Below, piece after piece: positions 1 to 64,000 of a stretch of DNA of 64,000 bases. How positions within the stretch are numbered: the first letter of the stretch is position 1; every line of letters begins with the position of its first letter. Source of the DNA: Prochlorococcus sp. AG-402-K10. Its GTDB lineage: Bacteria > Cyanobacteriota > Cyanobacteriia > PCC-6307 > Cyanobiaceae. Position numbers and translations under genes: made by a program. The notes beneath the pieces are model-generated. The model saw only the letters and a list, made by a program, of their open reading frames with translations, did not search any database and was not told the DNA's origin. The stretch lies in assembly GCA_003216835.1 (NCBI GenBank), contig QCIF01000004.1:62001-126000 (forward strand). Reading direction: 5' to 3'.

Positions 1-516
1 ATTTCTAACTCCCCATTTATTGTTTTGCATTTTTAATGATTTATCAAATAAATCGTTACTTTGACTTATATGTTCATTACCAATTTTAAATGGTCCATAT
101 AACATCAAATATTTTCCATTACTAAGCAATTTGCCAGACTCTTTAAATAGTGATCTCGTACAATTCCAAGATGATATATGAATCAAATTAATCGCAACAA
201 TTACTTGAAGAGATAAAACTAGCTCTGGTGAAATTTCCCAAGGGGTAATCTCAACATCTAGTTCCAAAGGTTGAGGCATTTTCATATTTAATTTTTCATG
301 AAGAATCCAAGAACTTATACTTTGCCTATGGCGTAAATCTCGATCACTAGTTTGCCATATTGTTTTTGGGAAGCGTTTTTGAAAACTTACTCCATGTTCT
401 CCACTACCACTTCCAATTTCTAAAATAGATCCATTGTTTTGAATAATTCTTGATAAAACATCCCCTATATAAGTTCTATTTCTCTTAGTAGCAGGAAAAA
501 AAAGTCTATTATCCAA
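1..516 (-). CDS. DUF938-type SAM-dependent methyltransferase, 3' end outside window
   Basis: Minus-strand reading gives DNRLFFPATKRNRTYIGDVLSRIIQNNGSILEIGSGSGEHGVSFQKRFP...; SAM motif I (EIGSGSGEHG); probable TTG start at 516. Confidence 0.75.
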   Translation of the reverse strand, partial: MDNRLFFPATKRNRTYIGDVLSRIIQNNGSILEIGSGSGEHGVSFQKRFPKTIWQTSDRDLRHRQSISSWILHEKLNMKMPQPLELDVEITPWEISPELVLSLQVIVAINLIHISSWNCTRSLFKESGKLLSNGKYLMLYGPFKIGNEHISQSNDLFDKSLKMQNNKWGVRN

Positions 517-1081
517 ACTAAAATCACTTGAAAAGATGCAGTAAAATAAAATTAAATCATATACTTAGATTATTACTTAGCTCTTCTTAATTTAGGAGCT
601 TTATAAAACATTATTTTCAAACTAAAGAATAATATTGACACTGTTAGAGCAGGTAATAAATACAGGATCCAATCAGAACTAAATAAAGAAGGAATACTTG
701 AAAAAACTAAATGCATGTAATAAGTAGGAAAGGACATAAGTCTTGTAAAATTAATTACTTCATTAATAGCAATTATTAAAAATAAAAAATATTCTTTTTC
801 ACAAAAAGCCCAAACCTTAATAAATCAAGAGACGTCTTTATACTTGAAGACTGTCCTTAAAATATATATTTTTGAAAACTTAAACTAATATATAATTTCA
901 TAATTAATTTGAGAAGAAATTTAAATCTTAGAATAACTTTCAGGGACATAAGATAGGCATAAAGAATACACATATGTATCAGAAATGTCTAGACAAATCC
1001 AAAGTCGTACCTATAACGGATATTTTCTTCACGTATTTATATAAATGTGTTATATTTATTTACATAATTTATTTAAAAAAA

Positions 1082-1189
1082 ATGACTCCTGAAGCAGAAA
1101 AGTTTAATGGTTGGGCAGCAATGCTCGGTTTCGTAGCAGCCGTTGGTGCATATGTAACAACTGGTCAAATCATTCCTGGCTGGTTCTAA
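1082..1189 (+). CDS. hli: High-light-inducible protein (35 aa)
   Basis: MTPEAEKFNGWAAMLGFVAAVGAYVTTGQIIPGWF; chlorophyll-binding helix plus TGQIIPG ending. Confidence 0.93.
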   Translation: MTPEAEKFNGWAAMLGFVAAVGAYVTTGQIIPGWF

Positions 1190-1329
1190 TGAAAAACACT
1201 AAAACTAAATTAGTTGAAAAAGAGAAAATTGTAGCTGAAAAACTAAATGGTAGATTTGCCATGATGGGTTTTCTTGCACTTGTTGGAGCATATGTAACAA
1301 CAGGTCAAATAATACCAGGATTTATCTAA
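1189..1329 (+). CDS. hli: High-light-inducible protein (46 aa), TAATG-coupled to previous hli
   Basis: MKNTKTKLVEKEKIVAEKLNGRFAMMGFLALVGAYVTTGQIIPGFI. Confidence 0.93.
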   Translation: MKNTKTKLVEKEKIVAEKLNGRFAMMGFLALVGAYVTTGQIIPGFI

Positions 1330-1620
1330 ATAATTTATTTTTTATTGGAATTAAATTTATAGTTATTTTTAAATTAATATATTAATTTATTTAGTAAAAA
1401 ATATAAGGGAATTTTTTTTAAAGAGATTACAAATAATTTTGAATCTTAAATTAGGTTACTTAGAGTATTTTATTTAATTAGTTTAGTAAAATAAATTTTT
1501 TTTATGGTCAATAATATATCCATATAAACCTAAAGTAAAAAGCTAATAAATCAGTATAAAAACTCTATCCCCCCCAAAAAAAAAGTATTAGACTAAGAGA
1601 AATGATTGGAGGTAAATCAA

Positions 1621-1722
1621 ATGTCCAACATCGGTTTAGAATTAGTATTCTGGCTAATCTTCATAACATATCTTATAGCAAGACTTACACAAACCAAGAA
1701 AGGTTATAAACAACAATATTAA
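1621..1722 (+). CDS. Small single-TM protein (33 aa), paralog of 25974-26075
   Basis: MSNIGLELVFWLIFITYLIARLTQTKKGYKQQY; upstream GGAGG-like RBS; paralog in window. Confidence 0.7.
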   Translation: MSNIGLELVFWLIFITYLIARLTQTKKGYKQQY

Positions 1723-1738
1723 TTAAGGGTATATAATA

Positions 1739-1888
1739 ATGGCTTTAAATGATAAATTCATTATTCCAAATAACAATAAGCAAAACTTCAAAAATGATTT
1801 AGAAGCAAAATCTGTTTTAGAAAGTTATTGGGATGATGTATGCAAAAAGAATCCATCTAAGAAAGAATGTCTAGTTTATTGCGACTAG
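1739..1888 (+). CDS. Small Cys-containing protein ending YCD (49 aa)
   Basis: MALNDKFI...ESYWDDVCKKNPSKKECLVYCD; paralogs at 25735 and 17780. Confidence 0.7.
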   Translation: MALNDKFIIPNNNKQNFKNDLEAKSVLESYWDDVCKKNPSKKECLVYCD

Positions 1889-1977
1889 ATTTATTTATTT
1901 TAATTAAAAAGTTTTCTTAAAAACTAAAATTAGTTTTTAAGAAAGTGCTAAATTGATTTATGTATTTACAGGAAAAC

Positions 1978-2106
1978 ATGAGGGTAAAGCTTGAACCTGA
2001 AACAGCCTTTATAGGAAGAAAATTTGCATATATATTTCTAGCAGGAATTTTCGGACTTAATGCAATAGCCTTTATTTGGTTCTTCTTTTTTTCAAATTTA
2101 ACCTAG
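1978..2106 (+). CDS. Small single-TM protein
   Basis: MRVKLEPETAFIGRKFAYIFLAGIFGLNAIAFIWFFFFSNLT. Confidence 0.6.
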   Translation: MRVKLEPETAFIGRKFAYIFLAGIFGLNAIAFIWFFFFSNLT

Positions 2107-3114
2107 CTCAATTGAATTATAATTTATTTATAGATCTTGGTATAACCTACAAGTGGTTATTCTGTTGTCATTAATGATAAAATTATATTGTGATTTAGAA
2201 TCTAAAAGAGAGAAGAAATTGCTAAAAAATATTTATTTTTGTCAATATTGAATATATCTTCCTCACTAAGGCTGTAATTTTATTTACTTAATTAATAATT
2301 AAGGAGTATAAGGGACTGAAGCCTCTTTTAATGATTCTCCATAATAATTTTCAGCTGATCTCAATAAAATCCAATAAAAAAAATTGGCTAGTTTTTTCTG
2401 CATTTTGAATGTTTAGGTTACTTTTTATTCAAAAACATCCCAGAGATAAAAACAACGTTAAAAATACTCATTTGGAATTTACTTACCAACTATTTAATAA
2501 TTCACATCAAAATATCTCCCTTTGTATTCTCAACGTTTTGATGGCTAAAAGAAAAATAAATTTCAAATATAAACTAATCCTAGAAAAATAGATTATAAAC
2601 CTTGCAATATTTCCTATTAGAACTGGCCTAAAGATCAAAGCAAGTATTTATACCCACACTAAGTATTTTTACTTACTATAATAATTAAAAGCATTTAGGA
2701 ATTGCTTGGCTGGATAAACTCATTCGTTATGAATTTACCTAATAAGTCACGAGAGTTTGCTAGTAGGGATACAAGCAAGCTTTTTTACTATTTTAAGTAA
2801 TGATTATTTTCACATGAAATAGGCAATCTTTTTCTTCCGCATAGATTGTCTTAAAACCTAAAATAGCTCTCAGAAGAATCATTATTTCACCTCAGAAAAT
2901 ATATCAAAAAAAAAATCTAGTTACATTTCATTCTTATTTCTTAAAGCACCCAAATATATTATTTTGCTTAAAGTCTTTTGAAATATTATGGTTTTAAATT
3001 TCAATATGAAATCAAGGAAAGATTTGGATTAATAACGTAAGAATTTATATTGGTCTCTAATTCATTAATATTTTATAATCTAGAAAAAGTTAGTAAAAAT
3101 TAAATAAAGTACTT

Positions 3115-4314
3115 TTGAAATTTCCAAATAAATCACTAATAAAAAGAACTTTTAATCAAATCATTGCTCCTTGGCATTCAATACCTTTATTAGATAGATG
3201 GTTGTTAGGGCAAATAACGCCTCCAATGCTATTTGCCATTTCCGCTTTTACTGTAATTTCATTATCCGTTGGGGTGATGTTTGATCTAATAAGAAAAATA
3301 GTGGAATTTGGATTGCCACTATTCTTAGCGTTGAAAGTTCTTTTTTTTAGTTTACCAAGCTTTCTCGTTTTATCTTTCCCCATGGCAGTTTTACTTTCTA
3401 CTCTATTAGCTTATGGAAAACTGTCAGGCAACTCTGAATTATTAGCATTGAAATCTTTAGGGATAAAAACCTCAAGAATCATTGCACCAGCAATCGCTCT
3501 TTCCATATTTATGACGGGATTAACTTTTTATTTTAATGATAATTTAGTCCCTAAAAGCAATAAGTTAGCAGAAGCAACGTTAAGAGCTGGAATTGGAAGT
3601 TCCTTTAGCGGAGAAAAAGGGAAAGATAATATTATGTTTTCTAGATATGGTTCGAGGATAAATTCATCAAATAAGCCAACTAAAACAAATACCTACCTAA
3701 CTCATATATTTTATGCCTCATGGTATGAAAATAACATAATGCAAGGCGTTACATTATTAGATTTTTCTAGAGAAGATTTACAACAAATTTTAAAAGCAAA
3801 TAGTGCAAGATTTGATAAGGATAACTCCTCTTGGATCTTCTCTGAGGGAAGTATTGTTTCTATTGATAAAAGCGGACAAACTACAAATATTCAATTTAAA
3901 GAGTATACCTACCCATTTGTAGAAGGCCCCTTAGAATTAGCAAGAATTCCCAGAGATGCCACTGAAATGTCATTGAAACAAGCCTTAAAAGCTGAACAAA
4001 TATATAAAAAAACCGGCAATCTAAAAGAGATAAGAAGAATTCAAGTGCGTATACAAGAAAAATTTACTCTGCCCTGTGCATGCTTAGTTTTTGGCTTAAT
4101 AGGAAGTAGTTTGGGATCTAAATCTAATTTAAGATCTTCGAAGAGCCAAGGATTTGGATTAAGCGTAATTCTAATATTAATTTATTATGTAATGTCATTT
4201 GTATTTAGTTCATTTGGAGTCAAAGGTTTATTGCCTCCAATAATTGCAGCATGGTTACCTGTCTTAATTTCTCTAGGGGGTGGAATTTATTTATGTAAAA
4301 AATCAAATTCATAA
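3115..4314 (+). CDS. LptF/LptG family permease (YjgP/YjgQ)
   Basis: 399 aa, TTG start; N-terminal LLDRWLLGQITPPMLFAISAFTVISL and LSFPMAVLLSTLLAYGKLSGNSELLALKSLGI. Confidence 0.9.
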   Translation: MKFPNKSLIKRTFNQIIAPWHSIPLLDRWLLGQITPPMLFAISAFTVISLSVGVMFDLIRKIVEFGLPLFLALKVLFFSLPSFLVLSFPMAVLLSTLLAYGKLSGNSELLALKSLGIKTSRIIAPAIALSIFMTGLTFYFNDNLVPKSNKLAEATLRAGIGSSFSGEKGKDNIMFSRYGSRINSSNKPTKTNTYLTHIFYASWYENNIMQGVTLLDFSREDLQQILKANSARFDKDNSSWIFSEGSIVSIDKSGQTTNIQFKEYTYPFVEGPLELARIPRDATEMSLKQALKAEQIYKKTGNLKEIRRIQVRIQEKFTLPCACLVFGLIGSSLGSKSNLRSSKSQGFGLSVILILIYYVMSFVFSSFGVKGLLPPIIAAWLPVLISLGGGIYLCKKSNS

Positions 4315-4600
4315 TAAAATTGAAAAGTCTGGAAAATTAACAATCTTCTTAAATTTGAATAGATTAGAAGTAAAGAAAATAAATAGAAAAAATAATGCGA
4401 AATGTTAGTTAAGATTCTTAAAGGGAAGCATAATTTAACCAAAGATCTATTTTGTTTTTTTAATCATTTTCCATAGTGATAAATAGTTTTCAAAATCAAA
4501 ACTTATTTTATTGCTTTTATAGCTTGACTATAGTTTTTACTTACATGAAAGTGATCAATCAAAAAAAGGGTAGTTACTTTTAATCCTCTCTTCTTTTCGT

Positions 4601-5179
4601 CTATTCATAATCTTTGTCTATTCTCATATACCCAAACCAATCAGGACAGGTTGTTTCTTCAATCAAAATATTTTCTAGAGTTAATTCTATTTCCCAATTG
4701 CCTATGTCTTTTATAACTTCACAATCATCTATATCACTAATCATATTTAAGCAAGCAATATCATCTTTGTGCTTTCTTTTACAGCCAATTAGCCATTTTG
4801 ATTTAGCTTTATTTTTTGCCTCTGTTGAAGTTTCGGCGACTACGAAACCAAATTCATGTTTCTCTTGCATACAACTTGGATCATAGCCTCCAATATTAAC
4901 GAACCATAATTTTTTTCTGAGATATTTCTCTTTATTTAAATGCTTATTTTGTTTGTCATTTTTTTTTAAATTTATCTTAAAACCATCAATCGAACTAATT
5001 TTCTTATAACTATCTATATGCAAACCTTTAATAGATCCAAACCAACTCTTTCTCAAATCATCAAATGTTTCCTCAATTGTTGAACCTATAACCCATCGAA
5101 CATCATGTAGTTCTATATTTGCTTTAGGGGCTCTACCTCCAACAACAACCAAGAAAAGATATTTTTTATTATTGTCCAT
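4601..5179 (-). CDS. DUF1543 domain protein
   Basis: YLFLVVVGGRAPKANIELHDVRWVIGSTIEETFDDLRKSWFG. Confidence 0.75.
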   Translation of the reverse strand: MDNNKKYLFLVVVGGRAPKANIELHDVRWVIGSTIEETFDDLRKSWFGSIKGLHIDSYKKISSIDGFKINLKKNDKQNKHLNKEKYLRKKLWFVNIGGYDPSCMQEKHEFGFVVAETSTEAKNKAKSKWLIGCKRKHKDDIACLNMISDIDDCEVIKDIGNWEIELTLENILIEETTCPDWFGYMRIDKDYE

Positions 5180-5293
5180 TAATTCTTATCAATCTAGGTA
5201 AAAGTATTTTACGCAAATTATATTAACTTGCTATTTTTTTAAAAAAAATGCCATCATAAATGTACCTGCTTTCTATCAAGTTTTAATTCTCAA

Positions 5294-5770
5294 TTAAAAG
5301 AGACTATTAAATTCCTTTTTTAAATTTTTATATTCTGAATCTATATTGTTAATTAAGCTATCTAGGCCATCTTTGATATCTTTAAATTCATTAATTCTTT
5401 TTTTACTTTTCTCAAAAATTATTTTTTCAAATATTCCTGGCTTTGCATTCTCCATCCAATATCCTCCAAAACAATAAAATTGATTAGGGACAATATTGAT
5501 TAAGAAATTATTCTTAGAATTTTTATATTGATCAATCATCTTATTTATAAAGGCACCTCTAGTTTTTCTAATCCCTAATTTTGAAACATCTTTTGAAACA
5601 GATTTAATTCTTAAGGATAAGGTTTTTCTTTGTTCAATTGAATTACGAACTAGTATTTTTTCTAGAGAGTAACAGTAACTAAATAATTGTGTATTTTCTT
5701 TTTTTGAAGGATATATAACACTCAATAAACTGAATATAATAGAAGTGGTTAAAAGTAGTTTTCTAAACAT
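5294..5770 (-). CDS. Hypothetical exported protein
   Basis: N-terminal hydrophobic signal-like segment. Confidence 0.55.
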   Translation of the reverse strand: MFRKLLLTTSIIFSLLSVIYPSKKENTQLFSYCYSLEKILVRNSIEQRKTLSLRIKSVSKDVSKLGIRKTRGAFINKMIDQYKNSKNNFLINIVPNQFYCFGGYWMENAKPGIFEKIIFEKSKKRINEFKDIKDGLDSLINNIDSEYKNLKKEFNSLF

Positions 5771-5984
5771 TTTTAAGTAAATACACTTTAAATTCTACAT
5801 CTAATTTACTTAATTATTTATTAAATATTTGATATAAACTCATAATAATTTGCTTTTATTGCAGAAAATTTATTGAGAATAAAAAATTGATTTTATTACA
5901 ATTAGTTTGATCTCAATACTCAATAAAAAGTTTAGCTTTTAATCTAAAAGTATAACTCTGATTACTATTTTTAAATCAATTTTT

Positions 5985-6245
5985 ATGAATTTTAAAAAAG
6001 CTTTTATCTTCTCACAATTTTTGCTGATAACTTTTCTAGTTGGCTGTACTTCAAAAGTTGAGGAAACAAAAACTCCTGCACTATTTGACACCAAAAGAGA
6101 AGCTAAAAAAGCTGCCAAAAGTTTCAATTGCACTGGAGCTCATAAGATGGGAGATAAGTGGATGCCATGTGCTACGCATCAATTGCATAAGAGCGCTAAT
6201 GCAAAACAAAAAAAGAATCACAATCATAAACACCATAACCATTAA
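5985..6245 (+). CDS. DUF3721-like lipoprotein with His-rich tail
   Basis: Lipobox LVGC; SFNCTGAHKMGDKWMPCATH; C-term KNHNHKHHNH. Confidence 0.8.
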   Translation: MNFKKAFIFSQFLLITFLVGCTSKVEETKTPALFDTKREAKKAAKSFNCTGAHKMGDKWMPCATHQLHKSANAKQKKNHNHKHHNH

Positions 6246-6252
6246 AACTTAA

Positions 6253-6696
6253 ATGCAAGATTCAAAGGATACGAATAAGAATATAAATGATGGTCCTGCG
6301 CATTGCGGAAGCAAGCCAAAAAAGATTGCAATTGGGATAGCTCCTCTTGGATATATATCAATTGGAATAGTTCCCATGGGCATTGTCACCATTGGAATTG
6401 TTCCAATGGGAGTAGTTTCTCTTGGTGTAGTTGCAATGGGGGTAATAAATGCATCCATCGTTGGAATGGGTGTTTTCTCAGCGGGAGTAACCACTATGGG
6501 GCTAAAGGTTTGGACTCCTGTTGGACCAACTTTGGAACAAAGTACTAGACAAAATAACTCTTCAGATTCAAGAAATATTTATGCATATCCCACAAAAGCC
6601 AAAGCTATTGAAGAAGCCAAAAAACTTGGATGCAAAGGGGTTCATAAAATGGGTGATTTATGGATGCCTTGTGCAATTCATGGCTTAGGCAAATAA
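6253..6696 (+). CDS. Gly-rich hexad-repeat domain fused to DUF3721-like domain
   Basis: IAIGIAPLGYISIGIVPMGIVTIGIVPMGVVSLGVVAMG... then KLGCKGVHKMGDLWMPCAIHGLGK. Confidence 0.8.
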   Translation: MQDSKDTNKNINDGPAHCGSKPKKIAIGIAPLGYISIGIVPMGIVTIGIVPMGVVSLGVVAMGVINASIVGMGVFSAGVTTMGLKVWTPVGPTLEQSTRQNNSSDSRNIYAYPTKAKAIEEAKKLGCKGVHKMGDLWMPCAIHGLGK

Positions 6697-6744
6697 AATA
6701 ATTGAAGTTAATATAAATACAGGTAAATTAGTATTTAATTATTA

Positions 6745-6858
6745 ATGGAATTATTACACCAAATTTTCCCTAAATGGCATATCTATTTAGATATGTTCTT
6801 ACTTGGTCTGGGAACTTATATTTACCTAAGAATTACTAAAAAAATAAAAACAAAATAA
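6745..6858 (+). CDS. Small TM protein
   Basis: MELLHQIFPKWHIYLDMFLLGLGTYIYLRITKKIKTK. Confidence 0.5.
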   Translation: MELLHQIFPKWHIYLDMFLLGLGTYIYLRITKKIKTK

Positions 6859-6983
6859 TTAAATTAAACTTCACTTTACTAAGTAAAACCTAAATGGATA
6901 AAAGATTCAAATAACACATTTAACAAAAATTATATTGATTGACAGTGCATTTGAAAGTATAAAGATAATAATCTCTTTTTTTT

Positions 6984-7241
6984 ATGTCACTACATAATAG
7001 TCCCAATATTATTAAATACTGCGTAATTACTTCTACAGCAGCAATAGTTCTGATAGCTGTTTCTTTGATTCCAGTTTCAAGAAAAGCTGCTTACTGGAAT
7101 CGTTGCCTTGATAAAACTGTAAGGTGGATTAATCAAAACGAAACCGATTTAAAAGGTTGGACTAAAGAAGCAAAAGAAAGTCTTGGTGTAGCAGTATGCA
7201 ATGGTGCTGTTTATGAACCTAAATTTAAAATAATTAAGTAG
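6984..7241 (+). CDS. Hypothetical protein
   Basis: 85 aa; hydrophobic N-terminus; preceded by TTGACAGT motif. Confidence 0.6.
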   Translation: MSLHNSPNIIKYCVITSTAAIVLIAVSLIPVSRKAAYWNRCLDKTVRWINQNETDLKGWTKEAKESLGVAVCNGAVYEPKFKIIK

Positions 7242-7439
7242 TCTAAAAAGATTAGCCAATATTGCAGTATTTCAAAAGCTCAATAGAAGCTTGGGAAGAT
7301 AAAATTTAAAATTACAAAATCTAGAAGATCTATTAGATTACCTTTTTAATTGTTTAAATATGAATCTAAATTATTCTATTCTTGTATTATTCTTTTATTT
7401 AAGTAAGAATATCAAAAATAAAAGAAACTATATCTATTA

Positions 7440-10400
7440 ATGGCTTTTCCTAATAGAAAATATTTAAGATATAAAACCGTCGAATTAATAGAGGCAGGAG
7501 AAAGTTTTTTAAAGGAAAATAATATTATAGAATTAAAAGAAATTCAATATGAAATATTTTGTAGGAAAAGACCTTATACGGCAAGAAAGCTTGAAGATAT
7601 AAAAACAAAAATAACTTTAATTTTAGAAAATAATTTGAAGGAAAATAAAATTTCTAATAATAGTACTATTAAAAAAGAAGCTAATAATTCAATAGATAAT
7701 TATCTGGAAAATATTCTTCCAGAGAAAGAAGAAGTTGAATTAAATAATAATTATTCATCAATCGAAAAGAAATATATAGAAGAAGATAATAAAGTAATTA
7801 TTAATGAATTACAGGAAGAAATATTTTCAAAAGAATCTTTTATTCCAGAAGGTTTTAATTCAGTAAAAGAGTATTTGCAAGATAAATTAGATAATTCTAA
7901 ATCTTCTAAGGACTATGAATATACAGGAGAGGAAATCTCTGACTATGAAACAACAGAAATTCAAAAAAATATTTTAAAGAGATTTGATTATTGGGCAGAA
8001 CAATTAGTTGATTTAACAGGAAGAAATGATTTGATTTGTTTTAGACAGACTAAAAATTCTTCTTATATTCCAACAGAGGAAATTGTTCAATCTCTTTTAA
8101 ATGGAAATTCTATAAGTGTATCGGAGTTAGAAGAACTTGAAGCAGAAGGTAATATTCAGGGCTCAGTAAAAGAAGCGATTGAAAACTTTGATCAGTTTGG
8201 AATAGAAGTTTTCAGCTTGATATCAGGTTTTGCTATTTGGGAATCTGATCTTTTAAATAATGCATATTCTCCATTACTTTATTACAAGTTATCTATTAAT
8301 AATCCAAAGGAAAGAAGAATAAAAAACATCACATTTTCTATTAAAAATAATGAGCCTGAAATTAATCCAGCATTAGTTCTTTATCTTAAAAGGAAAATGG
8401 GCGAGGAAATTAACGAAGACTTATTAAAGTTAGCTCAAGCCGAGGGAGAGAAAATGGTGAGAGCTTATTTATTAGAAGAAATATCAGATGTGTTGGAATT
8501 TCGGATTGAAGATGGTTATGCGATGAAAAATCTGCGATATTTAAAATTCCCTATGGTGAAGGATCTTTTATCAGCTGGAGATGCGTTAATGAATAATATT
8601 TTAATTACCGCTTTAGCAGGTGACGAAAAATCAATAAGATTTTTAAGAGATGATGTCAAAGAAATTGACATTTCAGAGCCAGACTATATTCCTCCAGAAA
8701 ATGAATTTTTAGTATTAGATGCAGACTCTAGTCAACAATTTGCTATTAATGCAGCGCTAAAAGGACAGAATCTTGTTATAGAGGGTCCTCCTGGGACAGG
8801 GAAAAGTCAAACTATTACAAACTTAATTTCAAGTTTTATAGCGCAAGGTAAAAGTGTCCTTTTTGTCGCAGAAAAAAGACCTGCAATTGATGCTGTAAAG
8901 AAAAGAATTAACAAGGTTGGATTAGAAGATTATTTCCTTGATCTGCATTCAATAGACTCATTTATAAAAAAACCTGCAGAATCATTTAGGCAGCAATTTG
9001 AATTTATAACTGAATATAGAGAGAGAGATGTTCTTCAAAATAATGATTTAACAAGATCCAGAGATATTCTTGTCTCAAGAAGTGATGTTATGAAAAACGA
9101 AAATAATATTTGGAATACAACTTATACGGATGTTCTTAATTTATGTATTGAAGCAAAGAAAGATAATAATCATTTTTATCAAATTGATGAAAATGAAATT
9201 GATAATCTAAATCCAAAGGTATTAAAAAATTTAAAAGATTTATTATATGAACTCTCAAGATATTCAATGAATATATTTGCAGGTCTTGCATTTCCGATGA
9301 GAAAATCATTTCTTGAATCAAAAATTCAGACACCAAATCATGTCCAAACGATAATTAGTTCGATAGACAATATTAAAAAACATCTTGTACAAGTTGATGG
9401 TTGGATATCTTTTCAGGAAAATTGTCGTGCTAATGATAAAGATTCATTAGAAAAGATATATCAACTCGAAAGTTCTATAGCCGAAGTATTAGCAAATGAC
9501 CTTTTAGATTTAAGTAAAGAATATGTCCTTGATAAGGAAAAATTAGATTATCTAAAATTAATTTTTAATAAAAATATAATCTTCAGATGGTATTCATATT
9601 TAAAAGATAAAGAATACAAAAATTATTTATCCATATTTAAAAAAATTATAAATAAAGGCGAAGCTAAGAACTATGAAAATATTTTAAAAGGTTTAAATAT
9701 TTTAAAAAGCAAGAAAATACTTGATGGTAAAAAAATACAAATACTTAAGTTTGAAACAGATATTTTTAAGGAAATAAATGCTTTATTTTCTAATTTGAAT
9801 GTACTTAATCAATTTCTTGATGATGAATTAGATGAGAAATCTAATATTCAAAAATTGAAGAAAACGATTTCAATTTTATTAAAACATAGGGATATCCTTC
9901 CAAATATTATTAAAGTCAATGAATTGTTAAATAGCCTATTGAATTTAGGTTTATCAGAAAATGGCCTATTTGAAGAAATATTAATTGACTTTGAAAACAA
10001 TATAGATTACTCAAAAATATTTCAAAGAGCTTCATTAGCTTGGTGTGATTCCGTAGAAGAATTAATGAGAATTAATAATCCTGAAATTGCTTCTTTTGAT
10101 AGAGATTATCTAGATGATATCGTTGAAGAATTTAGAGAAAATGATCAAAAACATATAGAGACTTCGTATGAAAGAATCAGTACAATTTTGAATAATAATG
10201 CTTTAAAGGCTTTCAATACTTTTCCAAATGAAGCTCAAATTTTAAGACAAGAATTAGCAAGGTCAAGAAAATTTAAACCTGCCAGGGAATTATTTGAAAA
10301 AGTTTCTAATGTTGCAAAAAAACTGAAACCTTGTTGGGCAATGAGTCCTTTGGTGGTATCTAAAGTGATGCCATCTAAGGAACCTTTCTTTGATGTCGTT

Positions 10401-11657
10401 ATTTTCGATGAAGCCAGTCAAATAGTCCCTCACGATGCAATAACTTCAATACTCAGAGGTAAGCAGACAATAGTTGCTGGAGATTCTAAGCAATTATCAC
10501 CAACCTCAACAGCATTTTTTGCCTCTAGTGGTGATAGTGATCTAGGCAATGATTTTAATGATGAAGAATTTAGTGCCGCTGATGAAACTGAGTCACTGTT
10601 AGAAGCAGTTAAACAAGCTTTACCTCCAGTTTATGGAACAAAAACTCTCTTATGGCATTATCGTTCTGAAGATGAAAGACTAATATCTTTTTCTAATTGC
10701 CACCCAGAACTTTATAACAAAAAACTGATAACTGCTCCATCAGTTACATCTACCCCACCTTTTAAATACCATTTAGTTACAGGAGAATTTAAAGAAATTA
10801 GTGGAGTTTCTCCTGAGGCTGAATGTAGAAAGACTATCGAATTAGTCATTAATAATTTAAAAAATAAGCCAGAAGAAAGTGTCGCTGTCATAGCATTTGG
10901 TATAGAACATGCTAGAAGATTAAAAAATGAATTTACTAAACAAGTAGGCGAAGAGAGTGATTTAGCTGATTATCCAGAAGATAAACCTGAAGAAAAATTT
11001 ATTATTAGGCATTTAGAAAATATTCAAGGAGATGAGAGAGATGTTATTTTCTTGTCTACTGGATATGGTCCACAAAATCAAAATAGCTTGAGACAATTTT
11101 TTGGTCCTTTAAATTATGATAATCCTAAATTTTTTGGTCTTAGAAGATTAAATGTAGCAATAACGAGAGCCAGAAAGAGAGTAGAAGTTATTTCTACAAT
11201 AGATCCATATAAATATGATGATAATGAATTAGGTCAACAAGTTAGTAAAAAAGCTTTTATTCAATACCTGAGATATGTAAAAAGTAAAGGATCAGATTTA
11301 GGGGATTTATCAATAAATCAAGTTCCAATGAATCCCTTTGAACAAGATATTTATGATTCTTTGCTAGAAAAAGGAGTTGGTTTAGTTCCTCAATATGGAG
11401 TTTCAGGTTATAGGTTGGATTTTGCAGTTCAACATCCTGAAGAAAAAGGAAGATATGTATTGGCTTTAGAGGTAGATGGTGCATCTTATCATTCTTCTGA
11501 AACTGCAAGAGATAGAGATCGGATTAGGCAATCGCATCTAGAAAAACTTGGATGGAAATTCCATAGGATATGGTCTCAAAGATGGTTCAGGCATAAAGAA
11601 GAAGAAATTGAAATTGCCTTAATAGCTATTCAACAAGCAATTAATTCTCTTCAATAA
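7440..11657 (+). CDS. Superfamily I (UPF1/DUF4011-type) helicase with C-terminal MTES_1575/DUF559-like nuclease domain; candidate defence protein
   Basis: Walker A GPPGTGKSQTITNLI; DEASQ; ARKRVEV; C-term YRLDFAV...YVLALEVDGASYHSSETARDRDRIRQSHLEKLGWKFHRIWS. Confidence 0.85.
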   Translation: MAFPNRKYLRYKTVELIEAGESFLKENNIIELKEIQYEIFCRKRPYTARKLEDIKTKITLILENNLKENKISNNSTIKKEANNSIDNYLENILPEKEEVELNNNYSSIEKKYIEEDNKVIINELQEEIFSKESFIPEGFNSVKEYLQDKLDNSKSSKDYEYTGEEISDYETTEIQKNILKRFDYWAEQLVDLTGRNDLICFRQTKNSSYIPTEEIVQSLLNGNSISVSELEELEAEGNIQGSVKEAIENFDQFGIEVFSLISGFAIWESDLLNNAYSPLLYYKLSINNPKERRIKNITFSIKNNEPEINPALVLYLKRKMGEEINEDLLKLAQAEGEKMVRAYLLEEISDVLEFRIEDGYAMKNLRYLKFPMVKDLLSAGDALMNNILITALAGDEKSIRFLRDDVKEIDISEPDYIPPENEFLVLDADSSQQFAINAALKGQNLVIEGPPGTGKSQTITNLISSFIAQGKSVLFVAEKRPAIDAVKKRINKVGLEDYFLDLHSIDSFIKKPAESFRQQFEFITEYRERDVLQNNDLTRSRDILVSRSDVMKNENNIWNTTYTDVLNLCIEAKKDNNHFYQIDENEIDNLNPKVLKNLKDLLYELSRYSMNIFAGLAFPMRKSFLESKIQTPNHVQTIISSIDNIKKHLVQVDGWISFQENCRANDKDSLEKIYQLESSIAEVLANDLLDLSKEYVLDKEKLDYLKLIFNKNIIFRWYSYLKDKEYKNYLSIFKKIINKGEAKNYENILKGLNILKSKKILDGKKIQILKFETDIFKEINALFSNLNVLNQFLDDELDEKSNIQKLKKTISILLKHRDILPNIIKVNELLNSLLNLGLSENGLFEEILIDFENNIDYSKIFQRASLAWCDSVEELMRINNPEIASFDRDYLDDIVEEFRENDQKHIETSYERISTILNNNALKAFNTFPNEAQILRQELARSRKFKPARELFEKVSNVAKKLKPCWAMSPLVVSKVMPSKEPFFDVVIFDEASQIVPHDAITSILRGKQTIVAGDSKQLSPTSTAFFASSGDSDLGNDFNDEEFSAADETESLLEAVKQALPPVYGTKTLLWHYRSEDERLISFSNCHPELYNKKLITAPSVTSTPPFKYHLVTGEFKEISGVSPEAECRKTIELVINNLKNKPEESVAVIAFGIEHARRLKNEFTKQVGEESDLADYPEDKPEEKFIIRHLENIQGDERDVIFLSTGYGPQNQNSLRQFFGPLNYDNPKFFGLRRLNVAITRARKRVEVISTIDPYKYDDNELGQQVSKKAFIQYLRYVKSKGSDLGDLSINQVPMNPFEQDIYDSLLEKGVGLVPQYGVSGYRLDFAVQHPEEKGRYVLALEVDGASYHSSETARDRDRIRQSHLEKLGWKFHRIWSQRWFRHKEEEIEIALIAIQQAINSLQ

Positions 11658-11782
11658 AAATATTTCTTAGCTAATTATTTCCAACTCTTTCAGTCTTAAT
11701 TAAGCCAAAAATAATTAGAATAATAATTCGGATTAGTGGAAGTATAAATAGGCAGAAAATCAGTAATTTTTTTCCATATTTT

Positions 11783-12034
11783 TTATTTCTTAGGATTATT
11801 CTTTAATAAATTAATTCCAGATACCACAGAGATTATCGAAGAAATACCAATAAATATCGAATAAAATGGCTGCAAATTAAAAATCCCAAAATTACCGGTA
11901 TGCCATTTGATCAACCAAAACGGATCTACTCCAAATAGCTGTAGAAAACTATAGATAGTACCAGAAATAATAGTAACTAATAAAGGGATTGCAGAAAGTG
12001 CTGCTACTTTTCTATGTATTTTAGTTTTATCCAT
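11783..12034 (-). CDS. PepSY-associated TM-like small protein
   Basis: MDKTKIHRKVAALSAIPLLVTIISGTIYSFLQLFGVDPFWLIKWHTGNFG. Confidence 0.55.
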   Translation of the reverse strand: MDKTKIHRKVAALSAIPLLVTIISGTIYSFLQLFGVDPFWLIKWHTGNFGIFNLQPFYSIFIGISSIISVVSGINLLKNNPKK

Positions 12035-12049
12035 TTCCAAGCTTTGCAT

Positions 12050-12325
12050 TTATTTTCTTAAGTACTTATGTAATTGCTTTTCGTTCTCACATGGAAGCCA
12101 TTTATCTTGATTTTTGTGTGTCCCTATGCAACCAAGTTCTAATGATTTTTTTGCAGCTTTTTGTTCAGAAGAAAATGTACCTTTCATATGTGCATAAGAA
12201 AAAGAATTGAAATTAAGAAAAAAATAAAAGAAAATAATTGATATTTTAAACTTTCTAAAAACAGAATTTCTTTTCAATTTCATTTTCTTACTGTTTACAT
12301 ACACTAATAAATTTATTTTAAACAA
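12050..12325 (-). CDS. DUF3721-like exported protein
   Basis: SLELGCIGTHKNQDKWLPCENEKQLHKYL; adjacent to the PepSY-like ORF. Confidence 0.7.
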   Translation of the reverse strand: MFKINLLVYVNSKKMKLKRNSVFRKFKISIIFFYFFLNFNSFSYAHMKGTFSSEQKAAKKSLELGCIGTHKNQDKWLPCENEKQLHKYLRK

Positions 12326-12707
12326 AACAATTTAAGAGTAAGCAAACTACATCTTTTTTGATATTTATACTTTCTCTTATGCACATAGTCAATCTAAATA
12401 TCGACTAATAAAAAGTGGGCATTTAGGCATGGCAATTTTTTCAACTTTACTCACTACTTTTTCTAGAAAAGTTCTAGTTAAAAAATAAATATATAGATTC
12501 TATAAAAGGATATAAATTGAATAATATATAGTCTATTTTATAAACTATATATTGAACCTGATTTTGCAAAGTTTGTTATTGCAAAGTAGACAACATTTTT
12601 ACAAAATTTTCCTCAGAAATATTATTCAAGACAAGTTTAACGTGCATTTTATACTTAGAATTGATTGATTTAAAGCAATAAAAATTTGATGACTAAGATA
12701 TAGTTCT

Positions 12708-12854
12708 ATGAAATTATTTACAAAATTATTGGAAAACTTTAGTTTCTCTGAATACTTAAATTCAATATCATTGCATCCGCCTGTAATGATAATAACTACA
12801 ATATTATTTTTTTATATAAGAAGAAGAATTTTATTCGCTGGCAAAAAAAAGTAG
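12708..12854 (+). CDS. Small TM protein
   Basis: MKLFTKLLENFSFSEYLNSISLHPPVMIITTILFFYIRRRILFAGKKK. Confidence 0.5.
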   Translation: MKLFTKLLENFSFSEYLNSISLHPPVMIITTILFFYIRRRILFAGKKK

Positions 12855-12955
12855 AAAAATTAATTTATTTGTTATTTAATATTTAAATCCTTGAACGAAT
12901 CAAAGATGAAAAGAATGATGCAAGTTAAAAAGACTAAAGTATATATTGATTCCAT

Positions 12956-13324
12956 TTAATTTACTGTTGTAATAGAGCTACTTAATCCGTAAGTAATAAA
13001 CATAAAAGTTGCAAAAGAAACTCCGATCATTACAGTTGTATATAATTTATTTAATTTAAAATCCTTTTTAAAAGAGGAAAAATCAGCTATAACAAAGTTT
13101 TTCATTGAATATTTTTCTCTACTTTTTAAAGTATTAATTTTAACTAAATCACCAAGAATAGGTTCCAAAGTATTAGGTTTATCGTCAACAATAAAAGAAT
13201 CTAGATCTTTATCTTCTTTAAAAAAAGTTGGGAACATATATGTATGCCATAAAGCTATGACTGAAACCCAAAAGATCAAACTAACTCCCGCAATACCAAA
13301 AAGTAGAAATCTAAATGTATCCAT
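12956..13324 (-). CDS. Hypothetical membrane protein
   Basis: 122 aa, two TM segments. Confidence 0.6.
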   Translation of the reverse strand: MDTFRFLLFGIAGVSLIFWVSVIALWHTYMFPTFFKEDKDLDSFIVDDKPNTLEPILGDLVKINTLKSREKYSMKNFVIADFSSFKKDFKLNKLYTTVMIGVSFATFMFITYGLSSSITTVN

Positions 13325-13532
13325 AGATTTATTGAAATTAATTCAAATCTACACCAGATAAATTTATTGAATTATTAAAAATATACTTTGACTAAAACAA
13401 TAAATCATTTTCTATTGTGATCAATGATCATCATCTATGTTTTTAATTGTTTTTACTTAAATATAAGTTAAATATTGAATCTTAAGTTAATTAATTAAAG
13501 TCAAAATAGATATCAAAATTAATTATTTAAAA

Positions 13533-13829
13533 ATGGATTTTAGAGTCGTATTAGTAATTACTCCAATTATTTTTGCCTGGATCTTTACAGTATTTTGGTT
13601 AGGAAAATGGGATGTTTTTAGATTGTCACCTGTAGGGACACCTAAAAGAGGAATCGCTCCTTTTAAAAATTATCAAGTATGGGAAGACTCGGCTATTGTT
13701 CCTAATACTGGGAGACCTAAAGAGGGATACCCTGTTTTTACTGTAAGGACATTAGCAGTTAATGCTTTAGGAATTCCAACTGTTTTCTTTCTAGGAGGAA
13801 TTATGGCAATGCAATTTAAGGGTTATTAA
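13533..13829 (+). CDS. PsbY-like N-terminus fused to cytochrome b559 beta (PsbF)-like C-terminus
   Basis: [30 protein letters not shown] ... [33 protein letters not shown]. Confidence 0.75.
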
Positions 13830-13842
13830 TATTATTTTTAAT

Positions 13843-14028
13843 ATGGATATAAGATTCTTTATTGTCGGTTTTCCTTTTATTCTTGCTTTTATTTACACTT
13901 TATTTTGGCTTAATAAATGGGGAGCTTTTAAATCATCTATTTATAATCACTCAAAAAAAATGAATATAAAAGATGATCCAAATAAGAGAAACTTTGTTAT
14001 AGAAAATATCTTCCTCACAAAGAATTAA
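13843..14028 (+). CDS. PsbY-like small membrane protein, paralogous to the N-terminus of the preceding gene
   Basis: MDIRFFIVGFPFILAFIYTLFWLNKWGAF. Confidence 0.55.
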   Translation: MDIRFFIVGFPFILAFIYTLFWLNKWGAFKSSIYNHSKKMNIKDDPNKRNFVIENIFLTKN

Positions 14029-14052
14029 TTACTCAATAGTTTATAAATTACT

Positions 14053-14151
14053 ATGATCCCATTAGAACAATTTTTGTTTTTTGCCGTTTCTCTATACGCT
14101 TTCTTTCAACTTTCAATGAGTCTTGTAAATATTTTAATTAGTTTTCAATAA
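14053..14151 (+). CDS. Small TM protein
   Basis: MIPLEQFLFFAVSLYAFFQLSMSLVNILISFQ. Confidence 0.5.
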   Translation: MIPLEQFLFFAVSLYAFFQLSMSLVNILISFQ

Positions 14152-14239
14152 AACTAATTTAATAAAATTTTAGACACCTAGTTGTATAAATTAAATCTTC
14201 ACTAAATTATAAACTCAATGTATAAATATAAAAGTAGAA

Positions 14240-14350
14240 ATTAGAGTAATCTACTAGCCGTTAGCTTTGATAAGCGGTTTAAATGAGAACCTCTCTTTGA
14301 CCTCATTTTCTTTTTTGCAATCTTAGAAAATGAGGTTTCAAATTATTTTA
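14240..14350 (+). ncRNA. Candidate small RNA with terminator-like stem
   Basis: ACCTCATTTTC...GAAAATGAGGT 11-bp stem; upstream CCGTTAGCTTTGATAAGCGG hairpin; no ORF. Confidence 0.35.
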
Positions 14351-14449
14351 AGAAAGAAGTTTAATCCTGTATTAAAAACAACTTTTATAATTAAAAATTA
14401 CTCACGTATTTGTATATTATTTACTTTAAAAAAAATCGATTTTTGTTTA

Positions 14450-14575
14450 TAAAGTTAATGTAGCTTTTGGCAAATCTACATCGGTATCAAAACCGTCTTT
14501 GAGAACCTAGCCAAGAAAATATTCCTAATTACTTTTTAGTTATTTTGGTAGTTAGGAATATTTTTAAAATATTGA
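14450..14575 (+). ncRNA. Candidate small RNA with intrinsic terminator
   Basis: TGTAG..CTACA and CGGTATCAAAACCG hairpins, then AATATTCCTAA...TTAGGAATATTTTT stem. Confidence 0.4.
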
Positions 14576-14603
14576 ACTTTTTATTTTGACTAATTGAAAA
14601 TAA

Positions 14604-15017
14604 ATGATTGATAAATTAGTAAAAGAAAAGACTTTAGAAAATATCTATAAAGATTTAGAATCTGGCATGCCAGAGAATAAATCTATTAAAGAATATGCAA
14701 TTCCTAATGCAAGACAGTGGCTGGGTGGCCGCTATTTTGCTATTTGGGTTTTGCCTATTTTTTTTATTAGAAAAATTTCAAAGTTCTTAAAATCATCTTC
14801 TTTTGTTAAACCTTACTCAAGTTCAAAAATATCGCCTTCTTATAAACAGCCCGAAACGTTATATACCACTCTGAAACATGTTTTTAAAGGTAATGATAAT
14901 TTAAGATTTTTTGATCATAGATTTATTGGTATTTGGGTATTACCTTTTGCACTAACTGGAATAGTATTTGAGATCTTATTTATAGCTCCTACAAATAACA
15001 CTTCACCTTTTCATTAA
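14604..15017 (+). CDS. Hypothetical membrane protein with internal duplication
   Basis: Repeat GGRYFAIWVLPIFF / DHRFIGIWVLPFAL. Confidence 0.6.
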   Translation: MIDKLVKEKTLENIYKDLESGMPENKSIKEYAIPNARQWLGGRYFAIWVLPIFFIRKISKFLKSSSFVKPYSSSKISPSYKQPETLYTTLKHVFKGNDNLRFFDHRFIGIWVLPFALTGIVFEILFIAPTNNTSPFH

Positions 15018-15205
15018 TCAGTTATTTTCTTCTATAAGTAGAAATAAACTCTCTTAAATAATATAATTTTAAAAAATTGATGCTGGCAATCTATACTTAA
15101 AATCAATTTTGATATTTTTTTAGTTCTTCTAAATTGGGTATTTATTTCAGGTAGTAAAAGTGATTTTCTTAGCAAGAATAGGTATATGCAAATCTAATCT
15201 TTCTC

Positions 15206-15430
15206 ATGACTATGCCTTTTGTGATTATTTCTGGAACAACTAATTGGATTCCTCCTTATTCACTGATCTATATTGTTTTAATCATTGGTGCTCTACTTAC
15301 AGCTGGTGTCGCCATGTCAGCTTTTACATTTTACGAAGATTACTATTGGGGGGATAAGGATTTTAGAGATCAGCTTAGATTTATTAATCTAAAAAGGAAT
15401 TCATCCAATCGAAAAGCTCAAAAAATATAA
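15206..15430 (+). CDS. Hypothetical membrane protein
   Basis: 74 aa; one TM. Confidence 0.55.
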   Translation: MTMPFVIISGTTNWIPPYSLIYIVLIIGALLTAGVAMSAFTFYEDYYWGDKDFRDQLRFINLKRNSSNRKAQKI

Positions 15431-15527
15431 GCTAACTAAAAAACTTCAATAAGTTAAATCTATTACTGACAAGTTTTTAAAAATTAAATATTATTAGTCT
15501 AAATTTTTAATTTTAGGAATTAACTTC

Positions 15528-15956
15528 ATGATAAAGAATTTATTAATAGCATTTGCTTTTGCATTGATTCTTATCAACCCAAGCATTTCATTAGCTGCAG
15601 AATCACCTGTCGATATACAAGAAGTTTTTGTTGGTTCTCAGACTATGGATGGGGATACTCTTAAATATCCAAAAGGAAAAGCCGAAATAAGATTGCAAAG
15701 AGTCAAGTTAGCAGAAGGAGGAATAGTCCCACTCCACTCTCATCCAATTCCATTAGTAGGCAATGTTGAACAAGGTACTATTGTTGTCAAAAGACAAGGG
15801 ATGGAAGATCTTACCTATACAGCAGGGGATTCTTTTATAGTTGGTCCAAAGACACCAAAACATACAATGGGCAATGCAAAAACTGATGACGCAATAGTTT
15901 GGTTTGCAGCAATAGGAGCAAAAGATGTTCCAATTCTAATTCCCGCCGAAGGATAA
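15528..15956 (+). CDS. Exported cupin-domain protein
   Basis: Signal peptide; VPLHSHPIPLVGNVEQGTIVVKRQG...GDSFIVGPKTPKHTMGN. Confidence 0.85.
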   Translation: MIKNLLIAFAFALILINPSISLAAESPVDIQEVFVGSQTMDGDTLKYPKGKAEIRLQRVKLAEGGIVPLHSHPIPLVGNVEQGTIVVKRQGMEDLTYTAGDSFIVGPKTPKHTMGNAKTDDAIVWFAAIGAKDVPILIPAEG

Positions 15957-16200
15957 TTTTTAACTTTAAATCAATTATTTTTGATTGACAGTCGGACAAA
16001 AAAATAAAATCATTTCTGATCTGTATTAATAGATGATTTATGGAAAGTTTATTTCCTGATTTAGCAGTTGATGATCCTATTGCTAAAATATTTTGCCTAA
16101 TAGAACAAACTTTTTGTAGAAAAAAATATTTTTCAACTTAATACAAGCCATAACAAATTTTTTTCATGCTTAAATATTTCAGGTACTCTTAACTAAGTAA

Positions 16201-16503
16201 ATGGCTTATTCAGAAACTAAAGTGATAATAGGTGGTTTAGCACACGTTCCTATTCTTATTTTTATCCTTAATTTAATTAAAGGTAATTTTGAAACTAAAA
16301 CGGATGATACCAAAGAAATTAAAGTTAAAAAAGAGCCAATAAAAGTTATAGAATTAAAAGAAAGTGAAGTTAGAAAAGAAGAAGTAAAAGGTGTCGAAGA
16401 ACTCACAAATAATCTAGAAGAAATTGAAAATAAAACCGAAGAGGTTAATAAAAAAGTTAAGAAGAAAAAGAAAAAGAAAAAGAAAAACATGAAAAGAGAT
16501 TAA
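16201..16503 (+). CDS. Hypothetical protein with Lys-rich C-terminus
   Basis: 100 aa ORF, poly-Lys tail. Confidence 0.5.
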   Translation: MAYSETKVIIGGLAHVPILIFILNLIKGNFETKTDDTKEIKVKKEPIKVIELKESEVRKEEVKGVEELTNNLEEIENKTEEVNKKVKKKKKKKKKNMKRD

Positions 16504-16710
16504 CTGATTCTTTCCAGCTAGAGATTGACTTAATAATTTTTCTATCTAATGAAAAGTTAGTATTCATTATTTAAGAATGTATATAAAGTATTTATAATAA
16601 TTTTTTTAAACTCTTTTCAAACTTTTTTATTGATTGACAGTCAATCTAAAATAAAAACATATAAGCTTCTTTTTTAAGGAACTGAATTTGTACAAAATTA
16701 TTAGAAAAAA

Positions 16711-17349
16711 ATGTGTGGCAGATTCGAATTAAAAACTAAGTTTAATGATTTGCCAAAGATTTTAAAACAAGATTACCCAATTGGACTTGATACTAAATAC
16801 GAGTCTCAGAGTTTGATTAGACCTACTAATCCAGTTCTGGTAATGAAAAATGAAGGGAAGATGAAAACAACCTTTATGACATGGGGGTTTATTTCACCTT
16901 GGGCTAAAGACCCATTTGATAAAGGGAGAGCAAGACCATTTAATGCAAGGTCAGAAACTGTTGAGGAAAAAAAATTATTTAGTGGAAGCTGGAAACACAA
17001 AAGGTGCTTAATACCCGCAAGTGGTTTTTTTGAAAAAAAATATCTTATCCGAAAAGAGAATTATGAAACTTTTTGGTTAGGAGGGATTTGGAGCAAATGG
17101 ACTTCACCTGATGGAGCAGAATTAGAGAGTTGCTGTGTTTTAACAACCGATCCTAATAGTCTCGTTAAACCTTTACATCACCGTATGCCTGTTGTTGTAC
17201 CTGATGGATATGAGGAGCAATGGACTGAACAGGTTAAAGATTCTAATGAATTAAGAGCTTTAAAGCCAATCATGATGGGTTGGTCACCTGATGGATGGTT
17301 ATCAGAAGAAATTAATAAAAAACAAAATGATCAAATGAGTTTATTTTAG
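16711..17349 (+). CDS. SOS response-associated peptidase / HMCES family (YedK)
   Basis: MCGRFELKTKF; NARSETVEEKKLF; RCLIPASGFFEKK; LTTDPNSLVKPLHHRMPVVV. Confidence 0.93.
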   Translation: MCGRFELKTKFNDLPKILKQDYPIGLDTKYESQSLIRPTNPVLVMKNEGKMKTTFMTWGFISPWAKDPFDKGRARPFNARSETVEEKKLFSGSWKHKRCLIPASGFFEKKYLIRKENYETFWLGGIWSKWTSPDGAELESCCVLTTDPNSLVKPLHHRMPVVVPDGYEEQWTEQVKDSNELRALKPIMMGWSPDGWLSEEINKKQNDQMSLF

Positions 17350-17435
17350 ATAGTAATTAATTTTCTTTAAAAGTTCTTAGTTGGACTTTATACGCGTAAA
17401 ATTTAAGTGAGATAAAACCCAAGATACTCATCTTT

Positions 17436-17600
17436 GTCCTAAAAAGTAAATTTGATGAATAATAAATTTATATATATAAAATTATTCACACGTTATTAAA
17501 AAAATATAATTTTATCCACTTCGATTGATGATAATGAATAAGGGTTGTAGATTATCAAGAATAATCGGGATTAATTTTATAAAGGATCTAAAAGATTCGT
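17436..17600 (+). repeat. Degraded attL-like scar (weak)
   Basis: CTAAAAAGTAAATTTGATGAATAATAAATTTATA...TTATTCACACG resembles the scars at 22.2, 34.2 and 45.9 kb. Confidence 0.4.
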
Positions 17601-17779
17601 GATATTTTAGTCAAACTTTTTGTAATTACACTCAATATAAAATAGCAAAAAAATAATAGGCTTTTTGTGATGATTGCTATAACTTTAATTGTTTTTGGTT
17701 TATTAGTTTATTAGATTTATTTGATTATTAATAAAGATGGCATTTCATCTTAAAGTGACTAAATTAATTAACTAATTGA

Positions 17780-17962
17780 TTAGTCGCAATAGATTAAACA
17801 ATTTTGAGTAGTTGGTTTTTGCCTACATTCTTTATCCCAGAAATTTTGAACCTCAGGAGTACATTTCTCAAGTTCTTTTGGAGTTTCATTAAGATTTAAC
17901 CCTGCATAGTTAAATGCAGTTAAGTATCTTGGAAGGATATTGAATTGATTAAATAGTTTCAT
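17780..17962 (-). CDS. Small Cys-containing protein ending YCD
   Basis: C-term NFWDKECRQKPTTQNCLIYCD. Confidence 0.65.
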   Translation of the reverse strand: MKLFNQFNILPRYLTAFNYAGLNLNETPKELEKCTPEVQNFWDKECRQKPTTQNCLIYCD

Positions 17963-18357
17963 AAGACCTCCTAGATCTATACTTCTATTATCCTGCCATT
18001 ACCTTAAATTACTAGAGTATTATTACCTGAATAGAAGTGCTTTGTGGATTTGATCACTATCTTTGTTATGCAATTCTATTAGAAATAATTTAGGAGTCAG
18101 AAGTAACTTTTTGAATTTGTTGATAGCAATTTGCATAAAACTAAAATAGGTCATAAATAAGTGATTTTTATATCGACTTAATTTGTTTACTATCTAATTG
18201 CCCTAGATAATTATGCATTCCTCAACAAGACTTTGAATTTATATTTATCATTAATTAATGTTGGAAGAGGATTTTTTTGAAGCCTCTACAACTTTTAAAT
18301 TATAGAAATTAATTAATTGTCTATTGCAAAAAACAATTTGATTGTTAATTTGGCACA

Positions 18358-18596
18358 TGAAGAAATTTATTAAATTGCTTAAAATGATTTATTTAGATCA
18401 TTTTAATTCGATTGAAGACAAAGAACTCAAATCAATAGATGAGTTAAAGGCTTTAAGTATACGTAAACAAAGAATTGAAAATGATAAAAAATTCAGGAAA
18501 TATATCTTGGATATAAATCAAAGATATAGGGTAATGACAGACAAAAAGAGTAAGCATTCATTTAAGAAAATTAACCCTTTTAGAAGAGCTGCTTAA
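18358..18596 (+). CDS. Small basic protein, paralog of 26308-26517
   Basis: Shared INQRYxxMTxxKxxxxF...RxAA ending. Confidence 0.6.
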
Positions 18597-18841
18597 ATTT
18601 AGAAAGAAATTTAGGAGTTAAAAAATAAGTAAGCACTTGAAATCTTTGAAGAGTACTTTCTAAACAGATACTTGGAGGTGTAGATAAGTATGATACTCAG
18701 ATTGAAGAACCTAGCAAAAGAAGAGTCCCTCTAGATTAAACGGAATAAAGCATAGCAATTATTTTCAAGGACAAATAAACCTGTTGACTCTTACCCTTTT
18801 CAGTTGCTATAAATAATAGTACACTTGTACTATATAAAATT

Positions 18842-19069
18842 ATGGAGGACTGGCAGGAATGGGATTATTTAGAGGAAGAGACATTAACAAGAAAACGAAC
18901 AAAGATTTGTATTACTTGCAATCACTTCAGGTACAGCACGACAAACTCTTGTGCAACCATCCTTACTTGTCCGTTTCATCAAAAGCTTATTCCTCAAGGA
19001 GATCATCTCATTAAGGGATGTAGATACTGGAGAAATAACAGCAGAATATTCGCTCCAGAAGTAGCTTAA
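18842..19069 (+). CDS. Conserved Cys/His-rich small protein
   Basis: CITCNHFRYSTTNSCATILTCPFHQKLIPQGDHLIKGCRYW. Confidence 0.65.
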   Translation: MEDWQEWDYLEEETLTRKRTKICITCNHFRYSTTNSCATILTCPFHQKLIPQGDHLIKGCRYWRNNSRIFAPEVA

Positions 19070-19177
19070 AAAGATGATACTATCCTTAAACAAGTTCCTA
19101 TCTGGGGAGCTCTCGCAATAACTTAAGAAAAGAAAATTAATGTAGATTTTCAAATTAATAGTTTTTACTGTCATAAA

Positions 19178-19203
19178 AAAAAGAGGGATAAACCCTCTTT
19201 CAG
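19178..19203. terminator. Bidirectional intrinsic terminator
   Basis: AAAAAAGAGGGATAAACCCTCTTT. Confidence 0.7.
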
Positions 19204-19219
19204 ATAAGAAAATCAAAAT

Positions 19220-19459
19220 CTAAACTTTTTTCTTAGAAGGTTCAATAGCTTTTAGTTCAGTTTTTAACTCTTTTTCTCTGTCATCAAGATGTTTGACTTG
19301 AGCTTTGTATGCTTCTTCAAGTCTTTTCTTTTGATGACGAATTTCTTCAAGTTCATCTTGATTTTTTGTTCTTTGTAACTCCTTCATCTCACTATCAGAG
19401 ATTACATATACTGGTCTATATACAGGAGTATCAAAGAATAGATCAAACATTGAATACAT
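19220..19459 (-). CDS. Hypothetical coiled-coil protein
   Basis: MYSMFDLFFDTPVYRPVYVISDSEMKELQ... charged helix. Confidence 0.6.
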   Translation of the reverse strand: MYSMFDLFFDTPVYRPVYVISDSEMKELQRTKNQDELEEIRHQKKRLEEAYKAQVKHLDDREKELKTELKAIEPSKKKV

Positions 19460-19520
19460 TGTTTACCTCTGAATTAGTACATATCTATCTTTATATGATT
19501 AAGCAATGTTTGTAATGTTA

Positions 19521-19600
19521 AAAACCGAATGATTATATAGGGCAAATACACCGAACTTCGGTTTACACGTCAAAACCGAATCGTAAAAACCGAAAATTCA
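19521..19600. promoter_or_regulatory. AAAACCGAA repeat cluster
   Basis: AAAACCGAA / CACCGAACTTCGGTTT / AAAACCGAA / AAAAACCGAAAA within 80 bp upstream of the 19220-19459 gene. Confidence 0.5.
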
Positions 19601-19763
19601 TTTTAATAAAATATAGTTTTACTCCTAACTCTCCTATTAAAACTATTGGAACAATTTTGCTGAAACTTGGCATTATTCCAAAAATAAAGACTAGGTACTT
19701 TACCTTACATTTGACTTTATTAGGAAATATTTGCTAAAGAAAGAGAAATTTAAAGGTGTAATT

Positions 19764-19931
19764 ATGAAAAAAAATATTTATTCAAACATTAAAGATACAG
19801 AAGCTTTGGAAAGTTTTTTTGAATGCATAACTTCTTGCAGTATTGATAGTGAGGGTTTGGATTGCACAAACACTTGTTATACAAAATATCTTGAACCAGC
19901 AAATGTTAATTATCCTTTGAAATTTTTATAA
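19764..19931 (+). CDS. Small twin-CxxxC protein
   Basis: MKKNIYSNIKDTEALESFFECITSCSIDSEGLDCTNTCYTKYLEP. Confidence 0.55.
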   Translation: MKKNIYSNIKDTEALESFFECITSCSIDSEGLDCTNTCYTKYLEPANVNYPLKFL

Positions 19932-20040
19932 GACAATAAATTAAACGCTAACTATTTCAATAAATATATAACCTCTAAAATAAGTAAGAAAATATTCCTA
20001 ACTTCAAAGTTAATTAATTATAGCTTTGAAGAAGACTATC

Positions 20041-20658
20041 CTAAATATATACATCACTAATCACTCGAGCGCCTTTTTCACGGATAAGTTTTTCTGAAGG
20101 GAAATTACTATTAGAACAACAACATTGTCCTTTTTCTGAATTATTAATCCAATTAATTATTCCTGTTCTTATCGGAGAAGGACACATTTCACTCTCCTTA
20201 AGAGAATTCATTTCATCAGGATTAAGTGCGTCTCCATGATCTATAAAAAGAATCTCTTTTAATCTAAGTGAACATCTTTCATTCCATTTATCAAAGCAAT
20301 TCAAATGACTCAAAAGGTCATGCCAAGCATCTGTTGGGGAATTATATTTTTTTCTCTTGACTTCTTTTTTGAAAATAGCTTTAACAAAATCGTTGAAATT
20401 CTCTGCTTCTTCAGGGGTGAAATATGAGATCTTTTTATTTTTCTTTATATCTAACAGCATATTTTCTTCTATAAATTTCAGTCTCTTTTCATGATTACGT
20501 AATCTTATTTCTACATCAACTGAGACATCATGATCTAGATGATTTCTAAAAAAATCATTTACATAATCAACTAAAGTTTTCCCTGATTTTCTTGCACTTG
20601 CTTTTATTTCTTTTAAAAGATTGGGATCAATATTAACATTAAGTTGAGTCCTTTTCAT
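20041..20658 (-). CDS. Ribbon-helix-helix N-terminal domain protein
   Basis: MKRTQLNVNIDPNLLKEIKASARKSGKTLVDYVNDFF. Confidence 0.65.
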   Translation of the reverse strand: MKRTQLNVNIDPNLLKEIKASARKSGKTLVDYVNDFFRNHLDHDVSVDVEIRLRNHEKRLKFIEENMLLDIKKNKKISYFTPEEAENFNDFVKAIFKKEVKRKKYNSPTDAWHDLLSHLNCFDKWNERCSLRLKEILFIDHGDALNPDEMNSLKESEMCPSPIRTGIINWINNSEKGQCCCSNSNFPSEKLIREKGARVISDVYI

Positions 20659-20793
20659 CTGAAAATCAACTAATAAATTAAAAGCTAATCATTTATATAA
20701 TAACCCAATTATTTATTCTTAAGGAATGTCAAAATAGAATCATTTTATACACTTCCAAACTTTCCAAAATATCCTGAATAGATTTTCATCTAA

Positions 20794-21936
20794 TTAGAAT
20801 TTAAAACTAGTTTTCACTAAAGCTCCTGTTACATCATCAGCTCCATCTTTCTGAACTGAAAAAATTGAGGGTGTAATTGAAATACTGTCGTTAACTTGTA
20901 CCTGATAAAAAGCCTCCCACGCTAAAGGATTATCATAACCAGTGTCATCCCTATGGGTTTCCGCTGTTCCAATAGCGAATCCTAAGTTACTTCCTTCCTT
21001 AAATGCATTTTCCCAGTGCATTGCAATTGTCCATGTATTTCCATCTTCAATATTTGAATTATCGTCAACCTTGTCAGGATTCTTCCATCCAAAACCAGCA
21101 CTTATTGTAGAAGGGAAAACATCAGACTGATTCAAGAAATTATAAGTACCATTTATTCCATACGATGAATAATCATTAGCATCAGCACTATTATCTGTAT
21201 TTCCACCATCAGAATTTGTATAAGCAAAGGCTAGAGAATATGAATCATCTACCCATGCAATCTGCGAAGTAATAATGTCACTTCCTTCCTTCGTTAAAAG
21301 ACCTTTAGTAGTAGAGGCGTCTTCTGAAACCAGAACAGTGCTTGCAATGAATTTATCTTTAGAATAAGTAACTCCTGCTCCTGCTCCCATTTTTTTTGAA
21401 TAGGTGTCATTAGCACCAGTTTGATTTAAAAGAAATAAAATGCCATCATCATCTGGATAAGAAGTAGGCTTAACGCCAAGTAAATCATCTTGACGAAGTT
21501 TAGGACCCAAAGTAACTGTGAAATTATCACTTACAGGAAACTTATAAAACAACTTGTGAACTTCGAGATTATCACTACTATTAAATGCTGTATCTAGCCT
21601 AGAAGCTCCCATCATTCCAAAGGGGTCCATCCCATTAAAATTACCAGAACGAATAGCGGTCATCAACATATCTTCACCTGTAAAGCTAGTCATTCCCATT
21701 AACTTTAAGTCGTAATTAAAAGTCACTGCTTCTTTTCCTGTTACACCATCAACCCCTCCTAAGACAAAGGTACTCTTCCCCATAAACATTGTTGATGGGA
21801 ACGAGTCAGTCATATTCATATGAGAATCATTATGCATAAGATGATCATGATGATTCCTCCCTCCAGCATGAACAGAAAGAGGGATAATAGCTCCAACTAA
21901 TGTGGGCACAAATAATTTCTGAGTGGCAAGCTTCAT
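20794..21936 (-). CDS. Outer-membrane porin-like protein with His/Met-rich mature N-terminus
   Basis: Signal peptide; GGRNHHDHLMHNDSHMNM; alternating beta-strand pattern; C-terminal GALVKTSFKF. Confidence 0.75.
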   Translation of the reverse strand: MKLATQKLFVPTLVGAIIPLSVHAGGRNHHDHLMHNDSHMNMTDSFPSTMFMGKSTFVLGGVDGVTGKEAVTFNYDLKLMGMTSFTGEDMLMTAIRSGNFNGMDPFGMMGASRLDTAFNSSDNLEVHKLFYKFPVSDNFTVTLGPKLRQDDLLGVKPTSYPDDDGILFLLNQTGANDTYSKKMGAGAGVTYSKDKFIASTVLVSEDASTTKGLLTKEGSDIITSQIAWVDDSYSLAFAYTNSDGGNTDNSADANDYSSYGINGTYNFLNQSDVFPSTISAGFGWKNPDKVDDNSNIEDGNTWTIAMHWENAFKEGSNLGFAIGTAETHRDDTGYDNPLAWEAFYQVQVNDSISITPSIFSVQKDGADDVTGALVKTSFKF

Positions 21937-22010
21937 TAAAATAAATTCCTAGGTTATCTAGATTTTCTAGTAATTTAATACTAATATCAATCTAGATATC
22001 GGCAACTCTA

Positions 22011-22220
22011 TTGAATAAAACTTTTAGATTATCTCCATTATTCCTAATAACTCTTATATTTGGAGTTGGCTGCACTTCAAAGGTTGAAGAGAAAAGAATG
22101 CCCGCTCTTTTTGAAACCAGAAGAGAAGCTGAAAAAGCTGCCAAAAGTTTCAATTGCACTGGAGCACATAAAATGGGTAATAAGTGGATGCCTTGTGCAA
22201 CACATGGGCTAGCAAAATAA
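22011..22220 (+). CDS. DUF3721-like lipoprotein
   Basis: GVGCTSKVEEKRMPALFETRREAEKAAKSFNCTGAHKMGNKWMPCATHGLAK; near-copy of 5985-6245. Confidence 0.8.
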   Translation: MNKTFRLSPLFLITLIFGVGCTSKVEEKRMPALFETRREAEKAAKSFNCTGAHKMGNKWMPCATHGLAK

Positions 22221-22224
22221 GCCT

Positions 22225-22432
22225 ATACCAAAAATTACTTTCCTAAGTAAGAACTTTGATGGATAATAAATTTATAACCAAAACGCTTGAATAACACCTT
22301 ATGGGAAACTAAAAATTCGCCCGAATTCTTTGATATGACTGTATAAAATTTCTTGCTAATGGAACATGAGTATTAATGTATTGAAAGGAGTCTCGAGAAT
22401 CTTTGAAAAAATGTTCACGATTTTTACAGCTA
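22225..22432 (+). repeat. att scar (class 2 arm, ATGTTCACGA)
   Basis: ACTTTCCTAAGTAAGAACTTTGATGGATAATAAATTTATAACC...TTTGATATGACTG...GCTAATGGAACATGAG...AAATGTTCACGATTTTT. Confidence 0.65.
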
Positions 22433-22449
22433 AAATTAATTGAAAAGAT

Positions 22450-22851
22450 TTGAGAATAATGGCAATAATTAGCCTACTAATTTCTTTAATAAGTATTCCA
22501 TTTTCAGCTTATGGAGCTTTACCAACCACAATCATCCAAAGTTGCTATGACGGCGATACCTGTACAGCAATTGATGGAGAAAAAATAAGACTTGCTTGTA
22601 TAGATACTCCAGAATTAAAAGGTAGGAAAGCTGATCCTATTGCAGCTAAAAAAGCTAGAGATTTTCTAAATGATTTATTAGTTAATGAAGAAGTTTATAT
22701 TAAAAGAATTACTCATGACAGATATAGGAGAACAGTTGCTGAATTATATAAAAATGGTATTAATGTTCAAGAACTAATTGTTCAAAAAGGATATGGAAAG
22801 ATATATAAAAGATATGCATATCAATGTGAATGGACTAGATCATTAAATTAA
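22450..22851 (+). CDS. Exported SNase-like thermonuclease
   Basis: CYDGDTCTAIDGEKIRLACIDTPELKG...DRYRRTVAELYKNGINVQELIVQKGYGKIY. Confidence 0.9.
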   Translation: MRIMAIISLLISLISIPFSAYGALPTTIIQSCYDGDTCTAIDGEKIRLACIDTPELKGRKADPIAAKKARDFLNDLLVNEEVYIKRITHDRYRRTVAELYKNGINVQELIVQKGYGKIYKRYAYQCEWTRSLN

Positions 22852-22880
22852 TGGCTTAATTAATCAATGATGCTTTAATC

Positions 22881-23063
22881 ATGGAATTATTTTTCGCATT
22901 AGGATTACCCATAGTCTTATTAATTGGATTAACCCTGCTTTTTATGTCAGATGGTATTCCAACTTGGGTTCAACAATTCAATAGAAACAGTTCAACTCTT
23001 TGGAACTTTGGTATTGTCGCAATGGGAACTATGACAGTAATAATTTACTTAGCTAAAAGATGA
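22881..23063 (+). CDS. Small two-TM protein
   Basis: 60 aa hydrophobic ORF. Confidence 0.55.
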   Translation: MELFFALGLPIVLLIGLTLLFMSDGIPTWVQQFNRNSSTLWNFGIVAMGTMTVIIYLAKR

Positions 23064-23323
23064 TGAAAGCTACACTATTTCACTAACTCGCATTGACAGC
23101 CGCTCTACAGGATAAACTCCATTTTATTATTAATGAAATTACAGTTCGCAAAAAAAAGAAGAATTAGAAAAAATTATATTTTAATTAGAAAAATGAGATA
23201 ATAACCCCTAGAGTTTCTAGAAATTTAATAAATAAATTTTATTCGTTATCTTATAAAAACTTTACATTATTTTTGTGAATTTTAAATAAATATGCTATTA
23301 AATTAGCCCTGACCTTAAAAGTC

Positions 23324-23515
23324 ATGAGAAAAAAATCAACAACCTCATCTCAACCTAAAACTACTCTTAAGTGGAACATGAATGGAGAGCTATCTTCTAT
23401 TGATATGGCAAGAATAATTGATGTTCTCTCAGTCAAAGAATTAAGCGAGTGTGAGCTTGCATGTAATAGAGTTAATAGAGATAAAAAAAATTTAAATCTT
23501 TCTATGTGGTGGTAA
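23324..23515 (+). CDS. Small hypothetical protein
   Basis: MARIIDVLSVKELSECELACNRV. Confidence 0.5.
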   Translation: MRKKSTTSSQPKTTLKWNMNGELSSIDMARIIDVLSVKELSECELACNRVNRDKKNLNLSMWW

Positions 23516-23631
23516 AATATGCAGCCTTAACATATACCAAAATATTATTTCATAGTATTTAAATAGAGTATTTGTGCTCTATGCAAAGCATTTGATCTCT
23601 CATAAATTAATCTCACTCTTAAGTGATCGAC

Positions 23632-23817
23632 ATGACAACATTTAGAGATAAACATTTTAAGAATACACTAGATCCAAAAGCTGCTTATTATGATTGCATT
23701 AGAAGCTGTGAATTAAAAACTTCTACTGAACAAGGTGTAGAAAATTGTGTTGTTAAATGCACAAGACCGTTGGCAGTATCAGAGGGATATAGATATCTAA
23801 AAGCAGGATTGGTTTAG
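23632..23817 (+). CDS. Small twin-CxxxC protein
   Basis: AAYYDCIRSCELKTSTEQGVENCVVKCTRPLA. Confidence 0.55.
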   Translation: MTTFRDKHFKNTLDPKAAYYDCIRSCELKTSTEQGVENCVVKCTRPLAVSEGYRYLKAGLV

Positions 23818-23823
23818 CCAATT

Positions 23824-23935
23824 ATGAATGAGATTGAACTGAGTGGCTAATGAAAAGTGAGCATTTAGTAATTGCAAGGAATCTCGAAAATCATTGGAAA
23901 ATGTTCACGATAAGTTCACCATCTTTAAAGATGGA
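23824..23935 (+). repeat. Partial att scar (class 2 arm)
   Basis: GGCTAATGAAAAGTGAGCATTTAGTAATTGCAAGGAATCTCGAAAATCATTGGAAAATGTTCACGATAAGTTCACC. Confidence 0.6.
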
Positions 23936-24171
23936 ATAAAAAAAGCTTGCCTATATCCCTATCAGCAAGCTCATGACGATTTTATGTGTAAGAATTTATG
24001 CCGGCAATCTACAATCAATCTCAACTATTCCTTCATCCATTAAGCGACCAATTTTTATAACTAGTGCCATATCTAATCTTGAAAATTCTGATTGATGGTT
24101 AGTAATCCAATCCAATTCAGATAAAGTTATTACTCCTGAAGTATTAACTTTGAGAAAAAGAAGTCCTAAAT

Positions 24172-24411
24172 TCATTTTTTGATCTGTAAATTTTTTAAAT
24201 CCTGCTCTATTTTTTCTAATTTTTGATTAATTTCTTTTTGCTCCCTCAACAAAGCTTTTTTCTTTGTTTGAAGTTCTTTGTTGAGGGGGGAATTAAAATA
24301 TTTTTGATAAGCAAGAAAATAAACAGCCAGTGCCACCAAAATACCTAACGCTCCTATTATTAGTAAAGGAGAAGATGGAAAATCGTAAAAAGGTATAGAC
24401 AGTAAAAGCAT
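24172..24411 (-). CDS. Hypothetical TM/coiled-coil protein in hli operon
   Basis: MLLLSIPFYDFPSSPLLIIGALGILVALAVYFLAYQK... then charged helix. Confidence 0.6.
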   Translation of the reverse strand: MLLLSIPFYDFPSSPLLIIGALGILVALAVYFLAYQKYFNSPLNKELQTKKKALLREQKEINQKLEKIEQDLKNLQIKK

Positions 24412-24412
24412 T

Positions 24413-24541
24413 TTAAAAAATACCTGGAATGATCCAGCCAAAAAGACCGTAGTTTACTATTAATGCGAAGAAGCCCATCATTGCCATCCTTCCATTAGTA
24501 ATTTCAGCATTTTGCCAAAAGTTAGGTTGTGATTTCTCCAT
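24413..24541 (-). CDS. hli: High-light-inducible protein
   Basis: MEKSQPNFWQNAEITNGRMAMMGFFALIVNYGLFGWIIPGIF. Confidence 0.9.
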   Translation of the reverse strand: MEKSQPNFWQNAEITNGRMAMMGFFALIVNYGLFGWIIPGIF

Positions 24542-24572
24542 TTTATTTGTGTTAAGTGTTTTAAGTTTTTGG

Positions 24573-24839
24573 TTAAACAAAGCCTGGAATAATTTGTCCA
24601 GTAGTTAGATATGCGCCAATAGCAGCCATAAGACCAAGCATTGCAAATCTACCGTTGATAGTTTCCGCAACTACTTTCTCCTTTTCAATTGTTTTTGTTT
24701 TAGTGCTTGAGTTTGTTTTTGTCATTTGATTTTGGTTTGAATAAATTAAATTCTCTTCTTGAAATTGTTTTGTTAAATATGCAATCAGTAATGCGGTTAT
24801 GGATACAATGAAAACCAGAAAACCTGTAAGAAGGCTCAT
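24573..24839 (-). CDS. hli: High-light-inducible protein with extra N-terminal TM
   Basis: MSLLTGFLVFIVSITALLIAYLTK... VAETINGRFAMLGLMAAIGAYLTTGQIIPGFV. Confidence 0.88.
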   Translation of the reverse strand: MSLLTGFLVFIVSITALLIAYLTKQFQEENLIYSNQNQMTKTNSSTKTKTIEKEKVVAETINGRFAMLGLMAAIGAYLTTGQIIPGFV

Positions 24840-25048
24840 TAAAAAATACCTGGAATAATTTGACCAGTAGTAACGTATGCACCTAGCAATGCAACGAAAC
24901 CAACCATTGCCCAACGGCCATTAACTTTTTCAGCATTTTGAGGGTAACCCTCGTATGAAACAGACTCATCTATGTATGGACGAGTTTCTGAAGGAAACAT
25001 ATTTTGTCTTCCATCAGATTCAGTTGTTATGTATGAAGAATTTGTCAT
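24839..25048 (-). CDS. hli: High-light-inducible protein
   Basis: NAEKVNGRWAMVGFVALLGAYVTTGQIIPGIF; TAATG coupling. Confidence 0.93.
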   Translation of the reverse strand: MTNSSYITTESDGRQNMFPSETRPYIDESVSYEGYPQNAEKVNGRWAMVGFVALLGAYVTTGQIIPGIF

Positions 25049-25155
25049 TAGAACCAACCTGGGATGATTTGACCAGTTGTTACGTAGGAACCAACAGCTG
25101 CTACGAAGCCAAGCATTGCTGCCCAACCATTAAATCTTTCTGCTTCGGGTGTCAT
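25048..25155 (-). CDS. hli: High-light-inducible protein (35 aa)
   Basis: MTPEAERFNGWAAMLGFVAAVGSYVTTGQIIPGWF. Confidence 0.93.
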   Translation of the reverse strand: MTPEAERFNGWAAMLGFVAAVGSYVTTGQIIPGWF

Positions 25156-25364
25156 AATTAGAAAAATTAGTATGTAAAGAAATATAACACATGTATTAAT
25201 CAATGTAAAGGAAATTATCTTTATTTCTATATAATTCAGTTTATCTATACGAATCTGTCACATTATTGTATAAATACTGTTGATTTCAGGTGATTGTTTT
25301 ACAAGGAAGATTTATAATCACTTATATCAATCTATAGGTCATGAAGATTAACTCCAGGCCTCCT

Positions 25365-25566
25365 GCCACTTTTCTAAATATGAACTTTGAAGGATAATAA
25401 ATTCACACAAGAAAATTGGGTAACACCTAATGGGAATCCAAAAAATTGCCCAAATCTCTTGATATAAATAATAAGATTTTTAGATAATGAGTATGACACA
25501 CGTCAAGTTATTACTGGGATCTAAAGGACTAAAATTTTTTATCCAAACTGTACCCAAACTTTTTTA
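25365..25566 (+). repeat. att scar (class 1 arm)
   Basis: CTTTTCTAAATATGAACTTTGAAGGATAATAAATTCACAC...TTGATAT...GATAATGAGT...TTACTGGGATCTAAAGGACT...ATCCAAACTGTACCCAAACTTTTTT. Confidence 0.65.
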
Positions 25567-25734
25567 AATTTTAAATTAATAGCTTTGAAGATATTCGTCT
25601 GGTCATTATTTTTAATTTGAGAGTTTTTTTTGATCCTTAATCCGTACAATTTTGTTCCTCTAACCGCACACATAAAACTTGAAATTAACTATTCAAATGA
25701 ATTAGAACATTAGTGTAGTCAAGAGGTAAGTCTT

Positions 25735-25887
25735 ATGGCACTAAACGACACATTCACTATCCAAAAGATGGTCTTGGAAACAAAATATTTTTCATACGAT
25801 ATTAAGGAAAAAGAATTCGAAGCTTACTGGAATAATGAATGCAAACAGCATCCTAGTAATAACCATTGCAAAATCTTTTGCGATTAA
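25735..25887 (+). CDS. Small Cys-containing protein ending FCD
   Basis: MALNDTFTIQ...EAYWNNECKQHPSNNHCKIFCD. Confidence 0.7.
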   Translation: MALNDTFTIQKMVLETKYFSYDIKEKEFEAYWNNECKQHPSNNHCKIFCD

Positions 25888-25973
25888 TACTTCCACTTTT
25901 TAGGTATTCTTACGCTTGATATTTATATATCATCCGTACTAAATCATGGTCAGATAAAAAGGAGGACAAGGAA

Positions 25974-26075
25974 ATGAATAGTTTAACTATAGAGATTTTA
26001 TTTTGGACAATTTTAATTTCTTATCTAGGATTAAGATTTTCTCAAAGTTGGTATAGCGTCAAAAAGCAGTATTAA
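25974..26075 (+). CDS. Small TM protein, paralog of 1621-1722
   Basis: MNSLTIEILFWTILISYLGLRFSQSWYSVKKQY; GGAGG upstream. Confidence 0.7.
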   Translation: MNSLTIEILFWTILISYLGLRFSQSWYSVKKQY

Positions 26076-26307
26076 TTAGGAGAAAGTCATCAGGCAATAC
26101 AAAAAATAGATTGCCTAACATTGATTTACAAAGAAGCTTTGCACCTTTACCTAGTGTTCTCAAAACAGAGGGACCGATCAAGCTATAACAAGCATCTCAC
26201 GTTATAGAAAGGATCTGGGGCAAATCTTCAGGAGTGTTAGCGAAGATGCGTCTTCTTCCTTTAGTTATATTTCTCTATTGCTATCTCCCTTGATATTGTT
26301 AGGTTGG

Positions 26308-26517
26308 TACATGAAAAATCCTTTTAATAAACTAAATCTTTTCAAATCCAAAGAAAAGAATAATCTCCCTAACATTGCTGAGCAGAGAGAGCTAGAAATT
26401 CAGAAAGAAAAAATTGAAAAAGAAAAAGAGTTTAGAGCTTATGTATCAGCAATAAATCAAAGATATGACAAGATGACTAATACAAAGAGAAAGAATTTTT
26501 TTAGAAACGCTGCATAA
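26308..26517 (+). CDS. Small basic protein, paralog of 18358-18596
   Basis: ATG start within 26278 ORF: MKNPFNKLNLFKSK...YVSAINQRYDKMTNTKRKNFFRNAA. Confidence 0.6.
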   Translation, partial: YMKNPFNKLNLFKSKEKNNLPNIAEQRELEIQKEKIEKEKEFRAYVSAINQRYDKMTNTKRKNFFRNAA

Positions 26518-27066
26518 TATTTGTCAATCGATCTAAACTATAGGGATAAAACCCTCTTTCTAAATGGATAAAGATATTCCTTCTTATGTGGGTTACCTAA
26601 TCCCTTCCATTGCTACTTACAATCAAGCAATTAATAATTATAAGCGTGGAATAAAAGCTGGGGACTTTTACGAAGAGCCTATAGGTGAAGATTTTCGTTA
26701 TCCTGACTGGTAGATGGCTATTAAGTATTAAAAGATGGGAAGCTTACCAAAATTAATTGCACTTGCTATGGTCTTGCTACTTGTAGGAAGCACATTTGTT
26801 GGTGGGATTATTTATTTTATTAGATAAAACAATGAAGAACCCAATAAACATATTTAAAAGGTGGTTACTAGACTTACTTGTTCCATATATAGAAGGAACT
26901 AATAAAAAAAAGAAAGATAAAAAGAATGATTAAATGACTCATATGTATGGAATAGCAATTACTTATGCAGTCGCTAGTTTGTTATTACTTGGTGGCTTTG
27001 CATATATGACATTCAAGATGACCTCTAAAAGATGAACAGATCACTACTTGCAACGCGATATTAAAT

Positions 27067-27219
27067 ACGATTGAAAGTTGATCTAAATTAAATATTAGAA
27101 ACATAAATACATCATGGATAAAAGAGGAGCTAAAGGTTATTGGATCTCAACGGCAAGAATAATTAATCAGGAATTATTTGATGAGCCAATAATTAAATTC
27201 TTTGATGAGAGTTTATAGA
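27067..27219 (+). pseudogene. 5' fragment duplicate of the DUF1330 gene at 30286
   Basis: GAAAGTTGATCTAAATTAAATATTAGAAACATAAATACATCATGGATAAAAGAGGAGC...near-identical to 30243-30356, then diverges. Confidence 0.85.
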
Positions 27220-27644
27220 ATTTCTCATGAACTGATTCAGTAAATTCAGTCTCATTTAAATAATTGACTAAATCTAATGGGTCGATATTTACATCAAACC
27301 ATTCATCGTAATTTATATAATTTGGCTCGGCATAATAAGTCATTCCTTATTGGTAGCAATAGGATTTCTAATAAAAAGTACAAATACTACAAAAATGATT
27401 ATTTAACTAGATAATTGGGTGACTAGCGGAACTTTACTACCTACTGAATAACCAGTAACACAAAAAATTAAAAGAGGTCTTTTACATAAAGAAGGTAAGA
27501 CCACGAGACCTAGCAGGAAACCTTGGAACGGGTTGTGCTTAATTAATTAATAACTTTGATAAAATTCTAAAGATGTAATAACAAGTACAAAAACAAATCT
27601 TGATGGAATTTCCAAACATTATCGGTAATTAAATAAAACGCTCA

Positions 27645-27968
27645 CTACTTGCACAACTCCTTTTGGGGTGTGTTCCTATTGGGATTTATTCTATTAAGTA
27701 GTGTCTGATACTTTATAAGCGAAGCTAATCATAGTTATAGTTTTTGCCTATTAAATAGATTATTTATTGGTATAGCTTGTAACCAGAAATAAAGATAAAA
27801 ATAATTAACTTATAACTAACTTCTATTTATGACTATGAAACCTATTTCAGAAGATCTTTATAAGAAATTAGTGGAGGGTTATAAAAAATGAAAAGGCTAT
27901 TTGAGTTATTGGCTACTTTCCTAGCTTTTGATATAGGTCTTATTTTTCATGTCTTTATGACATATTAA
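27645..27968 (+). repeat. Duplicated cassette copy A (candidate ncRNA plus two micro-ORFs)
   Basis: Long similarity to 40256-40597; CACTACTT...AAGTAGTG closing stem; ORFs MKPISEDLYKKLVEGYKK and MKRLFELLATFLAFDIGLIFHVFMTY. Confidence 0.75.
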
Positions 27969-27988
27969 ATCGCATCTTCAAATCTATT

Positions 27989-28240
27989 CTAGGGGAATGC
28001 TTCTTTTTGCTCTGCTTGTCGTTTTTTTAACATTGCATAAGCTTGTGAAGCCCATTCTCGATGTACTCGTAAATTGTCATCATCCCACGCAAAATAATCA
28101 TCTAACTTCTTTTTAAGTGATTTTCTTATTTTAAATACTTCTTCGACTCCTAGATAAATTATTACCAGCACCTTAACTACGTTTACTGCAACAGCTGCTA
28201 TATTTTCAATTCTTTGATCATATTGCATTTGGTCTTCCAA
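27989..28240 (-). CDS. Hypothetical protein with TM
   Basis: 83 aa ORF. Confidence 0.55.
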   Translation of the reverse strand: MEDQMQYDQRIENIAAVAVNVVKVLVIIYLGVEEVFKIRKSLKKKLDDYFAWDDDNLRVHREWASQAYAMLKKRQAEQKEAFP

Positions 28241-28378
28241 TTTCTTAATTAAGTTTTAGCTGTTTTACTATTAGCCAATTGCAACTAGCGATACTTTTTA
28301 AAATATTCTATAAATCCCAGAAAAAAACAAAAAAAATTATTTCATATAAAATAAAACTAAACTTTCTAACTAAGAAAT

Positions 28379-28507
28379 ATGCTCTTCGCACAAACTGGAC
28401 AAGGTGTTGATATTTTTTCTCCACTAGGGATTTTGATTCTTGTTATTGGAGTTGTTTTTACTGTTGGGATACCTGTCGCAATGATTAAGTTCGGCAGAGA
28501 GAGCTGA
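28379..28507 (+). CDS. Small TM protein
   Basis: MLFAQTGQGVDIFSPLGILILVIGVVFTVGIPVAMIKFGRES. Confidence 0.55.
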   Translation: MLFAQTGQGVDIFSPLGILILVIGVVFTVGIPVAMIKFGRES

Positions 28508-28560
28508 ATTAGATAATAGATTTCTGAAGGGGTTTGTAGAAAGATAATGGTTTTTATTAT

Positions 28561-28755
28561 TTAAGGACTCTGAATATTTTCTGAACTAACAATATCTTGC
28601 ATTAAGCTCTCTGATGAATGATGAAATCCATTTTGCTCTAAAAAAGACTTAACCTTTTCAAATTTTTTCTGAATTTTTTTTGTATGTGGAGTGGTCATCA
28701 AATAATCATCTTTTTCTGTTAAATAGTTCATTTGATTAACTAATTGCTTGTACAC
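28561..28755 (-). CDS. Small hypothetical protein
   Basis: 64 aa ORF. Confidence 0.45.
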   Translation of the reverse strand: MYKQLVNQMNYLTEKDDYLMTTPHTKKIQKKFEKVKSFLEQNGFHHSSESLMQDIVSSENIQSP

Positions 28756-29171
28756 TCAAATTTTGCAAAATTTCCAATTGGTAGTGAAGTTATAAATATT
28801 ACATAAATAATTTAATAGTAATAAATACTTAAAAGATTTTTGTCTGAGATCAATATTGTGCCTAGATGTAATTAATGAAAAGCTTAATATTTGCACCGCT
28901 ATAAATTCCCTTGATAAAATCCATTTTTCTTCTTTCTTTATTAAAGATTGAAAATGGTGATTTTAATACATTCATAACTACCTATTCTTAATAAACTAAC
29001 CAAGAGAATCTAAATCTCTTCTATAGTGGACTATCTTTGTGTCTTTGTTGGATACATTCTGTTCTCTCATTAAATCAGCAATAGTTGGATAATCATTTGC
29101 ATTATCAATATCCCTTGCGTTTTTATCTTGAATTGCGAATGGTGATTTTTTTAAATTCATGAATAATTACC

Positions 29172-29357
29172 CTAAAATTTTTGTTGAATTCTGATTACAG
29201 AGCCAGGATGGTCATGTAAGTAAGAGTTAAATTCTTTCGCAAGCATCAGGCAATCGTATGCATCGCGAGCATAGAAGCCAACTTGATGTGTATTATTAGA
29301 TGAATCTTTGTAACTCAACAAATATTTATTACAAGATTTGATGGGTGTTGAAGGCAT
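29172..29357 (-). CDS. Small hypothetical protein
   Basis: 61 aa ORF. Confidence 0.5.
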   Translation of the reverse strand: MPSTPIKSCNKYLLSYKDSSNNTHQVGFYARDAYDCLMLAKEFNSYLHDHPGSVIRIQQKF

Positions 29358-29599
29358 TTAAACTTATTAATACTGCAACTACTTTCTAACTAAGCACATC
29401 AAGGAATAGACGTTTAAGAATGTACGGTTTGAAGTACAACCATATACGGATAGAGGACCAACAATTAAATTTGAAAATGGATAAAATGATCAAGTCATAA
29501 TTAGAAAAAAATAAATAATATATCCTTATCCATATACCTCTCAAAACTTTATTCCTTTTATTATGGGAGCTATATTTTTAATCTTCAAAGTAAAGAAAT

Positions 29600-29684
29600 T
29601 AGAGACTTTTTTACCCAAACTTTACCCAAACTTTTAGCGATTAACAGTCGATCTAACATAGAGGGATAAAACCCTCTTTTTCGT
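29600..29684 (+). repeat. Partial att scar (arm repeats) followed by TTGACAGTCGATC-like/terminator unit
   Basis: TTTTTTACCCAAACTTTACCCAAACTTTTAGCGATTAACAGTCGATCTAACATAGAGGGATAAAACCCTCTTTTT. Confidence 0.7.
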
Positions 29685-29862
29685 TATTTACTCTTCAATG
29701 AAAGATGTCGTGGATAAATTTTTGATTTATGTAGAAAATATCTAGAAGAAATCCCACCTCAAGAGATCGCAGCAATTTAAAGGCATTACGCTGATAGATT
29801 AGATGGTTGAAAAAGTTAAAAGAAAAACCTAGATTAAATAAGTAAATTTTAAGCAGAATTAA

Positions 29863-30240
29863 ATGTCAATCATTGCCGACAATAAAGTACTAGTTAATAT
29901 TTACAGTGGTTTAAAATCCAAAAATAAAGTAACTTTAGGTTTATTGGCTGCCCTTACTGCAGAAAACGAAGGGCATCAAGTAACTCTTTTTCTAGAGGGA
30001 GAAGGAGTAAACATACTAAATTGCAAAACAGCTGGTGAAATAGTTGGCAAAGGTACTGGAGATTTATACGAACATCTTGAAAATTTAAAGAATTCAAACG
30101 TTACTATATATGTCTCAGAAATGTCGGCTCAATCGAGGGGTTACGATAAGACACTTCTGAATGGATATAAGGCAGAGTTTGTAATGCCCAATGTACTAAT
30201 TGAAGAGTCAATTAAAGCGGATAGCGTTCTTTGCTATTAG
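29863..30240 (+). CDS. DsrE-family protein
   Basis: KVLVNIYSGLKSKNKVTLGLLAALTAENEGHQVTLFLEGEGV. Confidence 0.8.
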   Translation: MSIIADNKVLVNIYSGLKSKNKVTLGLLAALTAENEGHQVTLFLEGEGVNILNCKTAGEIVGKGTGDLYEHLENLKNSNVTIYVSEMSAQSRGYDKTLLNGYKAEFVMPNVLIEESIKADSVLCY

Positions 30241-30285
30241 TATTGACAGTCGATCTAAATTGAATATTAGAAACATAAATACATC

Positions 30286-30627
30286 ATGGATAAAAGAGGA
30301 GCTAAAGGTTATTGGATCTCAACGGCAAGAATAATTAATCAGGAGTTATTTGATGAATATGTAAAAAAAGTTGGTCCATGGCTAAAAGAGGTTGGTGGAC
30401 AAGTTTTTGCAAAAGATACAGAGCCACAAGGAAAGGAGAGGACGGAGGATGCTAATTTAGCAGTTATTTGTGAATTCCCTACCATGAGAGCAGCTGTTGA
30501 AGCCTATGAATCTGAAGAATATAGAGAACTTTCAAAACTAAGACAAAAAGCTACTGAAAATTCTACATTTACAATTATGGAAGGATTAGATGAGGCTGCG
30601 AAGCTAAGAAAAGCAATGGGTATGTAA
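30286..30627 (+). CDS. DUF1330 family protein
   Basis: MDKRGAKGYWISTARIINQELFDEYVKKVGPWLKEVGGQVFAKD. Confidence 0.8.
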   Translation: MDKRGAKGYWISTARIINQELFDEYVKKVGPWLKEVGGQVFAKDTEPQGKERTEDANLAVICEFPTMRAAVEAYESEEYRELSKLRQKATENSTFTIMEGLDEAAKLRKAMGM

Positions 30628-30760
30628 GACATATCAAATTATTTATTGTTCTTACATAGCTAATAAAGAGTTAGGATAAGAACAATGGAAGCATTTGATT
30701 GGAGATAACTTCACTAGTCCAAAGCAACTATTTTTACATTCACTAAAAGATTTTAAAGCA

Positions 30761-31045
30761 ATGACTATTTTTATTGGAAATTTATCTTGGGAAACTGAAG
30801 TTGAAGATCTTGAACAACTTTTTAGTAATTATGGAGTAGTAAAGAAATGTTATTTACCCCTTGATAGAGAAACAGGAAGAAAAAGAGGTTTTGCTTTTGT
30901 AGATTTAAATGATCAAAATTCCGAGAAAAAAGCTATTGATGATCTTCAAGATGTTGAATGGATGGGAAGAGAGATAAGGGTTAATGAAGGTGAAAAAAGA
31001 AACCGACCCAATAATAAAAAACGCAATAAGTATGATAAAAATTAA
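30761..31045 (+). CDS. RRM RNA-binding protein (cyanobacterial Rbp type)
   Basis: MTIFIGNLSWETEVEDLEQLFSNYG; RNP1 RKRGFAFVDL. Confidence 0.93.
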   Translation: MTIFIGNLSWETEVEDLEQLFSNYGVVKKCYLPLDRETGRKRGFAFVDLNDQNSEKKAIDDLQDVEWMGREIRVNEGEKRNRPNNKKRNKYDKN

Positions 31046-31145
31046 ATGGCTAATCCAGATCAAAAAACAATTAGTCCCTTCCAAAATTATTTAATGATTA
31101 ATAAAAAGTTTCTATATGAAGAGGTTTGAATAATATATAGAAAAG

Positions 31146-31317
31146 ATTAGATAATGATTTATTAGTTAATGAAATAGTTTATATTAAAAGAATTACTAAT
31201 GACAGGTATGGGAGAACTGTTGCTGAGTTATTTAAAAATGATATTAATATTCAAAAACTTATAGTTTATAAAGGCTATGTGAAGATCTATAAAAAATCTT
31301 CATATCAATGTGATTAA
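31146..31317 (+). pseudogene. 3' fragment duplicate of SNase-like nuclease
   Basis: GATTTATTAGTTAATGAAATAGTTTATATTAAAAGAATTACTAATGACAGG... matches 22670-22840. Confidence 0.85.
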
Positions 31318-31410
31318 AAACTTGAATCATAACCAAAATAATTTGAGGGTGATTTACATATAAAGTAAAAGTCCCACAAATGATTAAAATAAATCTAATT
31401 ATTAAAATTT

Positions 31411-33246
31411 ATGCGTTCATTATTAATACTTCCATTAATACTGACATTTTCTTCACCTGTTAGAGCATCTTGGTGGAACTTTTCTAATGAATGCGACAAA
31501 AAAGAATATACAACAAAAGTTCTAACGGAAAAATCAAAACCTGGAGTTTTGATGATTAATACAGATAAAGCTACAGGGAGTGGCTTTGTAGTAAGTCATT
31601 TAAAAAATAAAACTTTGATTCTTACTAATAGTCACGTGATTGAAGGTGCAAAGACAATCTCCGTCCAGTGGCTTGATGGTAATCAGGATAAGGCAAAAGT
31701 TGTCTTAGATGCCGGGGGAGATTCGACACTAACTGATTTAGCACTTTTAGAGGTTTATGGCAAAGAAGGAAAAGTTCTTAAACTTAAGAAAAAACAAGCC
31801 ATAGTTGGGGGAGATGTAATTGCTATCGGTTCACCAAGAGGCTTAGGTTTTACTCTTACTAAAGGAGTTATTAGCAGCTTGAGGGAAGAAGGTAAAATTG
31901 TTCAGACAGATACCGCAATAAATCCAGGAAGCTCGGGTGGTCCATTAATAAATACATCTGGATGCGTAGTCGGAGTTAATACATTTAAAAGCATTCAAGA
32001 AGGCGATGAAGGTCTTAATTTTGCAATTTCTAGCCAAACCGCTCAACGTTTTATTAATAAGTATCTAGGGTCTAATAAAAAAGAAAACAATATTGAAGAC
32101 TTTAAAGATGAAAATATTTCTAAAGAAAACAATAATAAACCCACCGTGTTTGGAATTTCCACAATACAAAATTCTGAAAATCATCGTGAGGTATTATTTA
32201 TTCTCAAAAATTCAGGTGCGGAAAAAGCTGGTTTAAAAATAAATGATATTATTTTATCTATCGATGGCAAACCAACTAAAAATTTATCCAAGAATGAATG
32301 GTTTTATTTAAGTAAAGGTAAAATTGGTTCTAAAGCCAAACTAAAAGTAAGACGTAATAACAAAGATATAAAACTTGTAATAACTAGAAAAGATATTTCA
32401 AATTTGAATTCGGATCCAGATCACTATGAAAATAAAGGATTAGCTTATCTTATGAAAGGTTACATTATGCTTATATCCGAAAAGAATAAACGAGCGATAA
32501 CAAATTATGAAAAAGCACTTGAGTTTGATTTGCCAAATGAGAAAAAGATCTCTGCATATTCAGGTATTGCTTTCGCAAAAGGTAAATTAAAGGATTTTAA
32601 AGGTGCACTTTATGCAGCAAAAAATGCTTTAAAACTTGACCCGACAGAAAAAGACTCTTTTTTATATCAACTAATGGGCCAAATCAAATTAGATCTGAAA
32701 GATAATCAAGGTGCTCTAGATGACTTTAATCTAGCTCTTGAATTTAATGAGACAGATGACAGAGCAGCTATGATATATGCTAATCGAGGATTGGCAAAAG
32801 CTAATTTAAAAAATTATAAAGGAGCTATTAAAGATTTAGAAAAGGCTTTTGAGCTCGAGATTGCATCTGAACAACAGGTATCGATATTGACTCAACTTGG
32901 TCGTATAAAAGGAGAAATAGGAGACCATCAAAAAGCTATAAATAGTATTTCAGAAGCAATCAAATTGAGTACAAATAAAGATCAAATTGCAATTTTATAT
33001 AATGGTCGATGTTGGAATAATTTAAAGCTAAAAATTTATCAATCAGCGATAGATGATTGTAACGAGGCTATCAAGATTAATCCCAATAACTTTATGGCAT
33101 TTGCAAATAGAGGTTCTGCATTTTCAGCAATATTTATGCATAGAGAAGCCTGTTTTGATTATAAAAAATCTCATGCGTTAGGTAATCAATTAGCGGGAGA
33201 ATGGCTAAATTCGAGACAAGGCAAATGGTGTAGAAACATGTACTAA
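31411..33246 (+). CDS. Deg/HtrA-type trypsin-like protease with PDZ and TPR repeats
   Basis: TNSHVIEGA, DLALLEV, NPGSSGGPL; PDZ GAEKAGLKINDIILSIDGKP; TPRs. Confidence 0.9.
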   Translation: MRSLLILPLILTFSSPVRASWWNFSNECDKKEYTTKVLTEKSKPGVLMINTDKATGSGFVVSHLKNKTLILTNSHVIEGAKTISVQWLDGNQDKAKVVLDAGGDSTLTDLALLEVYGKEGKVLKLKKKQAIVGGDVIAIGSPRGLGFTLTKGVISSLREEGKIVQTDTAINPGSSGGPLINTSGCVVGVNTFKSIQEGDEGLNFAISSQTAQRFINKYLGSNKKENNIEDFKDENISKENNNKPTVFGISTIQNSENHREVLFILKNSGAEKAGLKINDIILSIDGKPTKNLSKNEWFYLSKGKIGSKAKLKVRRNNKDIKLVITRKDISNLNSDPDHYENKGLAYLMKGYIMLISEKNKRAITNYEKALEFDLPNEKKISAYSGIAFAKGKLKDFKGALYAAKNALKLDPTEKDSFLYQLMGQIKLDLKDNQGALDDFNLALEFNETDDRAAMIYANRGLAKANLKNYKGAIKDLEKAFELEIASEQQVSILTQLGRIKGEIGDHQKAINSISEAIKLSTNKDQIAILYNGRCWNNLKLKIYQSAIDDCNEAIKINPNNFMAFANRGSAFSAIFMHREACFDYKKSHALGNQLAGEWLNSRQGKWCRNMY

Positions 33247-33426
33247 CTATTCATTGAATCAACAAATCCTTTGACCAGTATTTAAAGTTGCAAATTTTTA
33301 TTCCAAAAAAACGAATCTAATACAAATCTCATAATTAAATTAGGATTAGACTAAGTTATTTGTTAAAAAAGAAAAAATAGAATTATCTTGTATTTCGCAA
33401 TAATATGTATTTAAATTTTTAAATCC

Positions 33427-33852
33427 TTGGCAAAAGATTTTCGCAATATTGAATACCATACAAATCAAGATGGAGATGGAGTTAGATATTATGCCTGCTC
33501 AACATTAAATACCAAACGGAAAGAGTTAATATTTCATAAAAACAAAGGTGCTATTGTTCAAGTGAGATGGGAATTAGATGTAGATAAGGATATTAAAAAT
33601 CTTAGTGAAACTTTCAACTTTACTCCTGAATTTGGAGAGTTTGTTAAATATCAAAATTTATTTGATTACATAAATCAATTATGTCGCAAAGAAAAAATTA
33701 ATATGAAAATTGTTGATCTCCAAGTTTCCTGGCAGAAAGATTTTGTATTCAAAATAAACCCACTGACGCTAGAACTTGGACACTTATGGGTATGGGATGA
33801 AGAAAGAACAAAGAACTATAAATGGGATGAAAATGAATGGATTGAAAATTAA
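33427..33852 (+). CDS. Hypothetical protein
   Basis: 141 aa ORF; 3' end duplicated at 34193-34222. Confidence 0.6.
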   Translation: MAKDFRNIEYHTNQDGDGVRYYACSTLNTKRKELIFHKNKGAIVQVRWELDVDKDIKNLSETFNFTPEFGEFVKYQNLFDYINQLCRKEKINMKIVDLQVSWQKDFVFKINPLTLELGHLWVWDEERTKNYKWDENEWIEN

Positions 33853-33929
33853 GTTTTTTTAAAAGTTTATGCATACAAAATTAGAGGTGTCATATTGAAA
33901 TCCCTAATTAGAAAATATTTCTAGATTAA

Positions 33930-34175
33930 ATGACTAATATTGATAAATCTGAAAAGGAAGAAAAATGGGAACTAATTCTATCTAAGGTTGAATTAACATC
34001 AGTAAAAATGTTACTTAGTCAGCAAGCAGAACTTGCTAGTTTTAATTCGAATAAAGTTGAAATAGCATTTTCTTCAACTTGGTTCAATATGATTGAGATG
34101 AGAAGATTAATAATTGAGAATGCAGTTAAAAAAGTATTTAGCGAACAAACAATTGTTGAATTTCATATGAGATGA
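33930..34175 (+). CDS. Stand-alone DnaX/tau C-terminal-domain-like protein
   Basis: WELILSKVELTSVKMLLSQQAELASFNSNKVEIAFSSTWFNMIEMRRLIIENAVKKVF resembles the LPSTRMLLSQQA... C-terminus of cyanobacterial DnaX. Confidence 0.65.
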   Translation: MTNIDKSEKEEKWELILSKVELTSVKMLLSQQAELASFNSNKVEIAFSSTWFNMIEMRRLIIENAVKKVFSEQTIVEFHMR

Positions 34176-34239
34176 ATATCTGATTCCTCAAACGGGATGA
34201 AAATGAATGGATAGAAGTTTAAATATGAAATCATACAAA

Positions 34240-34463
34240 AAACCCCATACCACCCATCACTTTCCTAATTAGGAACTTTGATGGATAATAAATTTATACC
34301 CAAAAAAGTTTGGATAACACGTCCTCCAAGCTTAAAAAATCGCTGAGATCCCTTGATATGACTGAAGAAAATTTTTGGCTAATGAAAAGTGAGCGCGACT
34401 AGCTATAACTGCGATCTCAAGGAATCGTAATTTTTTACTCAAACTTTACTCAAACTTTTACTT
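34240..34463 (+). repeat. att scar (class 1 arm) with truncated EVE start MTEENFWLMKSERD*
   Basis: CCCATACCACCCATCACTTTCCTAATTAGGAACTTTGATGGATAATAAATTTATA...CGCTGAGATCCCTTGATATGACTGAAGAAAATTTTTGGCTAATGAAAAGTGAGCGCGACTAG...ACTCAAACTTTACTCAAACTTTT. Confidence 0.85.
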
Positions 34464-34587
34464 TACGTATCAACCTCGCCTGATATTAGATATTTTTCAT
34501 AATCTATCTCAAATTAGTTAAGTTTTTTTAAATAGCTTTGCATCAAATTTTAATCTGGGATTTGATAAGAGTCCTAATAAAAAAATA

Positions 34588-35478
34588 ATGTTTAATCCAG
34601 AAGATAACAAAGGAACGCAACTTATCTCAGAAGTACTTACTACTAATTACAACGATATGGAAAATATTAGTCTAGGGAAAAAAGTAAAAGGAATTAATTC
34701 AGGATTCTATGATTTTGATTATCTAACTCAAGGGTTGCATAGAGGAGATTTAATTGTCTTAGGAGGCAGACCAGCAATGGGTAAAACATCTATATCGTTA
34801 AACATTGCTCGAAATATTGCTGAAATGCATAATTTACCTGTATGTATATTTAGTCCAGAGATAAGTAAGGAGCAGATGACTTATAGATTAATGTCTATGG
34901 AATCAGGAATTGAAAATGGAAAATTAAGGTCAGCAACATTACAACAAGATGAATGGTCTGAGTTAGCAGAAGCAATAGAAAATATTGGACAAAGAAAAAT
35001 TTATATTAATGATAAACCAACAATAAGCATTGGAGAAATACGAGATATTTGTCTTAATATCAAAGATAAATCTGAAAATCAGAAATTAGGTTTAATCCTT
35101 ATTGACTGCATTCAATTAATTGAATTTGATCCAAATGCAAAAGATATATCAAGAGATGATGAGCTAACCAAAATAGCAATTAAATTAAAAAAACTTGCAA
35201 TAGAACTAGATGTTCCTTTGCTGGTCACATCACAACTTGATAGCGAAATAGAAAAGAGGATTCATAAAAGACCAATGTTAAGTGATCTTAGAGAGACTAC
35301 TGCTCTTGAGGGGTTCGCAGATATCATTACCATGATTTATAGAGACGAATACTATGACCCTGAGACAGAAGATAGAGGAATTGCTGAGCTAATTACTTGC
35401 AAACACCGAAATGGTCCTATTGGAACAGTTAAATTACTTTTTGAACCTCAGTTCACTAGGTTTAGAAATTTAGTTTAG
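34588..35478 (+). CDS. DnaB-like RecA-domain helicase lacking the N-terminal domain
   Basis: GFYDFDYLTQGLHRGDLIVLGGRPAMGKTSISLNIARN; FSPEISKEQMTYRLMS; LILIDCIQLIE; RPMLSDLRETTALEGFADIITMIYRDEYY. Confidence 0.9.
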   Translation: MFNPEDNKGTQLISEVLTTNYNDMENISLGKKVKGINSGFYDFDYLTQGLHRGDLIVLGGRPAMGKTSISLNIARNIAEMHNLPVCIFSPEISKEQMTYRLMSMESGIENGKLRSATLQQDEWSELAEAIENIGQRKIYINDKPTISIGEIRDICLNIKDKSENQKLGLILIDCIQLIEFDPNAKDISRDDELTKIAIKLKKLAIELDVPLLVTSQLDSEIEKRIHKRPMLSDLRETTALEGFADIITMIYRDEYYDPETEDRGIAELITCKHRNGPIGTVKLLFEPQFTRFRNLV

Positions 35479-35544
35479 GAACTTTTAAAAAACAAATTGC
35501 TTAAGGTATTTAAGGTTAATTTCATATAAGAAATTAACTTTCAT

Positions 35545-35985
35545 TTAAAAAATAATACCTTTGGCTTTTGTTTTAGAACATTTGCCTTTTGACTCAAAAT
35601 AGGTTCCATCATATAAATCACTTTTTCTTAAATAAGTTCCATCTGACCTATTTATTAAAAATTCCCATTTACTACTTCTATCAGTAAAGGAATAAGTTCT
35701 TTCCTTGGTAAAAAATATAAAGTTAGGAGAAAAACTTACTGAATCTAATCTATGCATTCTTCCTGTATTGGTGGTATAAAAAATTGATCCAATCATATTA
35801 TTTTCAATAAGGGTAACTTCGAAGTCTGAAGGACCGCGACGAGATTTCTTCCATTCACCAGGGTTCAAATCAAGTTCACTAGTCATCCTTCTAAATTGAT
35901 ATTCTTCGCACTTTAAGTAGAGTGTTGTAGCTTTGGACTCGTTTTGAAAAAGCAATAAAAAGAATAATAATAAAATGTACCTCAT
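35545..35985 (-). CDS. Hypothetical exported protein
   Basis: Signal peptide, 146 aa. Confidence 0.6.
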   Translation of the reverse strand: MRYILLLFFLLLFQNESKATTLYLKCEEYQFRRMTSELDLNPGEWKKSRRGPSDFEVTLIENNMIGSIFYTTNTGRMHRLDSVSFSPNFIFFTKERTYSFTDRSSKWEFLINRSDGTYLRKSDLYDGTYFESKGKCSKTKAKGIIF

Positions 35986-36072
35986 AAGTTTTTCACATTA
36001 AATACAAAATCAAATAATTTCTTTTTTAAGATTCTTTTTTAATTTAATCCCCTGAAGTCTCATATTACGAGA

Positions 36073-36261
36073 CAATACAAAATTGCAATTTCTGACTTTA
36101 ATAAAACCTTACAAATAACGCCCAATGATGAAGGGGTAATTGCCAGTCGTGGATTTGCAAAATTTTACTTATATGATAGGAAGGGTGCTTGTTCTGATTG
36201 GAGAAAAGCATACTCTCTTGGTTTTGAAAAGATTACGTCGACTTTAAGAAAGATATGTTAG
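36073..36261 (+). pseudogene. TPR-protein 3' fragment
   Basis: QYKIAISDFNKTLQITPNDEGVIASRGFAKFYLYDRKGACSDWRKAYSLGFEKI; similar to the C-terminus of the 31411 protein. Confidence 0.7.
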
Positions 36262-36263
36262 AG

Positions 36264-36779
36264 ATGAAAACTAATACTCTACAAATAGTTCATACAAACA
36301 CACGGTATCTTTTGCCAATCTTTTTTAAAATAAAAAACCTTTTTTTCTTTTTTTTGTGTTTATTTTTTTCACCCACTTATGCAAATGATTTTATAGTAAA
36401 AGTAAAATGTGATGTTAATCAATCTGCACTTTCTTCTGAGAAAGGGCAATGGAAACGAGGAAAAATATCTTGGGAATTAGGAGTTAATCTTCAAAAGAAA
36501 ACTCTAACAAAGAAAAACTTCTTTGATGTAGGAGATAAAACATATACTTTGCAGGAAAAGTTTAAAGTTCTTAGTCATTCGAAGAATGGTTTAGTTGCCT
36601 TAAGTGAAGAATTGAAATCTCAATTTACAGGAGAACCCTCAGTTGCAACGATTACTCTTGATAATTTTATTGATAATTTGCTATCAGACTCAAATGGTTC
36701 AGTTGGGGTAACTTATACATTGCATTCACAATCAAATAATGAAGATGTTTTTCTTGTTGAATATGGTCAATGTAAATAG
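36264..36779 (+). CDS. Hypothetical exported protein
   Basis: Hydrophobic N-terminus; ORF 36255-36779. Confidence 0.55.
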   Translation: MKTNTLQIVHTNTRYLLPIFFKIKNLFFFFLCLFFSPTYANDFIVKVKCDVNQSALSSEKGQWKRGKISWELGVNLQKKTLTKKNFFDVGDKTYTLQEKFKVLSHSKNGLVALSEELKSQFTGEPSVATITLDNFIDNLLSDSNGSVGVTYTLHSQSNNEDVFLVEYGQCK

Positions 36780-36862
36780 AAGTTTGTTTACATACCAATG
36801 ATTTAAATTAAGGAACTAATCGTATTTTTAGTTAATCCTCAGCTTATCTTTCTTATATAAAT

Positions 36863-37279
36863 TTAAAACTTAAGTTCACAAGTTTTTTTTAATGCTTTCC
36901 CCCAAGGTGAATCATAAGCTGGATATTTCCATTCAGGATTTTTTACGTATAGTAATTGTGGTTCTTCTAAAAACCAATTCAATTGGAAATCATATGATTT
37001 TTTAGAAAATAGACCTTTATCCCATTTAATTGAAAACTTTTCACAATCACCTTTCATATATAAATAAGAAGACAAATTACCTCCAGGTGTTTTTTCTTTA
37101 TGATTTGCTAAAACTTGAAAAATTACTAAATTTTCTTTTTTAGAAGTATATTCGGGGTCAAAATAATACTCTATACCTATCTGATTTTCAGCTATCTTTA
37201 TCCATTCTGCATGAGAAGGCAATTGAATAAAAAATATACCAATAGTAAAAATACTAAAACTTTTTATAAGTTTTCTCAT
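36863..37279 (-). CDS. Hypothetical exported protein (surface-adhesin-E-like pattern)
   Basis: EWIKIAENQIGIEYYFDPE...VLANHKEKTPGGNLSSYLYMKGDCEKFSIKW. Confidence 0.55.
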   Translation of the reverse strand: MRKLIKSFSIFTIGIFFIQLPSHAEWIKIAENQIGIEYYFDPEYTSKKENLVIFQVLANHKEKTPGGNLSSYLYMKGDCEKFSIKWDKGLFSKKSYDFQLNWFLEEPQLLYVKNPEWKYPAYDSPWGKALKKTCELKF

Positions 37280-37605
37280 CTTTCAATATTTTTAATTTCT
37301 GCATCGAAGGCTTTATTTTTATTCTTAAGTGCTTCTTCCTTCATTTTTTTTGTCAAATCAAAAGAATAATATCCACCTACAAGTTGAAGTGGGATCAATA
37401 TTTCTTGTTGTAATGGATTTTTTCTTGCTAAATACAGAATTATTAATCCAACTACAAATACAAATAAATATGGGAATAGAGCAAGTTTCAATGATCTTTG
37501 CCTAATCCCCCAAATTACAGATGATAGGGGAGAAATAATTCCAACAAATATACCTATTAGGGTTGGGTTACATTTTTCTCTTCTCTCAGTTGGTGTTTGT
37601 CTCAA
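37276..37605 (-). CDS. Hypothetical membrane protein
   Basis: 109 aa, TM segments, 4-nt overlap with next gene. Confidence 0.55.
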   Translation of the reverse strand: MRQTPTERREKCNPTLIGIFVGIISPLSSVIWGIRQRSLKLALFPYLFVFVVGLIILYLARKNPLQQEILIPLQLVGGYYSFDLTKKMKEEALKNKNKAFDAEIKNIER

Positions 37606-37626
37606 TTTTATAAATTATGATTTAAT

Positions 37627-37821
37627 TTAAAACCCATTAATGCCTAAAGCTATTAACAGAATACCCACAATCGAATAAAAAATTCTTGCTCCTTTTTTCC
37701 CTCTACACATAGATAAAACTCCCTTAGCTCTCGGATGATTCCAAAACCAATTCCAATTACTTCGCGCTGCTAACAAAGTAAAAAAACCTCCAAAAATACA
37801 AAATAATTGATCTATTTCCAT
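37627..37821 (-). CDS. Small two-TM protein, Imm17-like pattern
   Basis: GKKGARIFYSIVGILLIALGINGF. Confidence 0.45.
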   Translation of the reverse strand: MEIDQLFCIFGGFFTLLAARSNWNWFWNHPRAKGVLSMCRGKKGARIFYSIVGILLIALGINGF

Positions 37822-38112
37822 TGCTTATTATTTTTAAGATATTTAATTTTAATTTATAAGATAAATACCTCTTGGTAAGTAAATATATACACACTTAAAC
37901 ATGCGTGCTAGTTCTCCCAAAAGCACAAGGGATGTTTTTCAAGAGATTTTAAGAACTTTTGTTATTACTGAGGATTTATGTGATTGTGGATAATGCTTGA
38001 GACAGGAAAGGGGAATTAATATTGCTTGAAATAGAATGATATTAGTCAGGAGGGTCTCTTCAATAAACTAGTGCTTTATGACACTTGGGATCTCAATTTG
38101 TGAACTCAAAAT

Positions 38113-38451
38113 TTATTTCAAAATTATTTCTTTGCATGATGAATATTTAGAATTATTTTTTTCTACCAAAACTGTTATGCCTAAGTTCAATCCTGTCCCA
38201 ACCAGTTGATAATCTCTAATAGCTTCTGGTCTATTCCATTCACTCATATAGCCGTCTCGAAACTCTAATGCTCTATTAATACTGATATCTTTAAAAACAG
38301 TTAATTCACATAAAGTTGTTCCTAAAGAAAAACCTCCCCCAAATAACAAGTGATCTGCATTATCTTTTGGAACCCCTGCAATAATATTGGGAATAAATAA
38401 AAAATTAAAAATAAAAATACTAGAAGGAAATGATAACTTTTTTATTTTCAT
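38113..38451 (-). CDS. Hypothetical exported protein
   Basis: 112 aa, signal peptide. Confidence 0.5.
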   Translation of the reverse strand: MKIKKLSFPSSIFIFNFLFIPNIIAGVPKDNADHLLFGGGFSLGTTLCELTVFKDISINRALEFRDGYMSEWNRPEAIRDYQLVGTGLNLGITVLVEKNNSKYSSCKEIILK

Positions 38452-38485
38452 GTTTATTGGGACCCCCTAAGACTTATTTATTAGT

Positions 38486-39100
38486 TTAAATATATGAAAA
38501 ACCATCATAATATTTTTTGCAAATTTTCTCTCTTATAAGATCTCCAACAAACATTTTTCCTGATTTAAAGACATAAGGCTTTTCCTTGACCATCTCTTCA
38601 TAGGAATCATCATATTTAAGAATAAGTAACTTTATCCAAGGATCTAAGTTATCTCTAATACATAAAACGGTAGAGGTTTTAAGTGGGGTTTTATTTTTGT
38701 TCAAGTCTATAAAAATTGGTCTAAATTTGATTTCTTTATAAATAATCTCATCATCTAATTTTAATTTTTCAACTGAATTCTTTTCTGCTCTAAAATATCC
38801 TGTTTCATAGGAATAAAACTGACTTTTGCAAAATCCTTCAAATCTTCTTTCTGAATTATGACAACCTGCAATAAAATATTGCTTTTCCTCTTTCTGCCTT
38901 CCTTTTTCAATTAAATCGATTAAATCTGATTTACCACCCTTATCCGAAACTATTAAAGTGGATTCTTTAATAACAAATTTATGTCCCAAATTAGTTTTAA
39001 CAGTAAGGTCATTATTCCAAGGGAAAGCTTTTACATATGAAATATTTAAAGTAGCTAATAGAATTAAAAGTATTTTTTTAGGAAATTTCAAAACAATCAA
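38486..39100 (-). CDS. Hypothetical exported protein
   Basis: 204 aa, signal peptide. Confidence 0.6.
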   Translation of the reverse strand: MIVLKFPKKILLILLATLNISYVKAFPWNNDLTVKTNLGHKFVIKESTLIVSDKGGKSDLIDLIEKGRQKEEKQYFIAGCHNSERRFEGFCKSQFYSYETGYFRAEKNSVEKLKLDDEIIYKEIKFRPIFIDLNKNKTPLKTSTVLCIRDNLDPWIKLLILKYDDSYEEMVKEKPYVFKSGKMFVGDLIREKICKKYYDGFSYI

Positions 39101-39332
39101 TTAAAAAAGTTCAAAGCACTTTAGTATTTAGTAAGTATAAATTTATTCTTTATTTTGGCAATTATCCAAAAAAGTAAGCAGACATCTTTTCAGATAAATA
39201 TTTAATTCAAAAAAAATATTATAAATTTCTCTCAGGGTTTACATATAGGAAGGGCGAAGGAGTTGCCCCCATACCCATACCGCCCATCTCAAACTCAGGG
39301 AGGGATATAAAAACAATTAATTATCAATACAA

Positions 39333-39557
39333 ATGGACAGAACGCAACAAATAAAAGAAGCTCATCCTTGGCTCAGCTACGACGAAGCAGTAAAGGTTCT
39401 TCTTTATCATCATCAGGGTTCAATATGGATAAAGAAACTCGAAAGAGAAACACTTGAGAGGTCGATGGAAGCATTCACAAAGCTCGTTAAATCAAAGAGT
39501 AAGAAAGCTCTTGAACCCTTCGTAGAGTACGTTCTAAACGTTTACTCCAAGACATAA
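39333..39557 (+). CDS. Small hypothetical protein
   Basis: 74 aa; MDRTQQIKEAHPWLSYDEAVKVLLYHHQGSIW. Confidence 0.6.
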   Translation: MDRTQQIKEAHPWLSYDEAVKVLLYHHQGSIWIKKLERETLERSMEAFTKLVKSKSKKALEPFVEYVLNVYSKT

Positions 39558-39815
39558 ATTGACTTTATATAGTACGAGTCAATTTAATAACCTCTCTGGT
39601 AGTTGGAATTTCTGGAGGGGTTTCTTGTTTTAAGCAGGTAGTTGATTTGAAATTGGGATAATTTTAACTCTTCTAATTTTTGATACTAATTGGACTGCTT
39701 CCATATAAGTTGCGTAGAAGCCAAGTGCCAGATAAACAATAAACTTAAGCATTTAATAAATTCTTCTATATATATAAAAACGAATCTATGCCAACAAGCA
39801 ATAGGGTTTAAATTA

Positions 39816-39860
39816 GATTGAAAGTCGATCTAACATAGAGGGGTAAAACCCTCTTTTTTT
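39816..39860 (+). terminator. TTGAAAGTCGATC motif plus intrinsic terminator unit
   Basis: GATTGAAAGTCGATCTAACATAGAGGGGTAAAACCCTCTTTTTTT. Confidence 0.65.
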
Positions 39861-39949
39861 TCTTTGTTCACGAGATTATTATCTAGTAGCCTTATATACA
39901 ATAGAGGTTTCTTAAAAAAAATAAGATTGAATTAAATCTAAGTAAAATA

Positions 39950-40171
39950 ATGCCTAAAAATCCCTTTCAACTTGGATGGAATAAAGGTTGGGATTTTCTC
40001 TTATTTCTTGAGGGAGGAACTCCTAAAATTGAAGCGAGTGGATTTGGCATTACGATGACAACGGATATTAAGAAAGGAGAATCCCCTTCACAAACAGCAG
40101 ATAGATTAGTTTTTAAAGAACAACGAAATCGCAAATCAATCTACTATTCTTGGCTTAAATCAATAAGTTAA
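39950..40171 (+). CDS. Small hypothetical protein
   Basis: 73 aa ORF. Confidence 0.5.
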   Translation: MPKNPFQLGWNKGWDFLLFLEGGTPKIEASGFGITMTTDIKKGESPSQTADRLVFKEQRNRKSIYYSWLKSIS

Positions 40172-40255
40172 AAAGCAGTAAAAAAATACAGATCCAGAAT
40201 TTGTCATTGCTATATGTTTGATTCCTTTGCTTGGAAGAATAAGCCTAGATTGATT

Positions 40256-40597
40256 TAATTAAATACTTACTACTTGCACCACTCCTGTTGATGTGTGTTC
40301 CTCTTGGGATTTAATCTATTAAGTAGTGTCTGATACGCTATAAGAAAAGCTAATCATAGTTATAGTTTTTGCATATTAAATAGATTATTTATTCGTATAG
40401 CTTGTAACCAGAAACAAGGATAAAGATAATTAACTTGTAAGTAACTTCTATTTAAGATTATGCACCCTATCTCAGAAGAACTTTATAAGAAATTAGTAGA
40501 GGGTTCTAAAAAATGAAAAGGAGAAATAAGCTATTGGTTGCTTTTCTAGCTTTTGATATAGGAGTGAATTTATCCCATCTTTACGTCTTCACTTAAT
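40256..40597 (+). repeat. Duplicated cassette copy B (candidate ncRNA plus two micro-ORFs)
   Basis: Similarity to 27645-27968; TACTACTTGCACC...AAGTAGTGTCTG; ORFs MHPISEELYKKLVEGSKK and MKRRNKLLVAFLAFDIGVNLSHLYVFT. Confidence 0.75.
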
Positions 40598-40732
40598 TCT
40601 CAAATTTACATTAGATTAAATCATTTTTTAATTTGATCTTATTTAATTTTTAATTAATCCTTAAACCTGCTTATTTAATTTAAATGTGCTTCTTTAAGCT
40701 TCCCCACACAGATATCTTAAAGAAGTAAGCTT

Positions 40733-40821
40733 ATGCAAACAGATCAGAAGGCTTTATTTCGGATAGCGGTTGCAATTAACATACTTATGTTGCTGGTAAT
40801 AATATATCTGGCTTCAACTTA
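40733..40821 (+). CDS. Small TM peptide
   Basis: MQTDQKALFRIAVAINILMLLVIIYLAST. Confidence 0.45.
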
Positions 40822-40849
40822 ATTACTATTTATAGTTCTTTTGACAAAA

Positions 40850-41195
40850 TAGATGCGGTTTCGTTGTGCATTGGACGACCGTCTCCTCTTAATTACCTCT
40901 TTGATCTCTTACTCACTTATATTTCTACAGAAATTTGTGAGGTTATAATTTAACTATGTAGAACGGTCGAATATACCCCATACCACCTTTCACTTTCCTA
41001 AATAGGAACTTTGATGGATAATAAATTTATATCTGAACGAGTTATTCTAACTTAATTCGAACTTGAAACTTTCGCCGAGATCCCATGGTAAAACAGGAAC
41101 CTAGCTACTGGCTAATGAACCATGAGCATTGAGTTATTGCAAGTGGTTTCAAAGACACCCAAAAAAATGTTCACGAAATGTTCACGATTTTTTAA
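40850..41195 (+). repeat. att scar plus upstream block (class 2 arm)
   Basis: Same roughly 350-bp block as 45727-46083; arm AAAAAATGTTCACGAAATGTTCACGATTTTTT. Confidence 0.85.
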
Positions 41196-41395
41196 TGGCT
41201 TCACCTTCGAGTTGGGAATTCTATAAAGAAGATCAAACAAAGATTTTATGGGTCCATATTTGTGCCCAAGATTTAACAGGAGTAGCTATTTCAATTAATA
41301 AATGGTGGAAGACAAGATATCCAGAATACAAAATGCGAGTAGTTTCTAAAAAAGAGTTTGAACAAGTAAAAATACAAGAGCAGAAAAAGCAGTAA
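41195..41395 (+). CDS. Small hypothetical protein
   Basis: MASPSSWEFYKEDQTKILWVHICAQDLTGVAISINKWWKTRYPEYKMRVV. Confidence 0.55.
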   Translation: MASPSSWEFYKEDQTKILWVHICAQDLTGVAISINKWWKTRYPEYKMRVVSKKEFEQVKIQEQKKQ

Positions 41396-41474
41396 GAAAA
41401 TTAATCTTTGGTAAATTTTGATGCTGAATATTTTATTTATGCAGCTAATATAATTTCAGTACATTGATCAATAA

Positions 41475-41630
41475 ATGAATTCCGCATTTTCAAAAGTTTC
41501 AAATTTGAAAGTTAACAGGGTTTCTAAAATAGCCATTACTCTCGCATCATCAACTTTCTTCTTATACGCATTAGGTCAAGCACCAATTTTTAAAAATATT
41601 CTTGCAGGTGCTTTCTCTTGTTCTGGCTAA
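41475..41630 (+). CDS. Small TM protein
   Basis: MNSAFSKVSNLKVNRVSKIAITLASSTFFLYALGQAPIFKNILAGAFSCSG. Confidence 0.5.
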   Translation: MNSAFSKVSNLKVNRVSKIAITLASSTFFLYALGQAPIFKNILAGAFSCSG

Positions 41631-41674
41631 AATAAATTCGCATTTTAGGCAAAGCAAAGTTCTAAAATAGAGAA

Positions 41675-41719
41675 TGATTGACAGTCGATCTAACATGGAG
41701 GGATAAAACCCTCTTTTTT
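41675..41719 (+). terminator. TTGACAGTCGATC motif plus intrinsic terminator unit
   Basis: GATTGACAGTCGATCTAACATGGAGGGATAAAACCCTCTTTTTT. Confidence 0.7.
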
Positions 41720-41898
41720 AATGATTAATGAGAAGCAAAAGTATTCGAACCTGCGACCTAGTGCTCCAAAAACACTGCACACCCAATTAGCATTACTAGG
41801 TTTTAAGCTATAACTTATTTCTTGCGTAGTATTTCTCAGCTTATCTAGTCAAATCTATGCAAAAATTTTACCGTAATTTGACCTAATATTTACTTTTA

Positions 41899-43482
41899 TT
41901 ATCTATACCGTCTTCCTTTTTGTAAATCTGTCCAGTCACATGTGTAACCTTTAGATGATGGGAGCTTTTGGCTCCAAGTTTTTGGGCTTATTTGAGAAGT
42001 CTCCCTGACAATAGTAAAACCACTTTGCTGATTAATCTTTCCGATACGCAACTTTTGTTTGATGTGATGATTTGGCATTATTTGAATAGACCCTTGTGGT
42101 GCATTAAATCTAATTCCAACAAGAGCTTTTCTGACTTCTGCAGGAACAAATGTATTGGCTTTTTCTACTCCTTTTTTCCATAGGTAAACCATGTTATATG
42201 CTGACTCTTGAGGATCAGTAACAAGACGATCAGACCCATATCTTTTTTTAAAATTACTTACAAATTTTCTAGAGGCTGAAGTATTAATATTCTGCATATA
42301 GTTCCATGCAGCATAGTGTCCTTTGATTGATTGATTCCCAATAAGATTAGATAATACAGTGATTTCTTCTTCAGTAATTGAGTAATTCATGACATAGTAT
42401 CCATTACTCGTAGTTAAGTCTCTATCCCTAAGTTGTTGAAAAAAACTAATAAGTTGGTTCCCATTGAGGGTATTTATTATTACTCCCCCATTAGGTAATG
42501 TTTTCTTGATTTTAGAAATGATAGGAGCAACCTCCGTATTACCTAGTGGTAAATAATCCTCACCTACAACTTTTCCACCTATTTTCTTAAGGTGATTTTT
42601 TGTAATAGTATTTACCACTCGCGGGAATATATAATCTGAGCCAACTAAGTAAAAGGGCTTTCCTGCAGCAGGAGAATCCCTAAACATAAACTCTGCTGCT
42701 GGTACAGCTTGTTGATTGGGTGTGGCACCAGTGTAGAAAATATTTTTAGAGCATTCTTGACCTTCATAAACTATTGGATAAAAAAGCAATGAATTCCTTG
42801 ATTCAAATACTGGTAGCATGGCTTTCCTGCTTGCGGATGTCCAACCACCAAATACAACAGGGACTCCATCAAAATCTATAAGACTTTTAGACTTTTTAGC
42901 AAAAGTTGGCCAATCAGACTTACCATCTTCGATTATGTATTCAATTTTATATTTTTTATCACCAACTTTCACTCCGCCAGACTCATTTATTTCTGCAATA
43001 GCCATCTTTTCGACATCAACAAGAGTGGACTCCGAGATTGCCATTGTCCCACTTAATGAATGTAAAATACCTACGGTTACCCAATCATCAAATATTGGAT
43101 CTTTTTGAGTTTGGTGTTTCTTCTTATTTCTGATTTTTAAATTTTCATTATTTTTATATTCATTTTTCAAATCCTCGTTATCAACTTTGAATTGATTTGT
43201 TTTATCGCTACTAATAAAAAGAATTAATAAAAAAACTAGTGGAATAACAAAAAATAAATTACTTTTTTTTAGATCTTTAGTCTTTAAGTTTTGCCATGAA
43301 AGATTTTTAAAGGATGATATAAAGCTTTTGATTTTGAGGTAATTATTATTTTCTAGATAATTAACGGTGCCACAGAAATCACATTTAATGTGATCAGAAG
43401 ATCTATCCCATTGGATTGGTGCTCCACAGTTTATGCATTTATATGGGACATTTCTTCTCACAATAAATTTAAATTTTTTCAA
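41899..43482 (-). CDS. Zinc-ribbon/TM/UrtA-like periplasmic-binding fusion protein
   Basis: CINCGAPIQWDRSSDHIKCDFCG, TM LFFVIPLVFLLILFISS, then VTVGILHSLSGTMAISESTLVDVEKMAIAEINESGGV... Confidence 0.85.
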   Translation of the reverse strand: MKKFKFIVRRNVPYKCINCGAPIQWDRSSDHIKCDFCGTVNYLENNNYLKIKSFISSFKNLSWQNLKTKDLKKSNLFFVIPLVFLLILFISSDKTNQFKVDNEDLKNEYKNNENLKIRNKKKHQTQKDPIFDDWVTVGILHSLSGTMAISESTLVDVEKMAIAEINESGGVKVGDKKYKIEYIIEDGKSDWPTFAKKSKSLIDFDGVPVVFGGWTSASRKAMLPVFESRNSLLFYPIVYEGQECSKNIFYTGATPNQQAVPAAEFMFRDSPAAGKPFYLVGSDYIFPRVVNTITKNHLKKIGGKVVGEDYLPLGNTEVAPIISKIKKTLPNGGVIINTLNGNQLISFFQQLRDRDLTTSNGYYVMNYSITEEEITVLSNLIGNQSIKGHYAAWNYMQNINTSASRKFVSNFKKRYGSDRLVTDPQESAYNMVYLWKKGVEKANTFVPAEVRKALVGIRFNAPQGSIQIMPNHHIKQKLRIGKINQQSGFTIVRETSQISPKTWSQKLPSSKGYTCDWTDLQKGRRYR

Positions 43483-43579
43483 AAACTAATTATATTCAGA
43501 AAAATATTAAATTCAAAATTAATTCATAACATTTGACCGTTTTCGCTACGGTCATTTTTAAACAATAACTGTCTTCTCC

Positions 43580-43703
43580 AATGAAAAGTGAGCGCGACTA
43601 GCTATTACTGGGATCTCAAGGATTCGAGATTTTTTACCCAAACTTTACCCAAACTTTTAGCGATTGACAGTCGATCTAACATAGAGGGATAAAACCATCT
43701 TTA
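43580..43703 (+). repeat. Partial att scar (class 1 arm) plus TTGACAGTCGATC unit
   Basis: AATGAAAAGTGAGCGCGACTAGCTATTACTGGGATCTCAAGGATTCGAGATTTTTTACCCAAACTTTACCCAAACTTTTAGCGATTGACAGTCGATCTAACATAGAGGGATAAAACC. Confidence 0.85.
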
Positions 43704-43817
43704 TATATTATTTATATTGAGAAAAAAAGAAATACAAACTTTAAGAAGTCGACTCTGAAGGAAAATTTATTTTGAGATTACTGGTAAATTATCAAAAGCA
43801 ACTTAACAATTAATTCT

Positions 43818-44360
43818 TTGACTGAAATTCATAGAAAGACATTACTAAATCTTATAAAAGAAAGAGCATACAAGAAAGGTAAATTTACCTTATCTTCTGG
43901 TAAAGAATCAGAGCATTACATTAACTGTAAACCTGTTAGTTTATCCTGTGAGGGAAATGCACTTATATCCCATTTGATGCTTGAACATATAGAAGATAAA
44001 TCTGCAGCAGTTGGTGGACTTACACTAGGTGCTGATCCTTTAGTTTGTGGTATCGCACAGAAAGCATACTACTCAAATAAACATATTGATGCTTTGATCA
44101 TAAGAAAGAATCCGAAAGGATATGGAACAAAAGAAGTTATTGAAGGTAATAAGCCACCTAAAGGATCTATCGTTACAGTATTAGAAGATGTAACTACAAC
44201 AGGTAGTAGTGCCATCAAAGCCGTAAATGTTTTACGTGATGCAGGTTACATTGTGAATCGTGTTGTTGCAATCGTTGATAGAATAGAGGATCAAATTGTA
44301 TGGAAAAATAACAAGATAGAATTTATTTCTCTATACAAATTAGAGGATATTATTGAATGA
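43818..44360 (+). CDS. pyrE: Orotate phosphoribosyltransferase
   Basis: FTLSSGKESEHYINCKPVSLSCEG; VTVLEDVTTTGSSAIKAVNVLRDAGY (PRPP motif). Confidence 0.92.
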   Translation: MTEIHRKTLLNLIKERAYKKGKFTLSSGKESEHYINCKPVSLSCEGNALISHLMLEHIEDKSAAVGGLTLGADPLVCGIAQKAYYSNKHIDALIIRKNPKGYGTKEVIEGNKPPKGSIVTVLEDVTTTGSSAIKAVNVLRDAGYIVNRVVAIVDRIEDQIVWKNNKIEFISLYKLEDIIE

Positions 44361-44405
44361 ACTTTTGGCAATTTACACCTCTAATAATTATTGACAGTCG
44401 ATCTA

Positions 44406-45663
44406 ACAATGAGAAAATATTTTCAAAATAAGTGTCTTGTCTTTTTATCAGCATTCTTTACGTTTCTTTCTCCTATAGAATTAAAAGCATCTCTTAGCTT
44501 ACCAAGTTGTGGCTGGAATAATTATTCCGTAGATCGTATAAACAAAGTAGCTCTACCTGGAGTAGTCATAATTAAGCATAAATAAGGGATTCGGTAGTGG
44601 ATTTGTTATCAGTCATAGTCGAAATAAAACATATATTCTTACTAATCATCATGTTGTTGATCTTTTAAGGAATGTAAAAGTACTTTGGCCTGATGGTACA
44701 GAACATAGAGCTCAAGTTCTTTTTTCTGCTACAAACAGTCTTTTTGCTGATCCAATTAAAGACTTAACTTTATTAGTTATTCAGGAAAAAAAAGGTAAAC
44801 CTTTACCTCTTCAAACAAAGAATCTATCAATAGGTAGTGACGTTGTTGCTATTGGATCACCAAAAGGATTCCGCTTTACAGTTACAAAAGGGATAATAAG
44901 TAGCCTTAGAGATCAGGGAAGAATTGTACAAACTGATGTTGCTCTTAATCCTGGCAATTCTGGTGGACCACTTCTAGATAAAAGAGGCTGTGTAGTAGGA
45001 GTCAATACAAGTTCTCGTTTAGACAGTATTGGCTTAAACTTTGCAGTTTCAAGTAATAGGATAAAAGAGTTTCTTAATGAATACCTTGTCTTCAATAAAG
45101 AGCTTCAAAAATCGAAAGACTCTCGGTTAATAGGACGAAATCATTTCCCATCCTCTTGGGATCTCTTAGATTCGGGACCATCAGCATTAAAAAATCGTGG
45201 CCAACTTGATTCAATTGATAAAGTAAGTACCAAGATTAGATTTACAAGTTCGCTAAGAGAAGCATGTCGTCGGTGGGAAAAGTCTTATAAAAATGCAGAC
45301 GCTAGTGACGAGGCATATGACAAAATAGCAGACCCAGCTTTTAATGATTACATAAAAGGTTTAATTACTGAAGATGAGTATATGTCTAGAACAAAAATGG
45401 CAGGCGATATACAACGGCTTGACAGACAACGGGAATTTGCAAACTCTCTTGAGGTTTTAAGACAAGTTGGGCATGATGATTGGTATATTTACTCTCGATT
45501 TGACGTGTACGGAGTCCGGGATTTGCTGCGGAAAATGGCTATCGAAAATAAACTAGGAATTCCGCAAACTGATATTGCTGAATCTGTTCAGGATAGGTAT
45601 TCCGCAGCATCCGTATTCCTAGCTGCTGATGATATATGTAGTGATTATGGCTATGGAAAATGA
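44406..45663 (+). pseudogene. Deg/HtrA-type serine protease interrupted by a single frameshift near 44583
   Basis: Frame 3 ...VALPGVVIIKHK* then frame 1 GFGSGFVISHSRNKTYILTNHHVVDLL...NPGNSGGPLLDKRGCVVGVN... open to 45663. Confidence 0.8.
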
Positions 45664-45726
45664 TATTTCAGAAAAAGTTTATGCTGATTAAATTGTTCCA
45701 ATTATTAGCTGATCTAAATTACAAAA

Positions 45727-46083
45727 AGATTAGGAGATGGATGCGGATTCCGTTGGGAATTGGACGGCAGTCTCCTCCTAATTACCTATTTGCATTTCTT
45801 ACCCACTTATATTTCTATAGACATTTATGAGATCGAATATATACGTACATGCAAGGACGATTGACCCCATACCACCCGTTACTTTCCTAAATAGGGACTT
45901 TGATGGATAATGAATTTATATCTGAACGAGTTATTCTAACTTGATTCGAACCTGAAATTTTCGCCGAGATCCCTTGATATGACTGACGTTAACTACTGGC
46001 TAATGAAAAGCGAGCCGGACTAGCTATAATTGGGATATCAAGGATTCATCCTTTTTTATCCAAACTTTATCCAAACTTTTACC
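45727..46083 (+). repeat. Left end of resident element: upstream block plus attL with truncated EVE start (MTDVNYWLMKSEPD*) and arm repeats
   Basis: ATGACTGACGTTAACTACTGGCTAATGAAAAGCGAGCCGGACTAG at 45979-46023; TTATCCAAACTTTATCCAAACTTTT at 46055-46079. Confidence 0.85.
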
Positions 46084-47664
46084 ATGCCACAAATGGCAGA
46101 AAAAGCCAAAGTTCTCAACGGGAGAGGAACAGTATTTTGCTACTCAACGGGAACCCAAGCAGGAAAATATTTTTATAGAGAACTAAAAGAAGGTACAAAG
46201 CTTTATAGAACAAAGCTAATAGAAGGAGCAGCGAATCTAGAACAAGCTAAAGAGATGGCTATGGAAGTAGCTCTTGAAATGAGAGAGTCAGAACCACATC
46301 ACAGATCAAGCGATTTAACTTTGAAGCAAAAAGATGATGGTCTTTCATTACTTGAAAGAGAAGAGAAACTTGTAAGGAAAAAGGAAAGACTAGCTAGAGC
46401 AGAGAAGCAAAGAAACAACCCCAAGATGACCATAGAGAAAGCTCTTGAGGATTGGCTAGAAGGCATTAAGAAGAGAGTTGATGCGGGTGCTTTAGAACAG
46501 TCATCTTATGAGTTCAAAGGGTTCTGTATGCGTCATGTGATGAACTATTTAAAAGAGAAGAAAGTCACAATAACTGCTCAAATAAACGAGTCAACATTTG
46601 ATGATTATGTTTCATTCAGACTAGGACAAACAGCAAGAAGGATACCAGTCCAGAAAGAACTTCAAACACTTGGAGAGTTTATTAAAAGCTACCTAGTTAA
46701 ACATAGATATATCCCTGCTCGTCTTTGGTTAGATGGACAATTCCTCCCAAAGATCGAAATAAGACAAACCGATAGAGATGCAAACCCCGCAATCAATTCT
46801 GAAGACTGGAACACAATCATTACTCATATAAGAACAACTTGGAGAAAGGATGCTTATAAGATCAAAACACTAATGAATCACGGGACTCTATGTGAAAGAA
46901 AACCTGAGCAGAAAAATATATGGTATAGAAACATGTTCTGGCATTGGGTATTAGTTGCAAAGAATAGCGGTATGTCTCCTGAAGAAATCTGCAAGCTTAA
47001 ATGGAAGAATATTGAAATTATTGACGTTGGAAGGGTTTCAAATACCAAAGCTCAGGAAGAATGGGAGCAAGTAATGGGCGAAGCACAAGAAGAAGGAATT
47101 GACCTAGATATACAAGCACCTGACTTAAAAGACCCCTCAGAATGGGCGGCCAAAGGTACTGAATGGGGTAGAGAAGAGAGACTGATTGCATACATAACAA
47201 CCATGAGAGCGAAAACTCAGGAATACAGAGAGATACCAACTACATTGGGTTCAACGTTCAAGAGATGGAAGGATTTTTTAAGCAATGAGATGAATTACAA
47301 AATAAAAGGAGATGACTACGTTTTCGGCCAAATATTCAACAACTGCAAACAACCAGACCAAAGAAAAATAGGTCAGAATTGGAGATTGATTTGTGATTAT
47401 TTGATGTCTACAGGTAAGCTTCAAGGACACAAATTTAGCGATCGTCCATACACCTTGTATTCAATGCGTTCAACGTTCATAGAGAACCATATCTTGAGAG
47501 GTACTGATGCGTATTTGTTAGCTCGTATATGTGGAAACTCAGTAGCAACAATCATGCAAACCTATGAAAGAATTGACATAAGAAAACGAACAAAAGAGTT
47601 AACTGATATTCCATTTGGAAACAAAAAAGAAACCCCTGAAACTATCAAATTATTTGACGAATAA
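46084..47664 (+). CDS. Tyrosine recombinase / phage-type integrase
   Basis: NSGMSPEEICKLKWKNIEI; YTLYSMRSTFIENHILRGTDAYLLARICGNSVATIMQTYERID. Confidence 0.85.
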   Translation: MPQMAEKAKVLNGRGTVFCYSTGTQAGKYFYRELKEGTKLYRTKLIEGAANLEQAKEMAMEVALEMRESEPHHRSSDLTLKQKDDGLSLLEREEKLVRKKERLARAEKQRNNPKMTIEKALEDWLEGIKKRVDAGALEQSSYEFKGFCMRHVMNYLKEKKVTITAQINESTFDDYVSFRLGQTARRIPVQKELQTLGEFIKSYLVKHRYIPARLWLDGQFLPKIEIRQTDRDANPAINSEDWNTIITHIRTTWRKDAYKIKTLMNHGTLCERKPEQKNIWYRNMFWHWVLVAKNSGMSPEEICKLKWKNIEIIDVGRVSNTKAQEEWEQVMGEAQEEGIDLDIQAPDLKDPSEWAAKGTEWGREERLIAYITTMRAKTQEYREIPTTLGSTFKRWKDFLSNEMNYKIKGDDYVFGQIFNNCKQPDQRKIGQNWRLICDYLMSTGKLQGHKFSDRPYTLYSMRSTFIENHILRGTDAYLLARICGNSVATIMQTYERIDIRKRTKELTDIPFGNKKETPETIKLFDE

Positions 47665-47670
47665 ACCACC

Positions 47671-48270
47671 ATGAAACAAACCACAATAACAAGGAATAAC
47701 AACCCTGCTAAAACACCTCAAGGAGCGGCTCAGAAGAGGAATCAAACCCCAAGAAAGACTTTGTCTATAAGAGTCAATTCAAGTGCATATGAGCGACTTA
47801 AAGAGCTATCTGAGAGGGATTCAATGACCCAATGGGAGATGCTAAATCGAATCATCCAAAATGGGATACCTCAAGTCTATGAAGTAGCAACAAGTCAATA
47901 TAAATCTATGACGAATAGTATGGCTGCGTCTAAAAGATACGATTGGAATAAAGAGTTACTCAAAGACAAAACAATAGGGAAGAAATATAAAGGTTCAAAA
48001 GGTAGTTATCAACTAAAACACAAGATATATATAACTGCTTGGAATGACCTTGAATGCTTGAGCAATGAGATCAAGCTATCAAAAGCAAGGATAATACAGA
48101 CCTTAATAGATAAATACAAACCAATGAGCAAGGAAGCTAGAGAGAAAGCAAAAGAATATAAACGATTAAGAAACGAATATAACGAAGAATACAGTTATAC
48201 CCCTATAGAACTAACTGAAGAAGAAAAAACAAAGTATCAAGAAGCTATTAAAAAATACTTTGGTGGGTAA
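47671..48270 (+). CDS. RHH/CopG-type DNA-binding-like protein
   Basis: RKTLSIRVNSSAYERLKELSERDSMTQWEMLNRIIQNGI. Confidence 0.6.
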   Translation: MKQTTITRNNNPAKTPQGAAQKRNQTPRKTLSIRVNSSAYERLKELSERDSMTQWEMLNRIIQNGIPQVYEVATSQYKSMTNSMAASKRYDWNKELLKDKTIGKKYKGSKGSYQLKHKIYITAWNDLECLSNEIKLSKARIIQTLIDKYKPMSKEAREKAKEYKRLRNEYNEEYSYTPIELTEEEKTKYQEAIKKYFGG

Positions 48271-48276
48271 GTAATC

Positions 48277-48490
48277 GTTTCCCTAAGAAAACCCAAGTGA
48301 TTAAATTACATTTCCCTAAGAAAACCCCTTTTAAATAACTATTGTTTCCCTAAGAAAACCCTGCTGAATAGATAACATTTCCCTACAAAACTCTAGTGAT
48401 ATAGATAATGTTTCCCTAAAAAACCATTGCTAAATAATTATTGTTTCCCTAAGAACCCCGTGTTAAATAGATATATTGTTCCCTCTTTCC
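48277..48490 (+). repeat. Seven-copy iteron array, period about 33-34 bp
   Basis: GTTTCCCTAAGAAAACCC-type copies at about 48277, 48310, 48344, 48377, 48410, 48443, 48477. Confidence 0.88.
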
Positions 48491-48714
48491 AACCGCTCGC
48501 TTCGCTCGCTTTTTATTGACTGCTGAAAGCAGCCAAAGGTTTGCTACGTTCAACTATCAAGCAGAAACTACGGACACTATGGGGTGTCCTTCGTTTACTC
48601 GCTTTGCTCGTTAGCTTGATAAAGATATCTAGAGATATATGACCAGATATTCGACACGAATACGATCCGTGTCTTATAGAGATATATATACTGCCATGAC
48701 TAGATAATTTTGAT

Positions 48715-49500
48715 GACGGATGTATACAGGGAGAAGTAACCACCACCTTATACAGGAGGAGAAAACTAAACCCTTATTTCTAAAGGGATCTAACCGATAC
48801 GACCCTTATACAGGGGGAGAGAGAATCTAATCCGACATGTATACAGGGAGAGATACCGATCGCCACCTAATACAGGAGGAGAAAAACCCTGAAATAACTA
48901 GGAATTTTCCAACCACTACCCTATACAGGGAGAGGGAACTCCCACATATCAATAAACAACCATTACTAAATAAAGGTTGAGAGGTTAACCGCCAACGTAT
49001 ACAGGGAGAAACCGATCCGACATCTATACAGGGAGAAAAAATCCTCACAATAACTAGGAATTTTTCGATGACACATGTATACAGGGAAAAATACTGGTAT
49101 GACTAGAAATTTTCCAAGGAGACCCTTATACAGGGGGAGAGAAAATAACGATCACTACCCTATACAGGGAGAAATACTGCTATGACTAGGAAATTTGCGA
49201 TCCCTGATGTATACAGGGGGAGAGACCGATCCCACATCTATACAGGAAGAAGAGAACCCTTATGAATAAAGGGGTTTGACCGACCCCCTACGTATACAGG
49301 GGGAGAGCGATCCGACATCTATAAGAGGGAGAAACCTAAACCCTTATGGATAAAGGGATCTGACCAATCCGACCCGTATAAGGGGGGAGAGAAGTTTTAA
49401 CCCCCGATGTATAAGGGAGAAGAGAACTCCCACAAATAAGGTATTAAGACTCTCTATATCAAGTTAGAAGGTTAACCACTACCTAATACAGGGAGAAAAA
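48715..49500 (+). repeat. Composite interspersed repeat array (TATACAGGGRGAGA, CTAGGAATTTTCC, AAACCCTTAT..TAAAGGG)
   Basis: About 18 copies of the TATACAGGG core counted by eye between 48721 and 49495. Confidence 0.88.
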
Positions 49501-49689
49501 GACAACCTTACCTATACTTATGTCCCATTAATGGACATACTTATAGAACTTTTTAATACCTTCCCTACTTTCTAAAGGGGTTCAACGAAAGCGAATCAAG
49601 TTAATACATAGCCATCCATAAGTGATGGCTCATTATTAAACCTATTCTACTTAAGCTGAATCCCTCACAATAACTACTACTACTTACTT

Positions 49690-49956
49690 ATGACACAAGC
49701 TAAAGGTTTAACTCTAAAGGATTTTAATTACATAAATAGCACTTGCAAATCTATTGCTAAATGCGAAAGATATGGCGTTAAAACTAAAGAACTAAGACAA
49801 CAAATTTACATGTTAGGACTATTTACCTTTAGACAATTCCATAAAGCAGGTTTACCTATTGATTTTTCTAGACCTGAATTAAGCCAACCTTCAATAAAAC
49901 TAAATGAATACGCTAGTAAGAATTCGAGGATACATAACTGCAATTCAACTATTTAA
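49690..49956 (+). CDS. Small hypothetical protein of element
   Basis: 88 aa; MTQAKGLTLKDFNYINSTCKSIAKCERYGVKTKELRQQIYML. Confidence 0.55.
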   Translation: MTQAKGLTLKDFNYINSTCKSIAKCERYGVKTKELRQQIYMLGLFTFRQFHKAGLPIDFSRPELSQPSIKLNEYASKNSRIHNCNSTI

Positions 49957-50365
49957 ACCTCTTCAACACCTAATTGATAACGAACCAAAGTACACGTTAT
50001 TACTTCAACCTGAAAATCCCTATATTTTAAATGAGCTTGAAGATCAAATATACCAACTTAGGCAAGACAACATTAGAAATTATGAAAACTCATACAGAGC
50101 TGATGGCTCAAGATGGATAGAACACTACGAATCAAGAGTAATAAACAATAGCGAAGTTTACGTTGAATCCCTATTCAAACCTGACTTACAAGGAGAGCTT
50201 GCTAACTACCACAATGACGACCAGTTCCTTGGACGATTTGTACAGTCGGTTGGCCATCTCTATATCCATGAAACAGGAATAGTTTGTCTTTCTTCGCACA
50301 TCCTTGAATCTGCCTATCAACCAAATAATGAATTTGAACCTTATGAAATCCATCAAGCACAATAA
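49904..50365 (+). CDS. Hypothetical protein of element
   Basis: 153 aa ORF overlapping neighbours by short stretches. Confidence 0.55.
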   Translation: MNTLVRIRGYITAIQLFKPLQHLIDNEPKYTLLLQPENPYILNELEDQIYQLRQDNIRNYENSYRADGSRWIEHYESRVINNSEVYVESLFKPDLQGELANYHNDDQFLGRFVQSVGHLYIHETGIVCLSSHILESAYQPNNEFEPYEIHQAQ

Positions 50366-50699
50366 AGATATCTTGAACCTCAAGAACAAACCCAAGAATC
50401 ACAATAAAAATAAAACCATTGACTTCCCTAGAGGACGAGAAGCTCTTAGGGATTGGGAGAAGAAAGGTTTATTACCTTATCTCGCTCCTCAAACTAAATA
50501 CGTTCTCGCTAGACATATTGATCTAACCAAGGGAGAAGACATCCCAGACATAGAAACCATGTTCAAAAACATGAAAGAAGGTAATGACGGAGCGTATGGA
50601 GACTTTAATGAATTTACTACCACTCTTTTTGCTAGCTACCACTACGACAGAAGACTGGACGAACTTACAAGAGCAGCTTATCCAACAATCAAAAAATAA
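50343..50699 (+). CDS. Hypothetical protein of element
   Basis: Probable start MKSIKHNKDILN; ...GREALRDWEKKGLLPYLAPQTKYVLARHIDLTKGEDIPDIETMF. Confidence 0.55.
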   Translation: MKSIKHNKDILNLKNKPKNHNKNKTIDFPRGREALRDWEKKGLLPYLAPQTKYVLARHIDLTKGEDIPDIETMFKNMKEGNDGAYGDFNEFTTTLFASYHYDRRLDELTRAAYPTIKK

Positions 50700-50701
50700 A
50701 A

Positions 50702-51160
50702 ATGCCATTAACTAATCACAATTTCGCCAAAGAGTCTGAAGAAATAGTCAAAGAAATCAATAAATTAAGTCCGAGAAAACTTACTAAAGCTACTAGCGAC
50801 TTTATACAGAACCTTCTATCCGTAATAGATCAGAACATAATAAAAGGATTAGTCCAACACGACCCCGCTCAATACAATCAAGTAATTGATTACATAGACT
50901 ATTACACAAGAAACGGAGATGAAGATGCGGCGGTTATGGTACTCAAAACCTTAGACGAACACAAAGCAAACGGACTTAAATTACAGATGGCAAATAACAT
51001 CCACAAGATGTTCGCAGAAGGGTCTCCAACGTACAACAAACTAAAGCGAGAGCAAGAACAAACCCAAGAAAAGAAGAAGGATATAGACGCTCCTAAAGCT
51101 CTTAAAGTGGAATTATTAAACGACTTAAATCATTTAGTAAATGAGCGGATATACCAGTAA
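50702..51160 (+). CDS. Hypothetical protein of element
   Basis: 152 aa, helical, charged C-terminus. Confidence 0.6.
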   Translation: MPLTNHNFAKESEEIVKEINKLSPRKLTKATSDFIQNLLSVIDQNIIKGLVQHDPAQYNQVIDYIDYYTRNGDEDAAVMVLKTLDEHKANGLKLQMANNIHKMFAEGSPTYNKLKREQEQTQEKKKDIDAPKALKVELLNDLNHLVNERIYQ

Positions 51161-51322
51161 GTCCGTTAAAATCTGAAAAAAAAAATTATTTCATATAGAG
51201 CGTTGGATTCCGAGACAAATGTCTGCAGCGTTCTATATATTCTCTACACCACACTTGAACCCCCATTAGACCCGTTTGGAAATTATTTATTGCTAAGAAA
51301 AAGAACGCTACTCTCCTATAGT

Positions 51323-51660
51323 AAGAGTGAGCCGGACTAGCTATAACTGGGTTTTACTTACTGAGTTTGGATAAACATAAATAATAGTTTGGATAACCAC
51401 TAAACCCTTTTCATAATAAGTCAGTAATAGACTAGGTTTCTCAATAAGTAACTATTAATGAGAACAGATCTGTTACGTGACAACAATATCTAAGGTAAAA
51501 TTCAAATAATTAGGGATTCAATGCAGGCTAAAAGCTAGAAGCTGAATCCCTCAGAAATTTAAAAGTTATCCAAACTTTATCCAAACCACCCATTTTCGCC
51601 GAGACTCTAGATTATGACAGATTGTAACTACTGGCTAATGAAAAGTGAGCCTGATGCTTA
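51323..51660 (+). repeat. Right-end att region with arm-type repeats and restored EVE 5' end
   Basis: AGAGTGAGCCGGACTAGCTATAACTGGG (51324-); GTTTGGATAA x2 (51366-51396); TTATCCAAACTTTATCCAAAC (51566-51586); ACTACTGGCTAATGAAAAGTGAGCC. Confidence 0.75.
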
Positions 51661-52075
51661 CAGCATAGACACCCTAAAGAATGATGGAGTCACCTTATGG
51701 GATGGGATTAGAAATTATCAAGCTCGTAATTTTATGAGAAAGATGAATATAGGAGATAAAGTCTTCTTTTATCATTCAAACTGCAAACCACCTGGAATTG
51801 TAGGTCTAATGGAGGTGATTGATTTAAATATTATTGATCCTTCTCAATTTGACAAAGAATCAAAGTATTTTGACCCTAAGTCTAAACCTGACAATCCAAG
51901 ATGGGATTGCGTGAAAGTAAAATATCTATTTAAATCAAATAAAAAATTAAGTTTACCTGACTTAAAGATTTTATTTAATCAAGATGAGTTATTAGTAGTT
52001 AAGAAAGGCAATAGATTATCTATTTTACCAGTAAAAAATAATATAGCTAAAATACTCTTAGAAAAAATTAAATAA
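51614..52075 (+). CDS. EVE-domain protein
   Basis: NYWLMKSEPDAYSIDTLKNDGVTLWDGIRNYQARNFMRKMNIGDKVFFYHSNCKPPGIVGLMEV. Confidence 0.95.
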   Translation: MTDCNYWLMKSEPDAYSIDTLKNDGVTLWDGIRNYQARNFMRKMNIGDKVFFYHSNCKPPGIVGLMEVIDLNIIDPSQFDKESKYFDPKSKPDNPRWDCVKVKYLFKSNKKLSLPDLKILFNQDELLVVKKGNRLSILPVKNNIAKILLEKIK

Positions 52076-52081
52076 ACCTAT

Positions 52082-52333
52082 TTAATTCTCAAAGTTTATT
52101 GAAAACATATTCCCAATATAAAGTCTTGTAAGATCTCTATTTTGAAAGCCTTTCTGCATCAAAAAACCTGCAATTGCTGCCTGCAATATTCTGTATTGAT
52201 CCCAATTAGGATGATCCTCAACAAATTCATTCAAAGCATGTTGGAGATTCTCGTGAAGTTCACATTTGAAACTAATTATTTCATCTTTCTTACTTGCAGA
52301 TCTAGGATTTAAATCACAATTTAACTTTTGCAT
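52082..52333 (-). CDS. DUF2811 family protein
   Basis: FKCELHENLQHALNEFVEDHPNWDQYRILQAAIAGFLMQKG. Confidence 0.75.
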   Translation of the reverse strand: MQKLNCDLNPRSASKKDEIISFKCELHENLQHALNEFVEDHPNWDQYRILQAAIAGFLMQKGFQNRDLTRLYIGNMFSINFEN

Positions 52334-52642
52334 CTTCAAATTAATCGTAAAATATAGAGACAAGCTCTAGTGTTCTTTAAAAACGCTAAATCGTCAACAA
52401 TAACTATTACAAAATAGTCTCAGATATTAGAATGATGAGATTCATTTAAGGAAAAGGTTTCTTAAAGAAATTAATTTTAGGTTATTAAATCTTAGATAAA
52501 TATTAAAAATTGTATATAAATAGAAGTTTTCCACATCTTTTAGTTCTTTAAATAATTATCAAAAATTTCTTGTGGAAAAGATGTTAAAAAAAAATTCTTA
52601 AGGGGGGAATTTTTAAAAAAAATTTCCAATTTTATTAATTTT

Positions 52643-53014
52643 TTAATCCATTGATTCCCACATTTTTTTTATTTCATAAAATAAATTTTGCGCTATTGGT
52701 ATAGGCCAATACATTTCAAAAGATCGAGTATGCTCTTGACTTTCAAAAACTAACCTTAAATTCCATTCATTCTTTTTCCCTTCCAATTCAATATACCAAG
52801 GTGATTGTTCTATCTCTAAAGAAATTAATTCTTCATCCATCAATTGATTTGTAATCTCTAATAATTGGTCATTAAGTCTTATAAGTAAAAGATACAGTAA
52901 ATTAAATTCACTTTTTTGTAACTCAATAGCCCAATTATTTGCACCAATCAAAAAACAAAATTTCCCTTTTTTTAAATCTTTACTTAATCTCCAATTCTTT
53001 TCCTCTCTTAACAA
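52643..53014 (-). CDS. DUF1818 family protein
   Basis: NWRLSKDLKKGKFCFLIGANNWAIELQKSEF...WYIELEG. Confidence 0.7.
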   Translation of the reverse strand: MLREEKNWRLSKDLKKGKFCFLIGANNWAIELQKSEFNLLYLLLIRLNDQLLEITNQLMDEELISLEIEQSPWYIELEGKKNEWNLRLVFESQEHTRSFEMYWPIPIAQNLFYEIKKMWESMD

Positions 53015-53016
53015 AA

Positions 53017-53253
53017 TTATCCAGGAAGTAAATCTGGCTGGTCTTGTTCATCACTTAGTTCAATAATGGATCTTTGAACTGGTTTAATAGAAGATTCCTC
53101 CAATAAACCATCAAAATCATCAAAGCGTCTTTGTTTAGCTCTGAAAGCAATTCTTACCGTAGTTAAATATCTATTAGTTGATTTTCTTATTAAACTCTCA
53201 CCTCTCTTGGCAAGATCATTAGAATCAACAACAGAATTATTTGATATGTTCAT
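53017..53253 (-). CDS. rpoZ: RNA polymerase omega subunit
   Basis: [42 protein letters not shown]. Confidence 0.88.
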
Positions 53254-53356
53254 AAAAACTTTTTTTTAAATTATACAATAAAGTTTACAAGTTATTTGAT
53301 CCTTTCAAACCATAAAATCACAAAACGAACTTAATTGATTAAGAACAAAGTAAATT

Positions 53357-54922
53357 ATGAAAAATATTCTATCAGGAACACTTGCTGTTGATTTAGGAAA
53401 TACGAATACTGTTATTGCTTTTCAAGATGAACAAAATATAAATCCCCTTCTCATAGAGATACCCGATATTACTTCTAAACCAGGGGTTATACCTACAGTA
53501 GTGTGGTTCGAAGAAGGATCAGAAATAACAAAAATTGGCGAAAGTGCCTTAAAGATGAAAAACAAAGTTAATTCAGATTTATTCTTTCATTCAAATTTCA
53601 AACGATTAATTGGAAATCCTTTTGAAAAGAATACCCATAAAATTTTAAGTCCTACTGAATCTGGTGCAAAGTTTTTCGAGGTTTTATGGAAAAATATTCC
53701 TGGAGAATATGACATCAAAAGACTTGTTTTGACAGCTCCAATAGATACATACAAAGGTTACCGGGAATGGTTACTAAGTCTCTCTGAAGAATTAACCGTA
53801 GAGGAAATAGCCCTAGTAGATGAGCCTACTGCAGCAAGTTTAGGAATTAATGTGCCTTTTGGATCCAAACTTATGACTATAGATATTGGTGGGAGCACAA
53901 TAGATATGAACATAATCCAAATAGAAGGTGGAGAGGGAAAATCTGGACCAATAGCAGAACTTTTAAAGTTTCAAGGAAATGATGTTAGCGCAATTTCAAA
54001 ACAAAAATTAAGATGTGCTGAAATAATAAGCAAAACAGGTTCTAAAATTGGTGGCAAAGATTTAGATCAATGGATTCTCAATTATTTTCTCCCTGGTAAT
54101 CAAGATACAAGGAATTTATTAATAGCAGAAGAAATCAAATGTAAACTCAGCTCTCCTGAAATCAAATATGAAAAAAAACACCCCGTAAATTTTTATATTG
54201 AGGGATATGAAGAAAAAGAATTTCTTTTAAGTAAAGAAATATTTGAAAGAATTCTAATAGAAAATAATCTACTGAATCATTTAAACTCCTTGCTAAAAGA
54301 TCTATTAAATGAAGCAAGAGGAAAGTTTTGTAATGTAAATGATTTGAATTCAATTATTTTGGTTGGGGGTGGAACACAGATTCCATTAATTAAAGAATGG
54401 TTAACAAAAAAAATTTCTGACATCCCAATCAATGCACCTCCCCCTATCGAATCAATAGCATTAGGTGCTTTGGCTATGACCCCAGGAGTTAAAATTAAAG
54501 ATATATTAAATAAGGGAATATCTATCAGGTTATTTAATAGGAGAGAAAAAAAACATTTCTGGCATCCTATTTTCTGCAGAGGGCAAACCTGGCCAACAGA
54601 GAACCCCTTTAAATTAGTACTTCAAGCTAGTAAAAATGGTCAAAACACATTTGAGATAATAATAGGTGAAACCAAACTGGAAAAAGAGTATGATGTAATA
54701 TTTGAAAATGGTTTACCAAAATTAGCAGAAGTTCAAAGTGAAGAAGAAATTATTAGATGGAAGAAAAAACCACTAAAAATAACCCTGCTAAATAAATGTC
54801 AACTTGGTGAGGACTGCTTAAAAATCTTCTTCAGAATCACTGATAAAGGTGATCTTTATATGAAATGTTTTGATCTTGAGGAGAAGTTTTTAGGAGAATT
54901 TAAATTAGGAAATATTTTTTAA
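53357..54922 (+). CDS. Hsp70/DnaK-family protein
   Basis: LAVDLGNTNTVIAF; LVDEPTAASLGINV; MTIDIGGSTIDM; ILVGGGTQIPLIKEWL. Confidence 0.93.
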   Translation: MKNILSGTLAVDLGNTNTVIAFQDEQNINPLLIEIPDITSKPGVIPTVVWFEEGSEITKIGESALKMKNKVNSDLFFHSNFKRLIGNPFEKNTHKILSPTESGAKFFEVLWKNIPGEYDIKRLVLTAPIDTYKGYREWLLSLSEELTVEEIALVDEPTAASLGINVPFGSKLMTIDIGGSTIDMNIIQIEGGEGKSGPIAELLKFQGNDVSAISKQKLRCAEIISKTGSKIGGKDLDQWILNYFLPGNQDTRNLLIAEEIKCKLSSPEIKYEKKHPVNFYIEGYEEKEFLLSKEIFERILIENNLLNHLNSLLKDLLNEARGKFCNVNDLNSIILVGGGTQIPLIKEWLTKKISDIPINAPPPIESIALGALAMTPGVKIKDILNKGISIRLFNRREKKHFWHPIFCRGQTWPTENPFKLVLQASKNGQNTFEIIIGETKLEKEYDVIFENGLPKLAEVQSEEEIIRWKKKPLKITLLNKCQLGEDCLKIFFRITDKGDLYMKCFDLEEKFLGEFKLGNIF

Positions 54923-54929
54923 AATCAGA

Positions 54930-55466
54930 CTACTCAAGGAAAACACCCTCTTCACCATCAAGATTTTTAAGACGCAAATTTATACACTCATTTTTGCTTG
55001 TTGGAACTTTCCTTCCACAAAAATCTGGCTGTATTGGCAACTCTCTATGACCTCTATCTACCATAACTAATAACATCACTCTTTTAGGTCTACCCCATGA
55101 GTAAAGCGAATCCATTGCTGCTCTTATTGTTCTCCCGGTGTAAATAACATCATCTATTAAAATAATTACTTTTTTCTCAATAGGAGTTGGGATATCAGTT
55201 GCTTTTATTAAACGAGTCTCAACCCTATCTTGATCATCTCTATAAAAAGTTGGATCTATAGTTCCTTTGCTGATTTTTAAACCTATTTTAGAATAAATTT
55301 CTTTTTCTAAAACTTCCGCAAGATGAACGCCTCTAGTGGGAATACCAACCAAAAGAAGGTCATTTAAGTTTGTTACTTTCTCAATAATTTCAGAAGTTAA
55401 ACGTGAGAGGGTTTTACCTAGCTCAGCTTCATTAAGTATGACAATTCTTTTTTCTGTATTGGACAT
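54930..55466 (-). CDS. pyrR: Bifunctional pyr operon regulator/uracil phosphoribosyltransferase
   Basis: LVGIPTRGVHLAEVLEKEI; VIILIDDVIYTGRTIRAAMDSLYSWGRPKRVMLLVMVDRGHRELPIQPDFCGRKVPTSKNE. Confidence 0.95.
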   Translation of the reverse strand: MSNTEKRIVILNEAELGKTLSRLTSEIIEKVTNLNDLLLVGIPTRGVHLAEVLEKEIYSKIGLKISKGTIDPTFYRDDQDRVETRLIKATDIPTPIEKKVIILIDDVIYTGRTIRAAMDSLYSWGRPKRVMLLVMVDRGHRELPIQPDFCGRKVPTSKNECINLRLKNLDGEEGVFLE

Positions 55467-55604
55467 GATTTATTTAAAATAAAATTTGTTCAATATGTTT
55501 TTAAATTAGCAAAAGCTAACTATAGTAAATATAAATTGTTAAAGAGTAGCTTTTAAAGCTAAATTTAATATTGGATCAGTTAGAAAGGGGATTTTGATCT
55601 AAAT

Positions 55605-57227
55605 ATGTCAAACATTAGCAGCAAAAATATAAATAAATTAAGCACCCCTCAAAGTCCAGTAGTACTTGCGATACTAGATGGCTGGGGATATAGAGAAGAA
55701 ATATCAGATAATGCAATAAAAACTGCCGATACTCCTATTATGGATTCATTATGGAATGCTTATCCTCACACGCTGATAAGTGCTAGTGGCGCTGATGTAG
55801 GGCTTCCAGATGGACAAATGGGTAATTCAGAAGTAGGGCACCTTACTATTGGATCTGGAAGAATCATTCAACAAGAATTGGTAAGGATTACAAATATTGT
55901 AAAAAATAATCAATTAAATCAAGTTGATGAGTTAAAAAAAATAGCTGATTCTTTAAAGAAAAATAATTCAACTTTGCATATTACTGGATTGTGTTCCGAT
56001 GGTGGGGTTCATAGTCATATTGATCATTTATTAGGATTAATAAAATGGGCATCTGAGATTGGAATACAAAAAGTTGCTATTCATATTATTACTGATGGTA
56101 GAGATACTCCAGCCAAAAGTGCCTCAAAATATTTAAATCAAATAGAAGAATGTATAAAAAAATATAAAACAGGTGAAATAGTATCTATATGCGGCAGGTA
56201 TTGGATAATGGATAGAAATCTTTTATGGGAGAGAACAGAAAGAGCATTTAGAAATTTAACTGATCCTAACGTCAAAATAAGCAATATTTCCCCACAAGAT
56301 TACTTAACTAAAAGTTATAACAAAAAAATCACGGATGAATTTTTAGAACCCATACGAATATCTAATAATTTTTTAAAAGATGGAGATAGTTTAATTTGCT
56401 TTAATTTCCGTCCAGATAGAGCCAGACAAATAATTAAATCACTTTCTGAAAAAAAATTCTCAGGGTTTGAAAGAAAAATTGTTCCTAATTTAGATGTTGT
56501 TACGTTCACTCAATATGAGGCAAATTTACCCGTTAAGGTAGCATTTCCTCCTGAATCTCTAAATAATTTTATTGGCAAAATAGTTTCAGAAAATGGACTT
56601 AAACAGTATAGAACTGCAGAAACAGAGAAATATCCTCACGTTACTTATTTTTTTAATGGAGGAGTAGAAATCCCCTTACCAGGAGAAGAGAGAAACTTAA
56701 TTCCATCTCCAAGAGTCGCTACTTATGATATGGAACCCGAAATGTCTGCTGAAGAATTAACAATGAGTTGCGCTCAAGCAATTAAAAGTGGAGAGTATGC
56801 TTTTGTTGTCATAAATTTTGCCAACCCCGATATGGTTGGTCATACAGGCAACATGAATGCGACAATCAAAGCGATTGAAACGGTTGATAAATGCATAGGT
56901 AAGATAGTAAATGCTACGGGAGAAATGGGAGGTAGTATTCTTATAACAGCTGACCATGGAAACGCAGAAGTTATGAAAGGTCCTTCAGGAGAACCGTGGA
57001 CTGCCCACACTATAAATAAAGTTCCATTAATCTTTATCGAAGGAGAAAAAAGAAAAATCCCAAACATGGGCAATGAGATTCTTTTAAGAGATAATGCTGG
57101 TTTAGCAGATATTGCACCTACTTTGCTGCAATTATTAAATCTCCCCATTCCAAAAGAAATGACTGGGGAATCTCTTATTAAAGAAATCGAATTTAAGGGC
57201 TATAATAAAGTTGTACAACATGTTTAA
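55605..57227 (+). CDS. gpmI: 2,3-bisphosphoglycerate-independent phosphoglycerate mutase
   Basis: [58 protein letters not shown]. Confidence 0.97.
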
Positions 57228-57250
57228 ACTCAATAAAAACAATCACAACA

Positions 57251-57478
57251 ATGAGTCAAATTTTAAGTTGGATATGGTTATTTTCTGGAATTCTACTAAT
57301 ACTTTTAGTTTTACTCCATAGTCCAAAAGGTGACGGTATGGGAGGAATAGCCGCTAGTGGAAGTTCAATGTTTACTAGCGCCAGTAGTGCCGAAGCATCG
57401 CTAAATAAAATAACTTGGACTATATTGATAATATTTTTATCTCTTGCAATTATTCTAAGTGCTGGTTGGATTTCCTAG
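57251..57478 (+). CDS. secG: Preprotein translocase subunit SecG
   Basis: LLVLLHSPKGDGMGGIAASGSSMFTSASSAEASLNKITW. Confidence 0.93.
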   Translation: MSQILSWIWLFSGILLILLVLLHSPKGDGMGGIAASGSSMFTSASSAEASLNKITWTILIIFLSLAIILSAGWIS

Positions 57479-57488
57479 AATCTAATTA

Positions 57489-57521
57489 TAAAAAAAGGGG
57501 TTATTATAATAACCCCTTTTA
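57489..57521. terminator. Bidirectional intrinsic terminator between secG and groEL
   Basis: AAAAAAAGGGGTTATTATAATAACCCCTTTT. Confidence 0.85.
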
Positions 57522-57549
57522 TATATTTGATTATTAAATAATTATATAT

Positions 57550-59202
<1,653 letters not shown>

Positions 59203-59239
59203 TTAATAATAAGTTTTAATAATTTTTGAAACAAATAAT

Positions 59240-59551
59240 TTAGCTTACGACAGCTAAAATATCCTTTTCTGAAAGTAAGACGTACTCATCTCCTCCCAAT
59301 TTAATGTCTGTTCCAGCATATTTGCTGTACAAGACTTTATCGCCAATACTCACTTCAGGAGTTTGTCGAGAACCATCGTCATTAAGTTTCCCAGGTCCTA
59401 CCTGAGCAACTTCTCCTACCTGTGGTTTTTCCTTAGCTGTATCAGGCAAAAGAATGCCTCCAGCAGTTTTTTCCTCAGATGCGGAAACTTTGATAAAAAT
59501 TCTATCTCCCAGTGGTTTAACTGTAGAGACTGTAAGTGAAACAGCTGCCAT
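59240..59551 (-). CDS. groES: Co-chaperonin GroES
   Basis: [37 protein letters not shown]. Confidence 0.98.
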
Positions 59552-59750
59552 AGATTAATGGAGGGTCATAATTGAGACGCTTCGCGTCATAAATTTTGGA
59601 AAGAGTATTACTCAGACCTTATCTTCAACAAGATAATCGGCGGAGCAGCAATTAAACACATTTTAACTGTGCGGTTGGCCGAACCGATTTAACAAATATA
59701 CCCATAAGGTGGTAGTATTTCGCATTATGAGCTGTTCTTAAATCAGCTAA

Positions 59751-61232
<1,482 letters not shown>

Positions 61233-61272
61233 ATTATAAATATATAATTTCAACTCTCAAAAACTCAAATTA

Positions 61273-61677
61273 ATGGCAATTTCACTTAAGGTTTTAGCTC
61301 CTAATCAAAATGTTTACGAAGGAGAAGCAGAAGAGGTAATTCTTCCAAGTACAACAGGTCAAATTGGGGTGCTTCCAGGCCATATCTCATTAGTTACAGC
61401 TATTGATATTGGTGTTCTAAGGTTAAGAATGAATTCTCAATGGAAGTCTATAGCGTTAATGGGAGGCTTCGCCGAAATTGAATCAGATGAAGTCATTGTT
61501 TTAGTGAACAATGCTGAAATTGGTTCTGACATTAATGTTCAAGATGCTGAGAAAGATCTCACAGAAGCAAAACTAGCAATTAGTAAATTTTCTGAAACTG
61601 AAAAAAGTCCAGAAAAGATTAAAGCTCTTAACGAAGTTTCAAAGGCCGAGGCGAGGATTCAAGCCGCAAAAAATTAA
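61273..61677 (+). CDS. atpC: ATP synthase F1 subunit epsilon
   Basis: [40 protein letters not shown]. Confidence 0.97.
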
Positions 61678-61681
61678 ATTT

Positions 61682-62158
61682 TTAGGCAGTTCCACAAAAA
61701 GTAACTTCAGGAAATTTTAACTTTGCCTCTTCTAAATTTTTCGTTTTACCTTCTTCTTGCCAGTAATTTATTACTTCAGTAGCCTTATTTAATATTTCAA
61801 CCCTCTCATTATCTGTAATCCAACCTTTATTCTCAAGTTCACTTTTTAATTTTTCCCATGCATCATCCCTTGGCCAGAAATAATAAGCAGTAAGAGGACT
61901 AGCACCTCCACCCACAATTTGGTCTACAGCCAATGCAACGTTATCAGGCAACCACAATATTTTAATAATGAACCTTCCTTCATCAGGTTTAGGTGTATAA
62001 CCAGATGGCACTCCATCTTCATCTATCGTTGCAGCAGCAAGTACTGCTGTTGCACCCATCATCCCTGCATTTGGGGAAGAAGTTTTTGATGTTTGAAGAT
62101 CACTTTTTTGTTCCTGATGTTTAGTTGAATTCTGATTTTCCCTATCTGATGAAGTCAT
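61682..62158 (-). CDS. Ycf65/PSRP-3-like ribosomal protein
   Basis: [49 protein letters not shown]. Confidence 0.88.
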
Positions 62159-62265
62159 TCACTTTTTTATATTTAGTTAACAATTTATCAGCTTATGGTC
62201 ACTTTTTGATCAATTTATTCAAAAATTCCTGATTTTGTTTATGGATAAAAATTAAGTTGACGATT

Positions 62266-62424
62266 TTATCTATCATTACTTATTTGATAAAAATCATAAA
62301 TTGTTGCTTCTAATTTATCCCAAAGATCTTTAGGGATATCATTTTCTTCTGCGAACATACCAAGTTGGCTAGCCAAACCTCTTGCTTGAGAGAGTTTTGA
62401 ATCATATGAATCTTTTTTGTCCAT
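62266..62424 (-). CDS. Small hypothetical protein
   Basis: MDKKDSYDSKLSQARGLASQLGMFAEENDIPKDLWDKLEATIYDFYQISNDR. Confidence 0.6.
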   Translation of the reverse strand: MDKKDSYDSKLSQARGLASQLGMFAEENDIPKDLWDKLEATIYDFYQISNDR

Positions 62425-62481
62425 TTTAAAAGTTTTAGTGATATTGAAAAAATAAATCTATTAACTTAATAAGTCAATCAT

Positions 62482-63807
62482 TTAAAATTCTAAATCAGCA
62501 ATTTCTTTAAGTGCAGAAATACTTAGAATTTCTGGTTCTTTATCTGTTACCAAAATATCATCTTCAATTCTTATACCAATACCTTTCCATTTCTCATCAA
62601 TACTGGGCTGACCATCTGGAACAGGGATTCTATCACTGATATAAATACCAGGTTCAACAGTAAGAATCATCCCATACTGCAAGGGAACTTCATAGTCACC
62701 CATTCTGTACGCCCCAACATCATGAACATCTAAACCCAGCCAATGTCCAGTTCTATGCATATAGAGATGTTTATATAATCCATTGTCAATAATCTCTTCA
62801 GTACTACCTCTAAGCAAGCCAATTTCTTTTAATCCCTCTACAAGAGTTTTCAGAGCAACATTATGGACAGTACTAGAGTTAGAGCCTATTACAGCACTGT
62901 TAATGGCATTTTTCTGAGCATCTAAAACAATTTCATAAATATATTTTTGCTCTTTAGAAAATTTTCCTCCAATAGGAATAGTTCTTGTTATGTCTCCATT
63001 GTAATAATCAGTTAATGAGCAACCTGCATCAACTAATAATAAATCTCTCTTATTTAAGGGTGAATTGTTTGATGTGTAATGCAAAACACATGCATTATCT
63101 CCTGAAGCAACAATAGAATTATATGCAGGTCCTCTAGCACCTTTTTCAAGAAAGAATCCTTCTATTAGTCCTTGAATCTGTCTTTCATTGTTCTTTAATG
63201 AAATAGACTCTCTAACTAATTCATGAGCCTCCGCCGAAATTTGAATAGCTTCTCTCATTCTATTAATTTCAAATTCACTTTTGATTAATCTCATCTCATT
63301 TAAATAACTTTCAGGAGATTTTATAGAATTTCCACCAATCCCTACTCTTGAGCGATTTTCAAGTTGTTGAGTAAATATCTCCAAGACTACTTTCTCAATT
63401 CTTGGATGTTTCCCAATTGAAAAAACAATTTCGTCAGAACCCTCAATATAAATAGGCAATAATTCTTTTATATCATAAATTGAATGAGCCTTATCAGCTT
63501 TAAACTTTTGTTCAGCTCCCTCTATACCCCATCTGAAGCCATGCCAAACTTCACTAACAACATCTTTAGGAGAAACAAACAAAATAAATCTCTCTCCCTT
63601 TGGCTTATGCGATAAGAAAAGAGCGATTGCATCTGGCTCATCAAAACCAGTGAGATACCAAAAATTACTATCTTGCCTGAAAGGATATTCACAATCTGCA
63701 TGATGTTTTACAAGGCTAGCAGCAGGAATAATAGCCGCCTTACCATCTAACTTATTTAAGAAAGTTTCTCTTCTTTTCTCAAAAATTTTATTATTAAGAT
63801 TAAACAT
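62482..63807 (-). CDS. pepP: Xaa-Pro aminopeptidase (aminopeptidase P)
   Basis: DSNFWYLTGFDEPDAIALF; LLLVDAGCSLTDYYNGDITRTIPIGGKFS; HRTGHWLGLDVHDVG; TVEPGIYI. Confidence 0.93.
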   Translation of the reverse strand: MFNLNNKIFEKRRETFLNKLDGKAAIIPAASLVKHHADCEYPFRQDSNFWYLTGFDEPDAIALFLSHKPKGERFILFVSPKDVVSEVWHGFRWGIEGAEQKFKADKAHSIYDIKELLPIYIEGSDEIVFSIGKHPRIEKVVLEIFTQQLENRSRVGIGGNSIKSPESYLNEMRLIKSEFEINRMREAIQISAEAHELVRESISLKNNERQIQGLIEGFFLEKGARGPAYNSIVASGDNACVLHYTSNNSPLNKRDLLLVDAGCSLTDYYNGDITRTIPIGGKFSKEQKYIYEIVLDAQKNAINSAVIGSNSSTVHNVALKTLVEGLKEIGLLRGSTEEIIDNGLYKHLYMHRTGHWLGLDVHDVGAYRMGDYEVPLQYGMILTVEPGIYISDRIPVPDGQPSIDEKWKGIGIRIEDDILVTDKEPEILSISALKEIADLEF

Positions 63808-63879
63808 AAATTTCTTGTTGGCGATTTTTATAAAAAATGGAAGAATGAATTAACCAGATTTTCAAACTAATCTATTTTA

Positions 63880-64000
63880 ATGGAACCAAATATCTACGTT
63901 CTAATTTTACTGATAATAATTATTTTAGTTGGGTCAGCATGCTGTTCAGGAGTAGAAGCATCTTTTTTAGCTGTGAATTCGATAAGGGTTTTAGAATTAG
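63880..64000 (+). CDS. CNNM/CorC-family (DUF21) membrane protein, truncated by window end
   Basis: MEPNIYVLILLIIIILVGSACCSGVEASFLAVNSIRVLEL. Confidence 0.65.
   Translation, partial: MEPNIYVLILLIIIILVGSACCSGVEASFLAVNSIRVLEL

Follow-up and report, generated by a model that had tools for sequence, protein, structure and literature searches.

The cassette that occurs twice in the 64,000-nucleotide stretch of Prochlorococcus sp. AG-402-K10 analysed here (contig QCIF01000004.1; the window) probably gives rise to its own dicistronic mRNA, from which two micropeptides would be made, and is possibly tied to the Hlip light-stress system. A preliminary description had read the same region as a candidate non-coding RNA accompanied by two micro-ORFs. 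The analyses presented here strongly support a coding micro-gene, judged from its sequence evolution, and we suggest that the candidate-ncRNA reading should give way to the coding one.

The two copies (A at 27643-27968 and B at 40268-40596) are 87-88% identical over about 300 nt (E 8e-106 in a search within the organism's own genome), and each contains one ORF of 18 codons and one of 26 or 27 codons. In this duplicated cassette of about 330 bp, the positions and lengths of the ORFs are as first described. Its features are as follows.

27643-27704, forward strand: copy A, 5' stem-loop region of the preliminary description; outside the stretch kept in relatives and not a conserved structure
27698-27711, forward strand: copy A, candidate GTA-N8-TAC (NtcA-type) site, GTAGTGTCTGATAC
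27715-27729, forward strand: copy A, inverted repeat ATAAG-N5-CT(A)AT, candidate operator
27736-27741, forward strand: copy A, candidate -10 box TATAGT (predicted)
27765-27789, forward strand: copy A, conserved leader motif TATTSGTATA..TTGTAACCAGAAA
27835-27891, forward strand: copy A, ORF1, MKPISEDLYKKLVEGYKK, 18 aa; an alternative in-frame ATG at 27829 would extend it to 20 aa
27888-27968, forward strand: copy A, ORF2, MKRLFELLATFLAFDIGLIFHVFMTY, 26 aa; overlaps ORF1 as ATGA
40323-40336, forward strand: copy B, candidate GTA-N8-TAC site
40340-40354, forward strand: copy B, inverted repeat ATAAGAAAAGCTAAT
40390-40414, forward strand: copy B, conserved leader motif
40460-40516, forward strand: copy B, ORF1, MHPISEELYKKLVEGSKK, 18 aa
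40513-40596, forward strand: copy B, ORF2, MKRRNKLLVAFLAFDIGVNLSHLYVFT, 27 aa; overlaps ORF1 as ATGA

A 1-nt gap in ORF2 of copy A relative to copy B shifts its C-terminus. The same genome holds a third copy (C6:14430), whose ORF1 is intact and whose ORF2 has seven codons, and a fourth, decayed one (C1:121209). In relatives, homology begins at about query position 35-66, and many of the best matches span 51-300, i.e., the leader and the ORFs without the 5' stem.

The window abounds in further intergenic duplications. The leader and first 14 codons of an EVE-domain-like gene at 51614 (MTDCNYWLMKSEPD...) occur again, as duplicates in the form of tiny ORFs, at 34358 (MTEENFWLMKSERD) and 45979 (MTDVNYWLMKSEPD), and repeat families D2-D6 include further partial copies at 22220 and 40975. 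The repeated GATTGACAGTCGATCTAACATAGAGGGATAAAACCCTCTTT (at 26516, 29636, 39813, 41673 and 43659, among others; families D4, D8 and D9) looks like a duplicated terminator-like element, and short degenerate repeats (TTTCCCTAAGAAAACCC; TATACAGGGGGAGAG) are densely arrayed over 48279-49413.

ORF1 (consensus M.PISEELYKK.VE.SKK) is nearly universal in the genus and appears to be confined to it. Of 55 genomes of the genus with a completeness of 80% or more, 54 match an 18-residue profile of ORF1, mostly at E values of 1e-8 to 1e-12 per genome. The profile has no match in 245 genomes that represent 39 further genera of the same family. A nucleotide model of the cassette agrees with this distribution, and a DNA search with the cassette matched 118 of 200 genomes of the genus. 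A degenerate DNA pattern for ORF1 occurs in at least 117 stretches of GTDB contigs; the 80 matches listed all come from single cells, MAGs and strains of Prochlorococcus or Synechococcaceae, including MIT 9201, MIT 9302 and MIT 9401. ORF2 has been lost in a few lineages (L044, L068, L096 and the C6 copy mentioned above). ORF1 persists where ORF2 is gone, and is the most widely kept part of the cassette.

Both frames of the pair are under purifying selection (dN/dS 0.10-0.17). For ORF2, dN/dS is 0.104 over 77 distinct sequences from loci found without the use of ORF2. For ORF1, a value of 0.098 on loci found by the ORF1 pattern is biased toward conserved ORF1 and unreliable, and hence the ratio was calculated again for loci identified through nucleotide similarity, giving 0.167 (29 distinct sequences). 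Third codon positions hold 75% of the differences in ORF2 and 57% of those in ORF1, shifted reading frames of the same DNA reverse the dN/dS ratio, and the 51 nt upstream show no codon periodicity in their differences. We regard translation of ORF1 as very probable, and that of ORF2 as only slightly less so.

ORF1 and ORF2 had no profile match in Pfam, NCBIfam or PHROGs, and a comparison by sequence with solved structures gave no meaningful match to the peptides. ORF2 is hydrophobic (mostly MSKLLIALLALDIGVSLSKVFIFT, about 24-27 aa), and the best 19-residue hydropathy of its common form is 2.2. An Asp lies within the hydrophobic stretch, which is unusual for a simple membrane anchor. A phage origin was rejected: the ORF1 DNA pattern has no match in viral contigs, the phage collection gave no protein match, and the one match in its DNA search, to a Staphylococcus phage, is at chance level.

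The two frames overlap at a conserved stop/start junction, as would be expected for a translationally coupled pair. Of 149 instances, 134 have the ORF1 stop and the ORF2 start overlapping as ATGA, and 3 as TAATG; ORF2 is therefore probably translated by coupling to ORF1. Within ORF1 of copy A, GGAGGG lies nine bases upstream of the ORF2 start. No strong ribosome-binding site was found ahead of ORF1.

Several elements upstream of the ORFs are candidate promoter elements. In 25 of 28 representatives, against 0.36 expected, the inverted repeat ATAAG-N5-CTTAT is found about 119 nt ahead of ORF1 (-114 to -123). The three exceptions all belong to the four representatives that had no detected ORF2. 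The candidate NtcA-type motif GTA-N8-TAC is present in 13 of the 28 (0.57 expected), and deep low-light-type relatives lack it. The window copies have the candidate -10 box after the inverted repeat, and the leader motif TATTCGTATA is nearly invariant. A search for a regulon of the inverted repeat found no more matches per genome than a reversed control. Three genomes (L251, L253 and L254, position 1500) carry an exact ATAAGAAAAACTTAT, the same palindrome as in the cassette promoter, about 117 nt upstream of the start of petF (ferredoxin), which we treat as a lead only.

The preliminary description had also proposed a conserved RNA stem at the 5' end, closed by ACTACTT/AAGTAGT. These letters are found in copies A and B alike, and the 5' stem region is common only to the window copies and the B-type copies of close relatives. 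Among five alignable copies, no pair has changed on both sides, and the covariation score of the stem was equalled by shuffles in 481 of 500 cases. The stem folds well on its own in copy A (z -3.4) and does not in copy B (z -0.8), where the inner hairpin breaks. A closely similar copy in a relative (G061 copy 1), 91% identical to the cassette from position 38 on, lacks the 5' stem region, with damage to each of the two helices. RNAalifold predicted no conserved pair over 28 diverse representatives, and no Rfam family matched the cassette. We thus reject a structured ncRNA formed by the 5' 75 nt or the leader. The 5' stem-loop region probably lies upstream of the transcript. Rfam does place two sRNA genes elsewhere in the window, Yfr13 at 39513-39608 and Yfr20 at 2689-2777.

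The overall reading first given to the cassette, that both stem and peptides are conserved, therefore stands for the peptides, with their near-universal presence, purifying selection and preserved overlap, and falls for the stem. The argument made from the two window copies alone would have failed in any case: ORF1 of A and B differ by two silent and four replacement changes, and purifying selection on ORF1 is visible only in the wider family, not in this pair.

In HL-type genomes the cassette stands alone between a gene for a 69-aa protein and a convergent NTF2-like gene, and in most HL genomes it is single-copy at this conserved place. The downstream gene faces the cassette, which therefore forms an independent unit. 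Deep low-light-type relatives have the stand-alone cassette behind a thiD-like kinase gene and not near hli. Given that the downstream gene is not fixed, the cassette is not an attenuator leader.

The only functional clue is a linkage of ORF1 to hli genes, reached by way of a weak second match of the nucleotide model in genome G015. Eleven genomes, examined in their gene context, have ORF1 paralogues (MEPISPELYKKL...) that start 1-2 nt past the hli stop codon. The hli genes concerned are of two types: the NGRWAMIG type in 10 genomes (G008, G012, G015, G022, G025, G028, G051, G105, G123 and G144) and the NGWAAMLG type in one (G092). A twelfth genome (G073) has the paralogue within an hli cluster. 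Some of these paralogues are followed by an overlapping hydrophobic ORF (MSPLxEFLFxVISFTV). Only a minority of genomes carry the hli-linked form, in which the second ORF is frequently disrupted. Other recurrent weak second matches, at one place in HL genomes, fall inside a Fur-like regulator gene and are due to chance. The window itself has a tandem hli cluster on the reverse strand at 24416-25160, at a distance of 2.5 kb from copy A. One hli of this cluster is followed by a TAATG-coupled hydrophobic frame (MSLLTGFLVFIVSITALLIAYLTKQFQEEN...), which continues in phase into the next hli.

Taken together, coding, overlap geometry, conservation and the hli linkage of ORF1 are supported by sequence evolution. 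In the scenario that we prefer, the dicistronic micro-gene would have a regulated promoter with the inverted repeat and, in part of the genus, the NtcA-type site as well. Transcription from a start site placed by prediction would give a short mRNA whose leader, some 90 nt long, is unstructured. ORF1 would yield a charged, probably amphipathic peptide of 18 aa, and ORF2, by re-initiation coupled at the stop/start junction, a peptide of 24-27 aa predicted to span the membrane once; ORF2 could then be the membrane anchor and ORF1 its cytoplasmic partner. The pair would most likely work with the high-light-inducible proteins, because ORF1 paralogues sit directly behind hli genes in hli operons, and the site of action would most likely be the thylakoid membrane under stress. 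We consider such an Hlip or thylakoid role possible, though hardly more than that.

Some aspects of the cassette recall known systems. The best candidate from the literature was Yfr6 (PMC1242208, PMC2518516), a short transcript of Prochlorococcus MED4 and SS120 that carries an ORF of 33 aa (PMC1242208, PMC2864571) and whose 5' UTR is the Downstream-peptide (glutamine-II) motif (PMC2864571). Like Yfr6, the cassette would be a short Prochlorococcus transcript with a central tiny ORF, and the Yfr6 ORF starts at nt 97, near the geometry that we infer for the cassette. However, Yfr6 combines a structured motif with a single ORF, whereas the cassette has two overlapping ORFs and no conserved structure. 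The Downstream-peptide RNA (RF01704) had no match in 27500-28100 even at E 10 and none at the gathering threshold in the window, and membership in Yfr6 was rejected since the motif is absent. Yfr8-21 (Steglich 2008, PMC2518516) were compared with the cassette by tabulated length, context and structure only. Yfr17 is the closest of them in length, but the orientation of its neighbours is not that seen here; the cassette may overlap one of these transcripts.

NsiR6 and Norf4 are cyanobacterial micro-proteins under stress promoters (PMC5126843). Like the cassette they involve unannotated tiny ORFs, some with NtcA-type sites, that are kept by selection (PMC5126843), but they have no profile match to it, and the cassette differs in having overlapping peptides and a family confined to one genus. 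Prochlorococcus hli operons share with it the ORF1 paralogues found directly behind hli genes in some genomes, whereas ORF1 and ORF2 are without the chlorophyll-binding helix of Hlips and the stand-alone cassette is without an hli gene. The Pfam family Chloroa_b-bind matched neither ORF1 nor ORF2, and gave a weak match for the neighbouring Hlip only. In hok/mok, an upstream coding frame overlaps, and is coupled to, a small hydrophobic peptide gene. The cassette has the same overlapping arrangement, but here strong selection acts on ORF1, which outlasts ORF2.

This last likeness raises the question of a type I toxin-antitoxin-like module, in which ORF2 would be a small hydrophobic toxin coupled to ORF1 and controlled by a putative antisense RNA. 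The size and hydrophobicity of ORF2, the coupled, overlapping upstream ORF and the presence of several copies in one genome would suit such a module, but we think it unlikely: ORF1 is retained where ORF2 is lost, ORF1 is linked to hli, and most HL genomes have a single copy at a conserved place. We know of no antisense RNA for the cassette. A regulatory RNA, either a Yfr-type sRNA or a riboswitch-like leader with incidental ORFs, appears quite unlikely. The absence of conserved pairs and of an Rfam match speaks against it, as do the ORFs, which are the most strongly conserved part and have a codon pattern, and the lack of a conserved downstream gene for regulation in cis; the long, AT-rich leader with its conserved motif would suit such an RNA, as would the location of many Prochlorococcus sRNAs in islands (PMC2518516) and of the Yfr13 gene about 650 nt from copy B.

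Alternatively, a -1 slip on the A-run AAAAAATGA could fuse ORF1 and ORF2 into one protein of about 42 aa. The A-run is common at the junction, and L051 has an in-frame junction, yet the overlap stays where the run is broken (TCTCAAAAATGA, TCTAGAAAATGA, TCAAGATAATGA, TCTAAATAATGA), with TCAAGATAATGA destroying the run in genome G104, and five instances with a run 1 nt shorter retain ORF2 with a longer ORF1 overlap. We therefore do not favour this fusion, which is very improbable; coupled re-initiation at ATGA seems the simplest reading. Least probable of all is that the cassette is a functionless spreading repeat and its copies debris. Four copies in the organism's own genome, one of them decayed, and a window rich in other intergenic duplications might suggest as much, but the cassette is under purifying selection and is kept by nearly every genome in the genus, which argues to the contrary.

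From the perspective of the dicistronic micro-gene, its kind is ordinary, that of a conserved micro-gene, and as far as these tools show the family is new within the libraries searched, with the Steglich 2008 sRNAs compared by description only. The pair would be among the smallest protein-coding genes of the genus. Gene callers discard ORFs of this size, so that a gene found almost throughout a very abundant phototroph has apparently been overlooked. Our tentative proposal, offered as less probable than not, is that a peptide and a coupled membrane micropeptide form a near-core gene pair that works with Hlips in light or nutrient stress, and that some lineages have built ORF1 into their hli operons. 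If the link to Hlips holds, short peptides join the light-stress machinery, and the overlap, the candidate operator and the paralogues would be handles for testing. The pair would then be a hitherto unseen accessory of the photoprotection machinery in an abundant phototroph of the ocean.
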